Below, one piece after another: positions 1 to 52,569 of a stretch of DNA of 52,569 nucleotides. Below the pieces are notes generated by a model. The model was given only the letters and a program-made list of their open reading frames with translations, did not search any database and was not told where the DNA came from. Each line of letters starts with the position of its first letter. Positions within the stretch are counted from its first letter, which is position 1. The stretch is from the NCBI RefSeq assembly GCF_011947225.1, contig NZ_JAATVW010000026.1, positions 1 through 52,569 of the forward strand. The letters are read 5' to 3'. This DNA comes from Planosporangium flavigriseum. GTDB lineage: Bacteria; Actinomycetota; Actinomycetes; Mycobacteriales; Micromonosporaceae. A program made the position numbers and the translations under genes.

Positions 1-114
1 CAGCAGAGTCGTCTAGCCCGATGTGTTACCCAGGTCCCGAGACAGATCTGTCATGCAGATCCTGAGACCAAGCAGTAGACAGGCAAGGAACCCACCGCCC
101 GACAGGTCGCACAG

Positions 115-470
115 GCGATCGGGGCGTCGATCCATACCGCACGTGCCGAACTGCGGCGGTTCCGGGCCGGACAGGTACCGGCAGCCAAGTCCGCCGGCCT
201 CAAACCGAAGACCGTCCGCAACATCCACGTGATGCTGCACGCCGCACTGGCCAATGCGGTCCGGTGACGTTACGCCGTGGACAATGTTGCCGAGCACGTG
301 AAGCCGCCACGGGTCCGCCGTCGCAAGCCGACCGTGTGGACCCCGACACAGCTGCGCACGTTCCTGACCTTCATCCGCCACGACCGACCGGTTCTACCCG
401 CTGTACCTGCTCGCTGCCACGACCGGCCTCCGCCGGGCGGAACTGTGCGGCCTGCGCTGGCCGGCACCAT
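115..470 (+). pseudogene. Tyrosine recombinase (phage-type integrase) remnant
   Basis: Reading the + strand in one frame from about 121 gives an integrase core-binding region (a KPKTVRNIHVMLHAALANAV segment), interrupted by a TGA at 265-267 where relatives usually have Trp. The frame continues with a PPRVRRRKPTVWTPTQL segment, then shifts by one base near 382-391, after which the conserved catalytic-domain start is readable (FYPLYLLAATTGLRRAELCG then LRW, 392-450). The C-terminal His-x-x-Arg and Tyr motifs are absent. One nonsense codon, one frameshift and the missing 3' part make it non-functional. It lies just before an 86-bp copy of the tRNA end, where an integrase gene normally sits in an integrated element. 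Confidence 0.75.
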
Positions 471-531
471 CGCCGCACTGTTCCTCGACGACGAGACGAC
501 CGTCGTTAGAAAATCCGTTAGCAATGAAGAT

Positions 532-617
532 GAAACCGCCCCCTCAGATGATCTCCGAGGGGGCGCTTTCCCTGGTAGCGGGGAGAGGATTTGAACCTCT
601 GGCCGCTGGGTTATGAG
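532..617 (+). repeat. Direct repeat copy 1, att-site-like (tRNA-fMet 3' half plus terminator)
   Basis: This copy matches 1602-1687 over 86 positions with about five mismatches. It contains the terminator hairpin and the T-arm to anticodon-loop part of the initiator tRNA gene, and similarity stops abruptly after the anticodon. A truncated tRNA 3' half at the far side of inserted DNA is the classic product of site-specific integration into a tRNA gene. The substitutions imply an old event. Confidence 0.75.
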
Positions 618-831
618 GAGATCAAGCGGCGTCTCCGGCGTTCCACCGTGTGCGATCAGTCCTGCCCAGACCACACGCGGGGTCTCGCTGCGTCCCACCA
701 GACAGCCTCGATCCGGGCCGTTCCTGATCGTCCCGTTAGCAAGCCCGTTAGCGTCGCGGCGGCGGGCAACCCCTTGTCCCTCAACTGCCCGAGCAACGGA
801 CCCACTGGTCCAGATCTGCCAACATCGACCC

Positions 832-1074
832 ATGAAGGCCCTCCCGGATTCGGTTGAGCAACGCCTTGCCGCAGGCGATAACGAGTACGCACGGTCTGCC
901 CGCCACCTCCTGCCCTCACCCGAGGAACTGTCCCTGACGCCACCCTACGAGCGGGTGCTCCACGCGATCCTCGACTTGGCCAATGGCGACTGGCGACTCG
1001 TCCGCCACTACAGTCAGGCCGCGTGTGAGGACTGGCGCGACGTTCTGCTTTGGTCGTCCCAGGCAAGCCCCTGA
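832..1074 (+). CDS. Small conserved-type hypothetical protein
   Basis: This 80-codon ORF starts at ATG and ends in TGA. The product begins MKALPDSVEQRL and contains ILDLANGDWRLVRHYSQAA followed by DWRDVL. The pattern of an acidic helix, then 'A.GD...vRHy...A..DwRDvL', resembles a small soluble actinobacterial family of unknown role that I know only by pattern. There are no membrane segments or signal peptide. It lies between the two tRNA-derived repeats, so it is probably cargo of the integrated element. It ends 84 bases before the next ORF on the same strand. The function is unknown. Confidence 0.55.
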   Translation: MKALPDSVEQRLAAGDNEYARSARHLLPSPEELSLTPPYERVLHAILDLANGDWRLVRHYSQAACEDWRDVLLWSSQASP

Positions 1075-1157
1075 CACGAGGGCTCCGACGCTGGCCATCC
1101 TCGTCGATCACCTGATCTCAACAGCGTTCAGACGTTGACCCGGCGACCAGCGACCAC

Positions 1158-1553
1158 TTGAAGCAGGCATGGCTAGCCGCCTACGGCATCGATCCCGACC
1201 CCGACCAGGCATATGACGAGGCTGTCCGCGCGGTAGAGACGGTAGCTTGCCCATTGATCTGCCCAAACGCCGATGGGAAGCGCACCCTCGGCACCGCGAT
1301 CGCGGTTCTGCGGAACGACCTGGTCGCCAAGACCCCGAGATGGAGCCTTGCCCTGCCGGATGCTTCCGGGAGACCGGCGAGCGTAGACGAGCTGATCGCG
1401 ATGCTCACCCTGCTATGGGAGGGCCAAGTGTCCCGGCACGCCGGCAGCACGAAGTCTCGCCGACAGACAGCGGCCGAAGCTGAAGCGGCCGTACAGATCG
1501 CAGTGACCCTGACCCAGTGGCTCTCGTCAGGCGTCCTACAGGCAGCGCCTTAG
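1158..1553 (+). CDS. Abortive-infection C-terminal-like domain protein, possibly 5'-truncated
   Basis: The 131-residue product (start at TTG if translated as drawn) has a pattern I associate with the C-terminal domain of abortive-infection-like proteins: an AYGIDPDPDQAYDEAVRAVE helix, a P-x-TLGTAI-like stretch, SVDELIAMLTLLWEGQ, RHAG, and a final EAEAAVQIAVTLTQWL helix. Family members usually carry this at the end of a longer protein. Here the reading frame is open only to an in-frame TGA at 1113-1115, and no convincing ribosome binding site precedes the TTG, so it may be the surviving 3' end of a larger gene. It sits inside the tRNA-flanked element, a usual place for anti-phage cargo. The defence role is inferred from family resemblance only. 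Confidence 0.45.
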   Translation: MKQAWLAAYGIDPDPDQAYDEAVRAVETVACPLICPNADGKRTLGTAIAVLRNDLVAKTPRWSLALPDASGRPASVDELIAMLTLLWEGQVSRHAGSTKSRRQTAAEAEAAVQIAVTLTQWLSSGVLQAAP

Positions 1554-1601
1554 CCGGGCCTCGATCGGCTTACTGGCTACAGATCTGGCTACAGCAGACG
1601 C

Positions 1602-1687
1602 GAAAACGCCCCCTCAGATGATCTCTGAGGGGGCGTTTTCCCTGGTAGCGGGGAGAGGATTTGAACCTCTGACCTCTGGGTTATGAG
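1602..1687 (+). repeat. Direct repeat copy 2, overlapping the intact tRNA-fMet 3' half
   Basis: This partner of the repeat at 532-617 overlaps the 3' part of the functional tRNA gene and its terminator, which marks the tRNA side of the integrated segment. The roughly 985 bases between the copies would be the retained element. Confidence 0.7.
1607..1635 (-). terminator. Rho-independent terminator of the tRNA-fMet gene
   Basis: A perfect 12-bp stem (CGCCCCCTCAGA with TCTGAGGGGGCG) has a 5-base loop. Read on the minus strand, it follows the tRNA 3' end by seven bases and is followed by a short T run (gttttcg). A one-mismatch copy is at 537-565 in the other repeat. Confidence 0.75.
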
Positions 1688-1719
1688 CCCAGCGAGCTAC
1701 CGAGCTGCTCCACCCCGCG
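1643..1719 (-). tRNA. Initiator tRNA-fMet (anticodon CAU)
   Basis: The minus-strand sequence folds into a 77-nt cloverleaf with an encoded CCA end. It begins CGCGGGGTGGAGC, has a D-arm with GCTCGGTAGCTC, anticodon loop CTCATAA, and T-loop TTCAAAT. Two initiator hallmarks are visible. Position 1 is C facing T at position 72, so the acceptor end is unpaired. Three consecutive G:C pairs (GGG/CCC) stack on the anticodon loop. The gene has served as an integration site, since a copy of its 3' half lies at 532-617. Confidence 0.95.
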
Positions 1720-1809
1720 TCGCTGTGTAAACGTTAGCGCACTGTCCCCAGATCGCCAAACTGGCATCCGGTGGTCCGGATCACGCCGCCTCGACGTAAC
1801 CTCCCTGCC

Positions 1810-1860
1810 GGATCTTGGGGAGGTTGGACATCGAGTTCAATGCCAACCTCCCCAAGATCC
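1810..1860. terminator. Long perfect hairpin at the 3' side of the UPF0182 gene
   Basis: Eighteen-base arms at 1810-1827 and 1843-1860 are exact inverted complements around a 15-base loop; the core is GATCTTGGGGAGGTTGG. There is no T tract. It lies 23 bases beyond the stop of the minus-strand UPF0182 gene, so it is probably a tail-less terminator or mRNA 3'-end stabiliser. A related GATCTTGG hairpin is at 7395-7440. Confidence 0.6.
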
Positions 1861-1883
1861 ACGAGGGGCAGCCCCGCGCGGGG

Positions 1884-4877
1884 CTACGGGCTCGTCGAAG
1901 CCGACGGAGACGGAGCCGCAGACGGAGGGGACGACGGCCGCGAGCCGGCCGGGGCCGGCGCTCCCCCACCGTGCTGCTGCAGCGCCTGGTACGCCTTCAC
2001 CGCGTCTTCCAGGGCCTTCAGCGCCTGCCCGTACTTCTCGAAGTCACCGCTCTGCTGCGCGGCCCGCAGGTCGGTGATCGCCTGCTGGATCTTGCCGGCC
2101 GCCTCGGCCAGCGCGGCGGACGCGGGCGGCGAGGTGACCGTGGTCGGCGGCTGCCCAGCCGGCGGCTGCCCGGCCGGCGGTGTCGGCTGCGGCGCCTGAC
2201 CGGTCGCCTGCCTGATCAGGCTCTCGATGCCCGCCTGCAGGGTGTCCTCGTACGCCACGTACTTGCCATAGCTGACGAGCACCTTGCGCATCAGTGGGTA
2301 CGAGGTGTCGTTCGTGCTGCGGATGTAGAGCGGCTCTACGTACAGCATGCCGCCATCGACCGGCAGCGAGAGCAGGTTGCCGTAGATCGGCTTGGAGTTC
2401 TGCGACCGGAACAGGTTCAGGTCTCGGGTCACGTCCGGCATGCTGGTCATTCGCTGCTGGACCTGGCTGGGCCCGTCCGTGATCGTGCCCTCGGGCAGCT
2501 GCAGCAGTTGGATGTCCGGCTTGCCGTTCACCAGCGACGCCGACATCAGGGCCGCCAGGTTGGGCCGGCCGCGCGGGGTCATCGCCGCGGTGAGCTGGTA
2601 CCGGGGCTGCTCCTGCCCGGGGAACTGGGCCACCAGGTAGTACGGCGGCTGCTTCTGCCCACGTTGCGCGGTGTCCGGCGACGGGTCGTCGGGGACCTGC
2701 CAGAAGTTCGGCCCGGAGAAGAACTGGTCCGGCGCGGTGACGTGGTACCTGGCGAGCAGGTCGCGCTGCACCTTGAACTGGTCCTCCGGGTAGCGGAAGT
2801 GCTTCTCCAGCTCAGCCGGGATGTCTTTGCGCGGCAGGATCAGGTTGCCGCCGAAGGCCTGGTTCCACGCCTTGAGGACCGGATCGGTGTCGTCGTAGCT
2901 GTAGAGCTTCACCGTGCCGTCGTAGGCGTCCACGGTGGCCTTGACCGAGTTGCGCAGGTAGTTGATCTCTTCGCGGGCCTGCGCGAACGTCCCGGAACCG
3001 GTCTGGGCGTCGCTGGTGGCGTCCCGCAGGTTGACCCGCTGCGAGTACGGATACGTCGACGACGTGGTGTAACCGTCGAGGATCCAGACGATCCGGCCGT
3101 TGACGACGGCCGGGTACGGGTCGCCGTCCAGTTTCAGGAACGGCGCCACCTTCTCCACCCGCTCGCGCGGGGTCCGCTCGTACAGCAGCTTGGAGTTCTG
3201 ATTGAAGACGCTCGACAGCAGGAAGTTCGCCTCGCGGTACTTGGCCGCGTAGAGCACGCGGCGCCAGTAGGAGCCGACGGCGACGCCGCCCTTGCCGTCA
3301 TAGGTGAAGTACTGGTCGGCCCCGGCGGTCGGCCGGTCGAACTCCCCGTCCCTGTTGGCAACGTTGCCGACGACCACGTAGTCGCGCATCCGCTCGCCGT
3401 AGTAGATGCGTGGCTGGCTCGTGTTGATCTGCTCGGTCGGCGACGAACAGGCCTCGCTGCCTGCCGGCTTCTTCTCCTGGCCGCCGTCGTTGAGGAAGCC
3501 GGAGACGAAGAGCGGCTGCCCGCCGCAGACCAGCTGATTGGCCGGGGCCGACACGAATCCGTACCCGTGGGTGTAGACGGTGTGCCGGTTCTGCCAGTTG
3601 CCCTGCTGCGCGGTCAGCCGGTCGTAGTTGATCTCCCGTACGCCGACGACGTAGTCCTGGGTGTTGCCCTGGAACGGGTACCGGTCGATGTCGAGCTTGT
3701 CGCCGAAGTCGTAGAAGCCACGCACCTGCTGTAACTGGGTGTACGTGTCGGAGACGACCGCCGGGTCGAGCAGCCGGATGTTGGCCACCGTCCCCTTGTC
3801 CGCGGCCAGGCTAGCGGATGGCGTGGTGTTCGCCGCGTCGTACGTGCTCACCTTGACGTCGGAGAGCCCGAACGCCTGGCGGGTGGCGTCGATGCTGCGC
3901 TGGATGTACGGCGGCTCCTTGCTCAGCGGGCTCGGCTTCACCGTGAACGACTGCACCGCGTACGGGTAGACGCCGCCGATCGCGACGGCCGAGATGACGA
4001 GCAGGCCCATGGCCACTCCCGGCCACAGCAGACTGCGCATCCACGCGTTGGAGAAGACCAGGATCGCGATCGCGACGACCACCGAGATCCAGGCGAGGAT
4101 CTCCTTGGCCGGCAGCAGCGCGTTGATGTCGGTGTACCCGGCGCCGGAGACGTCGGCGCTGTCGTTGTGCCCGAGCAGCAGTCCGCGCCGGTCGAGGTAG
4201 TACGCGACGGCCTTGAGAAGCACGAACAGCGCCACCAGGGTGGTGAGGTGGGCGCGGGCCGCCACGGTCATCCGGTCGCCGGCGCCCTGCAGGCGTACGC
4301 CGCCGAACAGGTAGTGCATCGCCAGTGCGCCGAGCACCGAGATGACGACGGCGGCGAAGGCAGCGCCGAGCAGGTAGCGCCAGAACGGGTACTCGAAGAC
4401 GTAGAACCCGACGTCCTGGCCGAACTGCGGGTCGGAGACCCCGAACCGCTGAGCGTTGGCGAACAGCATCCACTGCTGCCAGCGGCCCTGCGCCGACAGG
4501 CCGGCGAATAAGCCGACCAGCAGGGCGAAGCCACCGGTCCAGGAGCCGATGCGCGGCGCCAACAGCAGCCGGTACCGGTCCAGGGTCTGCTGCTCGAGCG
4601 AGTGTGGGCGCAGCAGCGGGCGCAGCCGGTAGGCCAGGTACAGGTTGAGCGCGACGATCACGCCCATGCCGATGCCGAACAGCGCGAACAGCACCAACCG
4701 CGTTGCCAGGACCCCGGTGAAGACCTGCCGGTAGCGAACCTCGTCGAACCAGAGCCAGTCGGTCCACGCGTTGATCGCGCGGTCGAACAGCGTGAACAGC
4801 AGGAAGAGCGCGGCCAGCACGATGACCGTCACTCGGCCCCGGCGATTCGCCCTCGTCAAGGGGGTACGCATTACCAC
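1884..4877 (-). CDS. UPF0182 family integral membrane protein
   Basis: The 997-residue product matches the large actinobacterial UPF0182 (COG1615) family. It has an N-terminal block of about seven hydrophobic segments (for example VIVLAALFLLFTLFDRA and VLFALFGIGMGVIVALNLYL) within the first 300 or so residues, then a long extracytoplasmic region with PYIQRSIDATRQAFGL and TPTEQ-like motifs. The tail is low in complexity (Pro, Gly, Ala and Ser after about residue 900). The chosen GTG start has ggag six bases upstream; ATG two codons later is the alternative. The biochemical role of the family is not established. It lies next to a Lon-like protease and DUF2342, as I recall from mycobacteria. The stop codon sits in a GCCCCGCGCGGGGC palindrome. 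Confidence 0.93.
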   Translation of the reverse strand: MVMRTPLTRANRRGRVTVIVLAALFLLFTLFDRAINAWTDWLWFDEVRYRQVFTGVLATRLVLFALFGIGMGVIVALNLYLAYRLRPLLRPHSLEQQTLDRYRLLLAPRIGSWTGGFALLVGLFAGLSAQGRWQQWMLFANAQRFGVSDPQFGQDVGFYVFEYPFWRYLLGAAFAAVVISVLGALAMHYLFGGVRLQGAGDRMTVAARAHLTTLVALFVLLKAVAYYLDRRGLLLGHNDSADVSGAGYTDINALLPAKEILAWISVVVAIAILVFSNAWMRSLLWPGVAMGLLVISAVAIGGVYPYAVQSFTVKPSPLSKEPPYIQRSIDATRQAFGLSDVKVSTYDAANTTPSASLAADKGTVANIRLLDPAVVSDTYTQLQQVRGFYDFGDKLDIDRYPFQGNTQDYVVGVREINYDRLTAQQGNWQNRHTVYTHGYGFVSAPANQLVCGGQPLFVSGFLNDGGQEKKPAGSEACSSPTEQINTSQPRIYYGERMRDYVVVGNVANRDGEFDRPTAGADQYFTYDGKGGVAVGSYWRRVLYAAKYREANFLLSSVFNQNSKLLYERTPRERVEKVAPFLKLDGDPYPAVVNGRIVWILDGYTTSSTYPYSQRVNLRDATSDAQTGSGTFAQAREEINYLRNSVKATVDAYDGTVKLYSYDDTDPVLKAWNQAFGGNLILPRKDIPAELEKHFRYPEDQFKVQRDLLARYHVTAPDQFFSGPNFWQVPDDPSPDTAQRGQKQPPYYLVAQFPGQEQPRYQLTAAMTPRGRPNLAALMSASLVNGKPDIQLLQLPEGTITDGPSQVQQRMTSMPDVTRDLNLFRSQNSKPIYGNLLSLPVDGGMLYVEPLYIRSTNDTSYPLMRKVLVSYGKYVAYEDTLQAGIESLIRQATGQAPQPTPPAGQPPAGQPPTTVTSPPASAALAEAAGKIQQAITDLRAAQQSGDFEKYGQALKALEDAVKAYQALQQHGGGAPAPAGSRPSSPPSAAPSPSASTSP

Positions 4878-4974
4878 GGTTGACTCCGCACGCTCGCGTC
4901 ACGAAATGCCACCAGCGTACGCACCCGCGCCACAATCAGCGTCCGGCCTGCGCGGATCTAGACGAAAACGACGT

Positions 4975-5997
4975 TCACCGCGTGCAGAGAGCGGGCTGGC
5001 GGTGCTCCCGAACAGCCTGTAGCGCGCTCAGCGCGTCATCCAAGGTGGCGACCTTCGCCATCGGCAGGCCGGGAACGGCGCTGCTCATCGCCTCCGCGCA
5101 GTTCGCCGCCGGGGTGAGGAACACCGTGGCGCCGTCCCGCTTGGCCGCGACCAGCTTCTGGGGTATGCCGCCGATCGGGCCGACCTTGCCCTGGTCGTCG
5201 ATGGTCCCGGTACCCGCGATGACCTGGCCGCCCGTCAGGTCGGCCGGGTCGAGCTTGTCGATGATGCCGAGCGTGAACATCAGGCCGGCCGATGGTCCGC
5301 CGATCTTGTCCAGGTCGATCTTCAGCTGGAACGGGTGCGGCTGCTTGGACTCGACGGTGACGCCGATGCGCGGGGTGTCTCCTTCGGTCCGAGGCGTGAT
5401 GGTCGCCGTGCCGGCCGCACCGTCGCGGGTGTAGGCGAAGGTACGCGGAGTGCCGGCCGGCTTGGCCCGGATGAGATCGGTCAGCTTCGCCGCCGCGGTC
5501 ACCGGAGTGCCGTCCACCGCCGTGATCACATCGCCCGCCTTGAGGACGCCATCGGCCGGCGAGCCCGCCTTGACCTCCCGGACGGTGACCTGCACCGAGT
5601 ACCCGAGCTTGGCCAACGCGGCCGTCTCGGCGCTGCTCTGGGAGTCCTTGAACTCCTGCGCGTTCTGCTGGTCGACCTGCTGCTCGGTCCGGCTGGGCGG
5701 ATAGATCAGCTCGCGCGGCACCACCGCGTAGTCGTCCTGCAGCCAGCCCTTGACCGCCTCGAACAGCGTCAGGTCCGAGGTGACGCTCACCGTGGTCAGG
5801 CGTAGCTGCCCCTTGGAGGTACTGACCGGAGCGCCGGTGACGCTGATGACGTCGTGCTTGTCCGCCTGCCCCAGCGTGTTCACGGTCGGTCCCGGCCCCA
5901 GGGCGACATAGGGCACCGGAATCGAGAAAAATGCCTGCCACAGCAGCAGGGCGAGCAGGACACCGCCGATCAGGACGGTGGCACCACGGCGTCTCAT
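4975..5997 (-). CDS. Membrane-anchored PDZ / Lon-like (S16) serine protease, YlbL family
   Basis: The 340-residue protein has one N-terminal transmembrane helix (ATVLIGGVLLALLLWQAFF), which anchors it with the catalytic part outside the membrane. A PDZ domain follows at about residues 135-215 (VKAGSPADGVLKAGDVITAV). A Lon-type proteolytic domain is at about 230-325. The Ser-Lys dyad is visible as GGPSAGLMFTLGI (Ser) and AAKRDGATVFLTP (Lys), and GTGTIDDQGKVGPIGGI is the family's substrate-side loop. There is no ATPase domain, so it is not a true Lon. The start is ATG, 63 bp from the divergent DUF2342 gene. Substrates are unknown. A role in envelope protein quality control next to the UPF0182 protein is inference. 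Confidence 0.92.
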   Translation of the reverse strand: MRRRGATVLIGGVLLALLLWQAFFSIPVPYVALGPGPTVNTLGQADKHDVISVTGAPVSTSKGQLRLTTVSVTSDLTLFEAVKGWLQDDYAVVPRELIYPPSRTEQQVDQQNAQEFKDSQSSAETAALAKLGYSVQVTVREVKAGSPADGVLKAGDVITAVDGTPVTAAAKLTDLIRAKPAGTPRTFAYTRDGAAGTATITPRTEGDTPRIGVTVESKQPHPFQLKIDLDKIGGPSAGLMFTLGIIDKLDPADLTGGQVIAGTGTIDDQGKVGPIGGIPQKLVAAKRDGATVFLTPAANCAEAMSSAVPGLPMAKVATLDDALSALQAVREHRQPALCTR

Positions 5998-6060
5998 GGC
6001 GGCGAGCCTATCCGGCACGCGGCGCGATGGTTGCGAGCAGGCGTCGCGTACCGTGGAACC

Positions 6061-7392
6061 GTGCCCGCAGATACCCCGTTCGGATTCGGATTGCCTGGTG
6101 GTGGCGACCTGCCGGATCCCAACGATCCGCAGCAGATGCAGCGCTTTCTGAGCCAGTTGCAGCAGCTTTTCGCCACGCCCGGCGGCGGCCCCGTCAACTG
6201 GGATCTCGCCCGCCAGATCGCCCAGGCGCACCTCACCGGCGCACCCGGAATGGGCGCCGGCCAGGCGCCGTTCGGGCTGACCCTCCCGCCGGGAATCGGC
6301 GCGCCGGCACAACCCGCGTCCGAGCAGGGCCCGGTGGGTGACCCTGACGTCGACGCGAAAACGCGCGCCGCGGTCACCGAGTCGCTCCGCCTGGCCGACC
6401 TGTGGCTGGAGCCGGAGTCCGCGCTGCCCTCGGGCATCGCGGCGACCGCCGCGTGGACGCGCTCCGAGTGGATCAGCGCGACCCTCGACGTCTGGCGGAA
6501 GCTGTGCGACCCGGTCGCGGCCCGCATGGTCGGCGCCATGGCCGACCTGGTCCCCGACGAGATGCGCAGCCAGCTGGGTCCGATGACCTCGATGGTGACG
6601 TCGCTGGGCGGCGCGCTGTTCGGTGGCCAGCTCGGCACCGCGCTCGGCTCGCTCGCCGCCGAGGTGCTCTCCGCCAGCGACATCGGGCTTCCGCTCGGAC
6701 CGGCCGGCACCGCCGCCCTGGTCCCGGCCAACATCGAGGAGTACGGGCAGGGCCTGGAGATCGACGGCGACCAGGTCCGGCTGTACGTGGCCCTGCGCGA
6801 GGCAGCCCACCAGCGACTGTTCGGGCACGTCCCGTGGCTGCGCGGGCACGTCCTCACCGCGGTGGAGACCTACGCGGCCGGTATCCGGGTCAACCGGGAG
6901 GCGATCGAAGAGGCGATGAACCGCTTCGACCCGACCAACCCGGAGGGCATGCAGGAGATCGCGCTGGAAGGCGTGTTCTCCCCGGAGGACAGCCCGCAGC
7001 AGAAGGCGGCGCTGGCGCGGCTGGAGACGGCGCTCGCCCTGATCGAGGGCTGGGTCACCCACGTCGTCGAACGGGCCGCCGGCGACCGGCTGCCCGACGT
7101 CGTCCGGTTCGCCGAGGCGTTCCGGCGCCGGCGGGCCGCAGGTGGGCCGGCCGAGCAGACCTTCGCCGCGCTCGTCGGCCTGGAGCTGCGCCCGCGCCGG
7201 CTGCGCGAGGCCACCGCACTGTGGGCCGCGCTGACCGAGCACCGGGGCATCTCCGGCAGGGACGCGCTCTGGGGCCACCCCGACCTGCTGCCCGACGAGG
7301 ATGCGTTCACCGACCCCGAGGCGTATGCCCGGGCGTCGCTCGACCTCACCGACCTGGAGAACGAACTGGGCGACGACGCCCCGGATTCTTGA
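6061..7392 (+). CDS. Zinc-dependent metalloprotease-like protein, DUF2342 family
   Basis: The 443-residue product starts at GTG. Its N-terminal region is rich in Gly, Pro and Gln (FGFGLPGGGDLPDPNDP), and a mostly helical domain follows. The family signature is VALREAAHQRLFGHVPWL at about residues 243-260, where the Glu-Ala-Ala-His pattern replaces the usual HExxH; Glu-341 to Asp-rich segments such as HPDLLPDEDAF occur near the end. Members are annotated as putative hydrolases or zincins, but activity has not been shown to my knowledge. There is no signal peptide or membrane segment, so it should be cytosolic. It is divergent from the Lon-like protease gene and convergent with 7415-8038, with a hairpin between. 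Confidence 0.9.
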   Translation: MPADTPFGFGLPGGGDLPDPNDPQQMQRFLSQLQQLFATPGGGPVNWDLARQIAQAHLTGAPGMGAGQAPFGLTLPPGIGAPAQPASEQGPVGDPDVDAKTRAAVTESLRLADLWLEPESALPSGIAATAAWTRSEWISATLDVWRKLCDPVAARMVGAMADLVPDEMRSQLGPMTSMVTSLGGALFGGQLGTALGSLAAEVLSASDIGLPLGPAGTAALVPANIEEYGQGLEIDGDQVRLYVALREAAHQRLFGHVPWLRGHVLTAVETYAAGIRVNREAIEEAMNRFDPTNPEGMQEIALEGVFSPEDSPQQKAALARLETALALIEGWVTHVVERAAGDRLPDVVRFAEAFRRRRAAGGPAEQTFAALVGLELRPRRLREATALWAALTEHRGISGRDALWGHPDLLPDEDAFTDPEAYARASLDLTDLENELGDDAPDS

Positions 7393-7394
7393 CG

Positions 7395-7440
7395 ATCTTG
7401 GACACCTAGGCCGGTTACAGCCGGTCCAGGTGTCCAAGAT
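7395..7440. terminator. Bidirectional terminator between convergent genes
   Basis: Thirteen-base arms ATCTTGGACACCT and AGGTGTCCAAGAT (7395-7407 and 7428-7440) are perfect complements. The stop codon of the minus-strand gene (TAA at 7417-7415) lies in the loop, so the hairpin overlaps the gene end. No T run is present on either strand. Confidence 0.7.
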
Positions 7441-8038
7441 TTCCGGTAGTGAGCAGCATTCGGGTGTTCTCCCAGCCCTCCAGGGCCGGGTCGAGCCGGG
7501 CGAGATCGTCGGCGCCGCGCAGCCGGTGCCAGCCGGGCGTGACCGCCACGACCGCCCTGCGCGGCGCCGCCGCGCGAACCTCCTCGGGCTCGGCCGCGTC
7601 CAGGTCCACCTCGGGCAGCCACTTCGGCAGCGGCAGCCGGCTCGCCACGCCCACTAGCCCGCCGCCGTGCGCCGGAGCCACGGCGGCGATCCGGCTGGTC
7701 AGCGGCTGGAGCAGCTTGCCGATGAGCATGCCGGGCAGATCCGGCGCGTCCGCGGCGAGCACGGCAGCCATGTCGTAGCCGTCAGCCGCAGCCGCGCGTA
7801 GGGCGTTGCCGGGGGTGGCGCGCTCCAGCTCGTACACCGGCATCCCCGGCCAGGCGACGGCCGCTGCCAGGTCGCGGTCCGCACGGACGACAGCGATCGC
7901 CGGCTCGGCCGCGGCGAGCGTGCTGAGCAGGTCGACGACGTCCTCGGCCAGCGCCCGTCGCCACGTGGGGAGGTCGACGCCCGGCGGCGCCCACGCGATC
8001 TCGGTCAGTAACGCGATGACAACTCGACTACTGGTCAC
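7415..8038 (-). CDS. DUF2064-like / nucleotidyltransferase-fold hypothetical protein
   Basis: The 207-residue protein starts at GTG three bases after the stop of the upstream metallopeptidase gene, so the two are probably one operon. The sequence has the layout of small GT-A-fold transferases of the DUF2064 type: an N-terminal VVIALLTEIAWAPPG strand, a central AAVLAADAPDLPGMLIGKLL segment like the 'D.P.l' metal-binding region, and a C-terminal helical part. The classical catalytic Asp pattern is only partly present (DAPDLP). I place it in the fold by overall pattern only, and the substrate is unknown. It ends inside the convergent terminator hairpin with DUF2342. Confidence 0.75.
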   Translation of the reverse strand: MTSSRVVIALLTEIAWAPPGVDLPTWRRALAEDVVDLLSTLAAAEPAIAVVRADRDLAAAVAWPGMPVYELERATPGNALRAAAADGYDMAAVLAADAPDLPGMLIGKLLQPLTSRIAAVAPAHGGGLVGVASRLPLPKWLPEVDLDAAEPEEVRAAAPRRAVVAVTPGWHRLRGADDLARLDPALEGWENTRMLLTTGNLGHLDRL

Positions 8039-8041
8039 TGG

Positions 8042-8599
8042 TCACTCGTCACTGATCCCGAAACCGGCGGCGGCGGACACCCCCTCAAGGTAGCCGCGCG
8101 CGCGTTCCGTCTTCGGGTACCGGGCGACCAGATCCCAGAATTCGACATTGTGGTTGGGCACGACGAGGTGGGCCAACTCGTGCAGCAGCACGTAGTCGAT
8201 CACCCAATCCGGCATCTCCTGCACCCGGTGGGAGATGCGGATCGTACGGTCGACCGGCGTGCAGGAGCCCCAGCGCCCGTTCTGGTTGGTCACCCATCGC
8301 ACGCTCACCGGCTGCGCCGTAGCGGTGTACTCCGGAAGGTAGCGGGCGGCGATCCGAACGGCCCGTGCCTGCAGTTCCGCATCGGTACGGCGACTTCGCT
8401 GCTCGCGCGCGTTGAGGCGCTCGAGCATCCGGTCGACCCACTCGCGCTCTTCGGCACGGGAGAACTGCGCGGGGATGAGTACGACCACGCGCTCGCCGTC
8501 CCGGTACGCGGACACGGTGCGACGGCGACGCTTGCTGCGCCGCACTTCGACTACGGGCTTGCGCAGAGAGGCCTGGCGCAGCCCGGGGGTACTGCCCAC
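8042..8599 (-). CDS. YgjP-type (DUF45) zinc metallopeptidase
   Basis: The 185-residue protein has a basic N-terminus (VEVRRSKRRRRTVSAY), a beta-rich middle and the zinc-binding motif LLHELAHL at about residues 135-142. NHNVEFW follows, supplying the third ligand region typical of YgjP/DUF45 proteins. SVRWVTNQNGRWGSCTP is the conserved segment before the active site. The length is slightly under that of the usual bacterial members. It is cytosolic, with no signal peptide. GTG is the likely start and no strong ribosome binding site is visible. It forms a pair with the downstream gene three bases away. Confidence 0.9.
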   Translation of the reverse strand: MGSTPGLRQASLRKPVVEVRRSKRRRRTVSAYRDGERVVVLIPAQFSRAEEREWVDRMLERLNAREQRSRRTDAELQARAVRIAARYLPEYTATAQPVSVRWVTNQNGRWGSCTPVDRTIRISHRVQEMPDWVIDYVLLHELAHLVVPNHNVEFWDLVARYPKTERARGYLEGVSAAAGFGISDE

Positions 8600-8750
8600 G
8601 TGGGCACGCTAGCCGGCATCAGCCCATGGGGCGCAAGAGTCAATTCTCTGTCACCCGCCCGGATTAGGACGTTTAGAGTTATCTCGCCGGAAAGATTCCT
8701 AGGGAGCGACTCGCCGTCGAGGCGCGCCGTGCCCATCGGCGCGTCGCAAG

Positions 8751-8806
8751 TTTTCCACGGGCACCCACACCCTTTCCCACAGAGTTATCCACATGTTGTG
8801 GACAAC
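8751..8806. promoter_or_regulatory. DnaA-box cluster / inverted-repeat operator candidate
   Basis: The intergenic space 8600-9017 separates two divergent genes and holds TTTTCCACG at 8751-8759, TTATCCACA at 8785-8793, and TGTGGACAA at 8797-8805 (the reverse of TTGTCCACA, the actinobacterial DnaA-box consensus). The last two form an inverted pair with a 3-bp spacer, giving a 23-bp near-palindrome (8784-8806). It may be a DnaA-binding site or an operator that happens to resemble one. No other feature is evident in the rest of this roughly 420-bp gap. Confidence 0.5.
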
Positions 8807-9017
8807 AATTAGTCGGCGTGTCACGCATAACCACACTTTTCACGGGACTCAGACAAGGCAGACTCACCTGGTCGACTCGCTCATCGCGTCGATGCGGTAC
8901 CGCTGCGTCTGCCCAGAACCGGCAAGATCAACGGGCCGGCTGTCGCGCCGCAACGGCGCGTCGACTGAACACGCCGTCGGCGAAACCGTGCCGGCGGGAA
9001 CCATGAGGAGGTCAACC

Positions 9018-9170
9018 GTGGCCGAGACCTACAACGGCTACTGCGTCAAGTGCAAGGAAAAGCGGGACTTCCAGGGCGAGGTCGCCGTATCCAAAACCGG
9101 CATGAAGATGGCCAAGGGCGCCTGCCCGGTCTGCGGTACCACTGTGAACCGCATCCTGGGCAAGGCCTGA
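9018..9170 (+). CDS. DUF5679 zinc-ribbon-like small protein
   Basis: The 50-residue protein begins VAETYNGYCVKCKEKRDF and ends with a CPVCGTTVNRILGKA segment. Two Cys-x-x-Cys pairs 29 or so residues apart suggest a single zinc ribbon. GTG is chosen because AGGAGG lies at 9006-9011, six bases upstream. The family is widespread in actinobacteria and its function is unknown. It is flanked on both sides by DnaA-box-like sequences. Confidence 0.9.
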   Translation: MAETYNGYCVKCKEKRDFQGEVAVSKTGMKMAKGACPVCGTTVNRILGKA

Positions 9171-9309
9171 CGGCGTCCGTCCCCCGGACGGTTGGCCGGT
9201 GTGACGGCCGGTCCGGACCGTGATGTAAGCGGTCGGACCGGTCGCTGACCCGGCCTGTGACAGAAAGCCGACACCTCGGCTCGCCCCGTGTGAACAACCG
9301 CGGGCCGGC

Positions 9310-9349
9310 TGTGGATCGCCGGTTGTCCCAGCCACCCGGCTGTGGACAA
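9310..9349. promoter_or_regulatory. Second DnaA-box-like group
   Basis: The 220-bp gap 9171-9390 contains TGTGGATCG (9310-9318), TTGTCCCAG (9323-9331) and TGTGGACAA (9341-9349, perfect reverse of TTGTCCACA). The first and third sit in a repeated CCGGCTGTGGA context. It may be the promoter region of the ThiF-like gene or a further DnaA-binding group. Confidence 0.4.
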
Positions 9350-9390
9350 CCGGCGCGGCTGAAGTACGCGTAGGGCCATCGTCTGGCGGC

Positions 9391-10458
9391 ATGGACCGAC
9401 CGACGCTGCTGCCGCACCTGCGCCCGCTGTGGCGCGACCGCACCACCCTCCAACTCGGCACCGACCCCGAACGGGCCGTTATCGTCGAGTTCACCCAACC
9501 CGTCTCAGCCCGCATCCTCGGCCTGCTCGACGGGGCCCGCACCGAACGTGCGATCTTCGCCGACGCCGCCGCCCTGGGCGTCTCCGCCGATCAGGTCACC
9601 GCGGTGATCAGTGCCTTACGCCAGGCCGGCGTACTGATCGGCGCCCACGCGCTGATGCCGCGCGGCCTTCCCAACGCCCAGCGTCGCCGGCTCAGCGGAG
9701 AGGCCGCCGCGCTCGCGATGCGCCGGCTACCGGCCATGGGGACCGCCGCGGCCCCACCGGAGAGCACCCCTGCCCAACTGCTGCGCCGCCGCGCCGCGGC
9801 GCGCGTACTGATCACCGGCCAGGCTCGGTTGGCCGCGCCGATCAGCACGGCCCTCGCCGCGGCCGGGGTGGGCCATCTCGCGGTCCGCGTACCCGGCCCG
9901 GTCGCGGGCGACGACGTGGCCCCCGGCGGGTTGTCGGCGGCGGACGTCGGCCGGCCCGCCGCCGAGGCGGTACGGGAAGCGGTTGCCCGGGCCGCCCCTG
10001 GCGTCGACCTGACCCCGATCGGCCCCTCGGACGCGTCGCTGGTCGTACGGGTCGGCCACGACGCCACCCCGGCCCCGCTCGCCGCCCAGGCGTACGCCCG
10101 GCGCCGCCTGCCGCACCTCACGGTGGCGGTACGCGACGGCTCGATCGTCATCGGCCCGTTCGTACCGCCGGCCGGCTCACCGTGCCTGGCCTGCCTCGAC
10201 CTGCACCGGCGCGACCGCGACCCCGCCTGGGCGGCGCTCACGGCGCAGTTGGCCACGGAGCCACCGCCAACGCAGGCCTGCGCGGCCACGACGACGCTGG
10301 TCGGCGTCGGGTACACCGTCGCCGAGATCTTGACGTACCTGGATGGAGGCTGTCCGCGTACCCGGGGGGCTACGATCGAGATCGACGTCAGCTGCGGCGA
10401 AAGGCGGCGCAGTTGGCAGGCGCATCCGCGGTGTGATTGTCGGCGAATTCGCCGATAG
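9391..10458 (+). CDS. ThiF / TOMM cyclodehydratase-like leader-binding protein
   Basis: The 355-residue protein starts at ATG. Its first 90 or so residues look like a winged-helix, RiPP-recognition-like domain (VIVEFTQPVSARILGLLDGA then ADQVTAVISALRQAGVLI). A Rossmann-like region follows (AAARVLITGQARLAAPISTAL), then the family segment IGPFVPPAGSPCLACLDLH and a C-terminal CDCRR. The CLAC and CDC pairs would bind one structural zinc. The ATP-binding glycine and arginine residues of active ThiF/E1 enzymes are not clear, so it may be a non-adenylating partner. No precursor peptide, YcaO or oxidase gene is nearby. It is followed by the ABC1 kinase gene 28 bp downstream. The function is unknown. 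Confidence 0.8.
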   Translation: MDRPTLLPHLRPLWRDRTTLQLGTDPERAVIVEFTQPVSARILGLLDGARTERAIFADAAALGVSADQVTAVISALRQAGVLIGAHALMPRGLPNAQRRRLSGEAAALAMRRLPAMGTAAAPPESTPAQLLRRRAAARVLITGQARLAAPISTALAAAGVGHLAVRVPGPVAGDDVAPGGLSAADVGRPAAEAVREAVARAAPGVDLTPIGPSDASLVVRVGHDATPAPLAAQAYARRRLPHLTVAVRDGSIVIGPFVPPAGSPCLACLDLHRRDRDPAWAALTAQLATEPPPTQACAATTTLVGVGYTVAEILTYLDGGCPRTRGATIEIDVSCGERRRSWQAHPRCDCRRIRR

Positions 10459-10486
10459 TTGCCGAGACCAGGTAAGAATTGACGCG

Positions 10487-11800
10487 ATGACCGACATCCC
10501 CCGCCGAGCCGTCAGCCGTTCGGCCAAGCTGGCGTCGCTTCCGATCGGGTTCGCCGGCCGAGCAGCCCTGGGCCTGGGCAAGCGAGTCACCGGCATAGCC
10601 TCTGAAGTGATCTCGGCCGAGGTGCAGCAGCGCACCGCAGAGCACCTGTTCAGCGTGCTCGGGCAGCTCAAGGGCGGCGCGATGAAGTTCGGCCAGGCGC
10701 TGTCCGTCTTCGAGGCGGCGCTGCCCGAGGAGATGGCCGGGCCCTACCGGGCCGCGCTCACGAAGTTGCAGGAAGCCGCGCCGCCCATGCCCGCCGCGAG
10801 CGTCCACAAGGCGATCGCCGCCTCCCTGGGCGCCGACTGGCGTGAGCATTTCCGCGAGTTCAACGACAAACCCGCCGCGGCGGCGAGCATCGGGCAGGTG
10901 CACCGCGGGGTGTGGTCCGACGGCCGTGCCGTCGCGGTGAAGGTGCAGTACCCGGGCGCCGGCGAGGCGCTGGTCTCCGATCTCAACCAGCTCGGCCGGC
11001 TAGCCAACCTGTTCCGGGTCATCCAGCCCGGCCTCGACGTCAAACCGCTGGTCAGCGAGTTGAAGGCGCGCGTGGTCGAGGAGCTGGACTACGAACTGGA
11101 GGCGTCCGCGCAGCGGACCTTCGCGGAGGCCTACGACAGCGACGACATGATCTACGTGCCGCCGGTCGTCGCCTCCTCGGCGCGCGTGCTGGTCACCGAG
11201 TGGATCGACGGGACTCCCCTGGCTGACGTGATCAGCTCGGGAACGGAGGCTGAGCGCGACGCCGCCGGGGAGCGGATGGCGCTGCTGCACTTCTCGGCGC
11301 CGCACCTGACCGGTGGGCTGCTGCACGCCGACCCGCACCCGGGCAACTTCCGGATCCTTCCCGACGGCCGGCTCGCCGTGCTCGACTTCGGCGCGGTCGC
11401 CCGCGTACCCGCCGGGATGCTGGAGCAGATCGGGCGGCTGTCCCGGCTCGCGCTCGACGGTGACGCCGAAGGGGTGCTGGAAGGGCTGCGGCTGGAGGGT
11501 TTCGTCAAGCCCGACGTCGAGGTCGACGCGCAGGCGATCCTCGACTACCTGGTGCCGATCCTCGAACCCATCGCGGTCGAGGAGTTCCGGTTCAGCCGAG
11601 CCTGGCTGCGGGCGGAGGCGACCCGGCTCGCCAACCCGCGCAGCGCCGCGTACCAGCTTGGCCGCAACCTCAACCTGCCGCCGCCGTACCTGCTGGTGCA
11701 CCGGGTCACGCTCGGCTCGATCGGCGTGCTGTGCCAACTGGAGGCGAGGGCCCGGTACCGGGAGGCCGTCGAGGAGTGGCTGCCCGGCTTCGCGGGCTGA
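10487..11800 (+). CDS. ABC1/AarF (UbiB/ADCK-like) atypical protein kinase
   Basis: The 437-residue protein has all the hallmarks of ABC1 kinases: the KxGQ motif KFGQALS (about residues 66-72), the Ala-rich loop AAAASIGQVHRG replacing the P-loop, the VAVKVQYPG lysine, the catalytic loop HADPHPGNF, and the metal-binding LDFGAV. There are no transmembrane helices. The start is ATG, with a weak agg-containing ribosome binding site. Family members act on isoprenoid or lipid metabolism or as ATPases; here the substrate is unknown. The gene is convergent with the whiB7 operon, with a 13-bp hairpin between them. The mycobacterial counterpart Rv3197 also neighbours whiB7. Confidence 0.94.
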   Translation: MTDIPRRAVSRSAKLASLPIGFAGRAALGLGKRVTGIASEVISAEVQQRTAEHLFSVLGQLKGGAMKFGQALSVFEAALPEEMAGPYRAALTKLQEAAPPMPAASVHKAIAASLGADWREHFREFNDKPAAAASIGQVHRGVWSDGRAVAVKVQYPGAGEALVSDLNQLGRLANLFRVIQPGLDVKPLVSELKARVVEELDYELEASAQRTFAEAYDSDDMIYVPPVVASSARVLVTEWIDGTPLADVISSGTEAERDAAGERMALLHFSAPHLTGGLLHADPHPGNFRILPDGRLAVLDFGAVARVPAGMLEQIGRLSRLALDGDAEGVLEGLRLEGFVKPDVEVDAQAILDYLVPILEPIAVEEFRFSRAWLRAEATRLANPRSAAYQLGRNLNLPPPYLLVHRVTLGSIGVLCQLEARARYREAVEEWLPGFAG

Positions 11801-11818
11801 AGACCGCTATATAACGGC

Positions 11819-11854
11819 GGCGTTCCCGCCCCCCCCGTCGAGGGCGGGAACGCC
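11819..11854. terminator. Convergent terminator between ABC1 kinase and the whiB7 operon
   Basis: Perfect 13-bp arms GGCGTTCCCGCCC (11819-11831) and GGGCGGGAACGCC (11842-11854) surround a C-rich loop. There is no T tract, in line with other hairpins in this window. Confidence 0.75.
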
Positions 11855-11875
11855 GGTACCCGTACTGCCTAGAAG

Positions 11876-12127
11876 TTATTCGCCCAACAGTCGAGCACTT
11901 TCGCGACGCGCGCGAATCGCGATCTGGCGGGCGGAACGGTGAGCCTCAGAAGTCCCCACTTCCTGAGGCTGACGCATTCGTGCTCTTGACAACGCTTCGT
12001 TGATGAGTTGTATACCGACTGCGATCTTCACGGTGATGTTCCTCCGTCGTGCGGTGCTCGGTACTGCAATGGGCCGGACCGACTGCGACCGGCGCAGTCG
12101 ACGGCTGGCAGGCTTTCGGATCGTCAT
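11876..12127 (-). CDS. Basic 83-residue hypothetical protein coupled to whiB7
   Basis: An ATG lies one base after the whiB7 stop (TGA-C-ATG), so translation is probably coupled. The product is very basic: MTIRKPASRRLRRSQSVRP, then NITVKIAVGIQLINEALSRA and a tail with SARQIAIRARRESARLLGE. Predicted helices carry many Arg residues and there is no Cys. The length and charge suggest nucleic-acid or ribosome binding, but that is inference. I recognise no family. The ORF ends just before a convergent terminator. Its one-base spacing to whiB7 and codon use with G/C in third positions support a real gene. Confidence 0.6.
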   Translation of the reverse strand: MTIRKPASRRLRRSQSVRPIAVPSTARRRNITVKIAVGIQLINEALSRARMRQPQEVGTSEAHRSARQIAIRARRESARLLGE

Positions 12128-12128
12128 G

Positions 12129-12509
12129 TCAGGCCGCCACTCCCGCGGCGACGGCCGCGGCGCGAGCCGCAACCTCGACGCGAAGCGTTGCGTCCCGGGC
12201 GACATCCTCCTTACGCGGACGGCCACGCGGCCGCTTGCGCGGCACGACCGCCCCGCGCTCGAAGATCTCGCCACCCCAGACACCCCAGGGCTCGGCTCGC
12301 TCCATCGCGCCGGCCAGGCACTCCACGCGCAGCGGACAATCCGTGCACAGGGACTTGGCCAGCTCCAGCTCGGCGGGGGCGTCGGAGAACCACATGTCCG
12401 GGTCGAACGTGCGGCACGGAAGCTCCGACTTCACTCCGGGCGCCGAAGCGCGAAGACGATCCGCATCCACCTCGACAGTCACGTCGAGGGGCGCCGTCGC
12501 CAGACTCAT
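12129..12509 (-). CDS. whiB7: WhiB7, [4Fe-4S] redox-sensing transcription factor
   Basis: The 126-residue protein has the four WhiB cysteines at 32, 55, 58 and 64 (PCRTFDPDMW, then LCTDCPLRVECLAG). The turn WGVWGGEIFERG is at about 75-86, and an AT-hook RKRPRGRPRK at 91-100 distinguishes WhiB7 from other Wbl proteins. WhiB7 is known to bind SigA and AT-rich sequence upstream of -35 elements and to activate intrinsic antibiotic resistance genes. I chose the ATG at 12509 because GAGAGGT lies just upstream; an in-frame GTG at 12518 falls inside that ribosome binding site. The gene is preceded by a terminator-containing leader and followed by a coupled 83-codon gene. Confidence 0.95.
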   Translation of the reverse strand: MSLATAPLDVTVEVDADRLRASAPGVKSELPCRTFDPDMWFSDAPAELELAKSLCTDCPLRVECLAGAMERAEPWGVWGGEIFERGAVVPRKRPRGRPRKEDVARDATLRVEVAARAAAVAAGVAA

Positions 12510-12561
12510 TCCGGTCACCTCTCTTTCTGCTCGTGGTCTCGATTACTCGTGGTAAAAGACT

Positions 12562-12598
12562 GAGGCCGCGGATCCCGGTTAGCGGGTTCCGCGGCCTC
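12562..12598 (-). terminator. Rho-independent terminator in the whiB7 leader (attenuator)
   Basis: On the minus strand GAGGCCGCGGaaCCCG pairs with CGGGatCCGCGGCCTC around a 5-base loop, with an internal mismatch. AGTCTTTT follows directly. It sits about 52 bases upstream of the whiB7 ATG and about 27 bases after the stop of the upstream 98-codon ORF, so it must be read through to express whiB7 from that promoter. WhiB7/WblC attenuation by such a terminator is known in mycobacteria and Streptomyces. Confidence 0.85.
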
Positions 12599-12658
12599 GA
12601 GGTGAGCCGGTGGTCTAGGTGGTTCTAGACCGGCCTTCCTCGAGGTGGAACTCCGCGG
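12589..12658 (-). promoter_or_regulatory. Candidate antiterminator pairing in the whiB7 leader
   Basis: Two self-complementary blocks occur twice: CCTCGAGG at 12638-12645 and again at 12595-12602, and CCGCGG at 12653-12658 and 12589-12594. On the transcript the upstream pair can pair with the downstream pair, giving 8 + 6 bp with a 7-base bulge. The downstream partners are the 5' arm of the terminator, so the two structures exclude each other. Nested inside is a perfect 7-bp hairpin (GGTCTAG with CTAGACC, 12612-12631) that contains the leader ORF stop codon. Confidence 0.6.
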
Positions 12659-12921
12659 ACATCGCCGAGAGCCGTTACGGCCTCGACGCTGCCCTTGCCC
12701 TTGCCCTTGGCCATGAGCCAGTACGTGGACGCAATGCGGCCTTCGAACTGAGCTCGCTGGACCTGGATGTACGACACGCCGACGCCCAGTCCGCCGCCGA
12801 CAGTCGCGTGGCCCACGGTCGCGTGGGCGGCGGAGGCGGGAAGCAGGCCGGGAACACCGGACACCGGAGCGCAGGCAGCAGGCAGCGCCGACGGTCGCCT
12901 ATTGATGGTCATCAGCTCCAC
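12625..12921 (-). CDS. whiB7 leader ORF (98 codons)
   Basis: GTG at 12921 lies 8 bases after AGGAGG, the best ribosome binding site in the region. The alternative is ATG three codons later with no site of its own. The product starts VELMTINRRPSALP, has a small Ala/Gly/Val-rich middle with an HATVGHATVG duplication, then SYIQVQRAQFEGRIASTYWL, MAKGKGKG, and a Pro/Arg-rich end (VRGVPPRGRPV). Third codon positions are mostly G or C, so it looks translated. It matches no family I know. Its position just upstream of the attenuator, ending in the antiterminator stem, suggests that its translation controls whiB7. Whether the peptide itself acts is open. Confidence 0.65.
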   Translation of the reverse strand: MELMTINRRPSALPAACAPVSGVPGLLPASAAHATVGHATVGGGLGVGVSYIQVQRAQFEGRIASTYWLMAKGKGKGSVEAVTALGDVRGVPPRGRPV

Positions 12922-12952
12922 GTCGTCCACCTCCTGTCTGCTCTCGTTGCGA

Positions 12953-12989
12953 ATCGGTACGCGCCCCCGCGCGACCGACAAGAAAACTT
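12953..12989 (-). promoter_or_regulatory. Candidate whiB7-type promoter for leader ORF and whiB7
   Basis: On the minus strand an AT-rich AAGTTTTCT (12989-12981) directly precedes TTGTCG (12981-12976) as -35, followed after 16 bp by TACCGAT (12959-12953) as -10. An AT-rich element next to -35 is what WhiB7 recognises, so this could be autoregulated. It lies about 30 bp upstream of the leader ORF start. The remaining space 12990-13124 shows nothing else clear. Confidence 0.45.
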
Positions 12990-13124
12990 GCCGTCCACAG
13001 TCGCTTCCGACGGGAAAATCCCATCATCCGCTACCGCGGGCGTCCAAAATGATCCGTCGTTCGCAGGGCGTGCCAGCAGGCTATTCCCAGCCGCGAGGGC
13101 CGCGCAAACGATTTTCCGAAAGAG

Positions 13125-15269
13125 TCACCCAAGATTTTCTTGAACAAGATCATCGATGTCAGCGCCGTCGATGAGCGCGAGCACGGCCTCGCCGTACAGG
13201 CCCAGCTTGCGCGGGCCGATGCCGGCGATCCCGGCCAACTCCTCCATCCGCTCCGGCCGCCGCTCGGCCAACGCGGTCAACGTCGCGTCGGTGAACACCA
13301 CGTACGCGGGGACCTTCTGCTCCGCGGCGACCCGGATGCGCCACTCACGCAGCCGCTCGAACAGCTCCTCGTCCATCGTCGACGGACACGTCGAACAGCG
13401 GCCCAGCTTGCGGTCGGATCCGCTGACGAGCGTGGCGCCACACACCCGGCAGGACACGACGGCGACCCGGCGCCGCGTACCGTCGGATTTCTGACTCGGG
13501 CGGGTCGGCGCACCGCGCCGGGCATCCGGGTCGAGGTTCGGCAGGAACCGGCACGGCCGGCGATGACGGCCACCGGGTGAGCGGGAACCGCCATAGGACA
13601 GCCAGAGCCACTGCCGGGCCCGGGTGATGCCGACGTACAGCAGGCGACGCTCCTCCTCGACCGCCTCCGGCGTCTTCGCGTACGTCGTCGGGAGCGTCCC
13701 CTCGGCGAGGCCGACCAGGAACACCGCGTCCCACTCGAGGCCCTTGGCCGCGTGCAGGGACGCCAGCGTCACCCCCTCCACCGTCGGGACGTGCTGCAGC
13801 GCGGCGCGGCGCGCCAACTCCTCGTTGAAGCCGTCGAGAGTGGCCGGCGCCGCCTGCGCGCCCGGCAGCGGAATGGCCGCCGCGGTCACGTACTCCTCGG
13901 CTAGGTTGACCAGCGCGGCGAGCGCCTCCCACTGCTCCCGCGCGTTGCCGCCGGGCGGCGGGGCGTCCGGCCGCCAGCCGACCGCTTCAAGCGCCGCGAC
14001 CACCGACTCCCGCAGCGGCGCGTCCGGCGGCGTGGTCCGGGTCGCGGCCCGCAACGCCACCATCGCCGCTCGGACCTCGCCGCGCTCGAAGAACCGCTCC
14101 GCGCCGCGGACGACCACCGGCACACCGGCCTCGGCGAGCGCCTCCTCGTAGCTCTGCGACTGGGCGTTGGTACGGAACAGCACGGCGATCTCGCTGGCCG
14201 GCGTGCCCGCGGCGATCATCTCCGCGCAGCGCTTCGCCACCGCCGCCGCCTCCGCCGGCTCGTCGGGGAAGACCTTCAACTCGGGCTCCGGCCCGGTCGG
14301 GCGCTGGCCCACGAGCTCCAGCCGCAGCCCGGCGAGGTCACCACGGGCCTGCGAGATCACGGCGTTGGCGAGGCCGACGACCTGCGGAGTCGACCGGTAG
14401 TCGCGCACGAGCCGGACGACGGTCGCGTCCCGGTACCGCTTGGGGAAGTCGACCAGGTAGGACGAGGTGGCCCCGGTGAACGAGTAGATCGTCTGGCTGG
14501 CGTCGCCGACCACGGTCAGATCGTCCCGGCCACCCAGCCACGCCTCCAGCAGCCGCTGCTGCACCGGGTTGACGTCCTGGTACTCGTCGACGACGAAGTG
14601 CCGGTACTGCGAGCGGATCTGCTCGCCGACGTCGGCGTGCTCCTCCATCGCCCAGACCGCGCTCCGCAGCAGGTCCTCGAAGTCGATCACCCCGCTGGAG
14701 CGCTTGACCCGCTCGTACGCCGCGAAGACCTCGGCGACCCGGGCCGGATCCACCGGGGTCTCCCGGTTCGCCTTCGCCGCCGCCACCGGGTACTCCCCCG
14801 GCTCGACCATCGACGACTTCGCCCACTCGATCTCGCTGGCGAGGTCTCGGGCGGTGGTGCGGTCGGCGCGCAGCCCCACCTTCGCGGCCGCCAGACCGAC
14901 CAGGCGCGCCTTGCTGTTGATCACCTCGGGCAGCTCGCGCCCGGAGAACAGGCGCGGCGCGAAGTACCGTAACTGCCGCAACGCCGCGGCGTGGAACGTA
15001 CGGGCCTGCACCCCCTGCACGCCCAGCTGGGCCAGCCGGGCCCGCATCTCCGCCGCCGCCCGGGCGGTGAACGTCACCGCCAGCACGTGCTGGGGCCGGA
15101 CCTCCCCGGTGACCGCGCGGTGTGCGATGCGGTGGGTGATCGCTCTGGTCTTGCCAGTCCCCGCGCCCGCGAGGATGCAGACCGGACCGGCCGGGGCGGT
15201 TACCGCCGCACGTTGCTCGTCATCGAGCCCGGCGAGCACGCGACCGGCGGTTGTCGAAGATTGCGCCAC
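13125..15269 (-). CDS. uvrD2: UvrD2, superfamily 1A DNA helicase with zinc motif and HRDC domain
   Basis: The 714-residue helicase has Walker A ILAGAGTGKTR (about residues 32-42), Walker B FVVDEYQDVNPVQQ, GDASQTIYSFTGA, RDYRSTP, and ASLHAAKGLEWDAVF with VGITRAR. Near residues 610-635 there are two Cys pairs (CRVCGATL and CSTCPS). An HRDC domain ends the protein (AYVVFTDATL through GIGPRKLGLYGEAVL). This domain set defines actinobacterial UvrD2, a 3'-5' helicase that is essential in mycobacteria. GTG is the only sensible start. It is divergent from the mycoredoxin gene and sits upstream of the whiB7 transcription unit on the same strand. Confidence 0.96.
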   Translation of the reverse strand: MAQSSTTAGRVLAGLDDEQRAAVTAPAGPVCILAGAGTGKTRAITHRIAHRAVTGEVRPQHVLAVTFTARAAAEMRARLAQLGVQGVQARTFHAAALRQLRYFAPRLFSGRELPEVINSKARLVGLAAAKVGLRADRTTARDLASEIEWAKSSMVEPGEYPVAAAKANRETPVDPARVAEVFAAYERVKRSSGVIDFEDLLRSAVWAMEEHADVGEQIRSQYRHFVVDEYQDVNPVQQRLLEAWLGGRDDLTVVGDASQTIYSFTGATSSYLVDFPKRYRDATVVRLVRDYRSTPQVVGLANAVISQARGDLAGLRLELVGQRPTGPEPELKVFPDEPAEAAAVAKRCAEMIAAGTPASEIAVLFRTNAQSQSYEEALAEAGVPVVVRGAERFFERGEVRAAMVALRAATRTTPPDAPLRESVVAALEAVGWRPDAPPPGGNAREQWEALAALVNLAEEYVTAAAIPLPGAQAAPATLDGFNEELARRAALQHVPTVEGVTLASLHAAKGLEWDAVFLVGLAEGTLPTTYAKTPEAVEEERRLLYVGITRARQWLWLSYGGSRSPGGRHRRPCRFLPNLDPDARRGAPTRPSQKSDGTRRRVAVVSCRVCGATLVSGSDRKLGRCSTCPSTMDEELFERLREWRIRVAAEQKVPAYVVFTDATLTALAERRPERMEELAGIAGIGPRKLGLYGEAVLALIDGADIDDLVQENLG

Positions 15270-15347
15270 AACAAGGAATCATCTCAGGCTGGTGCGACGT
15301 TCTCCCGGTAGCACGAGTCAAGGTCACAGCTTTTGGAGGCGACCGTA

Positions 15348-15593
15348 ATGATCACTATGTACTCGACGCCGTGGTGCGGCTACTGCCACCGGCTCAAGAC
15401 CCAGCTCGACCGGGAAGGTATCGAGTACACGGTCGTCGACATCGAGCGGGACGAAGCCGCCGCCGAGCGCGTGATGAGCGTCAACGGCGGCAACCAGACC
15501 GTCCCCACGCTGGAGTTCGCCGACGGCTCGACGATGACCAACCCGACGATCGTGCAGGTCAAGGCCCAGCTGGCTACGCTTGCGGCCAGCTGA
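15348..15593 (+). CDS. mrx1: Mycoredoxin (glutaredoxin-like, CxxC)
   Basis: The 81-residue thioredoxin-fold protein has its active site as TPWCGYCHRL (Cys10 and Cys13), cis-Pro segment TVPTLEF and the downstream GSTMTNPT. The family reduces mycothiol mixed disulphides, which fits mshB elsewhere in the window. ATG at 15348 is chosen because GGAGG lies eight bases upstream; an in-frame TTG overlapping that site is unlikely. Its last 20 bases overlap the convergent nudC 3' end. It neighbours uvrD2 and nudC as in mycobacteria. Confidence 0.94.
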   Translation: MITMYSTPWCGYCHRLKTQLDREGIEYTVVDIERDEAAAERVMSVNGGNQTVPTLEFADGSTMTNPTIVQVKAQLATLAAS

Positions 15594-16533
15594 GCCAGGT
15601 CCGCACCAGGTAGTGCGCGATCGACGAGGCCATCGGCAGGCCGAAATCCGTCTCGTCACCGGCCAGGCTCCGGGCGACCTCCGCCCGGGTGAACCAGCGC
15701 GCATCGGTGATCTCGTCGGCGTCGACCCGGACCGGCTGGTCCGGGTCGGCGACGGCGAGGTACCCCAACATCAGTGAGCCCGGGAACGGCCACGACTGGC
15801 TGGCGATGTAATGCGGGTCACGGACCTGCACGCCGACCTCCTCGTCGACCTCCCGGACCACGGTCGACTCCGCCGGCTCGCCGGGCTCCACGAAACCGGC
15901 CAGGCAGGAGTACCGGCGCGCCCACCCCGGCGCGGTCCAGGCGCCGTTGTGCCCCAGCAGGCAGCGGCCCTCCGGACCGGCCACGCCGTCGTGTACCAGC
16001 ACGATCACCGCCGGATCGGTACGCGGGAACAGCGTCTCGCCGTCGTCGGTGACCCGCGTCCAGCCGCCCTGCGCGACCGTCGTCGGCTTGCCCGTACGCG
16101 GCGAGTACCGGTGGGTCGCATGCCAGTTGACCAGCGCCACGGCCGTGATGAACAGGCTCGCGTCGGGCTCGTCGAGGACGTGACCGACCTCCCGCACATT
16201 GGCCTGCCGGGTGCCGGGTGGCGGCTCGGCGATCGGCGTCTGGACGGCGAAGTACACCCGCCCCTGCAGGTCCTCCCCCAGAAAGTAGCGCTCGGCGCCC
16301 GGATCCACCTCGCCGGCCGGGGTCAACACGAGGCCGGGAGGTTCGTCGCGGATCAGCGCCCGGCCCTTGTCGACCAGCACGACGAGGGAGTCGGCCCAGG
16401 CCCGCTCCAGCCACTCCGCGTCGGTGCGCCGGTGGGCCGCCCGGTCGAAACCCACGTCCGGCCGGGCGCCGGGCGGCAGTTCGAGCGCGTCCGTCCGACC
16501 AGAACCGTTCACATTCAAGCCGTTGACGCTCAA
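15574..16533 (-). CDS. nudC: NAD+ diphosphatase (NudC), zinc ribbon lost
   Basis: The 319-residue protein carries the Nudix box GFVEPGEPAESTVVREVDEE (about residues 214-233) followed after the usual gap by SQSWPFPGSLMLGY, the NAD(H)-specific array. NudC hydrolyses NAD(H) to NMN(H) and AMP and can remove NAD caps from RNA. In the middle domain, where relatives read HRFCPRCG and a second Cys pair, this protein reads HRYSPRTGKPTT and WTRVTDDG, so all four zinc ligands appear lost. The TTG start overlaps the TGA of the upstream M16 gene (TTGA); an in-frame GTG is seven codons on. It overlaps mrx1 by 20 bases at the 3' end. Confidence 0.93.
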   Translation of the reverse strand: MSVNGLNVNGSGRTDALELPPGARPDVGFDRAAHRRTDAEWLERAWADSLVVLVDKGRALIRDEPPGLVLTPAGEVDPGAERYFLGEDLQGRVYFAVQTPIAEPPPGTRQANVREVGHVLDEPDASLFITAVALVNWHATHRYSPRTGKPTTVAQGGWTRVTDDGETLFPRTDPAVIVLVHDGVAGPEGRCLLGHNGAWTAPGWARRYSCLAGFVEPGEPAESTVVREVDEEVGVQVRDPHYIASQSWPFPGSLMLGYLAVADPDQPVRVDADEITDARWFTRAEVARSLAGDETDFGLPMASSIAHYLVRTWLSWPQA

Positions 16534-17852
16534 GCCACTTCGCTCCCCATCCTCGTGACGGGCGTCAACGCCGCCAGCGACGGCTCGATCCGCTCGGCGT
16601 CACCGAGGACGACCCCGACCGCCCGGGCCGGGGCCAGGTACCGCCCCGCGGCCTCGAGCACGTCGTCGACGGTCACCTTCGCCAGCCGCGCCGCGTGCTC
16701 GGCCAGGTAGTCCAGCCGCAGCCCGAACCCCGCGTACGTGATGGCCAACCCGGCCAGCCCGGCCTGCGTCGACATACCCAGTTGGAGCGTTCCCAGCGCG
16801 TACTGGCGGGCCTGCTCCAACTCGTCCTCGCGCGGTGGCAGGCTGGCCAGCCGCCCCAGCTCGTACGTCGTCTCCAGCAGCGCCGGGGCGGTCACCTCGG
16901 TCGCCACCTCCGCCGCGACGACCAGCGTCGACCCGGCGACCGCGTGCTCGATCATCGAGTGCGGCCCGTACGTGTAGCCCTTGTCCTCGCGGATGTTCTC
17001 CACCCACCGCGACGAGAAGTACCCGCCGAAGACCAGGTTCGCCAGTTGCAGCGCCGCGTGGTCGGGGTGGGTACGCGGAACCGCCGGCAGCGCCAGCCGC
17101 AGCGACGACTGCACCGCGTCGGGCCGGTCGACCAGCGTCAGCGGCCCCGGTTCGAGCTCCGGCACCGCCGGCAGTTCGTGGTGCTTGCCGTCGCCGTTCC
17201 AGTCGGCGAGGGCCCGCTCGGCGGCGTCGATCGCCTTCTGCGGCGTGATGTCGCCGGCGATGACCAGCGTGGCGCCGTTCGGGTGTACCCGGTTGTCGTG
17301 CAGCTTGCGCAGCACGGCCGGCGTGACGGCGAGGACCTGCTCCGGGGTCGGGGTCTGCGCCGCGTACGGGTGACTGCCGTAGATGCGCCGCAGCAGCGCC
17401 TCGCGGGCGAGGTGCGCGGGCTGGCTCTGCGCGACCCGGATCCGGTCGGCCAGCCGCCCGCGCTCGGTGGACACCTCGGGGGCCGGATACTCGGCTGCGG
17501 TCAGTACCGAAGCCATGATCTCCAGCAGCCGCCCGAGCCCCGCGGCGAGCGAGTTACCCGACACCAGCAGCCGGTCGGGGTCGGCGCCCGCGGACAGCCC
17601 GCCGCCCACCTTCTGCAGTTCGGCGGCGATCTCGACGCCGGTCAGCTCATCGGTGCCGGACAGCAGCGTCTGCGTCAGCACGGCCGCGCGGGCCAGGTTG
17701 GCGCGGGCGAACGGGAGGCGCAGCCGCACCTCGACCAGGGGCACGGCCGGGCGGCGGATCGCGATGACCGTCAGCCCGTTGGACAGCGTCTGTTCGACGA
17801 CCTTGGGCAGCTTCAACGGGCGGGTGGGCCCGAGCGCCGGCAACTCTCTCAC
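16530..17852 (-). CDS. M16 family peptidase-like subunit, non-catalytic partner
   Basis: The 440-residue protein has the M16 fold (two alpha/beta lobes; NGLTVIAIRRPAVPLVEVRL at the start and GGYFSSRWVENIREDKGYTY near residue 285). The HxxEH zinc motif is absent; the equivalent place reads LLSGTDELTG. The Arg-Tyr substrate-binding pair (R...KGYTYG) is retained. Such proteins form a heterodimer with a catalytic partner, here the gene upstream, whose stop overlaps this GTG start (GTGA). The function is probably peptide degradation in the cytosol. The downstream nudC gene overlaps by four bases, so three genes are probably co-translated. Confidence 0.92.
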   Translation of the reverse strand: MRELPALGPTRPLKLPKVVEQTLSNGLTVIAIRRPAVPLVEVRLRLPFARANLARAAVLTQTLLSGTDELTGVEIAAELQKVGGGLSAGADPDRLLVSGNSLAAGLGRLLEIMASVLTAAEYPAPEVSTERGRLADRIRVAQSQPAHLAREALLRRIYGSHPYAAQTPTPEQVLAVTPAVLRKLHDNRVHPNGATLVIAGDITPQKAIDAAERALADWNGDGKHHELPAVPELEPGPLTLVDRPDAVQSSLRLALPAVPRTHPDHAALQLANLVFGGYFSSRWVENIREDKGYTYGPHSMIEHAVAGSTLVVAAEVATEVTAPALLETTYELGRLASLPPREDELEQARQYALGTLQLGMSTQAGLAGLAITYAGFGLRLDYLAEHAARLAKVTVDDVLEAAGRYLAPARAVGVVLGDAERIEPSLAALTPVTRMGSEVA

Positions 17853-19168
17853 TTGTTACCTCCCCCGGGGATGACCTCGACGGTCGCCCGACGCTGCGTG
17901 GTCAGGCTCGCGGCGGCGGCCAGGATCTGCGCCTCGGTCACCTCGGCGATCAGCCTGGGCAGGTCGTTGACCAGTTCCGGCTCGCCGCGCTGCTGTTCGA
18001 GCACCGCCATCTGCAGGCTCCGGCCGAGCGGCGCGTCGGTGTCGCGCAGCAGGTGGGTGGCCATCCGGGCCTGGGTGCGCGCCAGCTCGCCCGGCGCGAG
18101 GCCGTCGTTGGCGAGCCGCTGGCACTCCTCGTCGATCGTGGTCATGACCTTGTCGACGTCACCGCCCGGCGGGAGGTGGGCCTGCAGCAGGAGCGCCGTG
18201 GGGTCGCGTACCGCGAACGGTTCGCCCATGAACCCCAGGTACCCGCCGATGCTGGTGACGCTGCGATCGCGCAGCACCAGGCGCTCGACCAGGCGTGCGG
18301 CGTCGCCGTCGGTGAGCACCTCGGCGAGCACCACGTACGGCAGGTATCCGGCGAGGTCGTCGATCGGGTCCGGCACCCGCCAGGCGGACGCGAACGCGGG
18401 CAGCGGCGCCAGCCGGTCGGTGTACGAGTCGCGCCGCTCGGCCGTCAGGTCCGGTTCGTCGAAGTCCGGCCGGGCCGGCGCCTTCCGTGCGGGTACGTCC
18501 CCGAAGTGCTCCTCGACGAGCTTCGTGGCCTCGGCGACGTCGAAGTCGCCGGCGACCGCGAGGACCGCGTTGCCGTTGGCGTAGTACCGCTCGAAGAACT
18601 CCGCGGCGTCGGAGACCGTCGCCGCCTCGAGGTCGTCGAAGGAGCCGTACCCGTCGTGGGCGTTGGGGAACGTCTCGAACATCACGGGCGGCAGCTTCAG
18701 CCAGGGAAACCCGCCGTACGGCCGGTTGAGCACGTTGACCCGGATCTCCTCCTTGACCACGTCGACCTGGTTGCGCAGGTTCTCCTCGGTCAAGCGGGGC
18801 CCGCGCATCCGGTCGGCTTCGAGGAACAGCGCCCGCTCCAACGCGTTGGACGGCAGCGTCTCGAAGTAGTCGGTGTAGTCCAGATGGGTCGACCCGTTGA
18901 ACGTCCCACCGGAGCCCTGCACATATCTGAAGTGGGCCAACTTCTCCAGATTCTCCGAGCCCTGGAACATCAGGTGCTCGAACAGGTGCGCGAACCCGGT
19001 GCGCCCCTCCGGTTCGGAGCGGATGCCGACGTCGTAGACGACGGCGACCCCGACGACGGGGGCGCTGCGGTCGGGAGCGAGCACCACGCGCAGGCCGTTG
19101 GGCAGCGTCAGGCGCTCGACTGGGTACTTGGTTGCCGGTATCCGAATAGCGGCACTACGAGCAGACAC
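17849..19168 (-). CDS. M16 family zinc metallopeptidase, catalytic subunit
   Basis: The 439-residue protein begins after GTG with YPVERLTLPNGLRVVLAPD and has the inverted zinc motif HLFEHLMF (HxxEH) at about residues 61-65, with the distal Glu in EEIRVNVLNRPYGG. The second lobe contains YLPYVVLAEVLTDGDAARL. These are bacterial relatives of mitochondrial processing peptidase and pitrilysin that degrade short unfolded peptides. No signal peptide is present. The gene is coupled to the non-catalytic subunit downstream. A 34-bp gap separates it from the membrane protein gene upstream. Confidence 0.94.
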   Translation of the reverse strand: MSARSAAIRIPATKYPVERLTLPNGLRVVLAPDRSAPVVGVAVVYDVGIRSEPEGRTGFAHLFEHLMFQGSENLEKLAHFRYVQGSGGTFNGSTHLDYTDYFETLPSNALERALFLEADRMRGPRLTEENLRNQVDVVKEEIRVNVLNRPYGGFPWLKLPPVMFETFPNAHDGYGSFDDLEAATVSDAAEFFERYYANGNAVLAVAGDFDVAEATKLVEEHFGDVPARKAPARPDFDEPDLTAERRDSYTDRLAPLPAFASAWRVPDPIDDLAGYLPYVVLAEVLTDGDAARLVERLVLRDRSVTSIGGYLGFMGEPFAVRDPTALLLQAHLPPGGDVDKVMTTIDEECQRLANDGLAPGELARTQARMATHLLRDTDAPLGRSLQMAVLEQQRGEPELVNDLPRLIAEVTEAQILAAAASLTTQRRATVEVIPGGGNK

Positions 19169-19202
19169 CCTTGCGACACTAACCCGTCCGGGTTGCCGGG
19201 GA

Positions 19203-20189
19203 TCATCCCACCGCCCGTATGGAGTTCAAGACACTGTCGACGACCCAGTCGTACTGGTGATGTGTGCCCGGAATGGACACGTACAGGATGGCCGCCCGGG
19301 GTCGGCCGACATCGACGAGCGCGAGGCCGACGAGTTCGTCGGTGGCCTTGAGGCCGGGCCGGTGGAAGTGCATCCGGAACGTCGTCACCCACGCCGGCCG
19401 GCCACCCAGGGTGGTCTGCTCCTCGCGCAGCACGTCCATGGTGTTGGGCTGGGGGTAGTACTCGGCCCGGACGTCCGCGGCCACCTGCCGGCCGGTGCAC
19501 TCCAGGTCGAGGCTCAGGGCGTCGTTGTTGGCCGCCGGCACCGAACCGGACAGGACCGACGCGAGGTACTCGCTCTGGAAACCGGCCTCGTCCAGGTAGT
19601 TCTCGGTGACGAAGTACTGGCCGACGCGGTAGGACACGTGCAGCGTCCCCTTGGTCCACAGGTCGTGCCAAGGCAGCCAGGGATCACCGAACGCCGCGTA
19701 CGAGATGCCGGACTCGGCGTCGACGGTGCGCGGCCCGGGCGGCGGTGGCGCGGCCGGCGCACCGCTGCCCGCGTCCTCGGACGGCGGCGGGCACAGCTTG
19801 GCGAGATCAGGGCGGGTGTCGGTCGGCCCGGCGAGCCGCTTGCTGAACGGCGATCCGCCGCCGGTCATCGCCATCGCGAGCACCACGACCACGCCGATCG
19901 CGACCACGCCGAGGGCGGTCCCGCCGAACCACCACATCATCCGCCGGTTGCGCACGGCCGGGTCCGGTGGCTTTTCGGCCGGGTCCGGTGGCTTTTCGGC
20001 CGGCACCGAGATTGGCGGGAGCGTCATCGGGGCGGAGCGAGTGACGGCGCCGGCCCGGTAGCCCGTCGGGTTTGTCAGCGGCAGGGCCGATTGCGTGGTG
20101 GCCGGCGTCGCCGTCGGGTAGGCGGTGGCACCGGCCGGATCTGGTGAACCGGCCGGCGGGCGTGCCCACGGCGATGGCTGCTCGGTCAT
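19203..20189 (-). CDS. Membrane-anchored hypothetical protein with extracytoplasmic domain
   Basis: The 328-residue product has a Pro/Thr/Ala-rich cytoplasmic head of about 80 residues, a transmembrane helix (WWFGGTALGVVAIGVVVVLA, about 84-104), a linker with PAAPPPPGPRT and a globular C-terminal domain (ISYAAFGDPWLPWHDLW, TGRQVAADVRAEYYPQPNTM, WVVDSVLNSIRAVG). This head-TM-domain layout is common in actinobacteria, where the function is unknown. ATG is the start. The head contains a 21-bp tandem duplication, which gives EKPPDPAEKPPDP. The 64-codon membrane protein gene lies 55 bp upstream. Confidence 0.8.
   Translation of the reverse strand: MTEQPSPWARPPAGSPDPAGATAYPTATPATTQSALPLTNPTGYRAGAVTRSAPMTLPPISVPAEKPPDPAEKPPDPAVRNRRMMWWFGGTALGVVAIGVVVVLAMAMTGGGSPFSKRLAGPTDTRPDLAKLCPPPSEDAGSGAPAAPPPPGPRTVDAESGISYAAFGDPWLPWHDLWTKGTLHVSYRVGQYFVTENYLDEAGFQSEYLASVLSGSVPAANNDALSLDLECTGRQVAADVRAEYYPQPNTMDVLREEQTTLGGRPAWVTTFRMHFHRPGLKATDELVGLALVDVGRPRAAILYVSIPGTHHQYDWVVDSVLNSIRAVG
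19960..20001 (+). repeat. 21-bp tandem duplication inside a coding region
   Basis: Two identical, adjacent 21-bp units occupy 19960-19980 and 19981-20001, in frame, encoding a repeated AEKPPDP segment of the cytoplasmic head of the membrane protein. Confidence 0.9.
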
Positions 20190-20244
20190 CTCGCTGCCAG
20201 TGTGGCAGCCGCCCACCGCACCGGCCGATCCGCGGGTCTCACGA

Positions 20245-20439
20245 TCAGCCGCCCGCCGCCACCACCGGAGGCGGGTTGAACCGGACCACCGGGGCCTGCC
20301 CCGCGCCCGACGCGAGCCACGGGCCGAACGCGAGCACGGCGGCGCACAGCACTCCGGCGGCGGCGACCCCGACGACGACCAGAAGTTCGCCGACGCCCGT
20401 CGAGCGCCGGCCGGCCGCGGTCTCCAGATTGATCCCCAT
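20245..20439 (-). CDS. Small single-pass membrane protein
   Basis: The 64-residue product begins MGINLETAAGRRSTGVGELL and has one clear transmembrane helix (VVVGVAAAGVLCAAVLAFG) followed by a short tail with VVRFNPPPVV. GGAAGGG lies a few bases before ATG at 20439, which supports this start over a GTG/ATG further upstream. I recognise no family. It lies between adnB (85 bp upstream) and the larger membrane protein gene. Confidence 0.65.
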   Translation of the reverse strand: MGINLETAAGRRSTGVGELLVVVGVAAAGVLCAAVLAFGPWLASGAGQAPVVRFNPPPVVAAGG

Positions 20440-20523
20440 CGCCACCCTTCCCCGCGCCCACACCTTAGATCAGCATCTATGTAAACGCGCGGAAGGGGCC
20501 AGTCGGTTGTCGGATCTCCAACA

Positions 20524-23500
20524 TCAATTCGACGGGTCGGCGTCCCCCGCCGCGGGGAGCGCCGTGATGAGCGCGGCCAGACCGGCCTCATCCAGCAGCT
20601 CCGACGGGCCGACCGTCACCCCTTCGCGTACGTAGCAGAACGCCGCCCGTACCCGTTCGACGGGGACGCCGGCCAGCGCGGCCCAGCCCAGCCGGTACGC
20701 GGCCAACTGCACCTCGGCGGCCGCGGCACCCGCGCCGGTCAGCCGGGCGCCGGTCTTCCAGTGCACCACGTCGTAGCTGCCGTCCTGGCTTTCGAACACC
20801 GCGTCGATCCGGCCCCGGACCACCACACCGTCGACCACCGTGGCGAAGGGCACCGCCGTACGGAGCGGCGTACGGTCGGCCCACTCGCTCGCCAGAAACC
20901 GCTCGCGCAGCAGGTCCAGCAGCTCATCACCGGCCGCGTCGGCGTCGGCCGCCCCCGGCAGCTCGTCCAGGTCGAGCAGACCGTCGGACTGGAAATGCTG
21001 GTCCAGCCAACGGTGGAAGGCGGTGCCGCGGCGGGTGTACGGGGCCGGGCGCAGCGGCAGCGGGCGGCGCAGGTCGCCGGCGAGCCGTTGCGGGTCACGG
21101 CGCAGCGTCACCAGCTGCGCCACGCTGAGGTGCGGCGGCAGGGTGACGTCGACCGGGGCCTCCGGATCGGGCGTGAGCCGGTCACGTTCGGCGAGGAGCA
21201 GATCCACCTCGTACGCCCAGGTGTGCGCCTCGTAGACCCAGTCGTCCCCCTCGTCGGCGGCACGACCCTCCAGCGCCACGCGTACCAGTTCGGCGGCCTC
21301 TTCGAGGGACTGGCGGCGGGGGCCGAGCGGGTCGGCCGGCCAGCTCACCCGGGGCAGCCTGGCCGCCATCGGGTTGGTCGCATCCTCTGCCGGCGGCTCG
21401 ACCCACCGGTCCACCTCACCAGCGCCGTCCAGGCACTGGTCACGGATCTCGACCAGAAACGGCGACGGCCCGCGCGGGCGCTTGGTCGCCTCGCCCCACC
21501 AGTACCCGCTGGCGAGTAACAGCCGGCGTGGTCGCGTCACCGCGACATACGCCAGCCGCCGCTCCTCTCGCTCATCGTGCTCCGCCCACGCCGTCTCGAA
21601 CGAGTCGATCGCCCGGGCCACGCCGCGCTGGTCTTCCGCGCGGGACAGGTCGAGCGCCGGCAGGCCGGGACTGTCACCGCGCAGTTCGAACGGCAGCGTG
21701 CCGAGGCCGTGCAGCCAGTGGTCGCCGCCGTTGGGCCGCCCCGGAAAGACGCCGGCGGTCAGGCCGGCGACCGAGACGACGTCCCACTCCAGGCCCTTCG
21801 CCGCGTGCGCGGTGAGGATCTGCACCGCGCCCTCGACGACGTCGACCTCGCCCGGCGCCAGGCCCCGCTCCTCGCTCTCGGCCGCCGCGAGGTAGGCCAG
21901 GAAGGCCGACAGGGTGGGGGCCTCCGACTCGCTGGCGAAGCGGGCGGCGATGTCGCCGAGCGTATCGAGGTGGCCGCGGGCCAGACCGGCGTCGCCGGAG
22001 CGCACCGCGACCTCGACGTCGAGCCGGATGGTGCGCTCCACGTCGTTGATCAGATCGGGTAACTGCTGGTCGAGCCGGCGGCGCAGGCCGCGCAGCTCAG
22101 CGGCGAACGCGGCGAAGCGGCGGTACCCCTCGGGCGAGTACCGCTCCTCCTCGCCGAGGTCGTCGAGCGCCTCGACCAGTGCCGCCTCGTCGTCGCGCTC
22201 GGAGTACACCAGCGGCTCGTCGCGGGTACGCGAGGCCGCCAACTCCCGCGCCCGCCGGTGCAGCGCCACCAGGTCCCGTGGACCGATCCGCCACCTGGGG
22301 CCGGTGAGCAGGCGCAGCAGCGCCGCGCCCTCGGTCGGGTCGGCGAGGACGCGCAGGGTGCTCACCACGTCGCGCACCTCCGGCGTGTCGAGCAGCCCGC
22401 CGAGGCCGACGACCTCTACCGGTACGCCCCGCGCGCGCAGCGCCGCCTCGATGGCTGCGATCTGGGCGCGGGTACGCACGAGGACGGCCGTCGTGGGGCG
22501 GTGCTCGACCGCGATGTCGGCCGGCTCGACGTCGTCTTCGGCGCCGACCGCGCGCCGCCACGCGGTCACGATCCGATCGGCGATCCAGGCCGCCTCGTCC
22601 TGGAACGTCTCCAGCAGCGCACAGTGGACGGTCGAGGTGGACAGCCGGGGCGCGATCTTCGGCGCGGCCGTCAGTTTGGCCACCCGGTGGCCGAGCGGCT
22701 GCGACATCGCGTTGGCCACGTCGAGGATCTCGGGCCGGTTGCGCCAGCTGGTCGTCAGGGTCAGCTCGCGGGCCGGCTCGCCGTCGGCACCTGCGAACTC
22801 GGCCGGGAACCGTTCGAGCGTGCCGGCGCTGGCGCCGCGCCACCCGTAGATGGACTGCGCCGGGTCCCCCACCGCGGTCACCGGGTGCCCCTCGCCGAAC
22901 AGCGCCCGCAGCAGGACGACCTGGGCGTGGCTGGTGTCCTGGTACTCGTCGAGGAGCACCACCCGGTAGCGCTCCCGCTCGATCCTGGCGACCTCGGGAT
23001 GGTTGGTCGTCACCATCGCCGCGCGGGCGAGCTGGTCACCGAAGTCCATGGCCTCGAGCAGCTGCTTGCGGTCGGCGTAGCCGCGCACGAGCGGCAGCAA
23101 CTGCAGGCGCGCCTTCTGCCGGTCGAGGATCTCGCGCACCGACTTGAGCATCTTGCCCGGCCGGGACTCGACCTCGGCGAAGAACCGGCCCGTCCAGGCG
23201 GCCAGCTCGGCGGGCGTACGCAGGTGCTCGGACAGGTCGGCGGACAGCCGCAGGACCGCCTCGGTGACGGTCGTCGGCGCGACCAGCACGTGCGACATGT
23301 CGCCGTCGTAGGAGACGACGACCCCGTCGGCGATCTGCCAGCAGGTGGCCTCGCTGAGCAGCCGGTTGGACGGCTCGTACCCGGCGCGCAGGCCGTGCTC
23401 GGAGACGACGCGGGCGGCGTACGAGTGGTAGGTGGCCACCGTCGGCTCACCGGTGGTGAACTCGTCGCGCCCGAGCCGGCGGACGAGCTCCGAGAGGCGC

Positions 23501-23799
23501 TGCCGCAGCCGGTGCGCCAGCTCGCCGGCCGCCTTGCGGGTGAAGGTGAGGCCGAGGATCTGCTCCGGGCGTACGTGCCCGTTGGCGACGAGCCAGACGA
23601 CCCGGGCGGCCATCGTCTCGGTCTTGCCCGAGCCCGCGCCGGCGACCACGAGCAGCGGCTCGATCGGCGCCGCGATCACCTCCGCCTGTTGCGGCGTGGG
23701 CGGTGGCTGGCCGAGCAGGCGGGCCAGCTCCAGCGGCGTGTACCGGGGCCCGATCGAGACCCGCGGCTTGGTGACCTCGAACAGCGCGTCCTGCGTCAC
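20524..23799 (-). CDS. adnB: AdnB-like subunit of the AdnAB helicase-nuclease
   Basis: The 1091-residue protein has a full UvrD-type motor: VVAGAGSGKTET (about residue 53), LLDEYQDTSHAQ (about 285), GDPAQSIYGWRGA, TTSWRNRPEI, and AHAAKGLEWDVV with YVAVTRPRR. A RecB-family nuclease domain ends it (RRGTAFHRWLDQHF and GRIDAVFESQDG). At the last nuclease motif, where relatives read D-x-K, this protein has HWKTG with His1013. AdnAB resects double-strand breaks in actinobacteria, and AdnB is the leading motor. The GTG start overlaps the adnA stop by four bases (GTGA), so the subunits are translationally coupled. I see no iron-sulphur cysteine set in AdnB. Confidence 0.93.
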   Translation of the reverse strand: MTQDALFEVTKPRVSIGPRYTPLELARLLGQPPPTPQQAEVIAAPIEPLLVVAGAGSGKTETMAARVVWLVANGHVRPEQILGLTFTRKAAGELAHRLRQRLSELVRRLGRDEFTTGEPTVATYHSYAARVVSEHGLRAGYEPSNRLLSEATCWQIADGVVVSYDGDMSHVLVAPTTVTEAVLRLSADLSEHLRTPAELAAWTGRFFAEVESRPGKMLKSVREILDRQKARLQLLPLVRGYADRKQLLEAMDFGDQLARAAMVTTNHPEVARIERERYRVVLLDEYQDTSHAQVVLLRALFGEGHPVTAVGDPAQSIYGWRGASAGTLERFPAEFAGADGEPARELTLTTSWRNRPEILDVANAMSQPLGHRVAKLTAAPKIAPRLSTSTVHCALLETFQDEAAWIADRIVTAWRRAVGAEDDVEPADIAVEHRPTTAVLVRTRAQIAAIEAALRARGVPVEVVGLGGLLDTPEVRDVVSTLRVLADPTEGAALLRLLTGPRWRIGPRDLVALHRRARELAASRTRDEPLVYSERDDEAALVEALDDLGEEERYSPEGYRRFAAFAAELRGLRRRLDQQLPDLINDVERTIRLDVEVAVRSGDAGLARGHLDTLGDIAARFASESEAPTLSAFLAYLAAAESEERGLAPGEVDVVEGAVQILTAHAAKGLEWDVVSVAGLTAGVFPGRPNGGDHWLHGLGTLPFELRGDSPGLPALDLSRAEDQRGVARAIDSFETAWAEHDEREERRLAYVAVTRPRRLLLASGYWWGEATKRPRGPSPFLVEIRDQCLDGAGEVDRWVEPPAEDATNPMAARLPRVSWPADPLGPRRQSLEEAAELVRVALEGRAADEGDDWVYEAHTWAYEVDLLLAERDRLTPDPEAPVDVTLPPHLSVAQLVTLRRDPQRLAGDLRRPLPLRPAPYTRRGTAFHRWLDQHFQSDGLLDLDELPGAADADAAGDELLDLLRERFLASEWADRTPLRTAVPFATVVDGVVVRGRIDAVFESQDGSYDVVHWKTGARLTGAGAAAAEVQLAAYRLGWAALAGVPVERVRAAFCYVREGVTVGPSELLDEAGLAALITALPAAGDADPSN

Positions 23800-26700
23800 G
23801 ACGCCTCTCCGTCGGTCACGTGCCGGCCGTTGCCGGAGATCGGGCACGAGGTACGCACCGGGCAGACCCGGCACTTGTTGTTGGCCACGGCGTGGAACGT
23901 CGACGCGGCCATCGCCTGGGCGGTCCGGGTCACCATCTCGCGCGCCCAGCCCGGGTCCTCGGCGTCGGCCAGCGCGCCCTGGCCCTGCACCTTCGCGCCG
24001 GCGCGGGCGCCGCCGAGATGGACCAGCGCCGCTCCTCCGGCCTCGGCCGACTCGCCGAACGCGCCCGCCTCGATCGCGGCCTGGTACGCCGCCAACTGCG
24101 GATGGTCGGCCACCTCGGCCTCGGTCGGCGTGCTCTTGCCGGTCTTCAGGTCGACCACCACCAGGCGGCCCGACTCGTCTAACTCCAGCCGGTCGACCCG
24201 GCCCTTGATCTGCAGGTCGTCGTCGAGGCGGACGAGGAAGTCCCGCTCGATCGCGATCAGCCGGCGCGGGTTCTCGGTCAGCCACGCGAGCAGCTTGTCG
24301 AGCATGCCCTCGGCCCGTTGCCGCTCCCGCTCGGCCAGCCACCGGGCCGACAGCTCGATGGCGTCGAAACGGCCGGCGACGTAGTCGACGAGCGCGGCCC
24401 GGTCAGCGGTCGCGTCCGAGGCGAGCCGGGCGGCCGCGTGGACCAGGTTTCCGATGCTCTGCTCCGGCGACGCCGCGCCCTTGCCACCGTGCCGCTCCAA
24501 TAACCAGCGCAGGCTGCACCGCTGCACTGTCTCCACTGTGGACGGCGTGACGGTCACCGGTTCGCCCGTATCGACGATCGGGCGGTCGTCGGACAGCTCC
24601 GGCAGGCCCCACCAGTCGTCGGGGTGCGCGCCCGGCACCCCGGCCGCCGCGAGTCGGGCCAACTGCGCGGCGGCGGCGCGGCGGCGGGCCGGCTGGCTGG
24701 CCGGCGCGGTCAGCGCGCTGCGCAGTTCGGCCACGAGCGCCGGCAGCGAGAGCGCGCGCGGCGGCGCGACCTCCGCCTGGATCTCGTCGGTCAGCTCCGG
24801 GAGAAAGCGGCTCGGCTGCTCCTCGGCGTCCCCGGCGGCCACGGCGGTGACGAGCAGGTGCCGGCGCGCGCGGGTGGCCGCGACGTAGAACAGCCGGCGC
24901 TCCTCGTCGAGTAGCGCGCCGAGCCGCCCGGCGGTGCTCATCTCGCGGCCGGCCGCGAGGTCGACGAGCACCTCCGAGCCGAGGACGCTGCCGCGCAGCC
25001 GCAGGTCGGGCCAGGCACCCTCCTGTACGCCGACGACCGCGACGAAGTCCCACTCCAGGCCCTTGGCGGCGTGCGCGGTGAGGATCCGCACGGCCGGCCC
25101 ACGGTCGGCGGCCGGCGCGGTCACGTCGCCGGGTAGTTCCTGGCCGAGCACGTGGTCGAGGAAGGCCTCGGTACGGGCGCCGGGTAACCGGTCGACGAAG
25201 CGCGCCGCGGTGTCGAACAGCGCCACGACCGCGTCGAGATCGCGATCCGCCGCAGCTCCTCGGTGCCCCTGCGCGCTGCTGGTGCGGGCCCAGCGGTCGG
25301 CCAGCCCGCTGGCCTGCCACACCGCCCACAGCACGTCCTCGACGGTCGCGCGAGAGCGCGCCGCCGTCTCTCGGGCCGTGGCGATCAGCCCCGCGATAGT
25401 CTTCGCCGGCGCCGCCCAGCGGCGGTCGATCTCGGCCAGCACGGCCGCGTCCTGTAACGCCTCGACGAGCAGCACCCCGGACGGGCGCCGGTCCCCGGCG
25501 GCGAAGGCGAGCGTGCGCAGCCCCTGGCGCAGCCGGCGCTCGGCGAGCGGGTCGGCACCGCCCAGCGGCGAGTGCAGCAGCGCCACCGCCGCCTCTTCGT
25601 CCAGACGGTCGGGTTGGAGCGCGCAGCGCAGCAGGAGCAACAGCGGCGCCACCGCCGCCTGCGCCTGCAGCGGCAGGTCGTCCGCTGCCGTCATGGCGGG
25701 GATGCCGGCCTGCTGCAGCGCCCGGCGCAGCGGGGCGAGCTGGCGGGCGGTCGACCGTACGATCACCGCCATGTCCGACCAGGACAGTCCGTGCAGCAGG
25801 TGCGCCTCGCGCAGCCGGTGCACCAGGTAGGCCGACTCGGTCGTCGGCGAGCGGAACACCCGGACCTCGACCCGGCCGGGCGCCGCGGCCGGGCTCGGCG
25901 CCAGCACCCGGTGCCGGGACGGGCCGCGCAGCCGCACGGCCACCCGGCGGGTCGCCGCGATCAGCTCCGCACCGCAGCGGTAGGACCGGCTGAGCGTCAC
26001 GGTCGGCGCGTTCGCCCCGTCGGCGGTGCGGAAGCGGTGCGGAAAGTCGGCCACGCCGGACGGGTCGGCCCCGCGGAACACGAATGTCGAGGAGTCCGGG
26101 TCGGCGAACACGACGAGGTGCTTGCCGCCGCCGGCGAGGGCCGCGAGCAGGTCGCGCTGCGCGGGGTCGGTGTCGGCGAACTCGTCGACGTAGACGAAGG
26201 CGAAGCGCCGGCGCTCGGCGGCCAGCAGCTCCGGGTCGTCGAGCAGCAGGGCCGTCGCCGCCCGCACCAGCTCGGCGCCGTCGTAGCCCACCGAGCCGTG
26301 GCCGGCCGCGTCGCGCAGCGCCAGCACCTGCCGGTACTGCCGGTAGAAGCGCGCAGCCGCCCACCAGTCGGGCCGGCGCAGCGCGCGGGCGTGGGCGGCC
26401 AGCTCAGCCGGGCCGATCCCCCGCTCGACCGCGCGCAGCAGCAGGTCCCGCAGCTCGCTGGCGAACGCGCGGGTACGCAGGGCCGGGCGCAGGGCCTCCG
26501 GCCACTCGTTCTGCTCCGCTTCGGCGTCGAGTAACTCGCGGATCACGAGGTCGGCCTCGGCGGCGGTAAGTAGCCGCGGCGGCGGATCGCCCAGTCGCGC
26601 CGCGGCCCGCTGCAGCAGCCCGAACGCGTAGCCCGGGAACGTGCGGACCATGGGTTCGGCCATCGTCGACCGGCCCGCCACCACGCTCAGCCGCGCCTCG

Positions 26701-26987
26701 ATCCGGTCGCGCAGCCGCAGGGCGCTGCGGCGGTTGTAGGTGATGGCGAGCAGCCCTTCGGGGTCGGCACCCTCGGCCACCCGGGTCGCGACGGCCTCCA
26801 CCAGCGTCGACGTCTTGCCCGTGCCGGGCCCGCCGATGACCAGCAGCGGCCCGTCGACATGCGTGCTGACCTGCCGCTGCAGCGCGTCGTCGAGCAGCGG
26901 CGACGCACCGGCGTCACCCGCCCCGGCGGGGCGCACGAGTCGATAGTCCCGAGCTGCTGGGCCGGGCGCTGCGGTAGCGGTGGTCAC
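23796..26987 (-). CDS. adnA: AdnA-like subunit of the AdnAB helicase-nuclease
   Basis: The 1063-residue protein has a degenerate UvrD motor: VIGGPGTGKTST (residues 50-61), VDEFADTDPAQ in place of DEYQD, and DPDSSTFVFRGAD lacking the usual Gln. The RecB-like nuclease domain is intact, with GRVDRLELD and DLKTGK (Asp946, Lys948). Four cysteines fit an iron-sulphur staple: one in VQRCSLRW (about residue 822) and three in NKCRVCPVRTSC near the C-terminus. AdnA is the lagging subunit that provides one of the two nuclease sites. GTG is the start. It ends overlapping adnB, and a LOG-family gene lies 40 bp upstream on the same strand. Confidence 0.94.
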   Translation of the reverse strand: MTTATAAPGPAARDYRLVRPAGAGDAGASPLLDDALQRQVSTHVDGPLLVIGGPGTGKTSTLVEAVATRVAEGADPEGLLAITYNRRSALRLRDRIEARLSVVAGRSTMAEPMVRTFPGYAFGLLQRAAARLGDPPPRLLTAAEADLVIRELLDAEAEQNEWPEALRPALRTRAFASELRDLLLRAVERGIGPAELAAHARALRRPDWWAAARFYRQYRQVLALRDAAGHGSVGYDGAELVRAATALLLDDPELLAAERRRFAFVYVDEFADTDPAQRDLLAALAGGGKHLVVFADPDSSTFVFRGADPSGVADFPHRFRTADGANAPTVTLSRSYRCGAELIAATRRVAVRLRGPSRHRVLAPSPAAAPGRVEVRVFRSPTTESAYLVHRLREAHLLHGLSWSDMAVIVRSTARQLAPLRRALQQAGIPAMTAADDLPLQAQAAVAPLLLLLRCALQPDRLDEEAAVALLHSPLGGADPLAERRLRQGLRTLAFAAGDRRPSGVLLVEALQDAAVLAEIDRRWAAPAKTIAGLIATARETAARSRATVEDVLWAVWQASGLADRWARTSSAQGHRGAAADRDLDAVVALFDTAARFVDRLPGARTEAFLDHVLGQELPGDVTAPAADRGPAVRILTAHAAKGLEWDFVAVVGVQEGAWPDLRLRGSVLGSEVLVDLAAGREMSTAGRLGALLDEERRLFYVAATRARRHLLVTAVAAGDAEEQPSRFLPELTDEIQAEVAPPRALSLPALVAELRSALTAPASQPARRRAAAAQLARLAAAGVPGAHPDDWWGLPELSDDRPIVDTGEPVTVTPSTVETVQRCSLRWLLERHGGKGAASPEQSIGNLVHAAARLASDATADRAALVDYVAGRFDAIELSARWLAERERQRAEGMLDKLLAWLTENPRRLIAIERDFLVRLDDDLQIKGRVDRLELDESGRLVVVDLKTGKSTPTEAEVADHPQLAAYQAAIEAGAFGESAEAGGAALVHLGGARAGAKVQGQGALADAEDPGWAREMVTRTAQAMAASTFHAVANNKCRVCPVRTSCPISGNGRHVTDGEAS

Positions 26988-27027
26988 CGCAGGATCAGAG
27001 CACAGCGGTACGACATATCGATCCAGA

Positions 27028-27573
27028 TCAACCGGCGATGCTCTCGACGGCCTCGAACGCCGCCGGCACCGAGTCGACGACGACCAGCAGGTCCAGCGCC
27101 TCCGCGCGCGCGAACCCCGACGGCACGAGCGCCCGTAACCAGTCGAGCAGGCCGGTGTAGAAGCCGTCGACGTCGAGCACGACGACGGGCTTGGCGTGCA
27201 GGGCGAGCGTCGCCGTGGTCCAGACCTCGAACAGCTCGTCGAGCGTGCCGAGCCCGCCGGGAAGGGTGAGGAACGCGTCCGACTTGTCGATCATCAACGT
27301 CTTGCGGGTCGACATCCCGTCGGTCACCAGCAGCTCGTCGGCATCGTCGTCGGCGACCTCCAGGTCAACCAGCGACTGCGGGATCACCCCGAGGGTGTGC
27401 GCGCCGGTCGACCGGGCGCCCGCGGCGACCGTACCCATCATGCCGACGCGTCCGCCGCCGGACACCAGCGTGTGGCCACGGCGACCGATCTCGGCGCCCA
27501 CCTCGTACGCCAGGTCGAGCCAGCGGCGGTCGAGCACCCGTGAAGACGCGCAGAAGACCCCGATCGCGGCCAC
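27028..27573 (-). CDS. LOG-family protein (cytokinin riboside phosphate phosphoribohydrolase type)
   Basis: The 181-residue Rossmann-like protein has the family motif LPGGLGTLDELFE (about residues 104-116) and MSTRKTLMIDKSDAF before it, with ISGGGRVGMMG-like glycine loop near the start. LOG proteins release adenine-type bases from nucleoside monophosphates, and many bacterial members are mis-annotated as lysine decarboxylases. GTG directly follows the TAG of the upstream LOG gene, so the two are co-expressed. The cellular substrate is not known. Confidence 0.9.
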   Translation of the reverse strand: MAAIGVFCASSRVLDRRWLDLAYEVGAEIGRRGHTLVSGGGRVGMMGTVAAGARSTGAHTLGVIPQSLVDLEVADDDADELLVTDGMSTRKTLMIDKSDAFLTLPGGLGTLDELFEVWTTATLALHAKPVVVLDVDGFYTGLLDWLRALVPSGFARAEALDLLVVVDSVPAAFEAVESIAG

Positions 27574-28458
27574 CTACGCCTCCGCCTCGAAGCGAGGAGC
27601 CGGCCGGTTGGCGTCGGGCCCCTCGGGGACCGGGGCGGCCTGGGCTGCGGCCTGCTGGGCTGCGGCCGCACGCGCGAACGCCGCCTCCTGCTCGGCCTGC
27701 AGTTCGGCGTCGGCGTTGACGATGTGGTTGACGGCCTCGATGGGGTCGTCGGTCAGGCAGAAGAGGTTGAGATCCTCCGGCCCGATCTTGCCCTCGGCCG
27801 CCATGGTGTCCCGCAGCCAGTCGATCAGGCCCTGCCAGTACCAGCTGCCCATCAGCACCACCGGGAACCGGGTGACCTTCTTCGTCTGGACCAGGGTCAG
27901 CGCCTCGAACAGCTCGTCGAGCGTGCCGAAGCCGCCCGGCAGGACGACGAACGCCTGGGCGTACTTGACGAACATGGTCTTGCGGACGAAGAAGTACCGG
28001 AAGTCGATGCCGAGCTCGATCCATTCGTTGAGCCCCTGCTCGAACGGCAGCTCGATGCCCAGCCCGATGGACATCCCCCCGGCCTCGGTGCAGCCCTTGT
28101 TGGCCGCCTCCATCACGCCGGGACCACCGCCGGTGATCACCGCGTACCCGGCCTGCGCCAGCGCCTCCCCGACCCGCTCGGCCAGCTCCCAGTCACGGGT
28201 GCCCGGCTTGACCCGGGCCGACCCGAAGACGCTGACCGCGGGCGGCAGCTCAGCGAGCGTGTCGAAGCCCTCGACGAACTCGCTCAGGATCCGCAGCGCC
28301 CGCCAGGCGTCGCGGGTCTTCCAGTCCGCCCGTTCCCGCGAATCGAGCAGCCGCTGATCCTCTGTGCTCCGTGGAATGGCATCCCGACGAAGCGTGACAG
28401 CCCCCTGGTGCCGCTCAGGCGTCCGCCTGCTCCTGCCGTTGACATTGCCGTTCGCCAT
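27574..28458 (-). CDS. LOG-family protein, long form (TIGR00730)
   Basis: The 294-residue protein has a basic N-terminal extension (MANGNVNGRSRRTPERHQGA), then the LOG core with SVFGSARVKPGTRDWELAER, ITGGGPGVMEAANKGC and VVLPGGFGTLDELFEALTLV. The C-terminal tail is Ala/Gln-rich. ATG at 28458 is chosen because the family core starts about 30 residues in and upstream codons do not look conserved. The start of the next LOG gene abuts its stop (TAGGTG). It sits 51 bp after the dapE stop and may share its transcript. The reaction is assumed from the family. Confidence 0.9.
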   Translation of the reverse strand: MANGNVNGRSRRTPERHQGAVTLRRDAIPRSTEDQRLLDSRERADWKTRDAWRALRILSEFVEGFDTLAELPPAVSVFGSARVKPGTRDWELAERVGEALAQAGYAVITGGGPGVMEAANKGCTEAGGMSIGLGIELPFEQGLNEWIELGIDFRYFFVRKTMFVKYAQAFVVLPGGFGTLDELFEALTLVQTKKVTRFPVVLMGSWYWQGLIDWLRDTMAAEGKIGPEDLNLFCLTDDPIEAVNHIVNADAELQAEQEAAFARAAAAQQAAAQAAPVPEGPDANRPAPRFEAEA

Positions 28459-28509
28459 CCGCCCACCGTAACCAATCCGGCCCCTTTGTCCCCTGCCACA
28501 TGGCATGAA

Positions 28510-29571
28510 TCAGGCGGTGAGCCATCTCCTCAGCACCTCGGCGCCGGCCCGGATCTTGGGGATCTCGACGCGCTCGTCGCGCTTGTGCGCCAGGTTGGGG
28601 TCACCGGGCCCGAAATTCAGCGCGGGTACGCCCAGCGCCGCGAACCGTGCCACGTCCGTCCAGCCCAGCTTCGCCTGCGGGGGCTGGCCGACCACGTCGA
28701 GAAACTCCTTGGCGATCGCGCTTGCCAGGCCCGGCATCGCCGCCGGAGCGGAGTCGGTGATCTCGACCGCGAAGTCCGCGAAAAGCTCGCGTACGTGCGC
28801 CGCGGCCTCGGCCTCGGTGCGGTCCGGGGCGAACCGGTAGTTGATCTCGATCCGGCACTCGTCCGGGATCACGTTGCCCGCGACACCGCCGGCGATGCGC
28901 ACCGCGTTGAGCCCTTCCCGGTACGTGCAGCCGTCGATCGTCACCGTGCGCGGCTCGTACGCCTCGAGCGTGTTCAAGATCGCCCCGGCGGCGTGGATGG
29001 CATTGACGCCCAGCCACGACCGGGCCGAGTGGGCGCGCCGCCCGACCGCGGTGACCACGGCCCGCATGGTGCCCTGGCAACCCGCCTCGACCAGCCCGTA
29101 CGTGGGTTCGAGCAGGATCGCGAAGTCGGCGGCCAGCTTCTCCGGGTGCGTCTTGGCCAGCCGGTTGAGGCCGTTGCGCTCCGCCTCCACCTCCTCGCAG
29201 TCGTAGAAGAGGTAGGTCACGTCGTAGCGCGGGCGGGCCACCGTCGCGGCCAGGTTCAGGGCGAGCGCGACGCCTGACTTCATGTCGGCGGTACCGCAGC
29301 CGTGGATCACGTCACCTTCGACCGTCGAGGGCAGGTTGTCCGCGATCGGGACGGTGTCGAGGTGGCCGGCGAGGATGACCCGCTGGGGCCGGTCGGTATG
29401 GGTACTGGCGAGCACGACGTTGCCGTGACGCTCCACGCTCAGGTGCGCCGCGCGGCGAAGCGCGGTCTCCACCTGGTCGGCGAGTTCCGCCTCGTCGCCG
29501 GAGACGGACTCGACATCCACCAGGACACGCGTCAATTCGACGGGGTCCGCCAGAATCTCAGGGCTCAGCAC
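28510..29571 (-). CDS. dapE: Succinyl-diaminopimelate desuccinylase
   Basis: The 353-residue M20-family enzyme has the metal-binding motifs AGHLDTVP (about residues 68-75), CGTADMKSG and [12 protein letters not shown], and a dimerisation lid with [13 protein letters not shown]. DapE hydrolyses N-succinyl-LL-diaminopimelate in lysine and peptidoglycan precursor synthesis. GTG is the start. The gene is divergent from dapD across 114 bp, so the two consecutive-pathway genes may share a control region. Next downstream are the two LOG genes. Confidence 0.95.
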
Positions 29572-29685
29572 GAACCGACCCTAGCGCTCGCGGGTTCGGC
29601 ACGAAGCGATAGCGTGACACGCCGTGAGGTAGCGCAGCGTCGGCGTCGTGAGCCGGCGCTCGAGCGAGCGAACCGGGGAGACGCC

Positions 29686-30651
29686 GTGAGCAGTGATTCG
29701 CCCGCCTGGGGGCTGGGACTGGCCACCATCACCGCCGAGGGGCAGGTGCTCGACACCTGGTACCCGGCCGGCAAGCTCGGGTTCGGTACCCCGGACGTCG
29801 ACGCCAAGGCCGGTGTGCCGCTGCCGGTGGCGGAACTGTTCGACTCGTCGATCGCCGAGACCGGCCCGATCCCCGGGCTGCGTACGGCCGCCGTGCTCAC
29901 CATGATCGGCTCGCTGGCCGATCCGCCGAAGGACACCTACGACGCGTACCTTCGCCTGCACCTGCTCTCCCACCGCCTGATCCGGCCCCACCAGGCCAAC
30001 CTCGACGGGATCTTCGGGCTGCTCGCCAACGTCGCGTGGACCTCGGCCGGCCCGTGCCCGGCCGACCGGGTCGACGAGCTGCGGTGGGCGCTGCGGGGGC
30101 GCGGTGAGCGGCTCGCGGTGTACGGCATCGACAAGTTCCCGCGGATGATCGACTACGTGACGCCGTCGGGCGTGCGCATCGCCGACGCCGACCGGGTGCG
30201 GCTGGGCGCCCACCTCGCCAGCGGCACCACCGTCATGCACGAGGGTTTCGTCAACTTCAACGCCGGCACCCTCGGCTCCTCCATGGTCGAGGGGCGCATC
30301 TCGGCCGGGGTGGTCGTCGGTGACGGCACCGACATCGGCGGCGGCGCCTCGATCATGGGCACCCTCTCCGGCGGCGGCAAAGAGGTCATCTCGCTCGGCG
30401 AGCGCTGCCTGATCGGCGCGAACGGCGGTATCGGCATCTCCCTCGGCGACGACTGCGTCGTCGAGGCGGGCACCTACGTCACCGCCGGGTCGAAGGTGAA
30501 GCTGCCGTCCGGCGAGATCGTCAAGGCGCGTGAGCTGTCCGGGCAGAACAACCTGCTGTTCCTGCGCAACTCGGTCACGGGAGCGCTGGAAGTGCGCGAG
30601 CGCTCCGGTCGCGGGATCGAGCTGAACGCGGCGCTGCACGCCAACGACTAG
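29686..30651 (+). CDS. dapD: Tetrahydrodipicolinate N-succinyltransferase
   Basis: The 321-residue protein has an N-terminal globular part and a left-handed beta-helix of hexapeptide repeats: [40 protein letters not shown] and [20 protein letters not shown]. These are typical of the actinobacterial DapD group. It uses succinyl-CoA to acylate tetrahydrodipicolinate, the step before DapC and DapE. GTG is chosen because ggggag lies five bases upstream. A possible 8-bp hairpin follows the stop. Confidence 0.95.
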
Positions 30652-30675
30652 ACACTGCGTGCGCCCCCATTCCTG

Positions 30676-30708
30676 GGCTGGCGCCTGCTCAGCGTCCGGT
30701 CGCCAGCC
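30676..30708 (+). terminator. Possible terminator after dapD
   Basis: An 8-bp inverted repeat (GGCTGGCG and CGCCAGCC) has a 17-base loop, 25 bases after the dapD stop. It has no T tract and the long loop makes it weak. Confidence 0.35.
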
Positions 30709-30783
30709 GAGCGTGAAAACTCATCGGATCTGCCGTTGACCTTCTAACCCGCTCAGGGCGTCTAACTGAGCAGGGAGGTACGC

Positions 30784-31296
30784 ATGTCCGCACCCGAGGG
30801 CTTCACCGAGTTCGTCACCGCGCGCAGTGCAGTCCTGCAGCGTGCGGCATGGCTGTTGACCGGCGATGCCGGACGTGCCGAGGATCTGCTTCAAACGGCG
30901 CTGGCCAAGGCGTGGCGGCACTGGAACACGGTGGCCGCCACCGGCAGCCCTGAGGCGTATGTACGCCGGGTGTTGTTCACCACGTATGCGACCTGGTGGC
31001 GGCGGCGCTGGCGCGCGGAGACCCCATCTGACGCATATCCGGATCGAGCCGGCCAGGCCGATGTCGCCGACGAGACAGCCAACCGCGACAGCGTGTACCG
31101 AGCCTTGACCCGGCTCTCCCGCCAGCAGCGGGCCATCGTGGTGCTGCGCTACGTCGAGGACCTGTCAGTGTCCGCGACCGCAGCGGTGCTGGACTGCTCC
31201 GAGGCGACTGTCAAGACGCAGTCCTCGCGGGCGCTGGCAACCATGCGTACCGACCCCCAGTTGCAGATGTTTCAGACAGGGGAGATCAGCTCATGA
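30784..31296 (+). CDS. SigE-family ECF-like RNA polymerase sigma factor
   Basis: The 170-residue protein has sigma region 2 (AWLLTGDAGRAEDLLQTALA then RHW) and region 4 (RQQRAIVVLRYVEDLSVSAT with SEATVKTQSSRALATMR), matching the actinobacterial SigE-type group of extracytoplasmic-function factors. ATG follows AGGGAGG with good spacing. The stop overlaps the start of the next gene (ATGA), which encodes a membrane protein, as is usual for a sigma factor and its regulator. The target genes are unknown. Downstream secreted protease and small protein genes are candidates by position only. Confidence 0.92.
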   Translation: MSAPEGFTEFVTARSAVLQRAAWLLTGDAGRAEDLLQTALAKAWRHWNTVAATGSPEAYVRRVLFTTYATWWRRRWRAETPSDAYPDRAGQADVADETANRDSVYRALTRLSRQQRAIVVLRYVEDLSVSATAAVLDCSEATVKTQSSRALATMRTDPQLQMFQTGEISS

Positions 31297-32030
31297 ACCA
31301 CAACGAGCGGCAGTTACGCCAAGCCCTGATCAACGCGGTACCGCCACTGCGCCAGCCGTCAGACCGGGTGGAGGCCGTCGGCGCGCGGGTACGCCGCTAC
31401 CGACAGCGCATGGCAGTGGCGACCGGCGCCGCCGTCATCGGAGTCGCCCTCGCCGCCGGGCTACCCGCGCGGCTGGCCGTTCCCCGCCATCCGACAGCGG
31501 CAGGGCCCGTTGTGACGTCGCCCTCCCCCGCCGACGATGGGGTTGTCCGTACGGCTGGCTGTACTGGGCGCACCTCCCCGCCAGCCAACAGCATCGCCGG
31601 CACCCCACAACCGGCTAACCAGGAGTTCCTCAGCGTGCTCGCCGGCCGCATCCGCACGTACGCCGAGGCTCACTTCGCCGACCTGTTCACCGACGTGGGG
31701 ATGCGGCAGGAGACCAACCGGATCCGGGTCTATCGCAAGCCGTCGGCCGCCTTCGACAACTGGATCCGCCACGACTTCGCCACTGAATGTGTCGAGATGG
31801 TCGACGCTCCGTACTCGGCGCCTGAGCTACAGGCATTCCTCGGCCAGGTGGAGGCCGATCGGGCGTACTGGAAAGCGCACGGCATCCAGTTCAACCGCGT
31901 GAGCGTCGACGACAGCGGCACGGTCACCATCGGCGTCGAGCAGGCGCGCCTCGAACAGGCACGCCGGGAGATCCCTTCCCACTACAACTTCCCCGTCGTG
32001 ATAGACGAGGCAGACCCTGTCATCGGCTGA
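31293..32030 (+). CDS. Membrane protein coupled to the sigma factor, possible regulator
   Basis: The 245-residue protein has an N-terminal cytoplasmic segment of about 38 residues, one transmembrane helix (MAVATGAAVIGVALAAGL), a Pro/Thr-rich linker and a globular external domain (SVLAGRIRTYAEAHFADLF, then IRHDFATECVEMVDA). No zinc-type anti-sigma HxxxCxxC motif is present. ATG overlaps the sigma factor stop by four bases, so the pair is coupled. A role as anti-sigma or sensor is inferred from the coupling and topology only. Confidence 0.75.
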   Translation: MNHNERQLRQALINAVPPLRQPSDRVEAVGARVRRYRQRMAVATGAAVIGVALAAGLPARLAVPRHPTAAGPVVTSPSPADDGVVRTAGCTGRTSPPANSIAGTPQPANQEFLSVLAGRIRTYAEAHFADLFTDVGMRQETNRIRVYRKPSAAFDNWIRHDFATECVEMVDAPYSAPELQAFLGQVEADRAYWKAHGIQFNRVSVDDSGTVTIGVEQARLEQARREIPSHYNFPVVIDEADPVIG

Positions 32031-32050
32031 GCCACCGTCCGGGTGGTGGC
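32031..32050 (+). terminator. Short hairpin directly after the sigma operon
   Basis: GCCACC and GGTGGC form a 6-bp stem with an 8-base loop right after the TGA stop. It is weak and without T tract. The sequence 32051-32282 to the protease gene is AT-richer than its surroundings and shows no clear gene. Confidence 0.3.
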
Positions 32051-32282
32051 CGCGCTCAAGTCGGACAAAGACGCTAACTGAGCACGAGCAGAACTGATGC
32101 GCTCAAAGTCGAGGTATTGCGACAAGGAAGTCTTTCCCCCCGATTCATGACACGATCCTTCCGCGCCCTTGAGCACCCATACCACTACCTATCGACTGCC
32201 ATCTCTGGCTGTGATCATGTTGCTGCACCCCCACGGCGAAAGGACCCGCATCGACATGTGGTCACAGCCCAAGAGGATATGC

Positions 32283-33626
32283 ATGGGACATTTTGGTCAC
32301 CAGCCCGGCCGGAAGGTGATGAGGCGCGTCCGTTCCCGGTTCGCGGTCGCCACCACGGCACTCGCTGTCGTACTGACATCTGGGCTGGCATTCGGCACCC
32401 CCATCGCCCTTGCCGCGCCAACCCCGGACGGCGCAACACCGGGCGGAGCCAGCGATCCGCAGCGAATTGACAATCAAAATCCGGCATTGCTGTCCGAAAT
32501 GCGAAAGCAAGAGAAACTGGCTCCGGCCGCCCAAGCACTTCTTGAAACGGCCAGGAAGTTACCCGCGGATTCGGGCTACGCCGGCGTCGCATACGAGGAC
32601 GACGGAGTCAGCCTGTACTTCAAAGGTTCCCTCCCAGAAATTATGGCGGCCGCAGTGAATGACGCCAGGAGGACCGCGGCGGTCACCGTGAAGAACGCGC
32701 GTCACTCCCGTGCCGAACTGCAGCGGGTGCAGGACAGGATCACCGCCGCCGTCGAGAAGGGGCACAGCGACATACAGGCGATAGGCGTCGCGGAAGACGG
32801 CTCAGGCCTGGTGGTGGAGAAAATGCCCGCTCCGACGGCCTCGGCCATGCGCACAGCCCTGGCCAAGAAGGGGGTGTCCAGCACAAATGCGGACGCCCTC
32901 CTCGCCGGCCTTCGAATTGACGTACCGGTCACCATGAAAACGGCGGCAGGCCCGATCGAACTCCTTTCCAGCCGCGAAGACGACTTCGCCCCCTGGAATG
33001 GCGGCGGTCAGTACGAGGTGTACCGGGACATCCAACTGCGATCAACGTGGTGCACGACAGGGTTTGGAGTGATGAAGGGCGGCCAGAGTTACGTACTGAC
33101 CGCCGCTCACTGCATGTCCGCTCCTGACGTGGCGTACAACAACCACTTGAGCGGATGCTGTTTCGAAGAAATCGGGCCGGTATACCAAGAGAACTGGGAT
33201 AAGGACATACTCCTGATCAACGCCCGGGGATCTGTCTTGATCTTCGATGGTGGGGTGAACTCCAGCTACACAAAGACTGTACACAGCTGGGACTACCGGG
33301 TCAGAGACGAACTGCTGTGCACATCGGGATCGAAGAGTGGTGTCATTTGCGGCGACAAAACCGACCCCTATGAGTACAACATCTACGGATGCGATTCAGA
33401 TAATGACTGCTTCACCATGCATGACCTGGCGAGGGCAAATAACGTAAACGGCCAATGCGTCGGAACTCCCGGCGACAGCGGAGGCCCGGTATTCTCGCTC
33501 GACCGCGACGGCGTCCGAGCCAAGGGGACAATCACCGCAATGGATTCCAGTAACTGCTCCATCCTGTACTTCCAGGACATGGATGAAATTGTCGGCTCCA
33601 TGGGAGCGACCCCGCGAACCGCATAG
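32283..33626 (+). CDS. Secreted trypsin-like (S1) serine protease with N-terminal pro-region
   Basis: The 447-residue precursor has a signal peptide (basic MRRVRSRF then a hydrophobic VATTALAVVLTSGLAFG run). About 160 residues resemble a pro-region, with Lys/Glu-rich helices. The catalytic domain has TAAHC (His276), WDKDILLI (Asp308) and GTPGDSGGP (Ser399). Many cysteines (about ten in the last 200 residues) suggest disulphides. The start at 32283 is chosen because AAGAGG lies six bases upstream; ATG at 32319 has a site too close. Base composition is lower in GC than flanking genes (29 of 60 are G or C at 33361-33420), a sign of transfer. The target is unknown. Confidence 0.88.
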   Translation: MGHFGHQPGRKVMRRVRSRFAVATTALAVVLTSGLAFGTPIALAAPTPDGATPGGASDPQRIDNQNPALLSEMRKQEKLAPAAQALLETARKLPADSGYAGVAYEDDGVSLYFKGSLPEIMAAAVNDARRTAAVTVKNARHSRAELQRVQDRITAAVEKGHSDIQAIGVAEDGSGLVVEKMPAPTASAMRTALAKKGVSSTNADALLAGLRIDVPVTMKTAAGPIELLSSREDDFAPWNGGGQYEVYRDIQLRSTWCTTGFGVMKGGQSYVLTAAHCMSAPDVAYNNHLSGCCFEEIGPVYQENWDKDILLINARGSVLIFDGGVNSSYTKTVHSWDYRVRDELLCTSGSKSGVICGDKTDPYEYNIYGCDSDNDCFTMHDLARANNVNGQCVGTPGDSGGPVFSLDRDGVRAKGTITAMDSSNCSILYFQDMDEIVGSMGATPRTA

Positions 33627-33633
33627 GTGAAAT

Positions 33634-33685
33634 GCCGGCTTCCCGATGCCGATTGATGTACAGCGCACGGCACCGGGAAGCCGGC
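33634..33685 (+). terminator. Terminator hairpin after the S1 protease gene
   Basis: Perfect 12-bp arms GCCGGCTTCCCG (33634-33645) and CGGGAAGCCGGC (33674-33685) are extended after one mismatch by a 5-bp TGCCG/CGGCA stem. No T tract follows. It separates the protease from the secreted protein gene that starts 32 bases later. Confidence 0.65.
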
Positions 33686-33717
33686 AAGGCCGGGCACGGG
33701 CAGAGCGAAGGGGAATA

Positions 33718-34236
33718 ATGTCCAACATGGCACCGCGGACAGGGCTCGGGCTCGCAGCAGCGCTCGCGACGCTGCTCGCCGGTTCGGCGACGGCCTGCCG
33801 GCCCAGCACCGAAGCTGCGCCCGCTGGCGAATCGGGCGCCGCCACGTGTCCCGACACTTTCGTCGAGGAACCGAGGCCCACGCCAGGCCGCACTGGTCAG
33901 CTCGTCCCCGAAGGCGCGGACGCGGCACTGCTATGCGTCTATCCGTTCCAGCCGGACGAACGAACGGGCGTGTACCGCTTGGGCAAGGTGGTTGCGGACG
34001 TCAAGCGTCCAGCCCAGGTGGTCGAACATCTCAACGCCCTGGCTGACGTGGACCGGACGGCCATGAGCGCATGTTCACTCATGGCCCATGACCAGTACCA
34101 GGTCATCCTCGGCTACCCCGCGAACACGCATACGATCGCGAGGATCGACTACAACTGCGGCACCGCGTCCTCGGCAGGCGCCGTTCGCGCGCTTGGCCGA
34201 GTGGGTGACCTTCTGGCGTTCTGGCCTGATCGTTGA
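33718..34236 (+). CDS. Secreted or lipid-anchored small hypothetical protein
   Basis: The 172-residue product starts at ATG after AAGGGGA. Its signal region is GLGLAAALATLLAGSATACRP, and the Cys position suggests a lipoprotein although the usual Leu at -3 is missing. The mature part has three more cysteines (GAATCPDTF, ALLCVYPF, DYNCGTA) and no recognised domain. It follows the S1 protease gene after a terminator hairpin and shares its AT-richer composition, so it may belong to the same acquired segment. The function is unknown. Confidence 0.75.
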   Translation: MSNMAPRTGLGLAAALATLLAGSATACRPSTEAAPAGESGAATCPDTFVEEPRPTPGRTGQLVPEGADAALLCVYPFQPDERTGVYRLGKVVADVKRPAQVVEHLNALADVDRTAMSACSLMAHDQYQVILGYPANTHTIARIDYNCGTASSAGAVRALGRVGDLLAFWPDR

Positions 34237-34328
34237 GTCCATCTGGCGGCTCCGCAGCGCCGACAGCCGCCAGGCGCCGGCAGCCGCGCTCAACCATGAC
34301 CAACCCTTGTTCACCGAACAACCCTCGG

Positions 34329-34736
34329 CTAGGCGGGGCGGGGCCGGCGCTCGCGCTGGACCTCGCGCAGGTCCGGTTCACCCGGAGCGACGTCGAGTTG
34401 CTCCGGGTGCAGCCGCGCCTCGGCGGGGTCGATCGCCGGCACCGCGGTGTCCTCGCTGCCCTCTCCCATGGGTGAGCAGGCCGCGCAGCCCCACGGCGGG
34501 GGCTCGCCGATCCGCGGGTAGATGTAGATGAACCCACGGGGCCGCGGCGGTTCGGGCGGCGGTGGCGGCGGGTGCAGTGCCCGCCAATCGCGAGCCGGCC
34601 GAGGCGGTGGTGGCACGTGGGGACCCGCGTCAGCGGCCGCGTGACCGAGGGCCTCCATGAACTCGTCGATGAAGTTCCAGCGTGGTACGGCTACGTCTTC
34701 CACCGTCACCCTCGGACGCCGTCTCGGCCTGGTCAT
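34329..34736 (-). CDS. Proline-rich hypothetical protein
   Basis: The 135-residue product begins MTRPRRRPRVTVEDVAVP then RWNFIDEFMEAL. A Pro-rich middle (HPPPPPPEPPRPRGF then IYIYPRIGEPPPWGC) follows, with an acidic/basic tail (GEPDLREVQRERRPRPA). ATG at 34736 is supported by AGGAGG six bases upstream. There is one CxxC (CAAC). I recognise no family. It is on the minus strand, oppositely oriented to the secreted protein gene, and lies just 3' of the SIMPL gene on the same strand. Confidence 0.6.
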   Translation of the reverse strand: MTRPRRRPRVTVEDVAVPRWNFIDEFMEALGHAAADAGPHVPPPPRPARDWRALHPPPPPPEPPRPRGFIYIYPRIGEPPPWGCAACSPMGEGSEDTAVPAIDPAEARLHPEQLDVAPGEPDLREVQRERRPRPA

Positions 34737-34786
34737 GGCCGCCTCCTGGGTGTTGCTTATAGCGCGCCTACCCACGATATGGGCTT

Positions 34787-35434
34787 TTATCCCAGGACGG
34801 TCGGCTCACTGATCGCGAAGCGCGCCTCGACGGCGGCGCGGACGGTCTGCCGCGCCGGATCGAGTTCGAGTGGCGGCCGCTCGCCGCTGTCCGCGCGGAA
34901 CGCGAACATCGCCGGCTGCGGGCCGTGGTCGCCGGAGAGTCCCGAATCGGTCAGCTCGATCACGCGGACCAGTCGCGCGCCCAGCGCGTCGGCGTACTCG
35001 CGGGCGCGGCCGAGCGCGTCCTCGATCGCCGCCCGGCGCGCCTCGCCGTAGACCGGACTGTCGGGCCGCAGCGACCAGAAGGGCCCGAACACCGACGTCT
35101 GGTCGGAGTCGGCCAGGGTGAGGACCACGTCACCGAGCTGCGAGAAGTCCGAGAACGTCAGCGTGGTGGAGACCGACCCCTCGTACGCTCTGACCCGCTC
35201 CCCCGACCGCCTGAGCACGGGGTGCACCTGCACCCGGCTGGTCTCGCGCCGCTCGATCACCGGCGCGTACTCCTCCAGCAGCCCGCGCAGCGCCTCCGCC
35301 CGCTCGGCCAGCCGCTGCAGCGTCCGCTCGCGGTCGGAGTCGCGCGCCGCGATGGTCACCGTCAGCTGGGCAAGCTCCGGCTCGACCTCTCGAACAGCCT
35401 CGCCGCGTACCGCCACGGTAGGGGTGTCGGTCAT
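34787..35434 (-). CDS. SIMPL (DUF541) domain protein
   Basis: The 215-residue protein begins MTDTPTVAVRGEAVREVEPE, with the DUF541 pattern of a first beta strand and a long helix (RTLQRLAERAEALRGLLEEY). It ends in a second repeat of strands (GARLVRVIELTDSG). SIMPL proteins form ring-shaped oligomers and are usually exported, but this one has no signal peptide, so it may be cytoplasmic. ATG is the start. It is divergent from tyrA, 37 bp apart. The role is unknown. Confidence 0.85.
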   Translation of the reverse strand: MTDTPTVAVRGEAVREVEPELAQLTVTIAARDSDRERTLQRLAERAEALRGLLEEYAPVIERRETSRVQVHPVLRRSGERVRAYEGSVSTTLTFSDFSQLGDVVLTLADSDQTSVFGPFWSLRPDSPVYGEARRAAIEDALGRAREYADALGARLVRVIELTDSGLSGDHGPQPAMFAFRADSGERPPLELDPARQTVRAAVEARFAISEPTVLG

Positions 35435-35471
35435 GCCACGTAACCTACTCGCGAATGCTGAGGGAGTGCAG

Positions 35472-36488
35472 ATGGTGGATAAGCGCCCGGCGGACCTGCG
35501 GGTGGCGGTTCTGGGCACGGGACTGATCGGCGGCTCCATCCTGCTCGGGCTGCGCGAAGCCGGGATCGACGTGGCCGGGTGGGACCCCGACCCGGAGGCG
35601 GTGTCGTACGCCAGGCAGCACGGGATCGAGTTCTTCGAGCGGCTCGCCGACGCCGTCGCCGGCAGGGACGTGGTGGTCCTCGCCGGCCCGCTGTCCACGC
35701 TGCCCGACAACCTCGCCGAGGTCGCCGGCCACACCGATCCGGGCTGCGTCATCACGGACGTGGGCAGCGTCAAGGCGCCGATCGCACGGTACGCGCAGGC
35801 CAACGGTTGGCTGGACCGGTTCGTACCCGGTCATCCGATGGCCGGCAGTGAGCACTCTGGACTGACCGCCGCCGACCCGACGCTCTTCGACGACGCCGCG
35901 TGGGTCCTGTGCCCGCAGCCCGGTGCGCCGCTGGCGCCGTTCCGCGTTCTCACCGCGCTCATCACCACCGCGTTGAAGGCGAAGGTCGTCCCGCTGTCCC
36001 CGGAGACCCACGACGACATCGTCGCGATGTCGTCACACATTCCGCACCTGCTGGCCGGGAGCCTGGCCGGGTCGGTGGCCCGATCAGCGCTGCGGCAGGG
36101 CGTCCTCAGCCTCGCGGCCGGCAGCTTCCGGGACGGCACCCGGGTGGCGGGCACGCGGAGCGCGCGTACGGTCGACATGCTCACGCACAACCGGGACGCG
36201 ATCACCAAGAGCGTCCACCTGGCGCAGAGGTTTCTCGCCGACCTCGCGGACGCGCTCGAGCGCGACGACGTCGCGGCCCTGACCGCCGCCTTCGATGAGG
36301 CGCACGGGCTGCGGCAGGAGTTGATGGGTCGCGACCTGCAGCCGTCGGCCGAGCGGTTCCGGATGGACGCGCTCGGCGCCGACGAACTCGACTTCCTGAC
36401 CCGCCTGGGCGCGGCCGGCGGTCACCTCACCGCATGCGCCGTGGACGGCGACACGGTCACCTACACGGCGCTGCGCCCGGCTAGCTGA
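35472..36488 (+). CDS. tyrA: Prephenate dehydrogenase
   Basis: The 338-residue protein begins with a Rossmann fold (VAVLGTGLIGGSILLGL at about residues 11-27) and has the family motifs ITDVGSVKAPI, FVPGHPMAGSEHSG, ETHDDIVAMSSHIPHLLA and the helical C-terminal domain. It oxidises prephenate to 4-hydroxyphenylpyruvate for tyrosine synthesis. There is no ACT domain, so feedback control must differ from ACT-bearing forms. ATG at 35472 follows AGGGAG; an in-frame GTG two codons upstream overlaps that site. Its 3' end overlaps dapC by eight bases. Confidence 0.94.
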   Translation: MVDKRPADLRVAVLGTGLIGGSILLGLREAGIDVAGWDPDPEAVSYARQHGIEFFERLADAVAGRDVVVLAGPLSTLPDNLAEVAGHTDPGCVITDVGSVKAPIARYAQANGWLDRFVPGHPMAGSEHSGLTAADPTLFDDAAWVLCPQPGAPLAPFRVLTALITTALKAKVVPLSPETHDDIVAMSSHIPHLLAGSLAGSVARSALRQGVLSLAAGSFRDGTRVAGTRSARTVDMLTHNRDAITKSVHLAQRFLADLADALERDDVAALTAAFDEAHGLRQELMGRDLQPSAERFRMDALGADELDFLTRLGAAGGHLTACAVDGDTVTYTALRPAS

Positions 36489-37629
36489 CCAGCCGGGCCA
36501 CCGCCGCGTCGACCCGCTCGTCCGTTGCGGTCAGCGCGATGCGGACGTGCCGCGACCCGGCCGGCCCGTAGAACTCGCCGGGCGCCGCCAGGATGCCGCG
36601 CTCGGCGAGCCAGTCCACCGTCGCCCAGCTGTCCTCGCCGCGGGTACACCACAGGTAGAGGCCGGCCTCCGAGTGGTCGATCGTGAACCCGGCCGAGGTC
36701 AACGCCTGCCGCAGCCGCTCCCGCCGTCGCCCGTACCGCTCCCGCTGCTCGGCCACGTGCGACTCGTCGGTCAGCGCGGCCACCATCGCCGCCTGCACCG
36801 GCGCGGGCACGATCATGCCGGCGTGCTTGCGCACCGCCAGCAGCTCGCGGACGAGAGCCGGGTCGCCAGCCACGAAGCCGGCCCGGTAGCCGGCCAGGTT
36901 GGAGCGCTTCGACAGGGAGTGCACGGCGAGGACGCCCGACGGGTCGCCGTCGCACACCGAGAGGATCGAGACCGGCTCGGCCTCCCACGACAGCGGCAGG
37001 TAGCACTCGTCGCTCGCCACCACGGCGCCGCGCTCGCGCGCCCAGTCGACGATCTTGCGCAGATGCTCGGCGGGCAGCACCGCGCCCGTCGGGTTGGACG
37101 GCGAGTTGACCCAGACGAGCTTCACCCGCGCCGGACCGCTCGCCAGCAGCGAATCCGACCGCACCACGGTCGCGCCGACCATCCGGGCGCCGACCTCGTA
37201 CGTCGGGTAGCACACCGACGGGATCATCACGACGTCGCCGGGGCCGATGCCGAGCAGCGTCGGCAGCCAGGCCACCAGCTCCTTGGAGCCGATCGTGGGC
37301 AGCACACCGAACCCGCCGGACACCCCGCACGACCGGGACACCCACTCCGCGATCGCCTCCCGCAGTCGGGGGCTGCCGGCGGTCAGCGGGTAGCCGGGGG
37401 CGTCGGACGCCTCGGCGAGCGCCGCACGCACCTGGGGTGGTACCGGGTCGACGGGCGTACCGACGGACAGGTCGACCAGCCCCTCGGGGTGCGCGGCCGC
37501 CCGTGCCTTGGCCGGCTCCAGCCGGTCCCAGGGAAAGTCCGGGAGCCGGGCGGAGAGCGCTGCGCTACCCGAGGCAGGCTGAGGGCCGGACCGGTCCTGA
37601 GAACCGTCCGGCCCGGTCGGCTTCGACAT
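36481..37629 (-). CDS. dapC: Succinyldiaminopimelate transaminase
   Basis: The 382-residue PLP-dependent class I/II aminotransferase has NSPSNPTGAVLP, the DECYLPLSWE aspartate segment and SLSKRSNLAGYRAGF, where the Lys binds PLP. The DapC assignment rests on the preceding ferredoxin gene, a conserved actinobacterial pair, and on the other dap genes nearby. It makes N-succinyl-LL-2,6-diaminopimelate from glutamate. ATG lies three bases after the ferredoxin stop. It is convergent with tyrA. Confidence 0.93.
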   Translation of the reverse strand: MSKPTGPDGSQDRSGPQPASGSAALSARLPDFPWDRLEPAKARAAAHPEGLVDLSVGTPVDPVPPQVRAALAEASDAPGYPLTAGSPRLREAIAEWVSRSCGVSGGFGVLPTIGSKELVAWLPTLLGIGPGDVVMIPSVCYPTYEVGARMVGATVVRSDSLLASGPARVKLVWVNSPSNPTGAVLPAEHLRKIVDWARERGAVVASDECYLPLSWEAEPVSILSVCDGDPSGVLAVHSLSKRSNLAGYRAGFVAGDPALVRELLAVRKHAGMIVPAPVQAAMVAALTDESHVAEQRERYGRRRERLRQALTSAGFTIDHSEAGLYLWCTRGEDSWATVDWLAERGILAAPGEFYGPAGSRHVRIALTATDERVDAAVARLVS

Positions 37630-37632
37630 GGC

Positions 37633-37959
37633 TCAGTGCTCGGCAGCCCGCGGCGGCTGGGCGGCGACGAACGAGGCGTCCTTGTTGATCTTCCCGACCT
37701 TGGAGGCGCCACCGGGTGAACCGAGGTCCTCGAAGAACTCGTAGTTCGCGCCGGTGTAGTCCTTCCACTGCTCCGGCACGTCGTCCTCGTAGAAGATCGC
37801 CTCGACCGGGCAGACCGGCTCGCAGGCACCGCAGTCGACGCACTCGTCCGGGTGGATGTACAGCATCCGGTTGCCCTCGTAGATGCAGTCGACCGGGCAC
37901 TCCTCGATGCACGCCTTGTCGAGCAGGTCGACGCACGGCTCGGCGATGATGTAGGTCAC
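37633..37959 (-). CDS. fdxA: 7Fe ferredoxin (3Fe-4S plus 4Fe-4S)
   Basis: The 108-residue protein begins VTYIIAEPCVDLLDKAC and has IEECPVDCIYEG followed by CVDCGACEPVCPVEAI, the FdxA layout of one 3Fe-4S and one 4Fe-4S cluster. The C-terminal extension is acidic and ordered (DDVPEQWKDYTGANYEFF). GTG is chosen because GGAGGGG lies seven bases upstream; an alternative start further upstream lacks such a site. It is the first gene of a ferredoxin-dapC operon. Confidence 0.95.
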   Translation of the reverse strand: MTYIIAEPCVDLLDKACIEECPVDCIYEGNRMLYIHPDECVDCGACEPVCPVEAIFYEDDVPEQWKDYTGANYEFFEDLGSPGGASKVGKINKDASFVAAQPPRAAEH

Positions 37960-38045
37960 GACTCGTCCCCTCCGAACTGAACACCGCACCGGCCCCCGGC
38001 CGCGGCGCGTACGAGCCTAGTATCCCGCCCGGGAGGTGGTCGAAC

Positions 38046-38987
38046 GTGCTGGGGCCATACGATGTCGGACACCGTGTCGTGGTGCGCCGTCGGGCCGGAC
38101 TTCGGGGGGATCGTCCCGTGTTTTCCGATGTTCTGGGCGAACTTGTCGATCTCACCGAGACCGATCTCACAGTCCGAACTGTGGAACGGCTCGTCCGGGT
38201 GCCGCGCGCCGAGGTCACGCACGCCAAGAGGGTGCCGGACCGGCGCCGCCCGAGCGCCACGGAGTCCCTCGAACGGATCGCGGCGGCCGGCTGGCCCGCA
38301 CCCGAACAGGCGCACCTCGGCGAGTGGCTGCTCCGGGCCGCGGACGGCTGGACCGCGCGCGGCAACTCCGCACTGCCGATCGGCGACCCGGGGCGTACAT
38401 TGAACGACGCCGTGGACGCCGTCGAGGCGTGGTATCGGGCGCGCGCCCTGCCGCCCAAGATCACAGTCCCCGACCCGGTCGGCGCCCGGCTCACCGCCGA
38501 ACTCACCCGCCGAGGCTGGGCTCCGGCGCCACGGACGCTCGTCCAGACCGCCGCGCTGGCCGAGGTGGCGGCCGCGGCGCGCCCCGAGGTCGCGGTACGC
38601 CTGGACACCACGCCTCCGGACGCCTGGTTCGCCGCGGTGGCGGGGTTCAAGGGCACGTTTCCCGACGCGGCGCGGCACATCCTCACCGGCGTACCGCTGG
38701 CGCGCTACGCGGGCATCTACGCCGAGGACGGCAGCCCGATCGCTGTCGCCCGCGGCGTTGTCGCGGACGGGTCCTGGCTGGGCGTCTCGCTGGTCACCGT
38801 CGACCCGGTGCACCGGCGCCAGGGCCTGGGCCGGGCGATCGTAGGGGCGCTAGCCCGGTGGGCGGCCGACGCCGGCGCCAGCCAGGCGTACCTCCAGGTC
38901 GAGGAGCGCAACACGGCGGCCGTCGCCGCGTACGCGCCGCTCGGCTTCAGCACGCACCACGCGTACGTCACCTGGACCGCACCCTAG
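38046..38987 (+). CDS. GNAT family N-acetyltransferase with N-terminal domain
   Basis: The 313-residue protein has a small N-terminal beta-rich domain (YDVGHRVVVRRRAGLRG) and two acetyltransferase-like halves. The second contains LVTVDPVHRRQGLGRAIVGA, the acetyl-CoA loop. The first half keeps only weak fold features. GTG at 38046 has gggaggtgg upstream. It is convergent with the membrane protein gene eight bases after its stop. The substrate is unknown. Confidence 0.88.
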   Translation: MLGPYDVGHRVVVRRRAGLRGDRPVFSDVLGELVDLTETDLTVRTVERLVRVPRAEVTHAKRVPDRRRPSATESLERIAAAGWPAPEQAHLGEWLLRAADGWTARGNSALPIGDPGRTLNDAVDAVEAWYRARALPPKITVPDPVGARLTAELTRRGWAPAPRTLVQTAALAEVAAAARPEVAVRLDTTPPDAWFAAVAGFKGTFPDAARHILTGVPLARYAGIYAEDGSPIAVARGVVADGSWLGVSLVTVDPVHRRQGLGRAIVGALARWAADAGASQAYLQVEERNTAAVAAYAPLGFSTHHAYVTWTAP

Positions 38988-38995
38988 GCCCTGGA

Positions 38996-39460
38996 TCAGC
39001 GGCGGACCACCCGGCGGGGCTTGGCGCGCACCTGCTGCTCGTACCGCTTCCAGGACTGCGACTTGTAGTCCTGGCCGAGGGCCATCACGACCAGGATGCC
39101 GAACGTCGCGCCGCCGACCGCGACGACCAGGAAGTACACGATCTGGTTGATGAAGAAGTCGACGCCGTCCCGGAGCGGCGTGGCGCCGACCAGCAGCGGA
39201 CTGATCAGCACCGACAGCAGACAGCCGCCGGCCGCGCCGAGCGCGAGGTCTCCGACCACGCGCGACATCGGTTGCGGGCGGGCGCGCCAGAATGCCGCCA
39301 CCGCCATCACGACCGCCACCGTCACCAGCGCGACGACCCCGATCCGGGTCGTGAACGTGTCGTCCCGCCCGCCGAACAGCAGCACCACCCAACGAGCGAT
39401 CACATTTGTCGCGAAGAGCGCGCCGGTGAGAACGCCCACCGGCAACCACCGTTGCTTCAC
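38996..39460 (-). CDS. Four-pass hypothetical membrane protein
   Basis: The 154-residue product starts at ATG (MKQRWLPVGVLTGALFATNV) and shows four hydrophobic segments, including GVVALVTVAVVMAVAAFW, LALGAAGGCLLSVLISPLL and IVYFLVVAVGGATFGILVV. The C-terminal tail is basic (KPRRVVRR). It is probably an inner-membrane protein, with no family recognised. It is oriented as mshB and the next membrane protein, 100 bp upstream. Confidence 0.75.
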   Translation of the reverse strand: MKQRWLPVGVLTGALFATNVIARWVVLLFGGRDDTFTTRIGVVALVTVAVVMAVAAFWRARPQPMSRVVGDLALGAAGGCLLSVLISPLLVGATPLRDGVDFFINQIVYFLVVAVGGATFGILVVMALGQDYKSQSWKRYEQQVRAKPRRVVRR

Positions 39461-39560
39461 CGGATGCCTCCCGTACCCGAGGTGGCCACGCGGCCACGTC
39501 TCGCAGGATCTCCTACCTGGTCGTCACCGTCCAGCGCAAGATGCTGGGAGTTTGCGGTGA

Positions 39561-40013
39561 TTACGCTGGGCGCCGGATGGACCGGATGACCAGCCAGTAC
39601 GCCGCGACCGCGAACGACAGCGCCCCGGCGAACATCGTCGCCAGGCCGACCCAGTTGTCGCTGGTCAGTACGAGATCACCTTCGCTGGTACGGCCGGCCG
39701 CGACCAGCATCGGGACGACCCACGCGGCGAACGGGGCCAGCACGGCGAGAACCTTGCCGGTGACCCGGTGGGTGAGCCAGGCCAACCCGGCGTTGCCGAC
39801 GACCGCCAGGACCAGCGCCACCGGCAGCCGGACGAAGTGCGCCTGGCCGCCACTGCTCCACTGCCAGGCCAGCGGGGTCAGGAACGCCTCCCAGATCGCC
39901 GAGACGGCGGCCAGCACGACGACGATCACCATGCCGGCCCACCGCACCCAGGCACCCCGCGACCCGACCGGCTCGGCCGTCACCGGCGACGCCATCTTTT
40001 CCATCGTGGTCAT
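39561..40013 (-). CDS. Four-pass membrane protein in the mshB operon
   Basis: The 150-residue product begins [15 protein letters not shown] and has hydrophobic segments [58 protein letters not shown] and [20 protein letters not shown]. Its ATG overlaps the mshB stop by four bases (ATGA), so it is co-translated with mshB. The function is unknown; a link to mycothiol is inferred from the coupling only. Confidence 0.8.
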
Positions 40014-40912
40014 GCGGACAAGGGAGCGGTGGCGGGCACGTCGAGGCCGGCGAAGAGGTCGTCCTCCCAGCCGTACGGGCCGTTGCCGGGCCCCTTCTCC
40101 CCCACCGCGAGCCGGTAGTACTCCATCCCCATGAAGTCACCGCCGAAGCTCCCGGCCATCGTGAACAGCCAGTTCGTCGGCGGGATCTGGGTGGCGTGGG
40201 CCTGTACGGCGGCGAACTTCGCCTCGGCGAACTTCCGGCCGTCGACCTCGGCGGCGATCTCCTCGTCGGGGCTGCCGAACGGGAGGTCGTCGGCGTTGTC
40301 GATGCCGGCGAACGGGTTGTCGCTGGACTCGGCGAACGCCTTCATCCCGGACTCGATCACTCGGCGGGGCACGGCGGTCCAGTACACCTTGCTCGGCGCG
40401 ATCTCACCGGCCAGTTCGACCGCGCGCATCGCCACCCGGTGCGCCTGGATGTGGTCCGGGTGGCCGTAGAAGCCGTTCGGGTCGTACGTGACGAGCACCT
40501 GCGGGCGCACCTCGCGGATCACGTCGAGCAGCAAGCCGGCCGCGAAGTCGAGATCGGCGCGCCAGAACGCGCGCGGGTGGTCGTTGGTGGGCAGCCCCAT
40601 CATCCCCGAGTCCCGGAACCGCCCGGCGCCGCCGAGGAAGCGGTGGTCGCGTACGCCGAGCGCGGCGCACGCGGCGTCGAGCTCGGCGATCCGGTACCCG
40701 CCGAGCTGGTCGGCCTGGTTCGCGGCGAGCCCGGACAGCGCCGGAACGTGGATCTCGCCCTCTTCTCCAAGAGTGCAGGTGACGAGCGTGACGTGGGCTC
40801 CGGCCGCGGCGTAGCGGGCCATCGTGGCGCCGGTGCCGATCGTCTCGTCGTCGGGGTGTGCGTGCACGAACAGGATCCGCCGAGCGGATGTGATCTCAGG
40901 GGCTTCGCTCAC
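40010..40912 (-). CDS. mshB: Mycothiol biosynthesis deacetylase MshB
   Basis: The 300-residue LmbE-fold enzyme has the zinc-binding [13 protein letters not shown] (about residues 16-28) and [17 protein letters not shown] (about 142-158), both with the metal ligands intact. MshB removes the acetyl group from GlcNAc-Ins, giving GlcN-Ins for mycothiol. Length and motifs match mycobacterial MshB. GTG at 40912 is chosen since the family starts near here. It is divergent from the S9 peptidase gene across 50 bp. It pairs logically with the mycoredoxin gene earlier in the window. Confidence 0.95.
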
Positions 40913-40962
40913 GCGTGCAACTGTACGCACCGAGGTGTCGGGTACTCGCCCGCAGCAATGGC

Positions 40963-43104
40963 ATGACAAGCGACCGGCCGGCGAGGCAACATTTCCGGGT
41001 GGATTATCCGGAGCTGGCAGCGCGTACCCGTCGATTCTCCTATGGCGCCCCGCGGGCGGTGACCGTCTCCGCCGACGGCGCCCACGTGATCTTCCTGCGT
41101 TCGTCGGGCCCGGAGGACCCGGCCGACCAGCTGTGGGTCCTCGACGTGGCGACCGGGCAGGAACGCCTGGTGGCCGACCCGGCCCAGCTGCTGGCCGGCG
41201 ACGAGGACCTCCCCGCGGCCGAGCGGGCGCTGCGGGAGCGGTTGCGGCTGTCCGCCAGCGGCATCGGCTCGTACACCGCCGACTCGTCCGGCACAGCGGT
41301 CGTCTTCACCCTCGCCGGCCGGCTGTTCCGCGCCGACCTCCGGTCGTCCGAGGTCCGGGAGATCCCGACCGCCGGCGATGTCGTCGATCCCCGTCCCGCC
41401 CCCAGGGGAGACCGGATCGGGTACGTGACAAACGGCGCGCTGCACATCGTCGACGCCGGCGGCAACGACCAGGTCCTCGCCGCCGAGGACGGGGTGACCT
41501 GGGGGCTGGCCGAGTTCATCGCGGCCGAGGAGTTCCACCGCTTTCGGGGGTACTGGTGGTCGCCGGACGGCCGGGCGGTGCTGGCCGCCCGCGTCGACGA
41601 GTCCCGGGTGCCGCGCTGGCACCTGCACGACCCCGCCAACCCCGACCAGCCGCCGAGCACCGTGGCGTACCCGCACGCCGGCGGCCCCAACGCCGACGTC
41701 AGCCTGCACCTGCTCGACCTCGACGGTGGCTGGGTCGACGTGCACTGGGACCGCGAAACCTACCCCTACCTGGTGTGCGTGTCCTGGAGCGAGAGCGGCG
41801 GCCCGCTGATCACGGTGCTGCGCCGCCTCCAGCAGCACGGCCTGGTGCTGTCGGTCGATCCCCGTACCGGCGAGACCCAGGTCCACGCCGAACTGGCCGA
41901 CCCGCGCTGGGTCGAGCCGGTGCCGGGCACTCCGGCGTACCTGCCCGACGGCCGCGTACTGATCGGCGGGGAGCTGGCGCACGACGGCTACGACGCCCGG
42001 TGCCTGTTCGCCGACGGCAGCCTCATCACCCCGCCCGGGCTGTACGTGCGGCGCGTCAGCGGCCGGATCGACAACGACCTGATCGTCGAGGCGCAGGACG
42101 GGGAGCCGAGCGAGCAGCACATCTACCGGGTACGCGTCTCTCCCGCGGGCACCGGCCTCGACGCCCGGAAGATCACCACGACCGCGGGCTGGCACACCGC
42201 GCACGCCGCCGGGAACACGCTGGTCATCGGCGCGCTCGCGCTGGACCACGCCGGGACCCGGTACCGGGTGTACCGGGGCGACGAACCGAGGGGTGAGATC
42301 GCGTCGAGGGCGGCGACGCCGCCGTACACGCCCCGCCCGGTCCTGCAGCGGGTCACCGACCGCCAGTTACCGACGGGCGTGCTGTACCCGCGCAACCACG
42401 TCGCCGGCCGCAAGCTGCCGGTGCTGGTGGACATCTACGGCGGCCCGGGCCATCAGGAGGTGCTGGCCGTACGCTCACGCTGGATCGAGCGGCAGTGGTG
42501 GGCCGACGCCGGGTTCGCGGTGGTCGCCATCGACAACCGGGGTACGCCGGGCGTCGCGCCCAGCTTCGACAAGGCGATCCACCGGCGCTTCGCCGACGTG
42601 ATCCTCGCCGACCAGGTGGACGCGCTGACCGCCCTCGCGGACAAGCACACCGACCTGGACCTTTCCCGGGTCGCGATCCGCGGCTGGTCGTTCGGCGGAT
42701 ACCTGTCGGCGCTCGCCGTCCTGCGCCGCCCGGACGTGTACCACTGCGCGGTCGCCGGCGCCCCGGTCACCGACTGGGAGCTGTACGACACCGCGTACAC
42801 CGAGCGCTACCTGGGCCTGCCGAACGACGGCAGTGACGTCTACGCCCACAACTCGCTGCTGGAGAGCGCGGCCGAGCCGCCGATCGGCGCGGACGACGCC
42901 CGGCCGATGCTGCTGATCCACGGGATGGTCGACGACAACGTGGTCGCGGCGCACACGCTGCGGCTGTCCGCGGCGATGCTGGCCGCGGGGCGACCGCACT
43001 CGATGATCCCGCTGACCGGCGCGACCCACCTGGCGGCCGGCGGGCTGAGCGAGCGCCTGCTGCGCCTGGAGCTGGATTTCATCCGCCGCTCGCTGCCGTC
43101 ATGA
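40963..43104 (+). CDS. S9 family prolyl oligopeptidase / dipeptidyl-peptidase IV-like
   Basis: The 713-residue protein has an N-terminal beta-propeller (about residues 40-430, with repeated D-x-x-T segments). A C-terminal alpha/beta-hydrolase follows, with [16 protein letters not shown] and [16 protein letters not shown] (catalytic Ser), [12 protein letters not shown] (Asp) and GATHLAA (His). The [13 protein letters not shown] Glu pair is the DPP-IV-type N-terminus anchor. There is no signal peptide, so it is probably cytosolic. ATG is the start, divergent from mshB. The PCD gene begins seven bases after its stop. Confidence 0.93.
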
Positions 43105-43111
43105 TGGGGCC

Positions 43112-43411
43112 ATGGCAGCCCTGCTCTCCCCCGACGAGGTGTCCAGCGCACTGAGCGAACTGGACGGCTGGACCGGCGACACCACCGCGATCAGCCGCAC
43201 CGTCACCGCGCCCAGCTTCCCCGCCGCGATCCGCCTCGTGGTCGAGGTGGCGGAGGCGGCGGAGGACGCCGACCACCACCCAGACATCGACATCCGATGG
43301 CGGACCGTGACGTTCGCGCTGAGTACGCACTCGGAGGGTGGCGTGACGGCCAAGGACACCGCGCTGGCGCGCCGCATCGACGAACTTGCTTCAGCGCACA
43401 GCGCCGAATGA
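43112..43411 (+). CDS. Pterin-4a-carbinolamine dehydratase
   Basis: The 99-residue protein has the intact active-site motif DHHPDIDIRW and the downstream TFALSTHSEGGVTAKD, both characteristic of PCD/DCoH. It dehydrates 4a-hydroxytetrahydrobiopterin, recycling pterin cofactor. ATG starts seven bases after the S9 peptidase stop. A divergent paralogue lacking the histidines lies at 51487-51795. No aromatic hydroxylase gene is in the window. Confidence 0.93.
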   Translation: MAALLSPDEVSSALSELDGWTGDTTAISRTVTAPSFPAAIRLVVEVAEAAEDADHHPDIDIRWRTVTFALSTHSEGGVTAKDTALARRIDELASAHSAE

Positions 43412-43430
43412 TCGGGCATAGGGTCGGGTC

Positions 43431-44867
43431 ATGACCCACTTCGACGCAGCGACCGCGGCGGTCGAGGCGGCGCTCGCCGCCGGCGCCCGGTACGCCGACG
43501 CGCGGGTGATGCACCGACGCCACGAGTCGATGAACGCCCGCAACGGCGAGATAGAAGAGCTCACCCAGAACGAGGACGCCGGCATCGGGGTCCGCGCGCT
43601 GGTCGGGTCCAGCTGGGGATTCTTCGCCGTCCCCGACCTGACGGCCGCCGCCGCGCGCAAGGCCGGAGCGACCGCTACCGCGATCGCCAAGGCGAGCACC
43701 GGCGTACCCGGCCCCCAGGTCGACCTCGTGGCCGTCACCGCGACCGTGGACTCGTGGGCCAGCACCTGCGAGATCGACCCGCTCACCGTCGCCCTGTCCG
43801 ACAAGGGGGACCTGCTCAGCCGCGCCACCGCCGAGTCCCGCAAGCACGGCGCCGACGTGGCGGAGGGCATCTACCAGATCTGGGACACCCGCAAGTGGTT
43901 CGTCTCCTCCGAGGGCCACCGCATCGACCAGCACCTCCGCGAGTGCGGCGCGGGTATCTCCGCGACGGTCGTCGGCGAGAGCGAGACCCAGCGCCGCTCG
44001 TACCCGTCCTACCGCGGCCAGTACGGCACCCGCGGCTGGGAACTGGTCAACGAGATCGACCTGGGCGCGCACGCGGCCCGCATCGCCGAGGAGGCCCGGG
44101 CGCTGCTCACGGCGCCGCTGTGCCCCCAGGGCGAGACCACCCTGATCCTCGGCGGCGAGCAGTTGGCGCTGCAGATCCACGAGTCGGTCGGGCACGCCAT
44201 CGAACTCGACCGCATCCTGGGCTGGGAGGCCGGGTACGCCGGCACCTCCTGGCTGGACCTGGCGAAGCTCGGCAGCCTGCGGTACGGCTCCGACCTCATG
44301 AACATCACGATCGACCCGACGATCCCGGGCGCGCTGGGATCGTTCGGCTACGACGACGAAGGTACGCCGGCCGCGCCGCGCCACGCCGTACGCAACGGCA
44401 CCTGGGTCGGCGTGCTCGCCGGCCGGGACTCGGCGGGAGTGGCCGGCCTGGACTACGCCGGCAGCGTCCGGGCCGACGGCTGGTCCCGGCTGCCGATGGT
44501 GCGGATGACGAACGTCGGGCTCCAGCCCGGGCCGCACACCCTCGAGGAGATCATCTCCGCGACCGAGGACGGCGTGTACATGGACATCAACCGCTCCTGG
44601 TCGATCGATGACAAGCGGCTGAACTTCCAGTTCGGCTGCGAGGTCGGGTACGAGGTCAAGAACGGCCAGCTCGGCCGGATGCTGCGCAACCCCACGTACA
44701 CCGGCATCGGGCCGCAGTTCTGGCAGTCGATGGACATGCTCTCGTCGGAGATCGTCACCTGGGGCACGCCCAACTGCGGCAAGGGCCAGCCGGGCCAGGT
44801 CGGCCACACCGGACACCCCGCCGCGCCGGCGCGGTTCACGAACGTACGAGTGGGGGTGCGAGGATGA
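43431..44867 (+). CDS. tldD: TldD metalloprotease subunit
   Basis: The 478-residue protein has QIHESVGHAIELDRILGWE, where HExxxH forms the zinc site, and IDPTIPGALGSFGYDDEGTP, as in TldD of the TldD/TldE heterodimer. The complex trims unfolded or modified peptides. ATG is the start and the stop overlaps the tldE start (ATGA), as expected for an obligate pair. No peptide precursor, such as for a RiPP, was seen next to it. Confidence 0.95.
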   Translation: MTHFDAATAAVEAALAAGARYADARVMHRRHESMNARNGEIEELTQNEDAGIGVRALVGSSWGFFAVPDLTAAAARKAGATATAIAKASTGVPGPQVDLVAVTATVDSWASTCEIDPLTVALSDKGDLLSRATAESRKHGADVAEGIYQIWDTRKWFVSSEGHRIDQHLRECGAGISATVVGESETQRRSYPSYRGQYGTRGWELVNEIDLGAHAARIAEEARALLTAPLCPQGETTLILGGEQLALQIHESVGHAIELDRILGWEAGYAGTSWLDLAKLGSLRYGSDLMNITIDPTIPGALGSFGYDDEGTPAAPRHAVRNGTWVGVLAGRDSAGVAGLDYAGSVRADGWSRLPMVRMTNVGLQPGPHTLEEIISATEDGVYMDINRSWSIDDKRLNFQFGCEVGYEVKNGQLGRMLRNPTYTGIGPQFWQSMDMLSSEIVTWGTPNCGKGQPGQVGHTGHPAAPARFTNVRVGVRG

Positions 44868-46258
44868 GCACCACTGTGGACACTCAGCTCGACGTCGCCA
44901 GCCGGGTGCTCGACCTGGTCCGTGACGCGGCCGGCAGCGGCGCCGAGGCGGAGGTGCTCGTCTCGCGCCAGGAGCTGGCGCTGACCCGGTTCGCCAACTC
45001 GTACATCCACCAGAACGTGGCGGACGCGGTCACCCACGTGCGGCTGCGGCTGCATCTGGAGGGGCGTACCGCCGTCGGCTCCAGCACCCAGCTCGGCGAC
45101 GGGCTGCGCGACCTGGTCGACCGGACCGTCGCCGCGACCCGGCTGAGCCCGCTCGACCCCGGCTGGCCGGGGCTGACCCCGCCGTCACCGCCGCCGACGT
45201 CGGGCAACGTCGACGAGGCCACGGTGGCGGCCACGCCGGATGAGCGGGCCCTGCGGGTACGCGCGTTCATCGACGCGGCGAGCGGGCTGAACACCGCCGG
45301 GTACTTCCGGACCAACTACGTCAGCGCCGCGTTCGCCAACTCAGCAGGCCAATCCGCAGCGGGCGCCATGACCGAGGCAGCCATGGACGGCATCGCGCGG
45401 ACCGCTACGTCGGACGGCGTCGCCCGGCTCGCCTCGGTGCGGCTGGCCGACATCGACGGCTCCGTCCTCGGCACCCGCGCCGCGGCCAAGGCCCTCGCGA
45501 GTCAGAACCCGGTCGAGCTGCCGCCGGGACAGTACGAGGTGGTGCTGGAGTCCGACGCGGTCGTCGACCTCCTGCGCAACTTCGCGATGTGGGGCTTCAA
45601 CGGCAAGGCGTACCTCGAGCGCCGCTCGTTCGCCCAGCTCGGCGAGCGGCAGTTCGACGAGGCAGTGACGTTCGTGGAGGACGTGACGACGCCCCGGGCG
45701 CTCGGGCTGCCGTTCGACGTGGAGGGGACGCCCAAGCGCCGGGTCGAGTTCGTCGCCAACGGGGTGACCAGGACCGTCGCCCACGACCGGCGTACCGCCG
45801 CGCAGGCCGGCACCGAGTCGACCGGTAACGCGCACCCCGCGGCGCGGGCCTTCGGCCCGATCCCGCTGGGGATGACGATGGTCCCGCCGGGGCCGGAGAT
45901 GCCGACGGAAGAGGTCGCCGGCCCGGCCGCGGACCTGTCGGTGATGGCGCTGGTCTCCGGTGTGCGCCGCGGTCTCCTGGTGACGGACTTCTGGTACACC
46001 CGGGTCCTGGATCCGCGCCCACTGGTCATCACCGGACTGACCCGCAACGGCGTGTGGCTGATCGAGGACGGCGAGATCACGACGCCGGTGAAGAACTTCC
46101 GGTTCACCCAGGCGTACCCGCAGGCGCTGGCGCCCGGGGCGGTGCTCGGCGTCGGTACGCACCTGGTGGCGCAGCCCGGCGACTGGGGCAGCGAGTCCTT
46201 CGTGGCTCCCGCGGTACGCCTCGGCTCGTGGAACTTCACCGGCGGCGCCTCCGGCTGA
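44864..46258 (+). CDS. tldE: TldE/PmbA partner subunit
   Basis: The 464-residue protein has the TldE fold: early QELALTRFANSYIHQNVADA and later NSAGQSAAGAMTEAAMDGIA, with YLERRSFAQLGERQFDE. The C-terminal domain has GVRRGLLVTDFWYTRVLDPR. The zinc motif of TldD is absent, as is normal for TldE, which shapes the active cavity. ATG overlaps the tldD stop. The 305-bp gap before sdhC follows. Confidence 0.94.
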   Translation: MSTTVDTQLDVASRVLDLVRDAAGSGAEAEVLVSRQELALTRFANSYIHQNVADAVTHVRLRLHLEGRTAVGSSTQLGDGLRDLVDRTVAATRLSPLDPGWPGLTPPSPPPTSGNVDEATVAATPDERALRVRAFIDAASGLNTAGYFRTNYVSAAFANSAGQSAAGAMTEAAMDGIARTATSDGVARLASVRLADIDGSVLGTRAAAKALASQNPVELPPGQYEVVLESDAVVDLLRNFAMWGFNGKAYLERRSFAQLGERQFDEAVTFVEDVTTPRALGLPFDVEGTPKRRVEFVANGVTRTVAHDRRTAAQAGTESTGNAHPAARAFGPIPLGMTMVPPGPEMPTEEVAGPAADLSVMALVSGVRRGLLVTDFWYTRVLDPRPLVITGLTRNGVWLIEDGEITTPVKNFRFTQAYPQALAPGAVLGVGTHLVAQPGDWGSESFVAPAVRLGSWNFTGGASG

Positions 46259-46563
46259 CGCGGCCGCACGCGAAGCACATCGGTCGATGCGTTGACGGCT
46301 TCGACATCGATCAGCCACGTTTGAGTGATCTTGTGCACACCCGTGTGGCAATTCTGTCGCCACCGCTTCCATAACGCTGCATTTACGCGCGAGACTTCTT
46401 TCCTCGCGTGTCTTCAGTCACATCACGCGTAACGTGTGCATCGACACATAGCTCCGGATCAGGTCGCTGAATGTCGTGCAGGTCAGCGGTTGAGCCGGTA
46501 CATACCTGCGGACTGAAGGCAACGAGACTCATCACTCACCCTGCCCAGGGAGCGAAGCCAGAG
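46259..46563 (+). promoter_or_regulatory. Promoter/leader region of sdhCAB with hairpin
   Basis: This 305-bp gap is AT-richer than the genes. It holds a 9-bp stem with one G-T pair (46385-46393 with 46403-46411, loop acttctttc), which may end the tldDE transcript or lie in the sdh leader. TGTGGCAATTCTGTCGCCAC (about 46343-46362) and GTGTGCATCGACACA (about 46434-46448) are inverted-repeat-like. I cannot assign a regulator. Confidence 0.35.
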
Positions 46564-47373
46564 ATGACGACGACGGCCACAAGGCCGGCCGGTCAGCGGC
46601 CACGCGCCGCGATCGCGGCCAAGACGTTGCGTACGGACCGATGGTGGCTGGCACCTCTACTAACGGTGTCCCTGCTGACCCTGTGGGTCGCCTACGCCAC
46701 GGTGCGCGCATTCATGCAGAAGTGGTACTGGGTCGACGACTACCACTACCTGACGCCGTTCTACTCCCCCTGCGTGTCGACGGGGTGCGTCCCGGAGTCG
46801 GCCGAGTTCGGCCGCTTCCTGCCCAACTGGCCGATCATCCCGTTCGCGGCGGTGACGCTGCCGTTCCTGCTGCTGTTCCGGCTGACCTGCTACTACTACC
46901 GCCGGGCGTACTACCGCTCGTTCTGGGCCTCGCCGCCGGCCTGCGCCGTGCCGGACGGGCACAAGAGCTACTCCGGGGAGACCCGCTTCCCGCTGATCTT
47001 CCAGAACGCCCACCGGTACTTCTTCTACGCGGCCATCCTGATCTCGATCATCAACACCTGGGACGCGATCGTCGCGTTCCACGGCAAGGGCGGCGGGTTC
47101 GGCTTCGGCCTGGGCAACCTCGTCCTGCTGGGCAACGTCGTGATGCTCTGGGCGTACACGCTGTCCTGCCACTCCTGCCGGCACATCGTCGGCGGGCGCC
47201 TCAAGCACTTCTCCAAGCACCCGGTGCGTTACCGCGCCTGGGGCTTCGTCTCGAAGCTCAACGCCAAGCACATGCAGCTTGCCTGGATCACGCTCGGCAC
47301 GCTGATGCTGACCGACGCGTACGTCATGGCGGTCTCGGCCGGCTGGATCTCCGACCTGCGCTTCTTCCACTAA
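46564..47373 (+). CDS. sdhC: Succinate dehydrogenase membrane subunit, five-helix type
   Basis: The 269-residue protein has five hydrophobic segments (WWLAPLLTVSLLTLWVAYAT, WPIIPFAAVTLPFLLLFRL, YFFYAAILISIINTWDAIV, LGNLVLLGNVVMLWAYTL, MQLAWITLGTLMLTDAYVMA). The basic N-terminus has GQRPRAAIAAKTLRTDRW. Helix-borne His residues (QNAHRYFF, KHMQLAW) could bind heme. This single-subunit type b arrangement is the actinobacterial Sdh1 form. It anchors SdhAB and passes electrons to menaquinone. ATG is the start, with only a weak site (gag). The sdhA gene follows 9 bp later. Confidence 0.92.
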   Translation: MTTTATRPAGQRPRAAIAAKTLRTDRWWLAPLLTVSLLTLWVAYATVRAFMQKWYWVDDYHYLTPFYSPCVSTGCVPESAEFGRFLPNWPIIPFAAVTLPFLLLFRLTCYYYRRAYYRSFWASPPACAVPDGHKSYSGETRFPLIFQNAHRYFFYAAILISIINTWDAIVAFHGKGGGFGFGLGNLVLLGNVVMLWAYTLSCHSCRHIVGGRLKHFSKHPVRYRAWGFVSKLNAKHMQLAWITLGTLMLTDAYVMAVSAGWISDLRFFH

Positions 47374-47382
47374 GGGAACCCG

Positions 47383-49287
47383 ATGACGAACATCGAGCGA
47401 CACAACTACGACGTCGTCGTGATCGGCGCCGGGGGTGCCGGGCTGCGGGCGGCGATCGAGGCCAGGCTCGCCGGCAAGCGGACGGCGATCATCTCCAAGT
47501 CCCTGTTCGGTAAGGCACACACCGTCATGGCCGAGGGCGGCGCGGCCGCCGCGATGGGCAACGCCAACGCAGGCGACAACTGGATGGTCCACTTCCGCGA
47601 CACCATGCGGGGCGGCAAGTTCCTCAACAACTTCCGGATGGCCGAACTGCACGCCACGGAGGCGCCGGAGCGGATCTGGGAGCTGGAGACCTACGGCGCG
47701 CTGTTCGACCGCACCTCCGACGGCAAGATCAGCCAGCGCAACTTCGGCGGCCACGAGTACCCGCGCCTCGCGCACGTCGGCGACCGCACCGGCCTGGAGT
47801 TGATCCGCACCCTGCAGCAGAAGATCGTCTCGCTGCAGCAGGAGGACTTCGCGGCCACCGGCAACTACGAGTCCCGGCTCCGGGTCTTCGCCGAGACCAC
47901 GATCACCGAACTGTTCGTCGAGAACGGCCGCATCGCCGGCTGTTTCGGGTACTACCGGGAGTCCGGCGAGTTCGTCCTGTTCGAGACGCCGTCGATCGTG
48001 CTGGCCACCGGCGGTGTGGGCAAGTCGTACAAGGTCACGTCGAACTCGTGGGAGTACACCGGCGATGGCCACGCGCTCGCGATGCGGGCGGGCGCGACGC
48101 TGATCAACATGGAGTTCCTGCAGTTCCACCCGACCGGCATGGTCTGGCCGCCGTCGGTCAAGGGCATCCTGGTGACCGAGTCGGTCCGGGGTGACGGCGG
48201 CGTCCTCAAGAACTCCGAGGGCAAGCGGTTCATGTTCGACTACGTCCCCGACGTCTTCCGCAAGCAGTACGCGGAGACCGAGGAGGAGGCCGACCGCTGG
48301 TACACCGACCCGGACAACAACCGGCGCCCGCCGGAACTGCTGCCGCGCGACGAGGTGGCCCGCGCGATCAACTCGGAGGTCAAGGCCGGCCGGGGTACGC
48401 CCGCCGGCGGCATCTACCTGGACATCGCGTCCCGGCGTTCACCCGAGTTCATCCTCAAGCGGCTCCCGTCGATGCACCACCAGTTCAAGGAGCTGGCCGA
48501 CGTCGACATCACCGCTTCTCCGATGGAGGTCGGCCCCACCTGTCACTACGTGATGGGCGGCGTCGAGGTCGACCCGGACACAGCCGCCGCGGCGGTACCC
48601 GGCCTGTTCGCCGCCGGCGAGGTCTCCGGCGGCATGCACGGCTCCAACCGGCTCGGCGGCAACTCCCTGTCCGACCTGCTGGTCTTCGGCAAGCGGGCGG
48701 GCGAGTACGCGGCCCGGCACGCCGACGAGGCCGTGAAGCGGGCGAAGGTCTCCGCTGCCGCGCTCAACGCCGCCGTCGAGACCGCCCTGGCGCCGCTGGG
48801 CCGCGGCGAGGGCGGCGAGAACCCGTACACCCTGCACAGCGAACTCCAGCAGGTGATGAACGACCTGGTCGGCATCATCCGGCGCCGGTCCGAACTGGAG
48901 GAGTCGCTCGGCCGGCTGGCCGACCTCAAGGAGCGGGTCAAGAAGGTCGGCGTCGCCGGCGGCCGCCGGTACAACCCCGGCTGGCACCTCGCGCTCGACC
49001 TGCGCAACATGCTGGCCGTCTCGGAGTGCACGGCCAAGGCCGCGCTGGAGCGGGAGGAGTCGCGCGGCGGGCACACCCGCGAGGACTTCCCGAAGATGGA
49101 CCCGAACTGGCGCCGGGTCAATCTGGTCTGTTCGTTGCGGGACGAGGACGTCCGGCTCGAGCGCAAGCCGCTGCCGAAGATGCGCCCGGAGCTTATGCAG
49201 CTGTTCGACCGGGCCGAGCTGTCGAAGTACCTGACCGATGAGGAGCTGGCGGAGTTCGACGAACTCGCCGGAAAGGCCGATGCGTAA
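47383..49287 (+). CDS. sdhA: Succinate dehydrogenase flavoprotein subunit
   Basis: The 634-residue protein has an FAD Rossmann motif VVIGAGGAGLRAAIEARLAG (residues 12-31), the KAHTVMAEGG His for covalent FAD attachment, EFLQFHPTG and SLSDLLVFG with the conserved Arg/His of the dicarboxylate site. It oxidises succinate to fumarate. ATG is the start; its stop overlaps sdhB (TAATG). The sequence is of the Sdh1 kind. Confidence 0.96.
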   Translation: MTNIERHNYDVVVIGAGGAGLRAAIEARLAGKRTAIISKSLFGKAHTVMAEGGAAAAMGNANAGDNWMVHFRDTMRGGKFLNNFRMAELHATEAPERIWELETYGALFDRTSDGKISQRNFGGHEYPRLAHVGDRTGLELIRTLQQKIVSLQQEDFAATGNYESRLRVFAETTITELFVENGRIAGCFGYYRESGEFVLFETPSIVLATGGVGKSYKVTSNSWEYTGDGHALAMRAGATLINMEFLQFHPTGMVWPPSVKGILVTESVRGDGGVLKNSEGKRFMFDYVPDVFRKQYAETEEEADRWYTDPDNNRRPPELLPRDEVARAINSEVKAGRGTPAGGIYLDIASRRSPEFILKRLPSMHHQFKELADVDITASPMEVGPTCHYVMGGVEVDPDTAAAAVPGLFAAGEVSGGMHGSNRLGGNSLSDLLVFGKRAGEYAARHADEAVKRAKVSAAALNAAVETALAPLGRGEGGENPYTLHSELQQVMNDLVGIIRRRSELEESLGRLADLKERVKKVGVAGGRRYNPGWHLALDLRNMLAVSECTAKAALEREESRGGHTREDFPKMDPNWRRVNLVCSLRDEDVRLERKPLPKMRPELMQLFDRAELSKYLTDEELAEFDELAGKADA

Positions 49288-50339
49288 TGGGCGAGAAGCG
49301 GAATTTCCGGGTCTGGCGCGGCGACGACAGCAGTGGCCAGCTTCAGGACTTCCAGGTCGAGGTCAACGAGGGTGAGGTCGTCCTCGACATCATCCACCGG
49401 CTACAGGCCACCCAGGCGCCTGACCTCGCCGTCCGCTGGAACTGCAAGGCGGGCAAGTGCGGCTCCTGCTCGATGGAGATCAACGGCAAGCCGCGGCTGG
49501 GCTGTATGACGCGGATGTCGACGTTCGAGCCGACCGAGACGGTGACCGTGACCCCGCTGCGCACCTTCCCGGTGATCCGCGACCTGGTCACGGACGTGTC
49601 CTTCAATTACCAGAAGGCGCGCGAGCTGCCGGCGTTCGCCCCGCCGGCCGGCGTCGCCCCGGGCGAGTACCGGATGCAACAGGTCGATGTGGAGCGCTCG
49701 CAGGAGTTCCGCAAGTGCATCGAGTGCTTCCTCTGCCAGAACGTCTGCCACGTCATCCGGGACCACGAGGAGAACAAGCCGGCGTTCGCCGGTCCGCGTT
49801 TCTTCATCCGAGCGGCTGAGCTGGACATGCATCCGCTCGACGCCCGCACCGACCGCAAAGACATGGCGGTTGAGGAACAAGGCATCGGGTACTGCAACAT
49901 CACGAAGTGCTGCACCGAGGTGTGCCCCGAGCACATCAAGATCACGGACAACGCGATCATCCCGATGAAGGAGCGCGCGGTGGACCGCCGCTACGACCCG
50001 ATCGCCTGGCTCGGCTCGAAGATCTTCCGCCGGGACCAGCTCGACCGGCCGGCGGGGTACGCCACCACAGCGGTCGCATCCCGCCCCAACGCGGGGACCA
50101 CCTCGTCGCCGGCGGAGCACGCCGCGGCGGCCGGCGCCCAGGGCGACATCAGCATGAACTGGCACCGGGAAGCAGCCGTCGGGCACGCGGCGCCGGTCGG
50201 CCCGGACGGCAAGCTTCCGGTCACCGAGTTCACCGGCGAACTCGCCGGTGCCCAGTCCCCCTTCGGCGACGACGTCGCGTTCCCGATGGCGGTCCAGGAC
50301 ATCACGTACCAGCACCCGACAAAGCCCGACGAGCACTGA
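49287..50339 (+). CDS. sdhB: Succinate dehydrogenase iron-sulphur subunit with C-terminal extension
   Basis: The 350-residue protein has the 2Fe-2S set CKAGKCGSCS with LGCMTR, then CIECFLCQNVCHVIRD and CNITKCCTEVCPEHIK for the 4Fe-4S and 3Fe-4S clusters. Normal SdhB proteins are about 250 residues. From about residue 258 this one has an extra roughly 90 residues, rich in Ala, Pro and Gly, ending VAFPMAVQDITYQHPTKPDE. ATG is the start. The extension's role is unknown. A perfect 23-bp hairpin follows the stop. Confidence 0.96.
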   Translation: MGEKRNFRVWRGDDSSGQLQDFQVEVNEGEVVLDIIHRLQATQAPDLAVRWNCKAGKCGSCSMEINGKPRLGCMTRMSTFEPTETVTVTPLRTFPVIRDLVTDVSFNYQKARELPAFAPPAGVAPGEYRMQQVDVERSQEFRKCIECFLCQNVCHVIRDHEENKPAFAGPRFFIRAAELDMHPLDARTDRKDMAVEEQGIGYCNITKCCTEVCPEHIKITDNAIIPMKERAVDRRYDPIAWLGSKIFRRDQLDRPAGYATTAVASRPNAGTTSSPAEHAAAAGAQGDISMNWHREAAVGHAAPVGPDGKLPVTEFTGELAGAQSPFGDDVAFPMAVQDITYQHPTKPDEH

Positions 50340-50343
50340 CCTC

Positions 50344-50398
50344 CATGATCACGGAGACTTTTCCGTCCTATGACAACGGAAAAGTCTCCGTGATCATG
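50344..50398. terminator. Perfect 23-bp convergent terminator hairpin after sdhB
   Basis: The arms 50344-50366 and 50376-50398 are exact inverted complements over 23 bp (CATGATCACGGAGACTTTTC core) around a 9-base loop. The right arm includes the TGA stop codon of the minus-strand DUF1990 gene, so it serves both convergent transcripts. Confidence 0.8.
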
Positions 50399-50894
50399 AG
50401 GAAGGCCCGCGTGCGATACGCCGCAGTGCCGCCACGTACCGCCTGGTCGCCAGATCCTGGACGAGCCAGCCCAGCGGGCCGGCCAGCCGGGTGTACCAGC
50501 GCCCCGCCCGACTGAACGCCCTGATGGACAACCACACCTGGTCAGCGGCGTCGAGGTGCACCTCGAACGCCTCCTCGCCGACCTCCGGGTGCCCCGGCAG
50601 CGTGCCGTACCCGTACCCGTACCGGCGATCCGAGTCGACCACCCACACCACCTGACACGGGATGCGCAGGAACAACAAGGACATCGTCACGCGTACGCCC
50701 ACCGCGACCGCCTGCGTCGGCTCGGGTACCCGCAGGCCGGCGCCCCGTTGCAGGTGCCAACCGCGCAGCCCGTCAACGGCCCTCCGGAACACGTCGACAC
50801 CGGCGCCAAGCCTCTCGTGCCGTCGGACATGCCGGTAGCCCTCGGGCAACCGGTCGCCGCGGGTGGCGCCGACCTCCGGGTAGGGCAGCCGCAT
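50394..50894 (-). CDS. DUF1990 family protein
   Basis: The 166-residue protein begins MRLPYPEVGATRGDRLPEGY and has HLQRGAGLRVPEPTQAVAVG and RYGYGYGTLPGHPEVGEEAF, the DUF1990 pattern (also in plant proteins of unknown role). No signal peptide is present. ATG overlaps the MutT gene stop by one base (TGATG), so the two are coupled. Function is unknown. Confidence 0.9.
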   Translation of the reverse strand: MRLPYPEVGATRGDRLPEGYRHVRRHERLGAGVDVFRRAVDGLRGWHLQRGAGLRVPEPTQAVAVGVRVTMSLLFLRIPCQVVWVVDSDRRYGYGYGTLPGHPEVGEEAFEVHLDAADQVWLSIRAFSRAGRWYTRLAGPLGWLVQDLATRRYVAALRRIARGPSS

Positions 50895-51286
50895 CACGTC
50901 TCCAGGATGGGCCGCAGCGCCCGCGCGATCGGCACGTCCGCGGGCAGCCAGTCCACGTCGAACAGCTCGTCGGCGGCGAGCCACCGCATCTCTTCGTGCT
51001 CGGTCAGCCGGGGCTCGTCGCCGTCGCGCAGCCGGGCGGTGTACACGCGCAGCACCGCCCTGCCGCCGCTCAGCGGCACGTCAGGCCCGACGCGGTCGCC
51101 CACGTCGATGCGTACGCCCAGCTCTTCGAGGCATTCCCGGGCGAGTGCGGTGGCGTCGTCCTCGCCGGGCTCGACCTTCCCACCGGGGAACTCCCAACGT
51201 CCGGACACCTCCGGCTGATCGGTGCGGGCGCAGGCCAGCACCCGGCCGCTCGCAATGATCGCGGCGCCGACCACAACCGCCGGCAT
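50894..51286 (-). CDS. MutT-like Nudix hydrolase
   Basis: The 130-residue protein has the Nudix box GGKVEPGEDDATALARECLE followed by ELGV, complete with the catalytic glutamates. RWEFPGGKVE before it is the MutT-type start, suggesting 8-oxo-dGTP hydrolysis, by family only. ATG at 51286 is preferred because family members start here; a GTG six codons upstream is possible. It is translationally coupled with the DUF1990 gene. Confidence 0.9.
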   Translation of the reverse strand: MPAVVVGAAIIASGRVLACARTDQPEVSGRWEFPGGKVEPGEDDATALARECLEELGVRIDVGDRVGPDVPLSGGRAVLRVYTARLRDGDEPRLTEHEEMRWLAADELFDVDWLPADVPIARALRPILET

Positions 51287-51486
51287 GGTCCGTTCGTTGT
51301 ACACGGATGTCCAGAGTGCCAGATGAACCCGTCCGTTCGGAAACGAGGCCGGTCCGATAAGACAACGGAGCGGCCAGCTGCGGGCATGGACACGTCACGT
51401 GGCGGCGGGGAGACTGGCTGACACAAAAGCAACAACCAGGCCTCAATTCGGCCACGAGCCGGCAACGAAGGCTGAGAGGTGGCATA

Positions 51487-51795
51487 ATGCGCGCTCGAGG
51501 GAGCCGTGACCGCGAGGATTACCTGACCGACGCGCTGAGTCTGCTCTCTGGATGGACCCGGGACGGCCGGGAATTTCGGCGGACGCTCCCGCTCGACGAC
51601 TCGCAGCACGCCGCCCTGGCCGAGCGCATCAAAATCGTTGCCGACGCGCTCCAACTGCGTCCGCAGGTGCGCCGCTTGGATGGGCACACCCAGATAAAAC
51701 TGTGTACGCCAGACGAGGGCGCGCTCTCCGACGGCGAGGTCACGCTCGCCGCGCGCATCGAGGCGATGTACCAGACGATCGCCCAGACCGCCTAG
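51487..51795 (+). CDS. Degenerate pterin dehydratase-like protein
   Basis: The 102-residue protein aligns by eye with the PCD at 43112: LSLLSGWTRDGREFRRTL matches LSELDGWTGDTTAISRTV, and EGALSDGEVTLAARIEAM matches GVTAKDTALARRIDEL. The active-site HHPDI is replaced by RPQVRRLDGHTQIKL, so the catalytic histidines are lost. GAGAGGTGG precedes the ATG with good spacing, so it is probably expressed. It may have a structural or regulatory role, which is not known. Confidence 0.75.
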   Translation: MRARGSRDREDYLTDALSLLSGWTRDGREFRRTLPLDDSQHAALAERIKIVADALQLRPQVRRLDGHTQIKLCTPDEGALSDGEVTLAARIEAMYQTIAQTA

Positions 51796-52198
51796 CCGCC
51801 GCGGCGACTCCCCCCGCCGGTCGCCACCGACCAACCGCACACCAGGACGCGCTGGGTGATCCCGGAGCGCGAGCCGCGCTCGATCGGGCCGTGGAGATTC
51901 GTGAACTGTTCGGTTTCGCGCCATTCGCAGAACGGGCGCGGACGCTGCCGGAACTGGCGCCATAGCTCGCATTCGTTAAATATTTAAATCAGTCGCACTC
52001 GACGATGCCGCAGGATCAGGTGCATCCATAAACGGCGCTGCCTAAAAGCACAGCCGTGCAACACGGGTCCGACTAATCGAAAAAGATGACTGGAGCAGGC
52101 GCCGCGCCGGGCATCAAGCCATCTAATTTCCCCTCTACCGTTTGCGATCACTTTGGTCGCGTGTTGAGGTGCTGGAGGTCTAAGGGGGGAAGGTATTA
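51796..52198. other. Non-coding gap with a possible gene relic
   Basis: This 400-bp gap shows no full gene. In one + strand frame, 51846-51962 reads ALGDPGARAALDRAVEIREL then FGFAPFAERARTLPELAP, like the end of a TPR-type protein, but without start or upstream domain. After 51965 the DNA is AT-richer (taaatatttaaat at about 51976-51988). A strong ribosome binding site (ggggggaagg) sits at its right end. Confidence 0.35.
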
Positions 52199-52569
52199 AT
52201 GGCAATGTCTGAGTGCCAGTTGAGCAATGTGGACTGTGGTCGCCCGACGCCGCGTGTGCGGAACCGGGCGAGGCGGTCCACGATCGGGGCGTTCGTGACC
52301 CTGCCAGCGCTCGCGGCGCTGACGGTCGTGATCGTCGGGTCGCCGGCCAAGGCCGCCTCGCCCGACCCGGTCACCTATGTCGCCAACACCGCCACCGACA
52401 CCGTGTCGGCTATCGACACGGTCAGCAACAAGGTCGTCGGGACGGTCCCGGTAGGCGACGCCCCGACGTCCGTCGCAGTCACCCCGAACGGCGCCCAGGC
52501 CTACGTCGCCAACAGCGACAGCAACAGCGTCTCGGTCATCGACACCGACACCCGCGCGGTCACCAGGAC
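52199..52569 (+). CDS. YVTN beta-propeller repeat protein (partial, cut by window end)
   Basis: ATG at 52199 follows GGGGGGAAGG. The visible 123 residues have a cytoplasmic head, a signal-like helix (IGAFVTLPALAALTVVIVG then SPAKAA) and then two YVTN repeats: VTYVANTATDTVSAIDTVSN with KVVGTVPVGDAPTSVAVTPN, and AYVANSDSNSVSVIDT. Such proteins are extracellular beta-propellers. The stop codon is outside the window, so the number of repeats and the domain order are unknown. Confidence 0.85.
   Translation, partial: MAMSECQLSNVDCGRPTPRVRNRARRSTIGAFVTLPALAALTVVIVGSPAKAASPDPVTYVANTATDTVSAIDTVSNKVVGTVPVGDAPTSVAVTPNGAQAYVANSDSNSVSVIDTDTRAVTR

Follow-up and report, generated by a model that had tools for sequence, protein, structure and literature searches.

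The window, by which we mean the whole stretch of 52,569 nucleotides that was analysed, comes from the 5.7-Mb genome of Planosporangium flavigriseum. On its minus strand a UvrD-type helicase gene is followed by a leader and then by whiB7 (Table 1). Judged by its sequence, the gene presumably controlled by the leader is a whiB7 orthologue. An AT-hook-like stretch, RPRGRPRK, can be read in its translation; a role of the AT-hook in WhiB7 is covered in the accessible part of PMC3905903. The nearest named WhiB7 relatives belong to a Dactylosporangium-labelled MAG, to Planosporangium mesophilum and to other Dactylosporangium. There are six WhiB matches in the own genome: the whiB7 query itself, and others at E 1.3e-10 or weaker. 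An in-frame GTG at 12518 is listed as an alternative start of the gene.

Table 1. Coordinates of the leader elements and the two flanking genes
Feature	Position	Strand	Basis
UvrD-type (UvrD-like) helicase gene	15269-13125	minus	ORF list and domain match
Likely whiB7 promoter, GAAAAT-CGT-TTGCGC-18 nt-TAGCCT: WhiB7-box GAAAAT 13116-13111, 3-nt spacer, -35 TTGCGC 13107-13102, 18-nt spacer, -10 TAGCCT 13083-13078	13078..13116	minus	motif fit
Ribosome-binding site AGGAGG of the uORF	12930..12935	minus	sequence; 6/6 match
uORF, GTG start, 98 codons, TAG stop 12627-12625	12625..12921	minus	ORF and SD
Antiterminator 5' strand: TCCGCGG 12659-12653, bulge AGTTCCA, CCTCGAGG 12645-12638	12638..12659	minus	in last uORF codons
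Nested stop hairpin: GGTCTAG 12631-12625 / CTAGACC 12618-12612, outer GGCC/GGCT	12605..12635	minus	fold and covariation
Antiterminator 3' strand: CCTCGAGG 12602-12595, CCGCGGA 12594-12588	12588..12602	minus	sequence and fold
Predicted intrinsic terminator hairpin	12562..12598	minus	fold; pairing across 62 leaders
U-tract UCUUUU	12554..12559	minus	sequence
whiB7, WhiB family	12129..12509	minus	ATG 12509; PF02467, E 9.5e-14

Sequence and folding place a predicted Rho-independent terminator between the leader ORF (uORF) and whiB7. In its stem GAGGCCGCGGA (12598-12588) pairs with TCCGCGGCCTC (12572-12562), and AGTCTTTT (12561-12554) follows. The fold of 12610-12549 has an energy of -33.8 kcal/mol (z -5.9), and none of 200 dinucleotide shuffles was as good. 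The U-tract of the window is short and interrupted, with no more than 4 consecutive T after the hairpin, and a run of at least 5 occurs in 69 of the 82 family leaders. The 82 Micromonosporaceae leaders comprise the one in the window, L008 and 80 named loci (L036-L115). A pattern of GAGG followed by the terminator arms was found in every one of them.

The uORF was looked for in the same leaders as a frame having a Shine-Dalgarno (SD) match of at least 5/6, at least 40 amino acids and a stop codon within the antiterminator loop. Such a frame is present in 82/82 leaders, compared with 2.4 on average and at most 4 for shuffled upstream sequence. Among 117 diverse leaders a uORF with an SD ends in the loop in 105 (shuffled mean 3.2). 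The stop codons chosen by the script in the family are TGA (67), TAA (9) and TAG (6). L185 could not be anchored, and for L142 and L143 the script came up with no uORF whose end lies in the loop; all three are possible layout variants.

The promoter elements in Table 1 fit the WblC motif, GAAAWY 3 nt upstream of the -35 element, as given in the part of PMC7157823 at hand. Upstream of the uORF the strict pattern occurs in 8/82 Micromonosporaceae leaders (the window included), so that most family leaders are without it, and in 26/107 diverse leaders; the shuffled mean was 0.0 for both sets. A WhiB7-type autoregulated promoter, with GAAAWY 3 nt before the -35 element, is thus likely from the motif. 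Its position implies a leader of roughly 560 nt, with a putative start site beyond 12946. The interval 12509..12946, which the original prediction had taken as the leader, is therefore too short and leaves the likely promoter outside.

The end of the uORF and the 5' arm of the terminator share sequence with an antiterminator. This consists of 7 + 8 bp, the upstream strand having a 7-nt bulge, and the fold of 12665-12586 (-43.9 kcal/mol, z -5.5) was not equalled by any of 200 dinucleotide shuffles. Nested within it is a hairpin with a 7-bp core and a 4-bp outer extension, which carries the TAG codon of the uORF in its 5' arm GGTCTAG, just as had been proposed. All 11 bases of the terminator 5' arm (12598-12588) are common to the antiterminator 3' strand (12602-12588). 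This means that the two folds cannot coexist. Direct reading and folding thus agree with the original prediction of a whiB7 leader with a mutually exclusive terminator and antiterminator, and the elements lie where it had placed them. It had also counted two copies each of CCTCGAGG and CCGCGG. The former does occur twice (12645 and 12602); the latter occurs three times in 12990-12495 (12658, 12594 and 12571), the third copy being the 3' arm of the terminator.

Folding of the growing RNA gave the antiterminator when the RNA end lay between 12595 and 12570, and the terminator after it had passed about 12565. In the full leader without a ribosome, the terminator was favoured by about 2.9 kcal/mol (-74.9 versus -72.0 kcal/mol with the antiterminator forced). 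With a ribosome upstream, 14/14 antiterminator bases were paired at an RNA end of 12580, compared with 10 when the ribosome was omitted. Placing a ribosome over the stop codon (12644-12612) left 2/14 of these bases paired at the same RNA end and none at full length, and the terminator kept all 11. The footprint 12650-12612, suggested beforehand as a check, left 6 antiterminator bases at 12580 and likewise none at full length. In the computed folds, then, a ribosome at the end of the ORF does let the terminator form, as had been supposed. The companion claim, that a ribosome stalled earlier frees the upstream copies for pairing, is borne out at the RNA end 12580; the full-length minimum-energy fold was the terminator in every case, the upstream ribosome included. 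Since equilibrium favours the terminator, antitermination would have to rest on the order of folding, with the antiterminator held kinetically.

These folds suggest the following mechanism. RNA polymerase would start at the WhiB7-activated promoter near 13080 and transcribe the uORF, followed by a translating ribosome. Once at the stop codon of the uORF, the ribosome would cover about 12644-12612, so that the stop hairpin is melted and the inner part of the antiterminator 5' strand is hidden. With this part hidden, 12598-12588 would fold into the terminator, and transcription would halt before whiB7; the terminator would be the default in uninhibited cells. A ribosome that is delayed or halted anywhere within the first ~85 codons, or that never loads, would leave the antiterminator 5' strand free. 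The antiterminator would then form first, as its two strands are synthesized ahead of the terminator 3' arm, and the polymerase could read through into whiB7. Completion of the uORF by the ribosome thus probably decides the fold. By analogy with the published leaders discussed below, antibiotics may be the signal.

Within the family the pairing strands are well kept, as the original prediction demanded of relatives. The upstream CCTCGAGG is conserved in 82/82 leaders and the downstream copy in 81/82, the single variant, CCTTGAGG, still pairing by G-U. The outer upstream CCGCGG is kept in 77/82 and altered in the other 5. A covariance model, R1, for which 48 of the 82 leaders were used, matches 196 of 200 family genomes, and the four without a match (G005, G025, G059 and G088) are exactly those without WhiB7 at E 1e-20. 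In the few cases among the 196 that were compared by eye, the match lies directly 5' of whiB7. The own genome has one strong match, others being at E 1 or worse. Two matches were obtained in 9/200 genomes. Eight of these were re-searched: in 5 of them the second match is the same element read on the other strand, and in 3 it is weak and lies elsewhere. For the ninth, G030, the leader L130 shows a match on the opposite strand. Neither the eight re-searched genomes nor the G030 leader yielded a convincing second attenuator. It should be mentioned that the three weak second matches (L248, L250 and L253) have E values of 0.001 to 0.004.

Covariation within Micromonosporaceae was uninformative for the long arms. 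These hardly vary there, and covariation was therefore sought beyond the family, in 120 genomes picked by hand from match lists (30 of the same family, 90 of other families of the order and class). The first automatic terminator picker found none in 2/120 leaders and chose unlikely far hairpins in 6 more, and it was replaced by an anchor based on the arms. This anchored the terminator in 117/120; L175, L185 and L232 were dropped from later counts. At an E value of 0.01, R1 finds the element on the right strand in 67/90 non-family leaders. The first model alignment, A2, contained wrong-strand matches caused by the palindromes, and alignment A3 was therefore built from chosen sources: 62 of the 100 searched (10 family, 52 others; 23 GTDB families), the other 38 being left out.

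In A3, 87.1% of the cells of the antiterminator and stop hairpin are paired, compared with 73.2% after shuffling, and the covariation score is 0.342, compared with 0.130 for shuffled and at most 0.075 for slid alignments; A3 was fitted to the antiterminator structure and so favours it, a bias that is limited, though not abolished, by the slides and shuffles. Changes on both sides were observed in 20/26 pairs overall: 6/8 in the inner antiterminator, 3/7 in the outer antiterminator and 7/7 in the core of the stop hairpin. The weakest part is the outer 4 pairs of the stop hairpin, with 75.3% of cells paired. For the terminator, 95.5% of cells are paired across the 62 leaders, and 6/15 pairs show both-side changes. 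This class-wide covariation of the antiterminator and stop hairpin also supports the claim of conserved pairs, and with it the mechanism originally put forward.

A model-free count of the 17 shared-arm bases points the same way. In 87 non-family leaders a mean of 11.8/17 can pair upstream (6.7 shuffled), and the single-leader shuffle test reaches the 5% level in 29/87, 6/87 being below the shuffled mean. The family leaders have a mean of 13.4 (7.6 shuffled) and reach this level in 11/30. When duplex energies of own and swapped strands were compared, the own duplex was among the best 5% in 9/87 non-family and 12/30 family leaders, and worse than the median in 29/87 non-family leaders. The result outside the family may arise because many families share similar strands. 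Taken together, the covariation supports one attenuator architecture, the stop-codon hairpin included, across many actinobacterial families.

The same data bear on two other explanations. The hairpin would be a plausible intrinsic terminator and, the upstream helicase gene having the same orientation, it might be nothing but the terminator of that gene, with the repeats incidental. We regard this as very improbable, since the hairpin lies more than 500 nt past the helicase stop codon and is preceded by a conserved uORF and a promoter of the WhiB7 type, and since the antiterminator and stop hairpin, needless for a plain terminator, covary. Alternatively, CCTCGAGG and CCGCGG could be DNA sites of a dimeric regulator instead of RNA pairing strands. 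Each is a perfect palindrome, and in the family CCTCGAGG never varies upstream and hardly does so downstream. Other families, however, hold non-palindromic complementary strands at these places, e.g. CCCTGGAG and CTTCAGGG, with compensatory changes, and the position of the element is tied to the uORF stop codon, which makes such sites extremely improbable. The leader is very probably the Micromonosporaceae version of the whiB7/wblC ribosome-mediated transcription attenuator.

The last codons of the uORF seem to be under selection at the RNA level. The C-terminus PPRG[R/K]PV is present in 81/82 family uORFs, the exception being L073, in which the script chose another frame. These 81 leaders share CCT for Pro -6 and CGA for Arg -5, with third positions that sit inside the inner antiterminator helix. 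Five genes of the window seldom use either codon (CCT, 3/139 Pro; CGA, 12/198 Arg). The third positions of Gly -9 and Gly -4 lie immediately beyond the helix, and there all four bases occur. This pattern supports RNA-level selection, and common descent contributes to the counts. In addition, the codons GTT CCA at 12651-12646, in the antiterminator bulge, are near-invariant though uncommon: Val -8 is GTT in 74/82 family leaders (5/185 Val in the window genes) and Pro -7 is CCA in 81/82 (4/139 Pro).

The body of the uORF contains a further element. A QGTG[L/M/V][S/P]-like motif recurs in the uORF bodies of several families. Among 187 uORFs from 28 families, with the last 12 residues removed, QGT is found in 11/28 families (mean 2.5 and maximum 6 in 100 shuffles), for a motif that was chosen after the sequences had been seen; in an unbiased count of triplets in the uORF bodies, TGL, QGT and GTG are highest. 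The codons of the motif vary between leaders. Pairing of this region with the stop hairpin was considered and rejected, as it was little better than that of swapped pairs (-15.8 for own and -14.4 for swapped pairs, the former lower in 19/34). The motif raises the question of whether the uORF body is a stalling peptide that senses one specific amino acid or antibiotic and not a general slowdown of translation. This seems unlikely: the aligned stretch of the window, by eye, is FEGRIAST, the distance of the motif from the stop codon varies, and published whiB7/wblC leaders, as far as the accessible text goes, respond to many inhibitors and to amino acid starvation. A broader idea, still doubtful, is that the whiB7 uORF is an ancient nascent-peptide element whose QGTG-like motif might tune stalling or polymerase-ribosome coupling, with GTT-CCA as a second timing element.

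The layout recurs outside the family. The leaders of f33, which we take to be Streptomycetaceae, align with the same layout as the window leader. Those of f8, presumably the mycobacterial family, differ in having a terminator stem of the GGCCACGG type where one is found, and of the 8 searched, 4 give weak R1 matches (E 0.0016 to 0.01). We know of no test of a whiB7 attenuator in Micromonosporaceae. The wblC/whiB7 attenuator was reportedly described in a Streptomyces host by Lee, Lee and Roe in 2022 (Mol Microbiol 117:179).

Ribosome-mediated attenuation at whiB7/wblC in actinobacteria appears in the available portions of PMC10727445, PMC11550727 and PMC13393426, all of which cite Lee, Lee and Roe 2022. 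The mechanism being published (PMC10727445, PMC11550727), the original prediction was right that such attenuation is known in other genera. Its layout was indeed read from the sequence, but is common to the family and, in outline, to the class. As far as these sources describe it, the attenuator of Lee, Lee and Roe 2022 resembles that of the window in the gene, the uORF, the Rho-independent terminator and an antiterminator overlapping both uORF and terminator; the strand sequences and the uORF peptide are different, a comparison in which the published figures were not matched base by base. The mycobacterial whiB7 leader (Dinan 2014, PMC4128351) is likened to ours in its uORF with an SD and its stem-loop attenuation. 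In the portion available, the uORF begins about 10 nt after the SD, attenuation occurs at a conserved stem-loop with a U-rich tail, and the start is about 350 nt upstream of whiB7.

Two more distant systems can be compared from partial texts. In M. tuberculosis the ilvB1NC leader (PMC13236596) forms the terminator when about 26 nt are masked by a ribosome at the end of the uORF, on its stop codon, and the antiterminator on stalling; unlike the window leader, it senses branched-chain amino acids via regulatory codons, and the gene and the RNA are different. The Streptomyces ARE5 ABCF leaders are5sc/tiaA (PMC12421871) also combine an antibiotic-responsive uORF with terminator and antiterminator folds. 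However, their uORFs are very short, stalling by LSAP antibiotics occurs at the start codon, and other genes are the targets.

No Rfam family reaches its gathering score in the leader, and in the whole window only a tRNA elsewhere does so. Two sub-threshold Rfam matches over the leader (22.9 of 79 bits and 11.9 of 50 bits) were taken as chance. A covariance model is now available for this element, which lies below every Rfam gathering score. Open-licence literature mentioning whiB7 and Micromonospora, judged by title and the start of the abstract, contained nothing on this leader. In actinobacteria WhiB7 is the regulator behind broad tolerance to ribosome-targeting drugs, and the leader is a candidate for tests in harmless soil actinomycetes.

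Finally, the neighbourhood on the other side of whiB7 should be mentioned. An ABC1-type kinase-like gene (10343-11800, plus strand) is convergent with whiB7; its top NCBIfam match is the macrolide-binding ATPase MABP-1, at 485 bits and below the cut-off of 800. A ThiF-like protein is encoded at 9391-10458 (plus strand); it scores weakly, below the cut-off, against a TOMM precursor leader-peptide-binding model (32 of 36.9 bits). Between the convergent ends of the ABC1 gene and whiB7, a GC-rich inverted repeat, GGCGTTCCCGCCC / GGGCGGGAACGCC, is seen by eye at 11819-11854, and is perhaps a terminator shared by the two genes.
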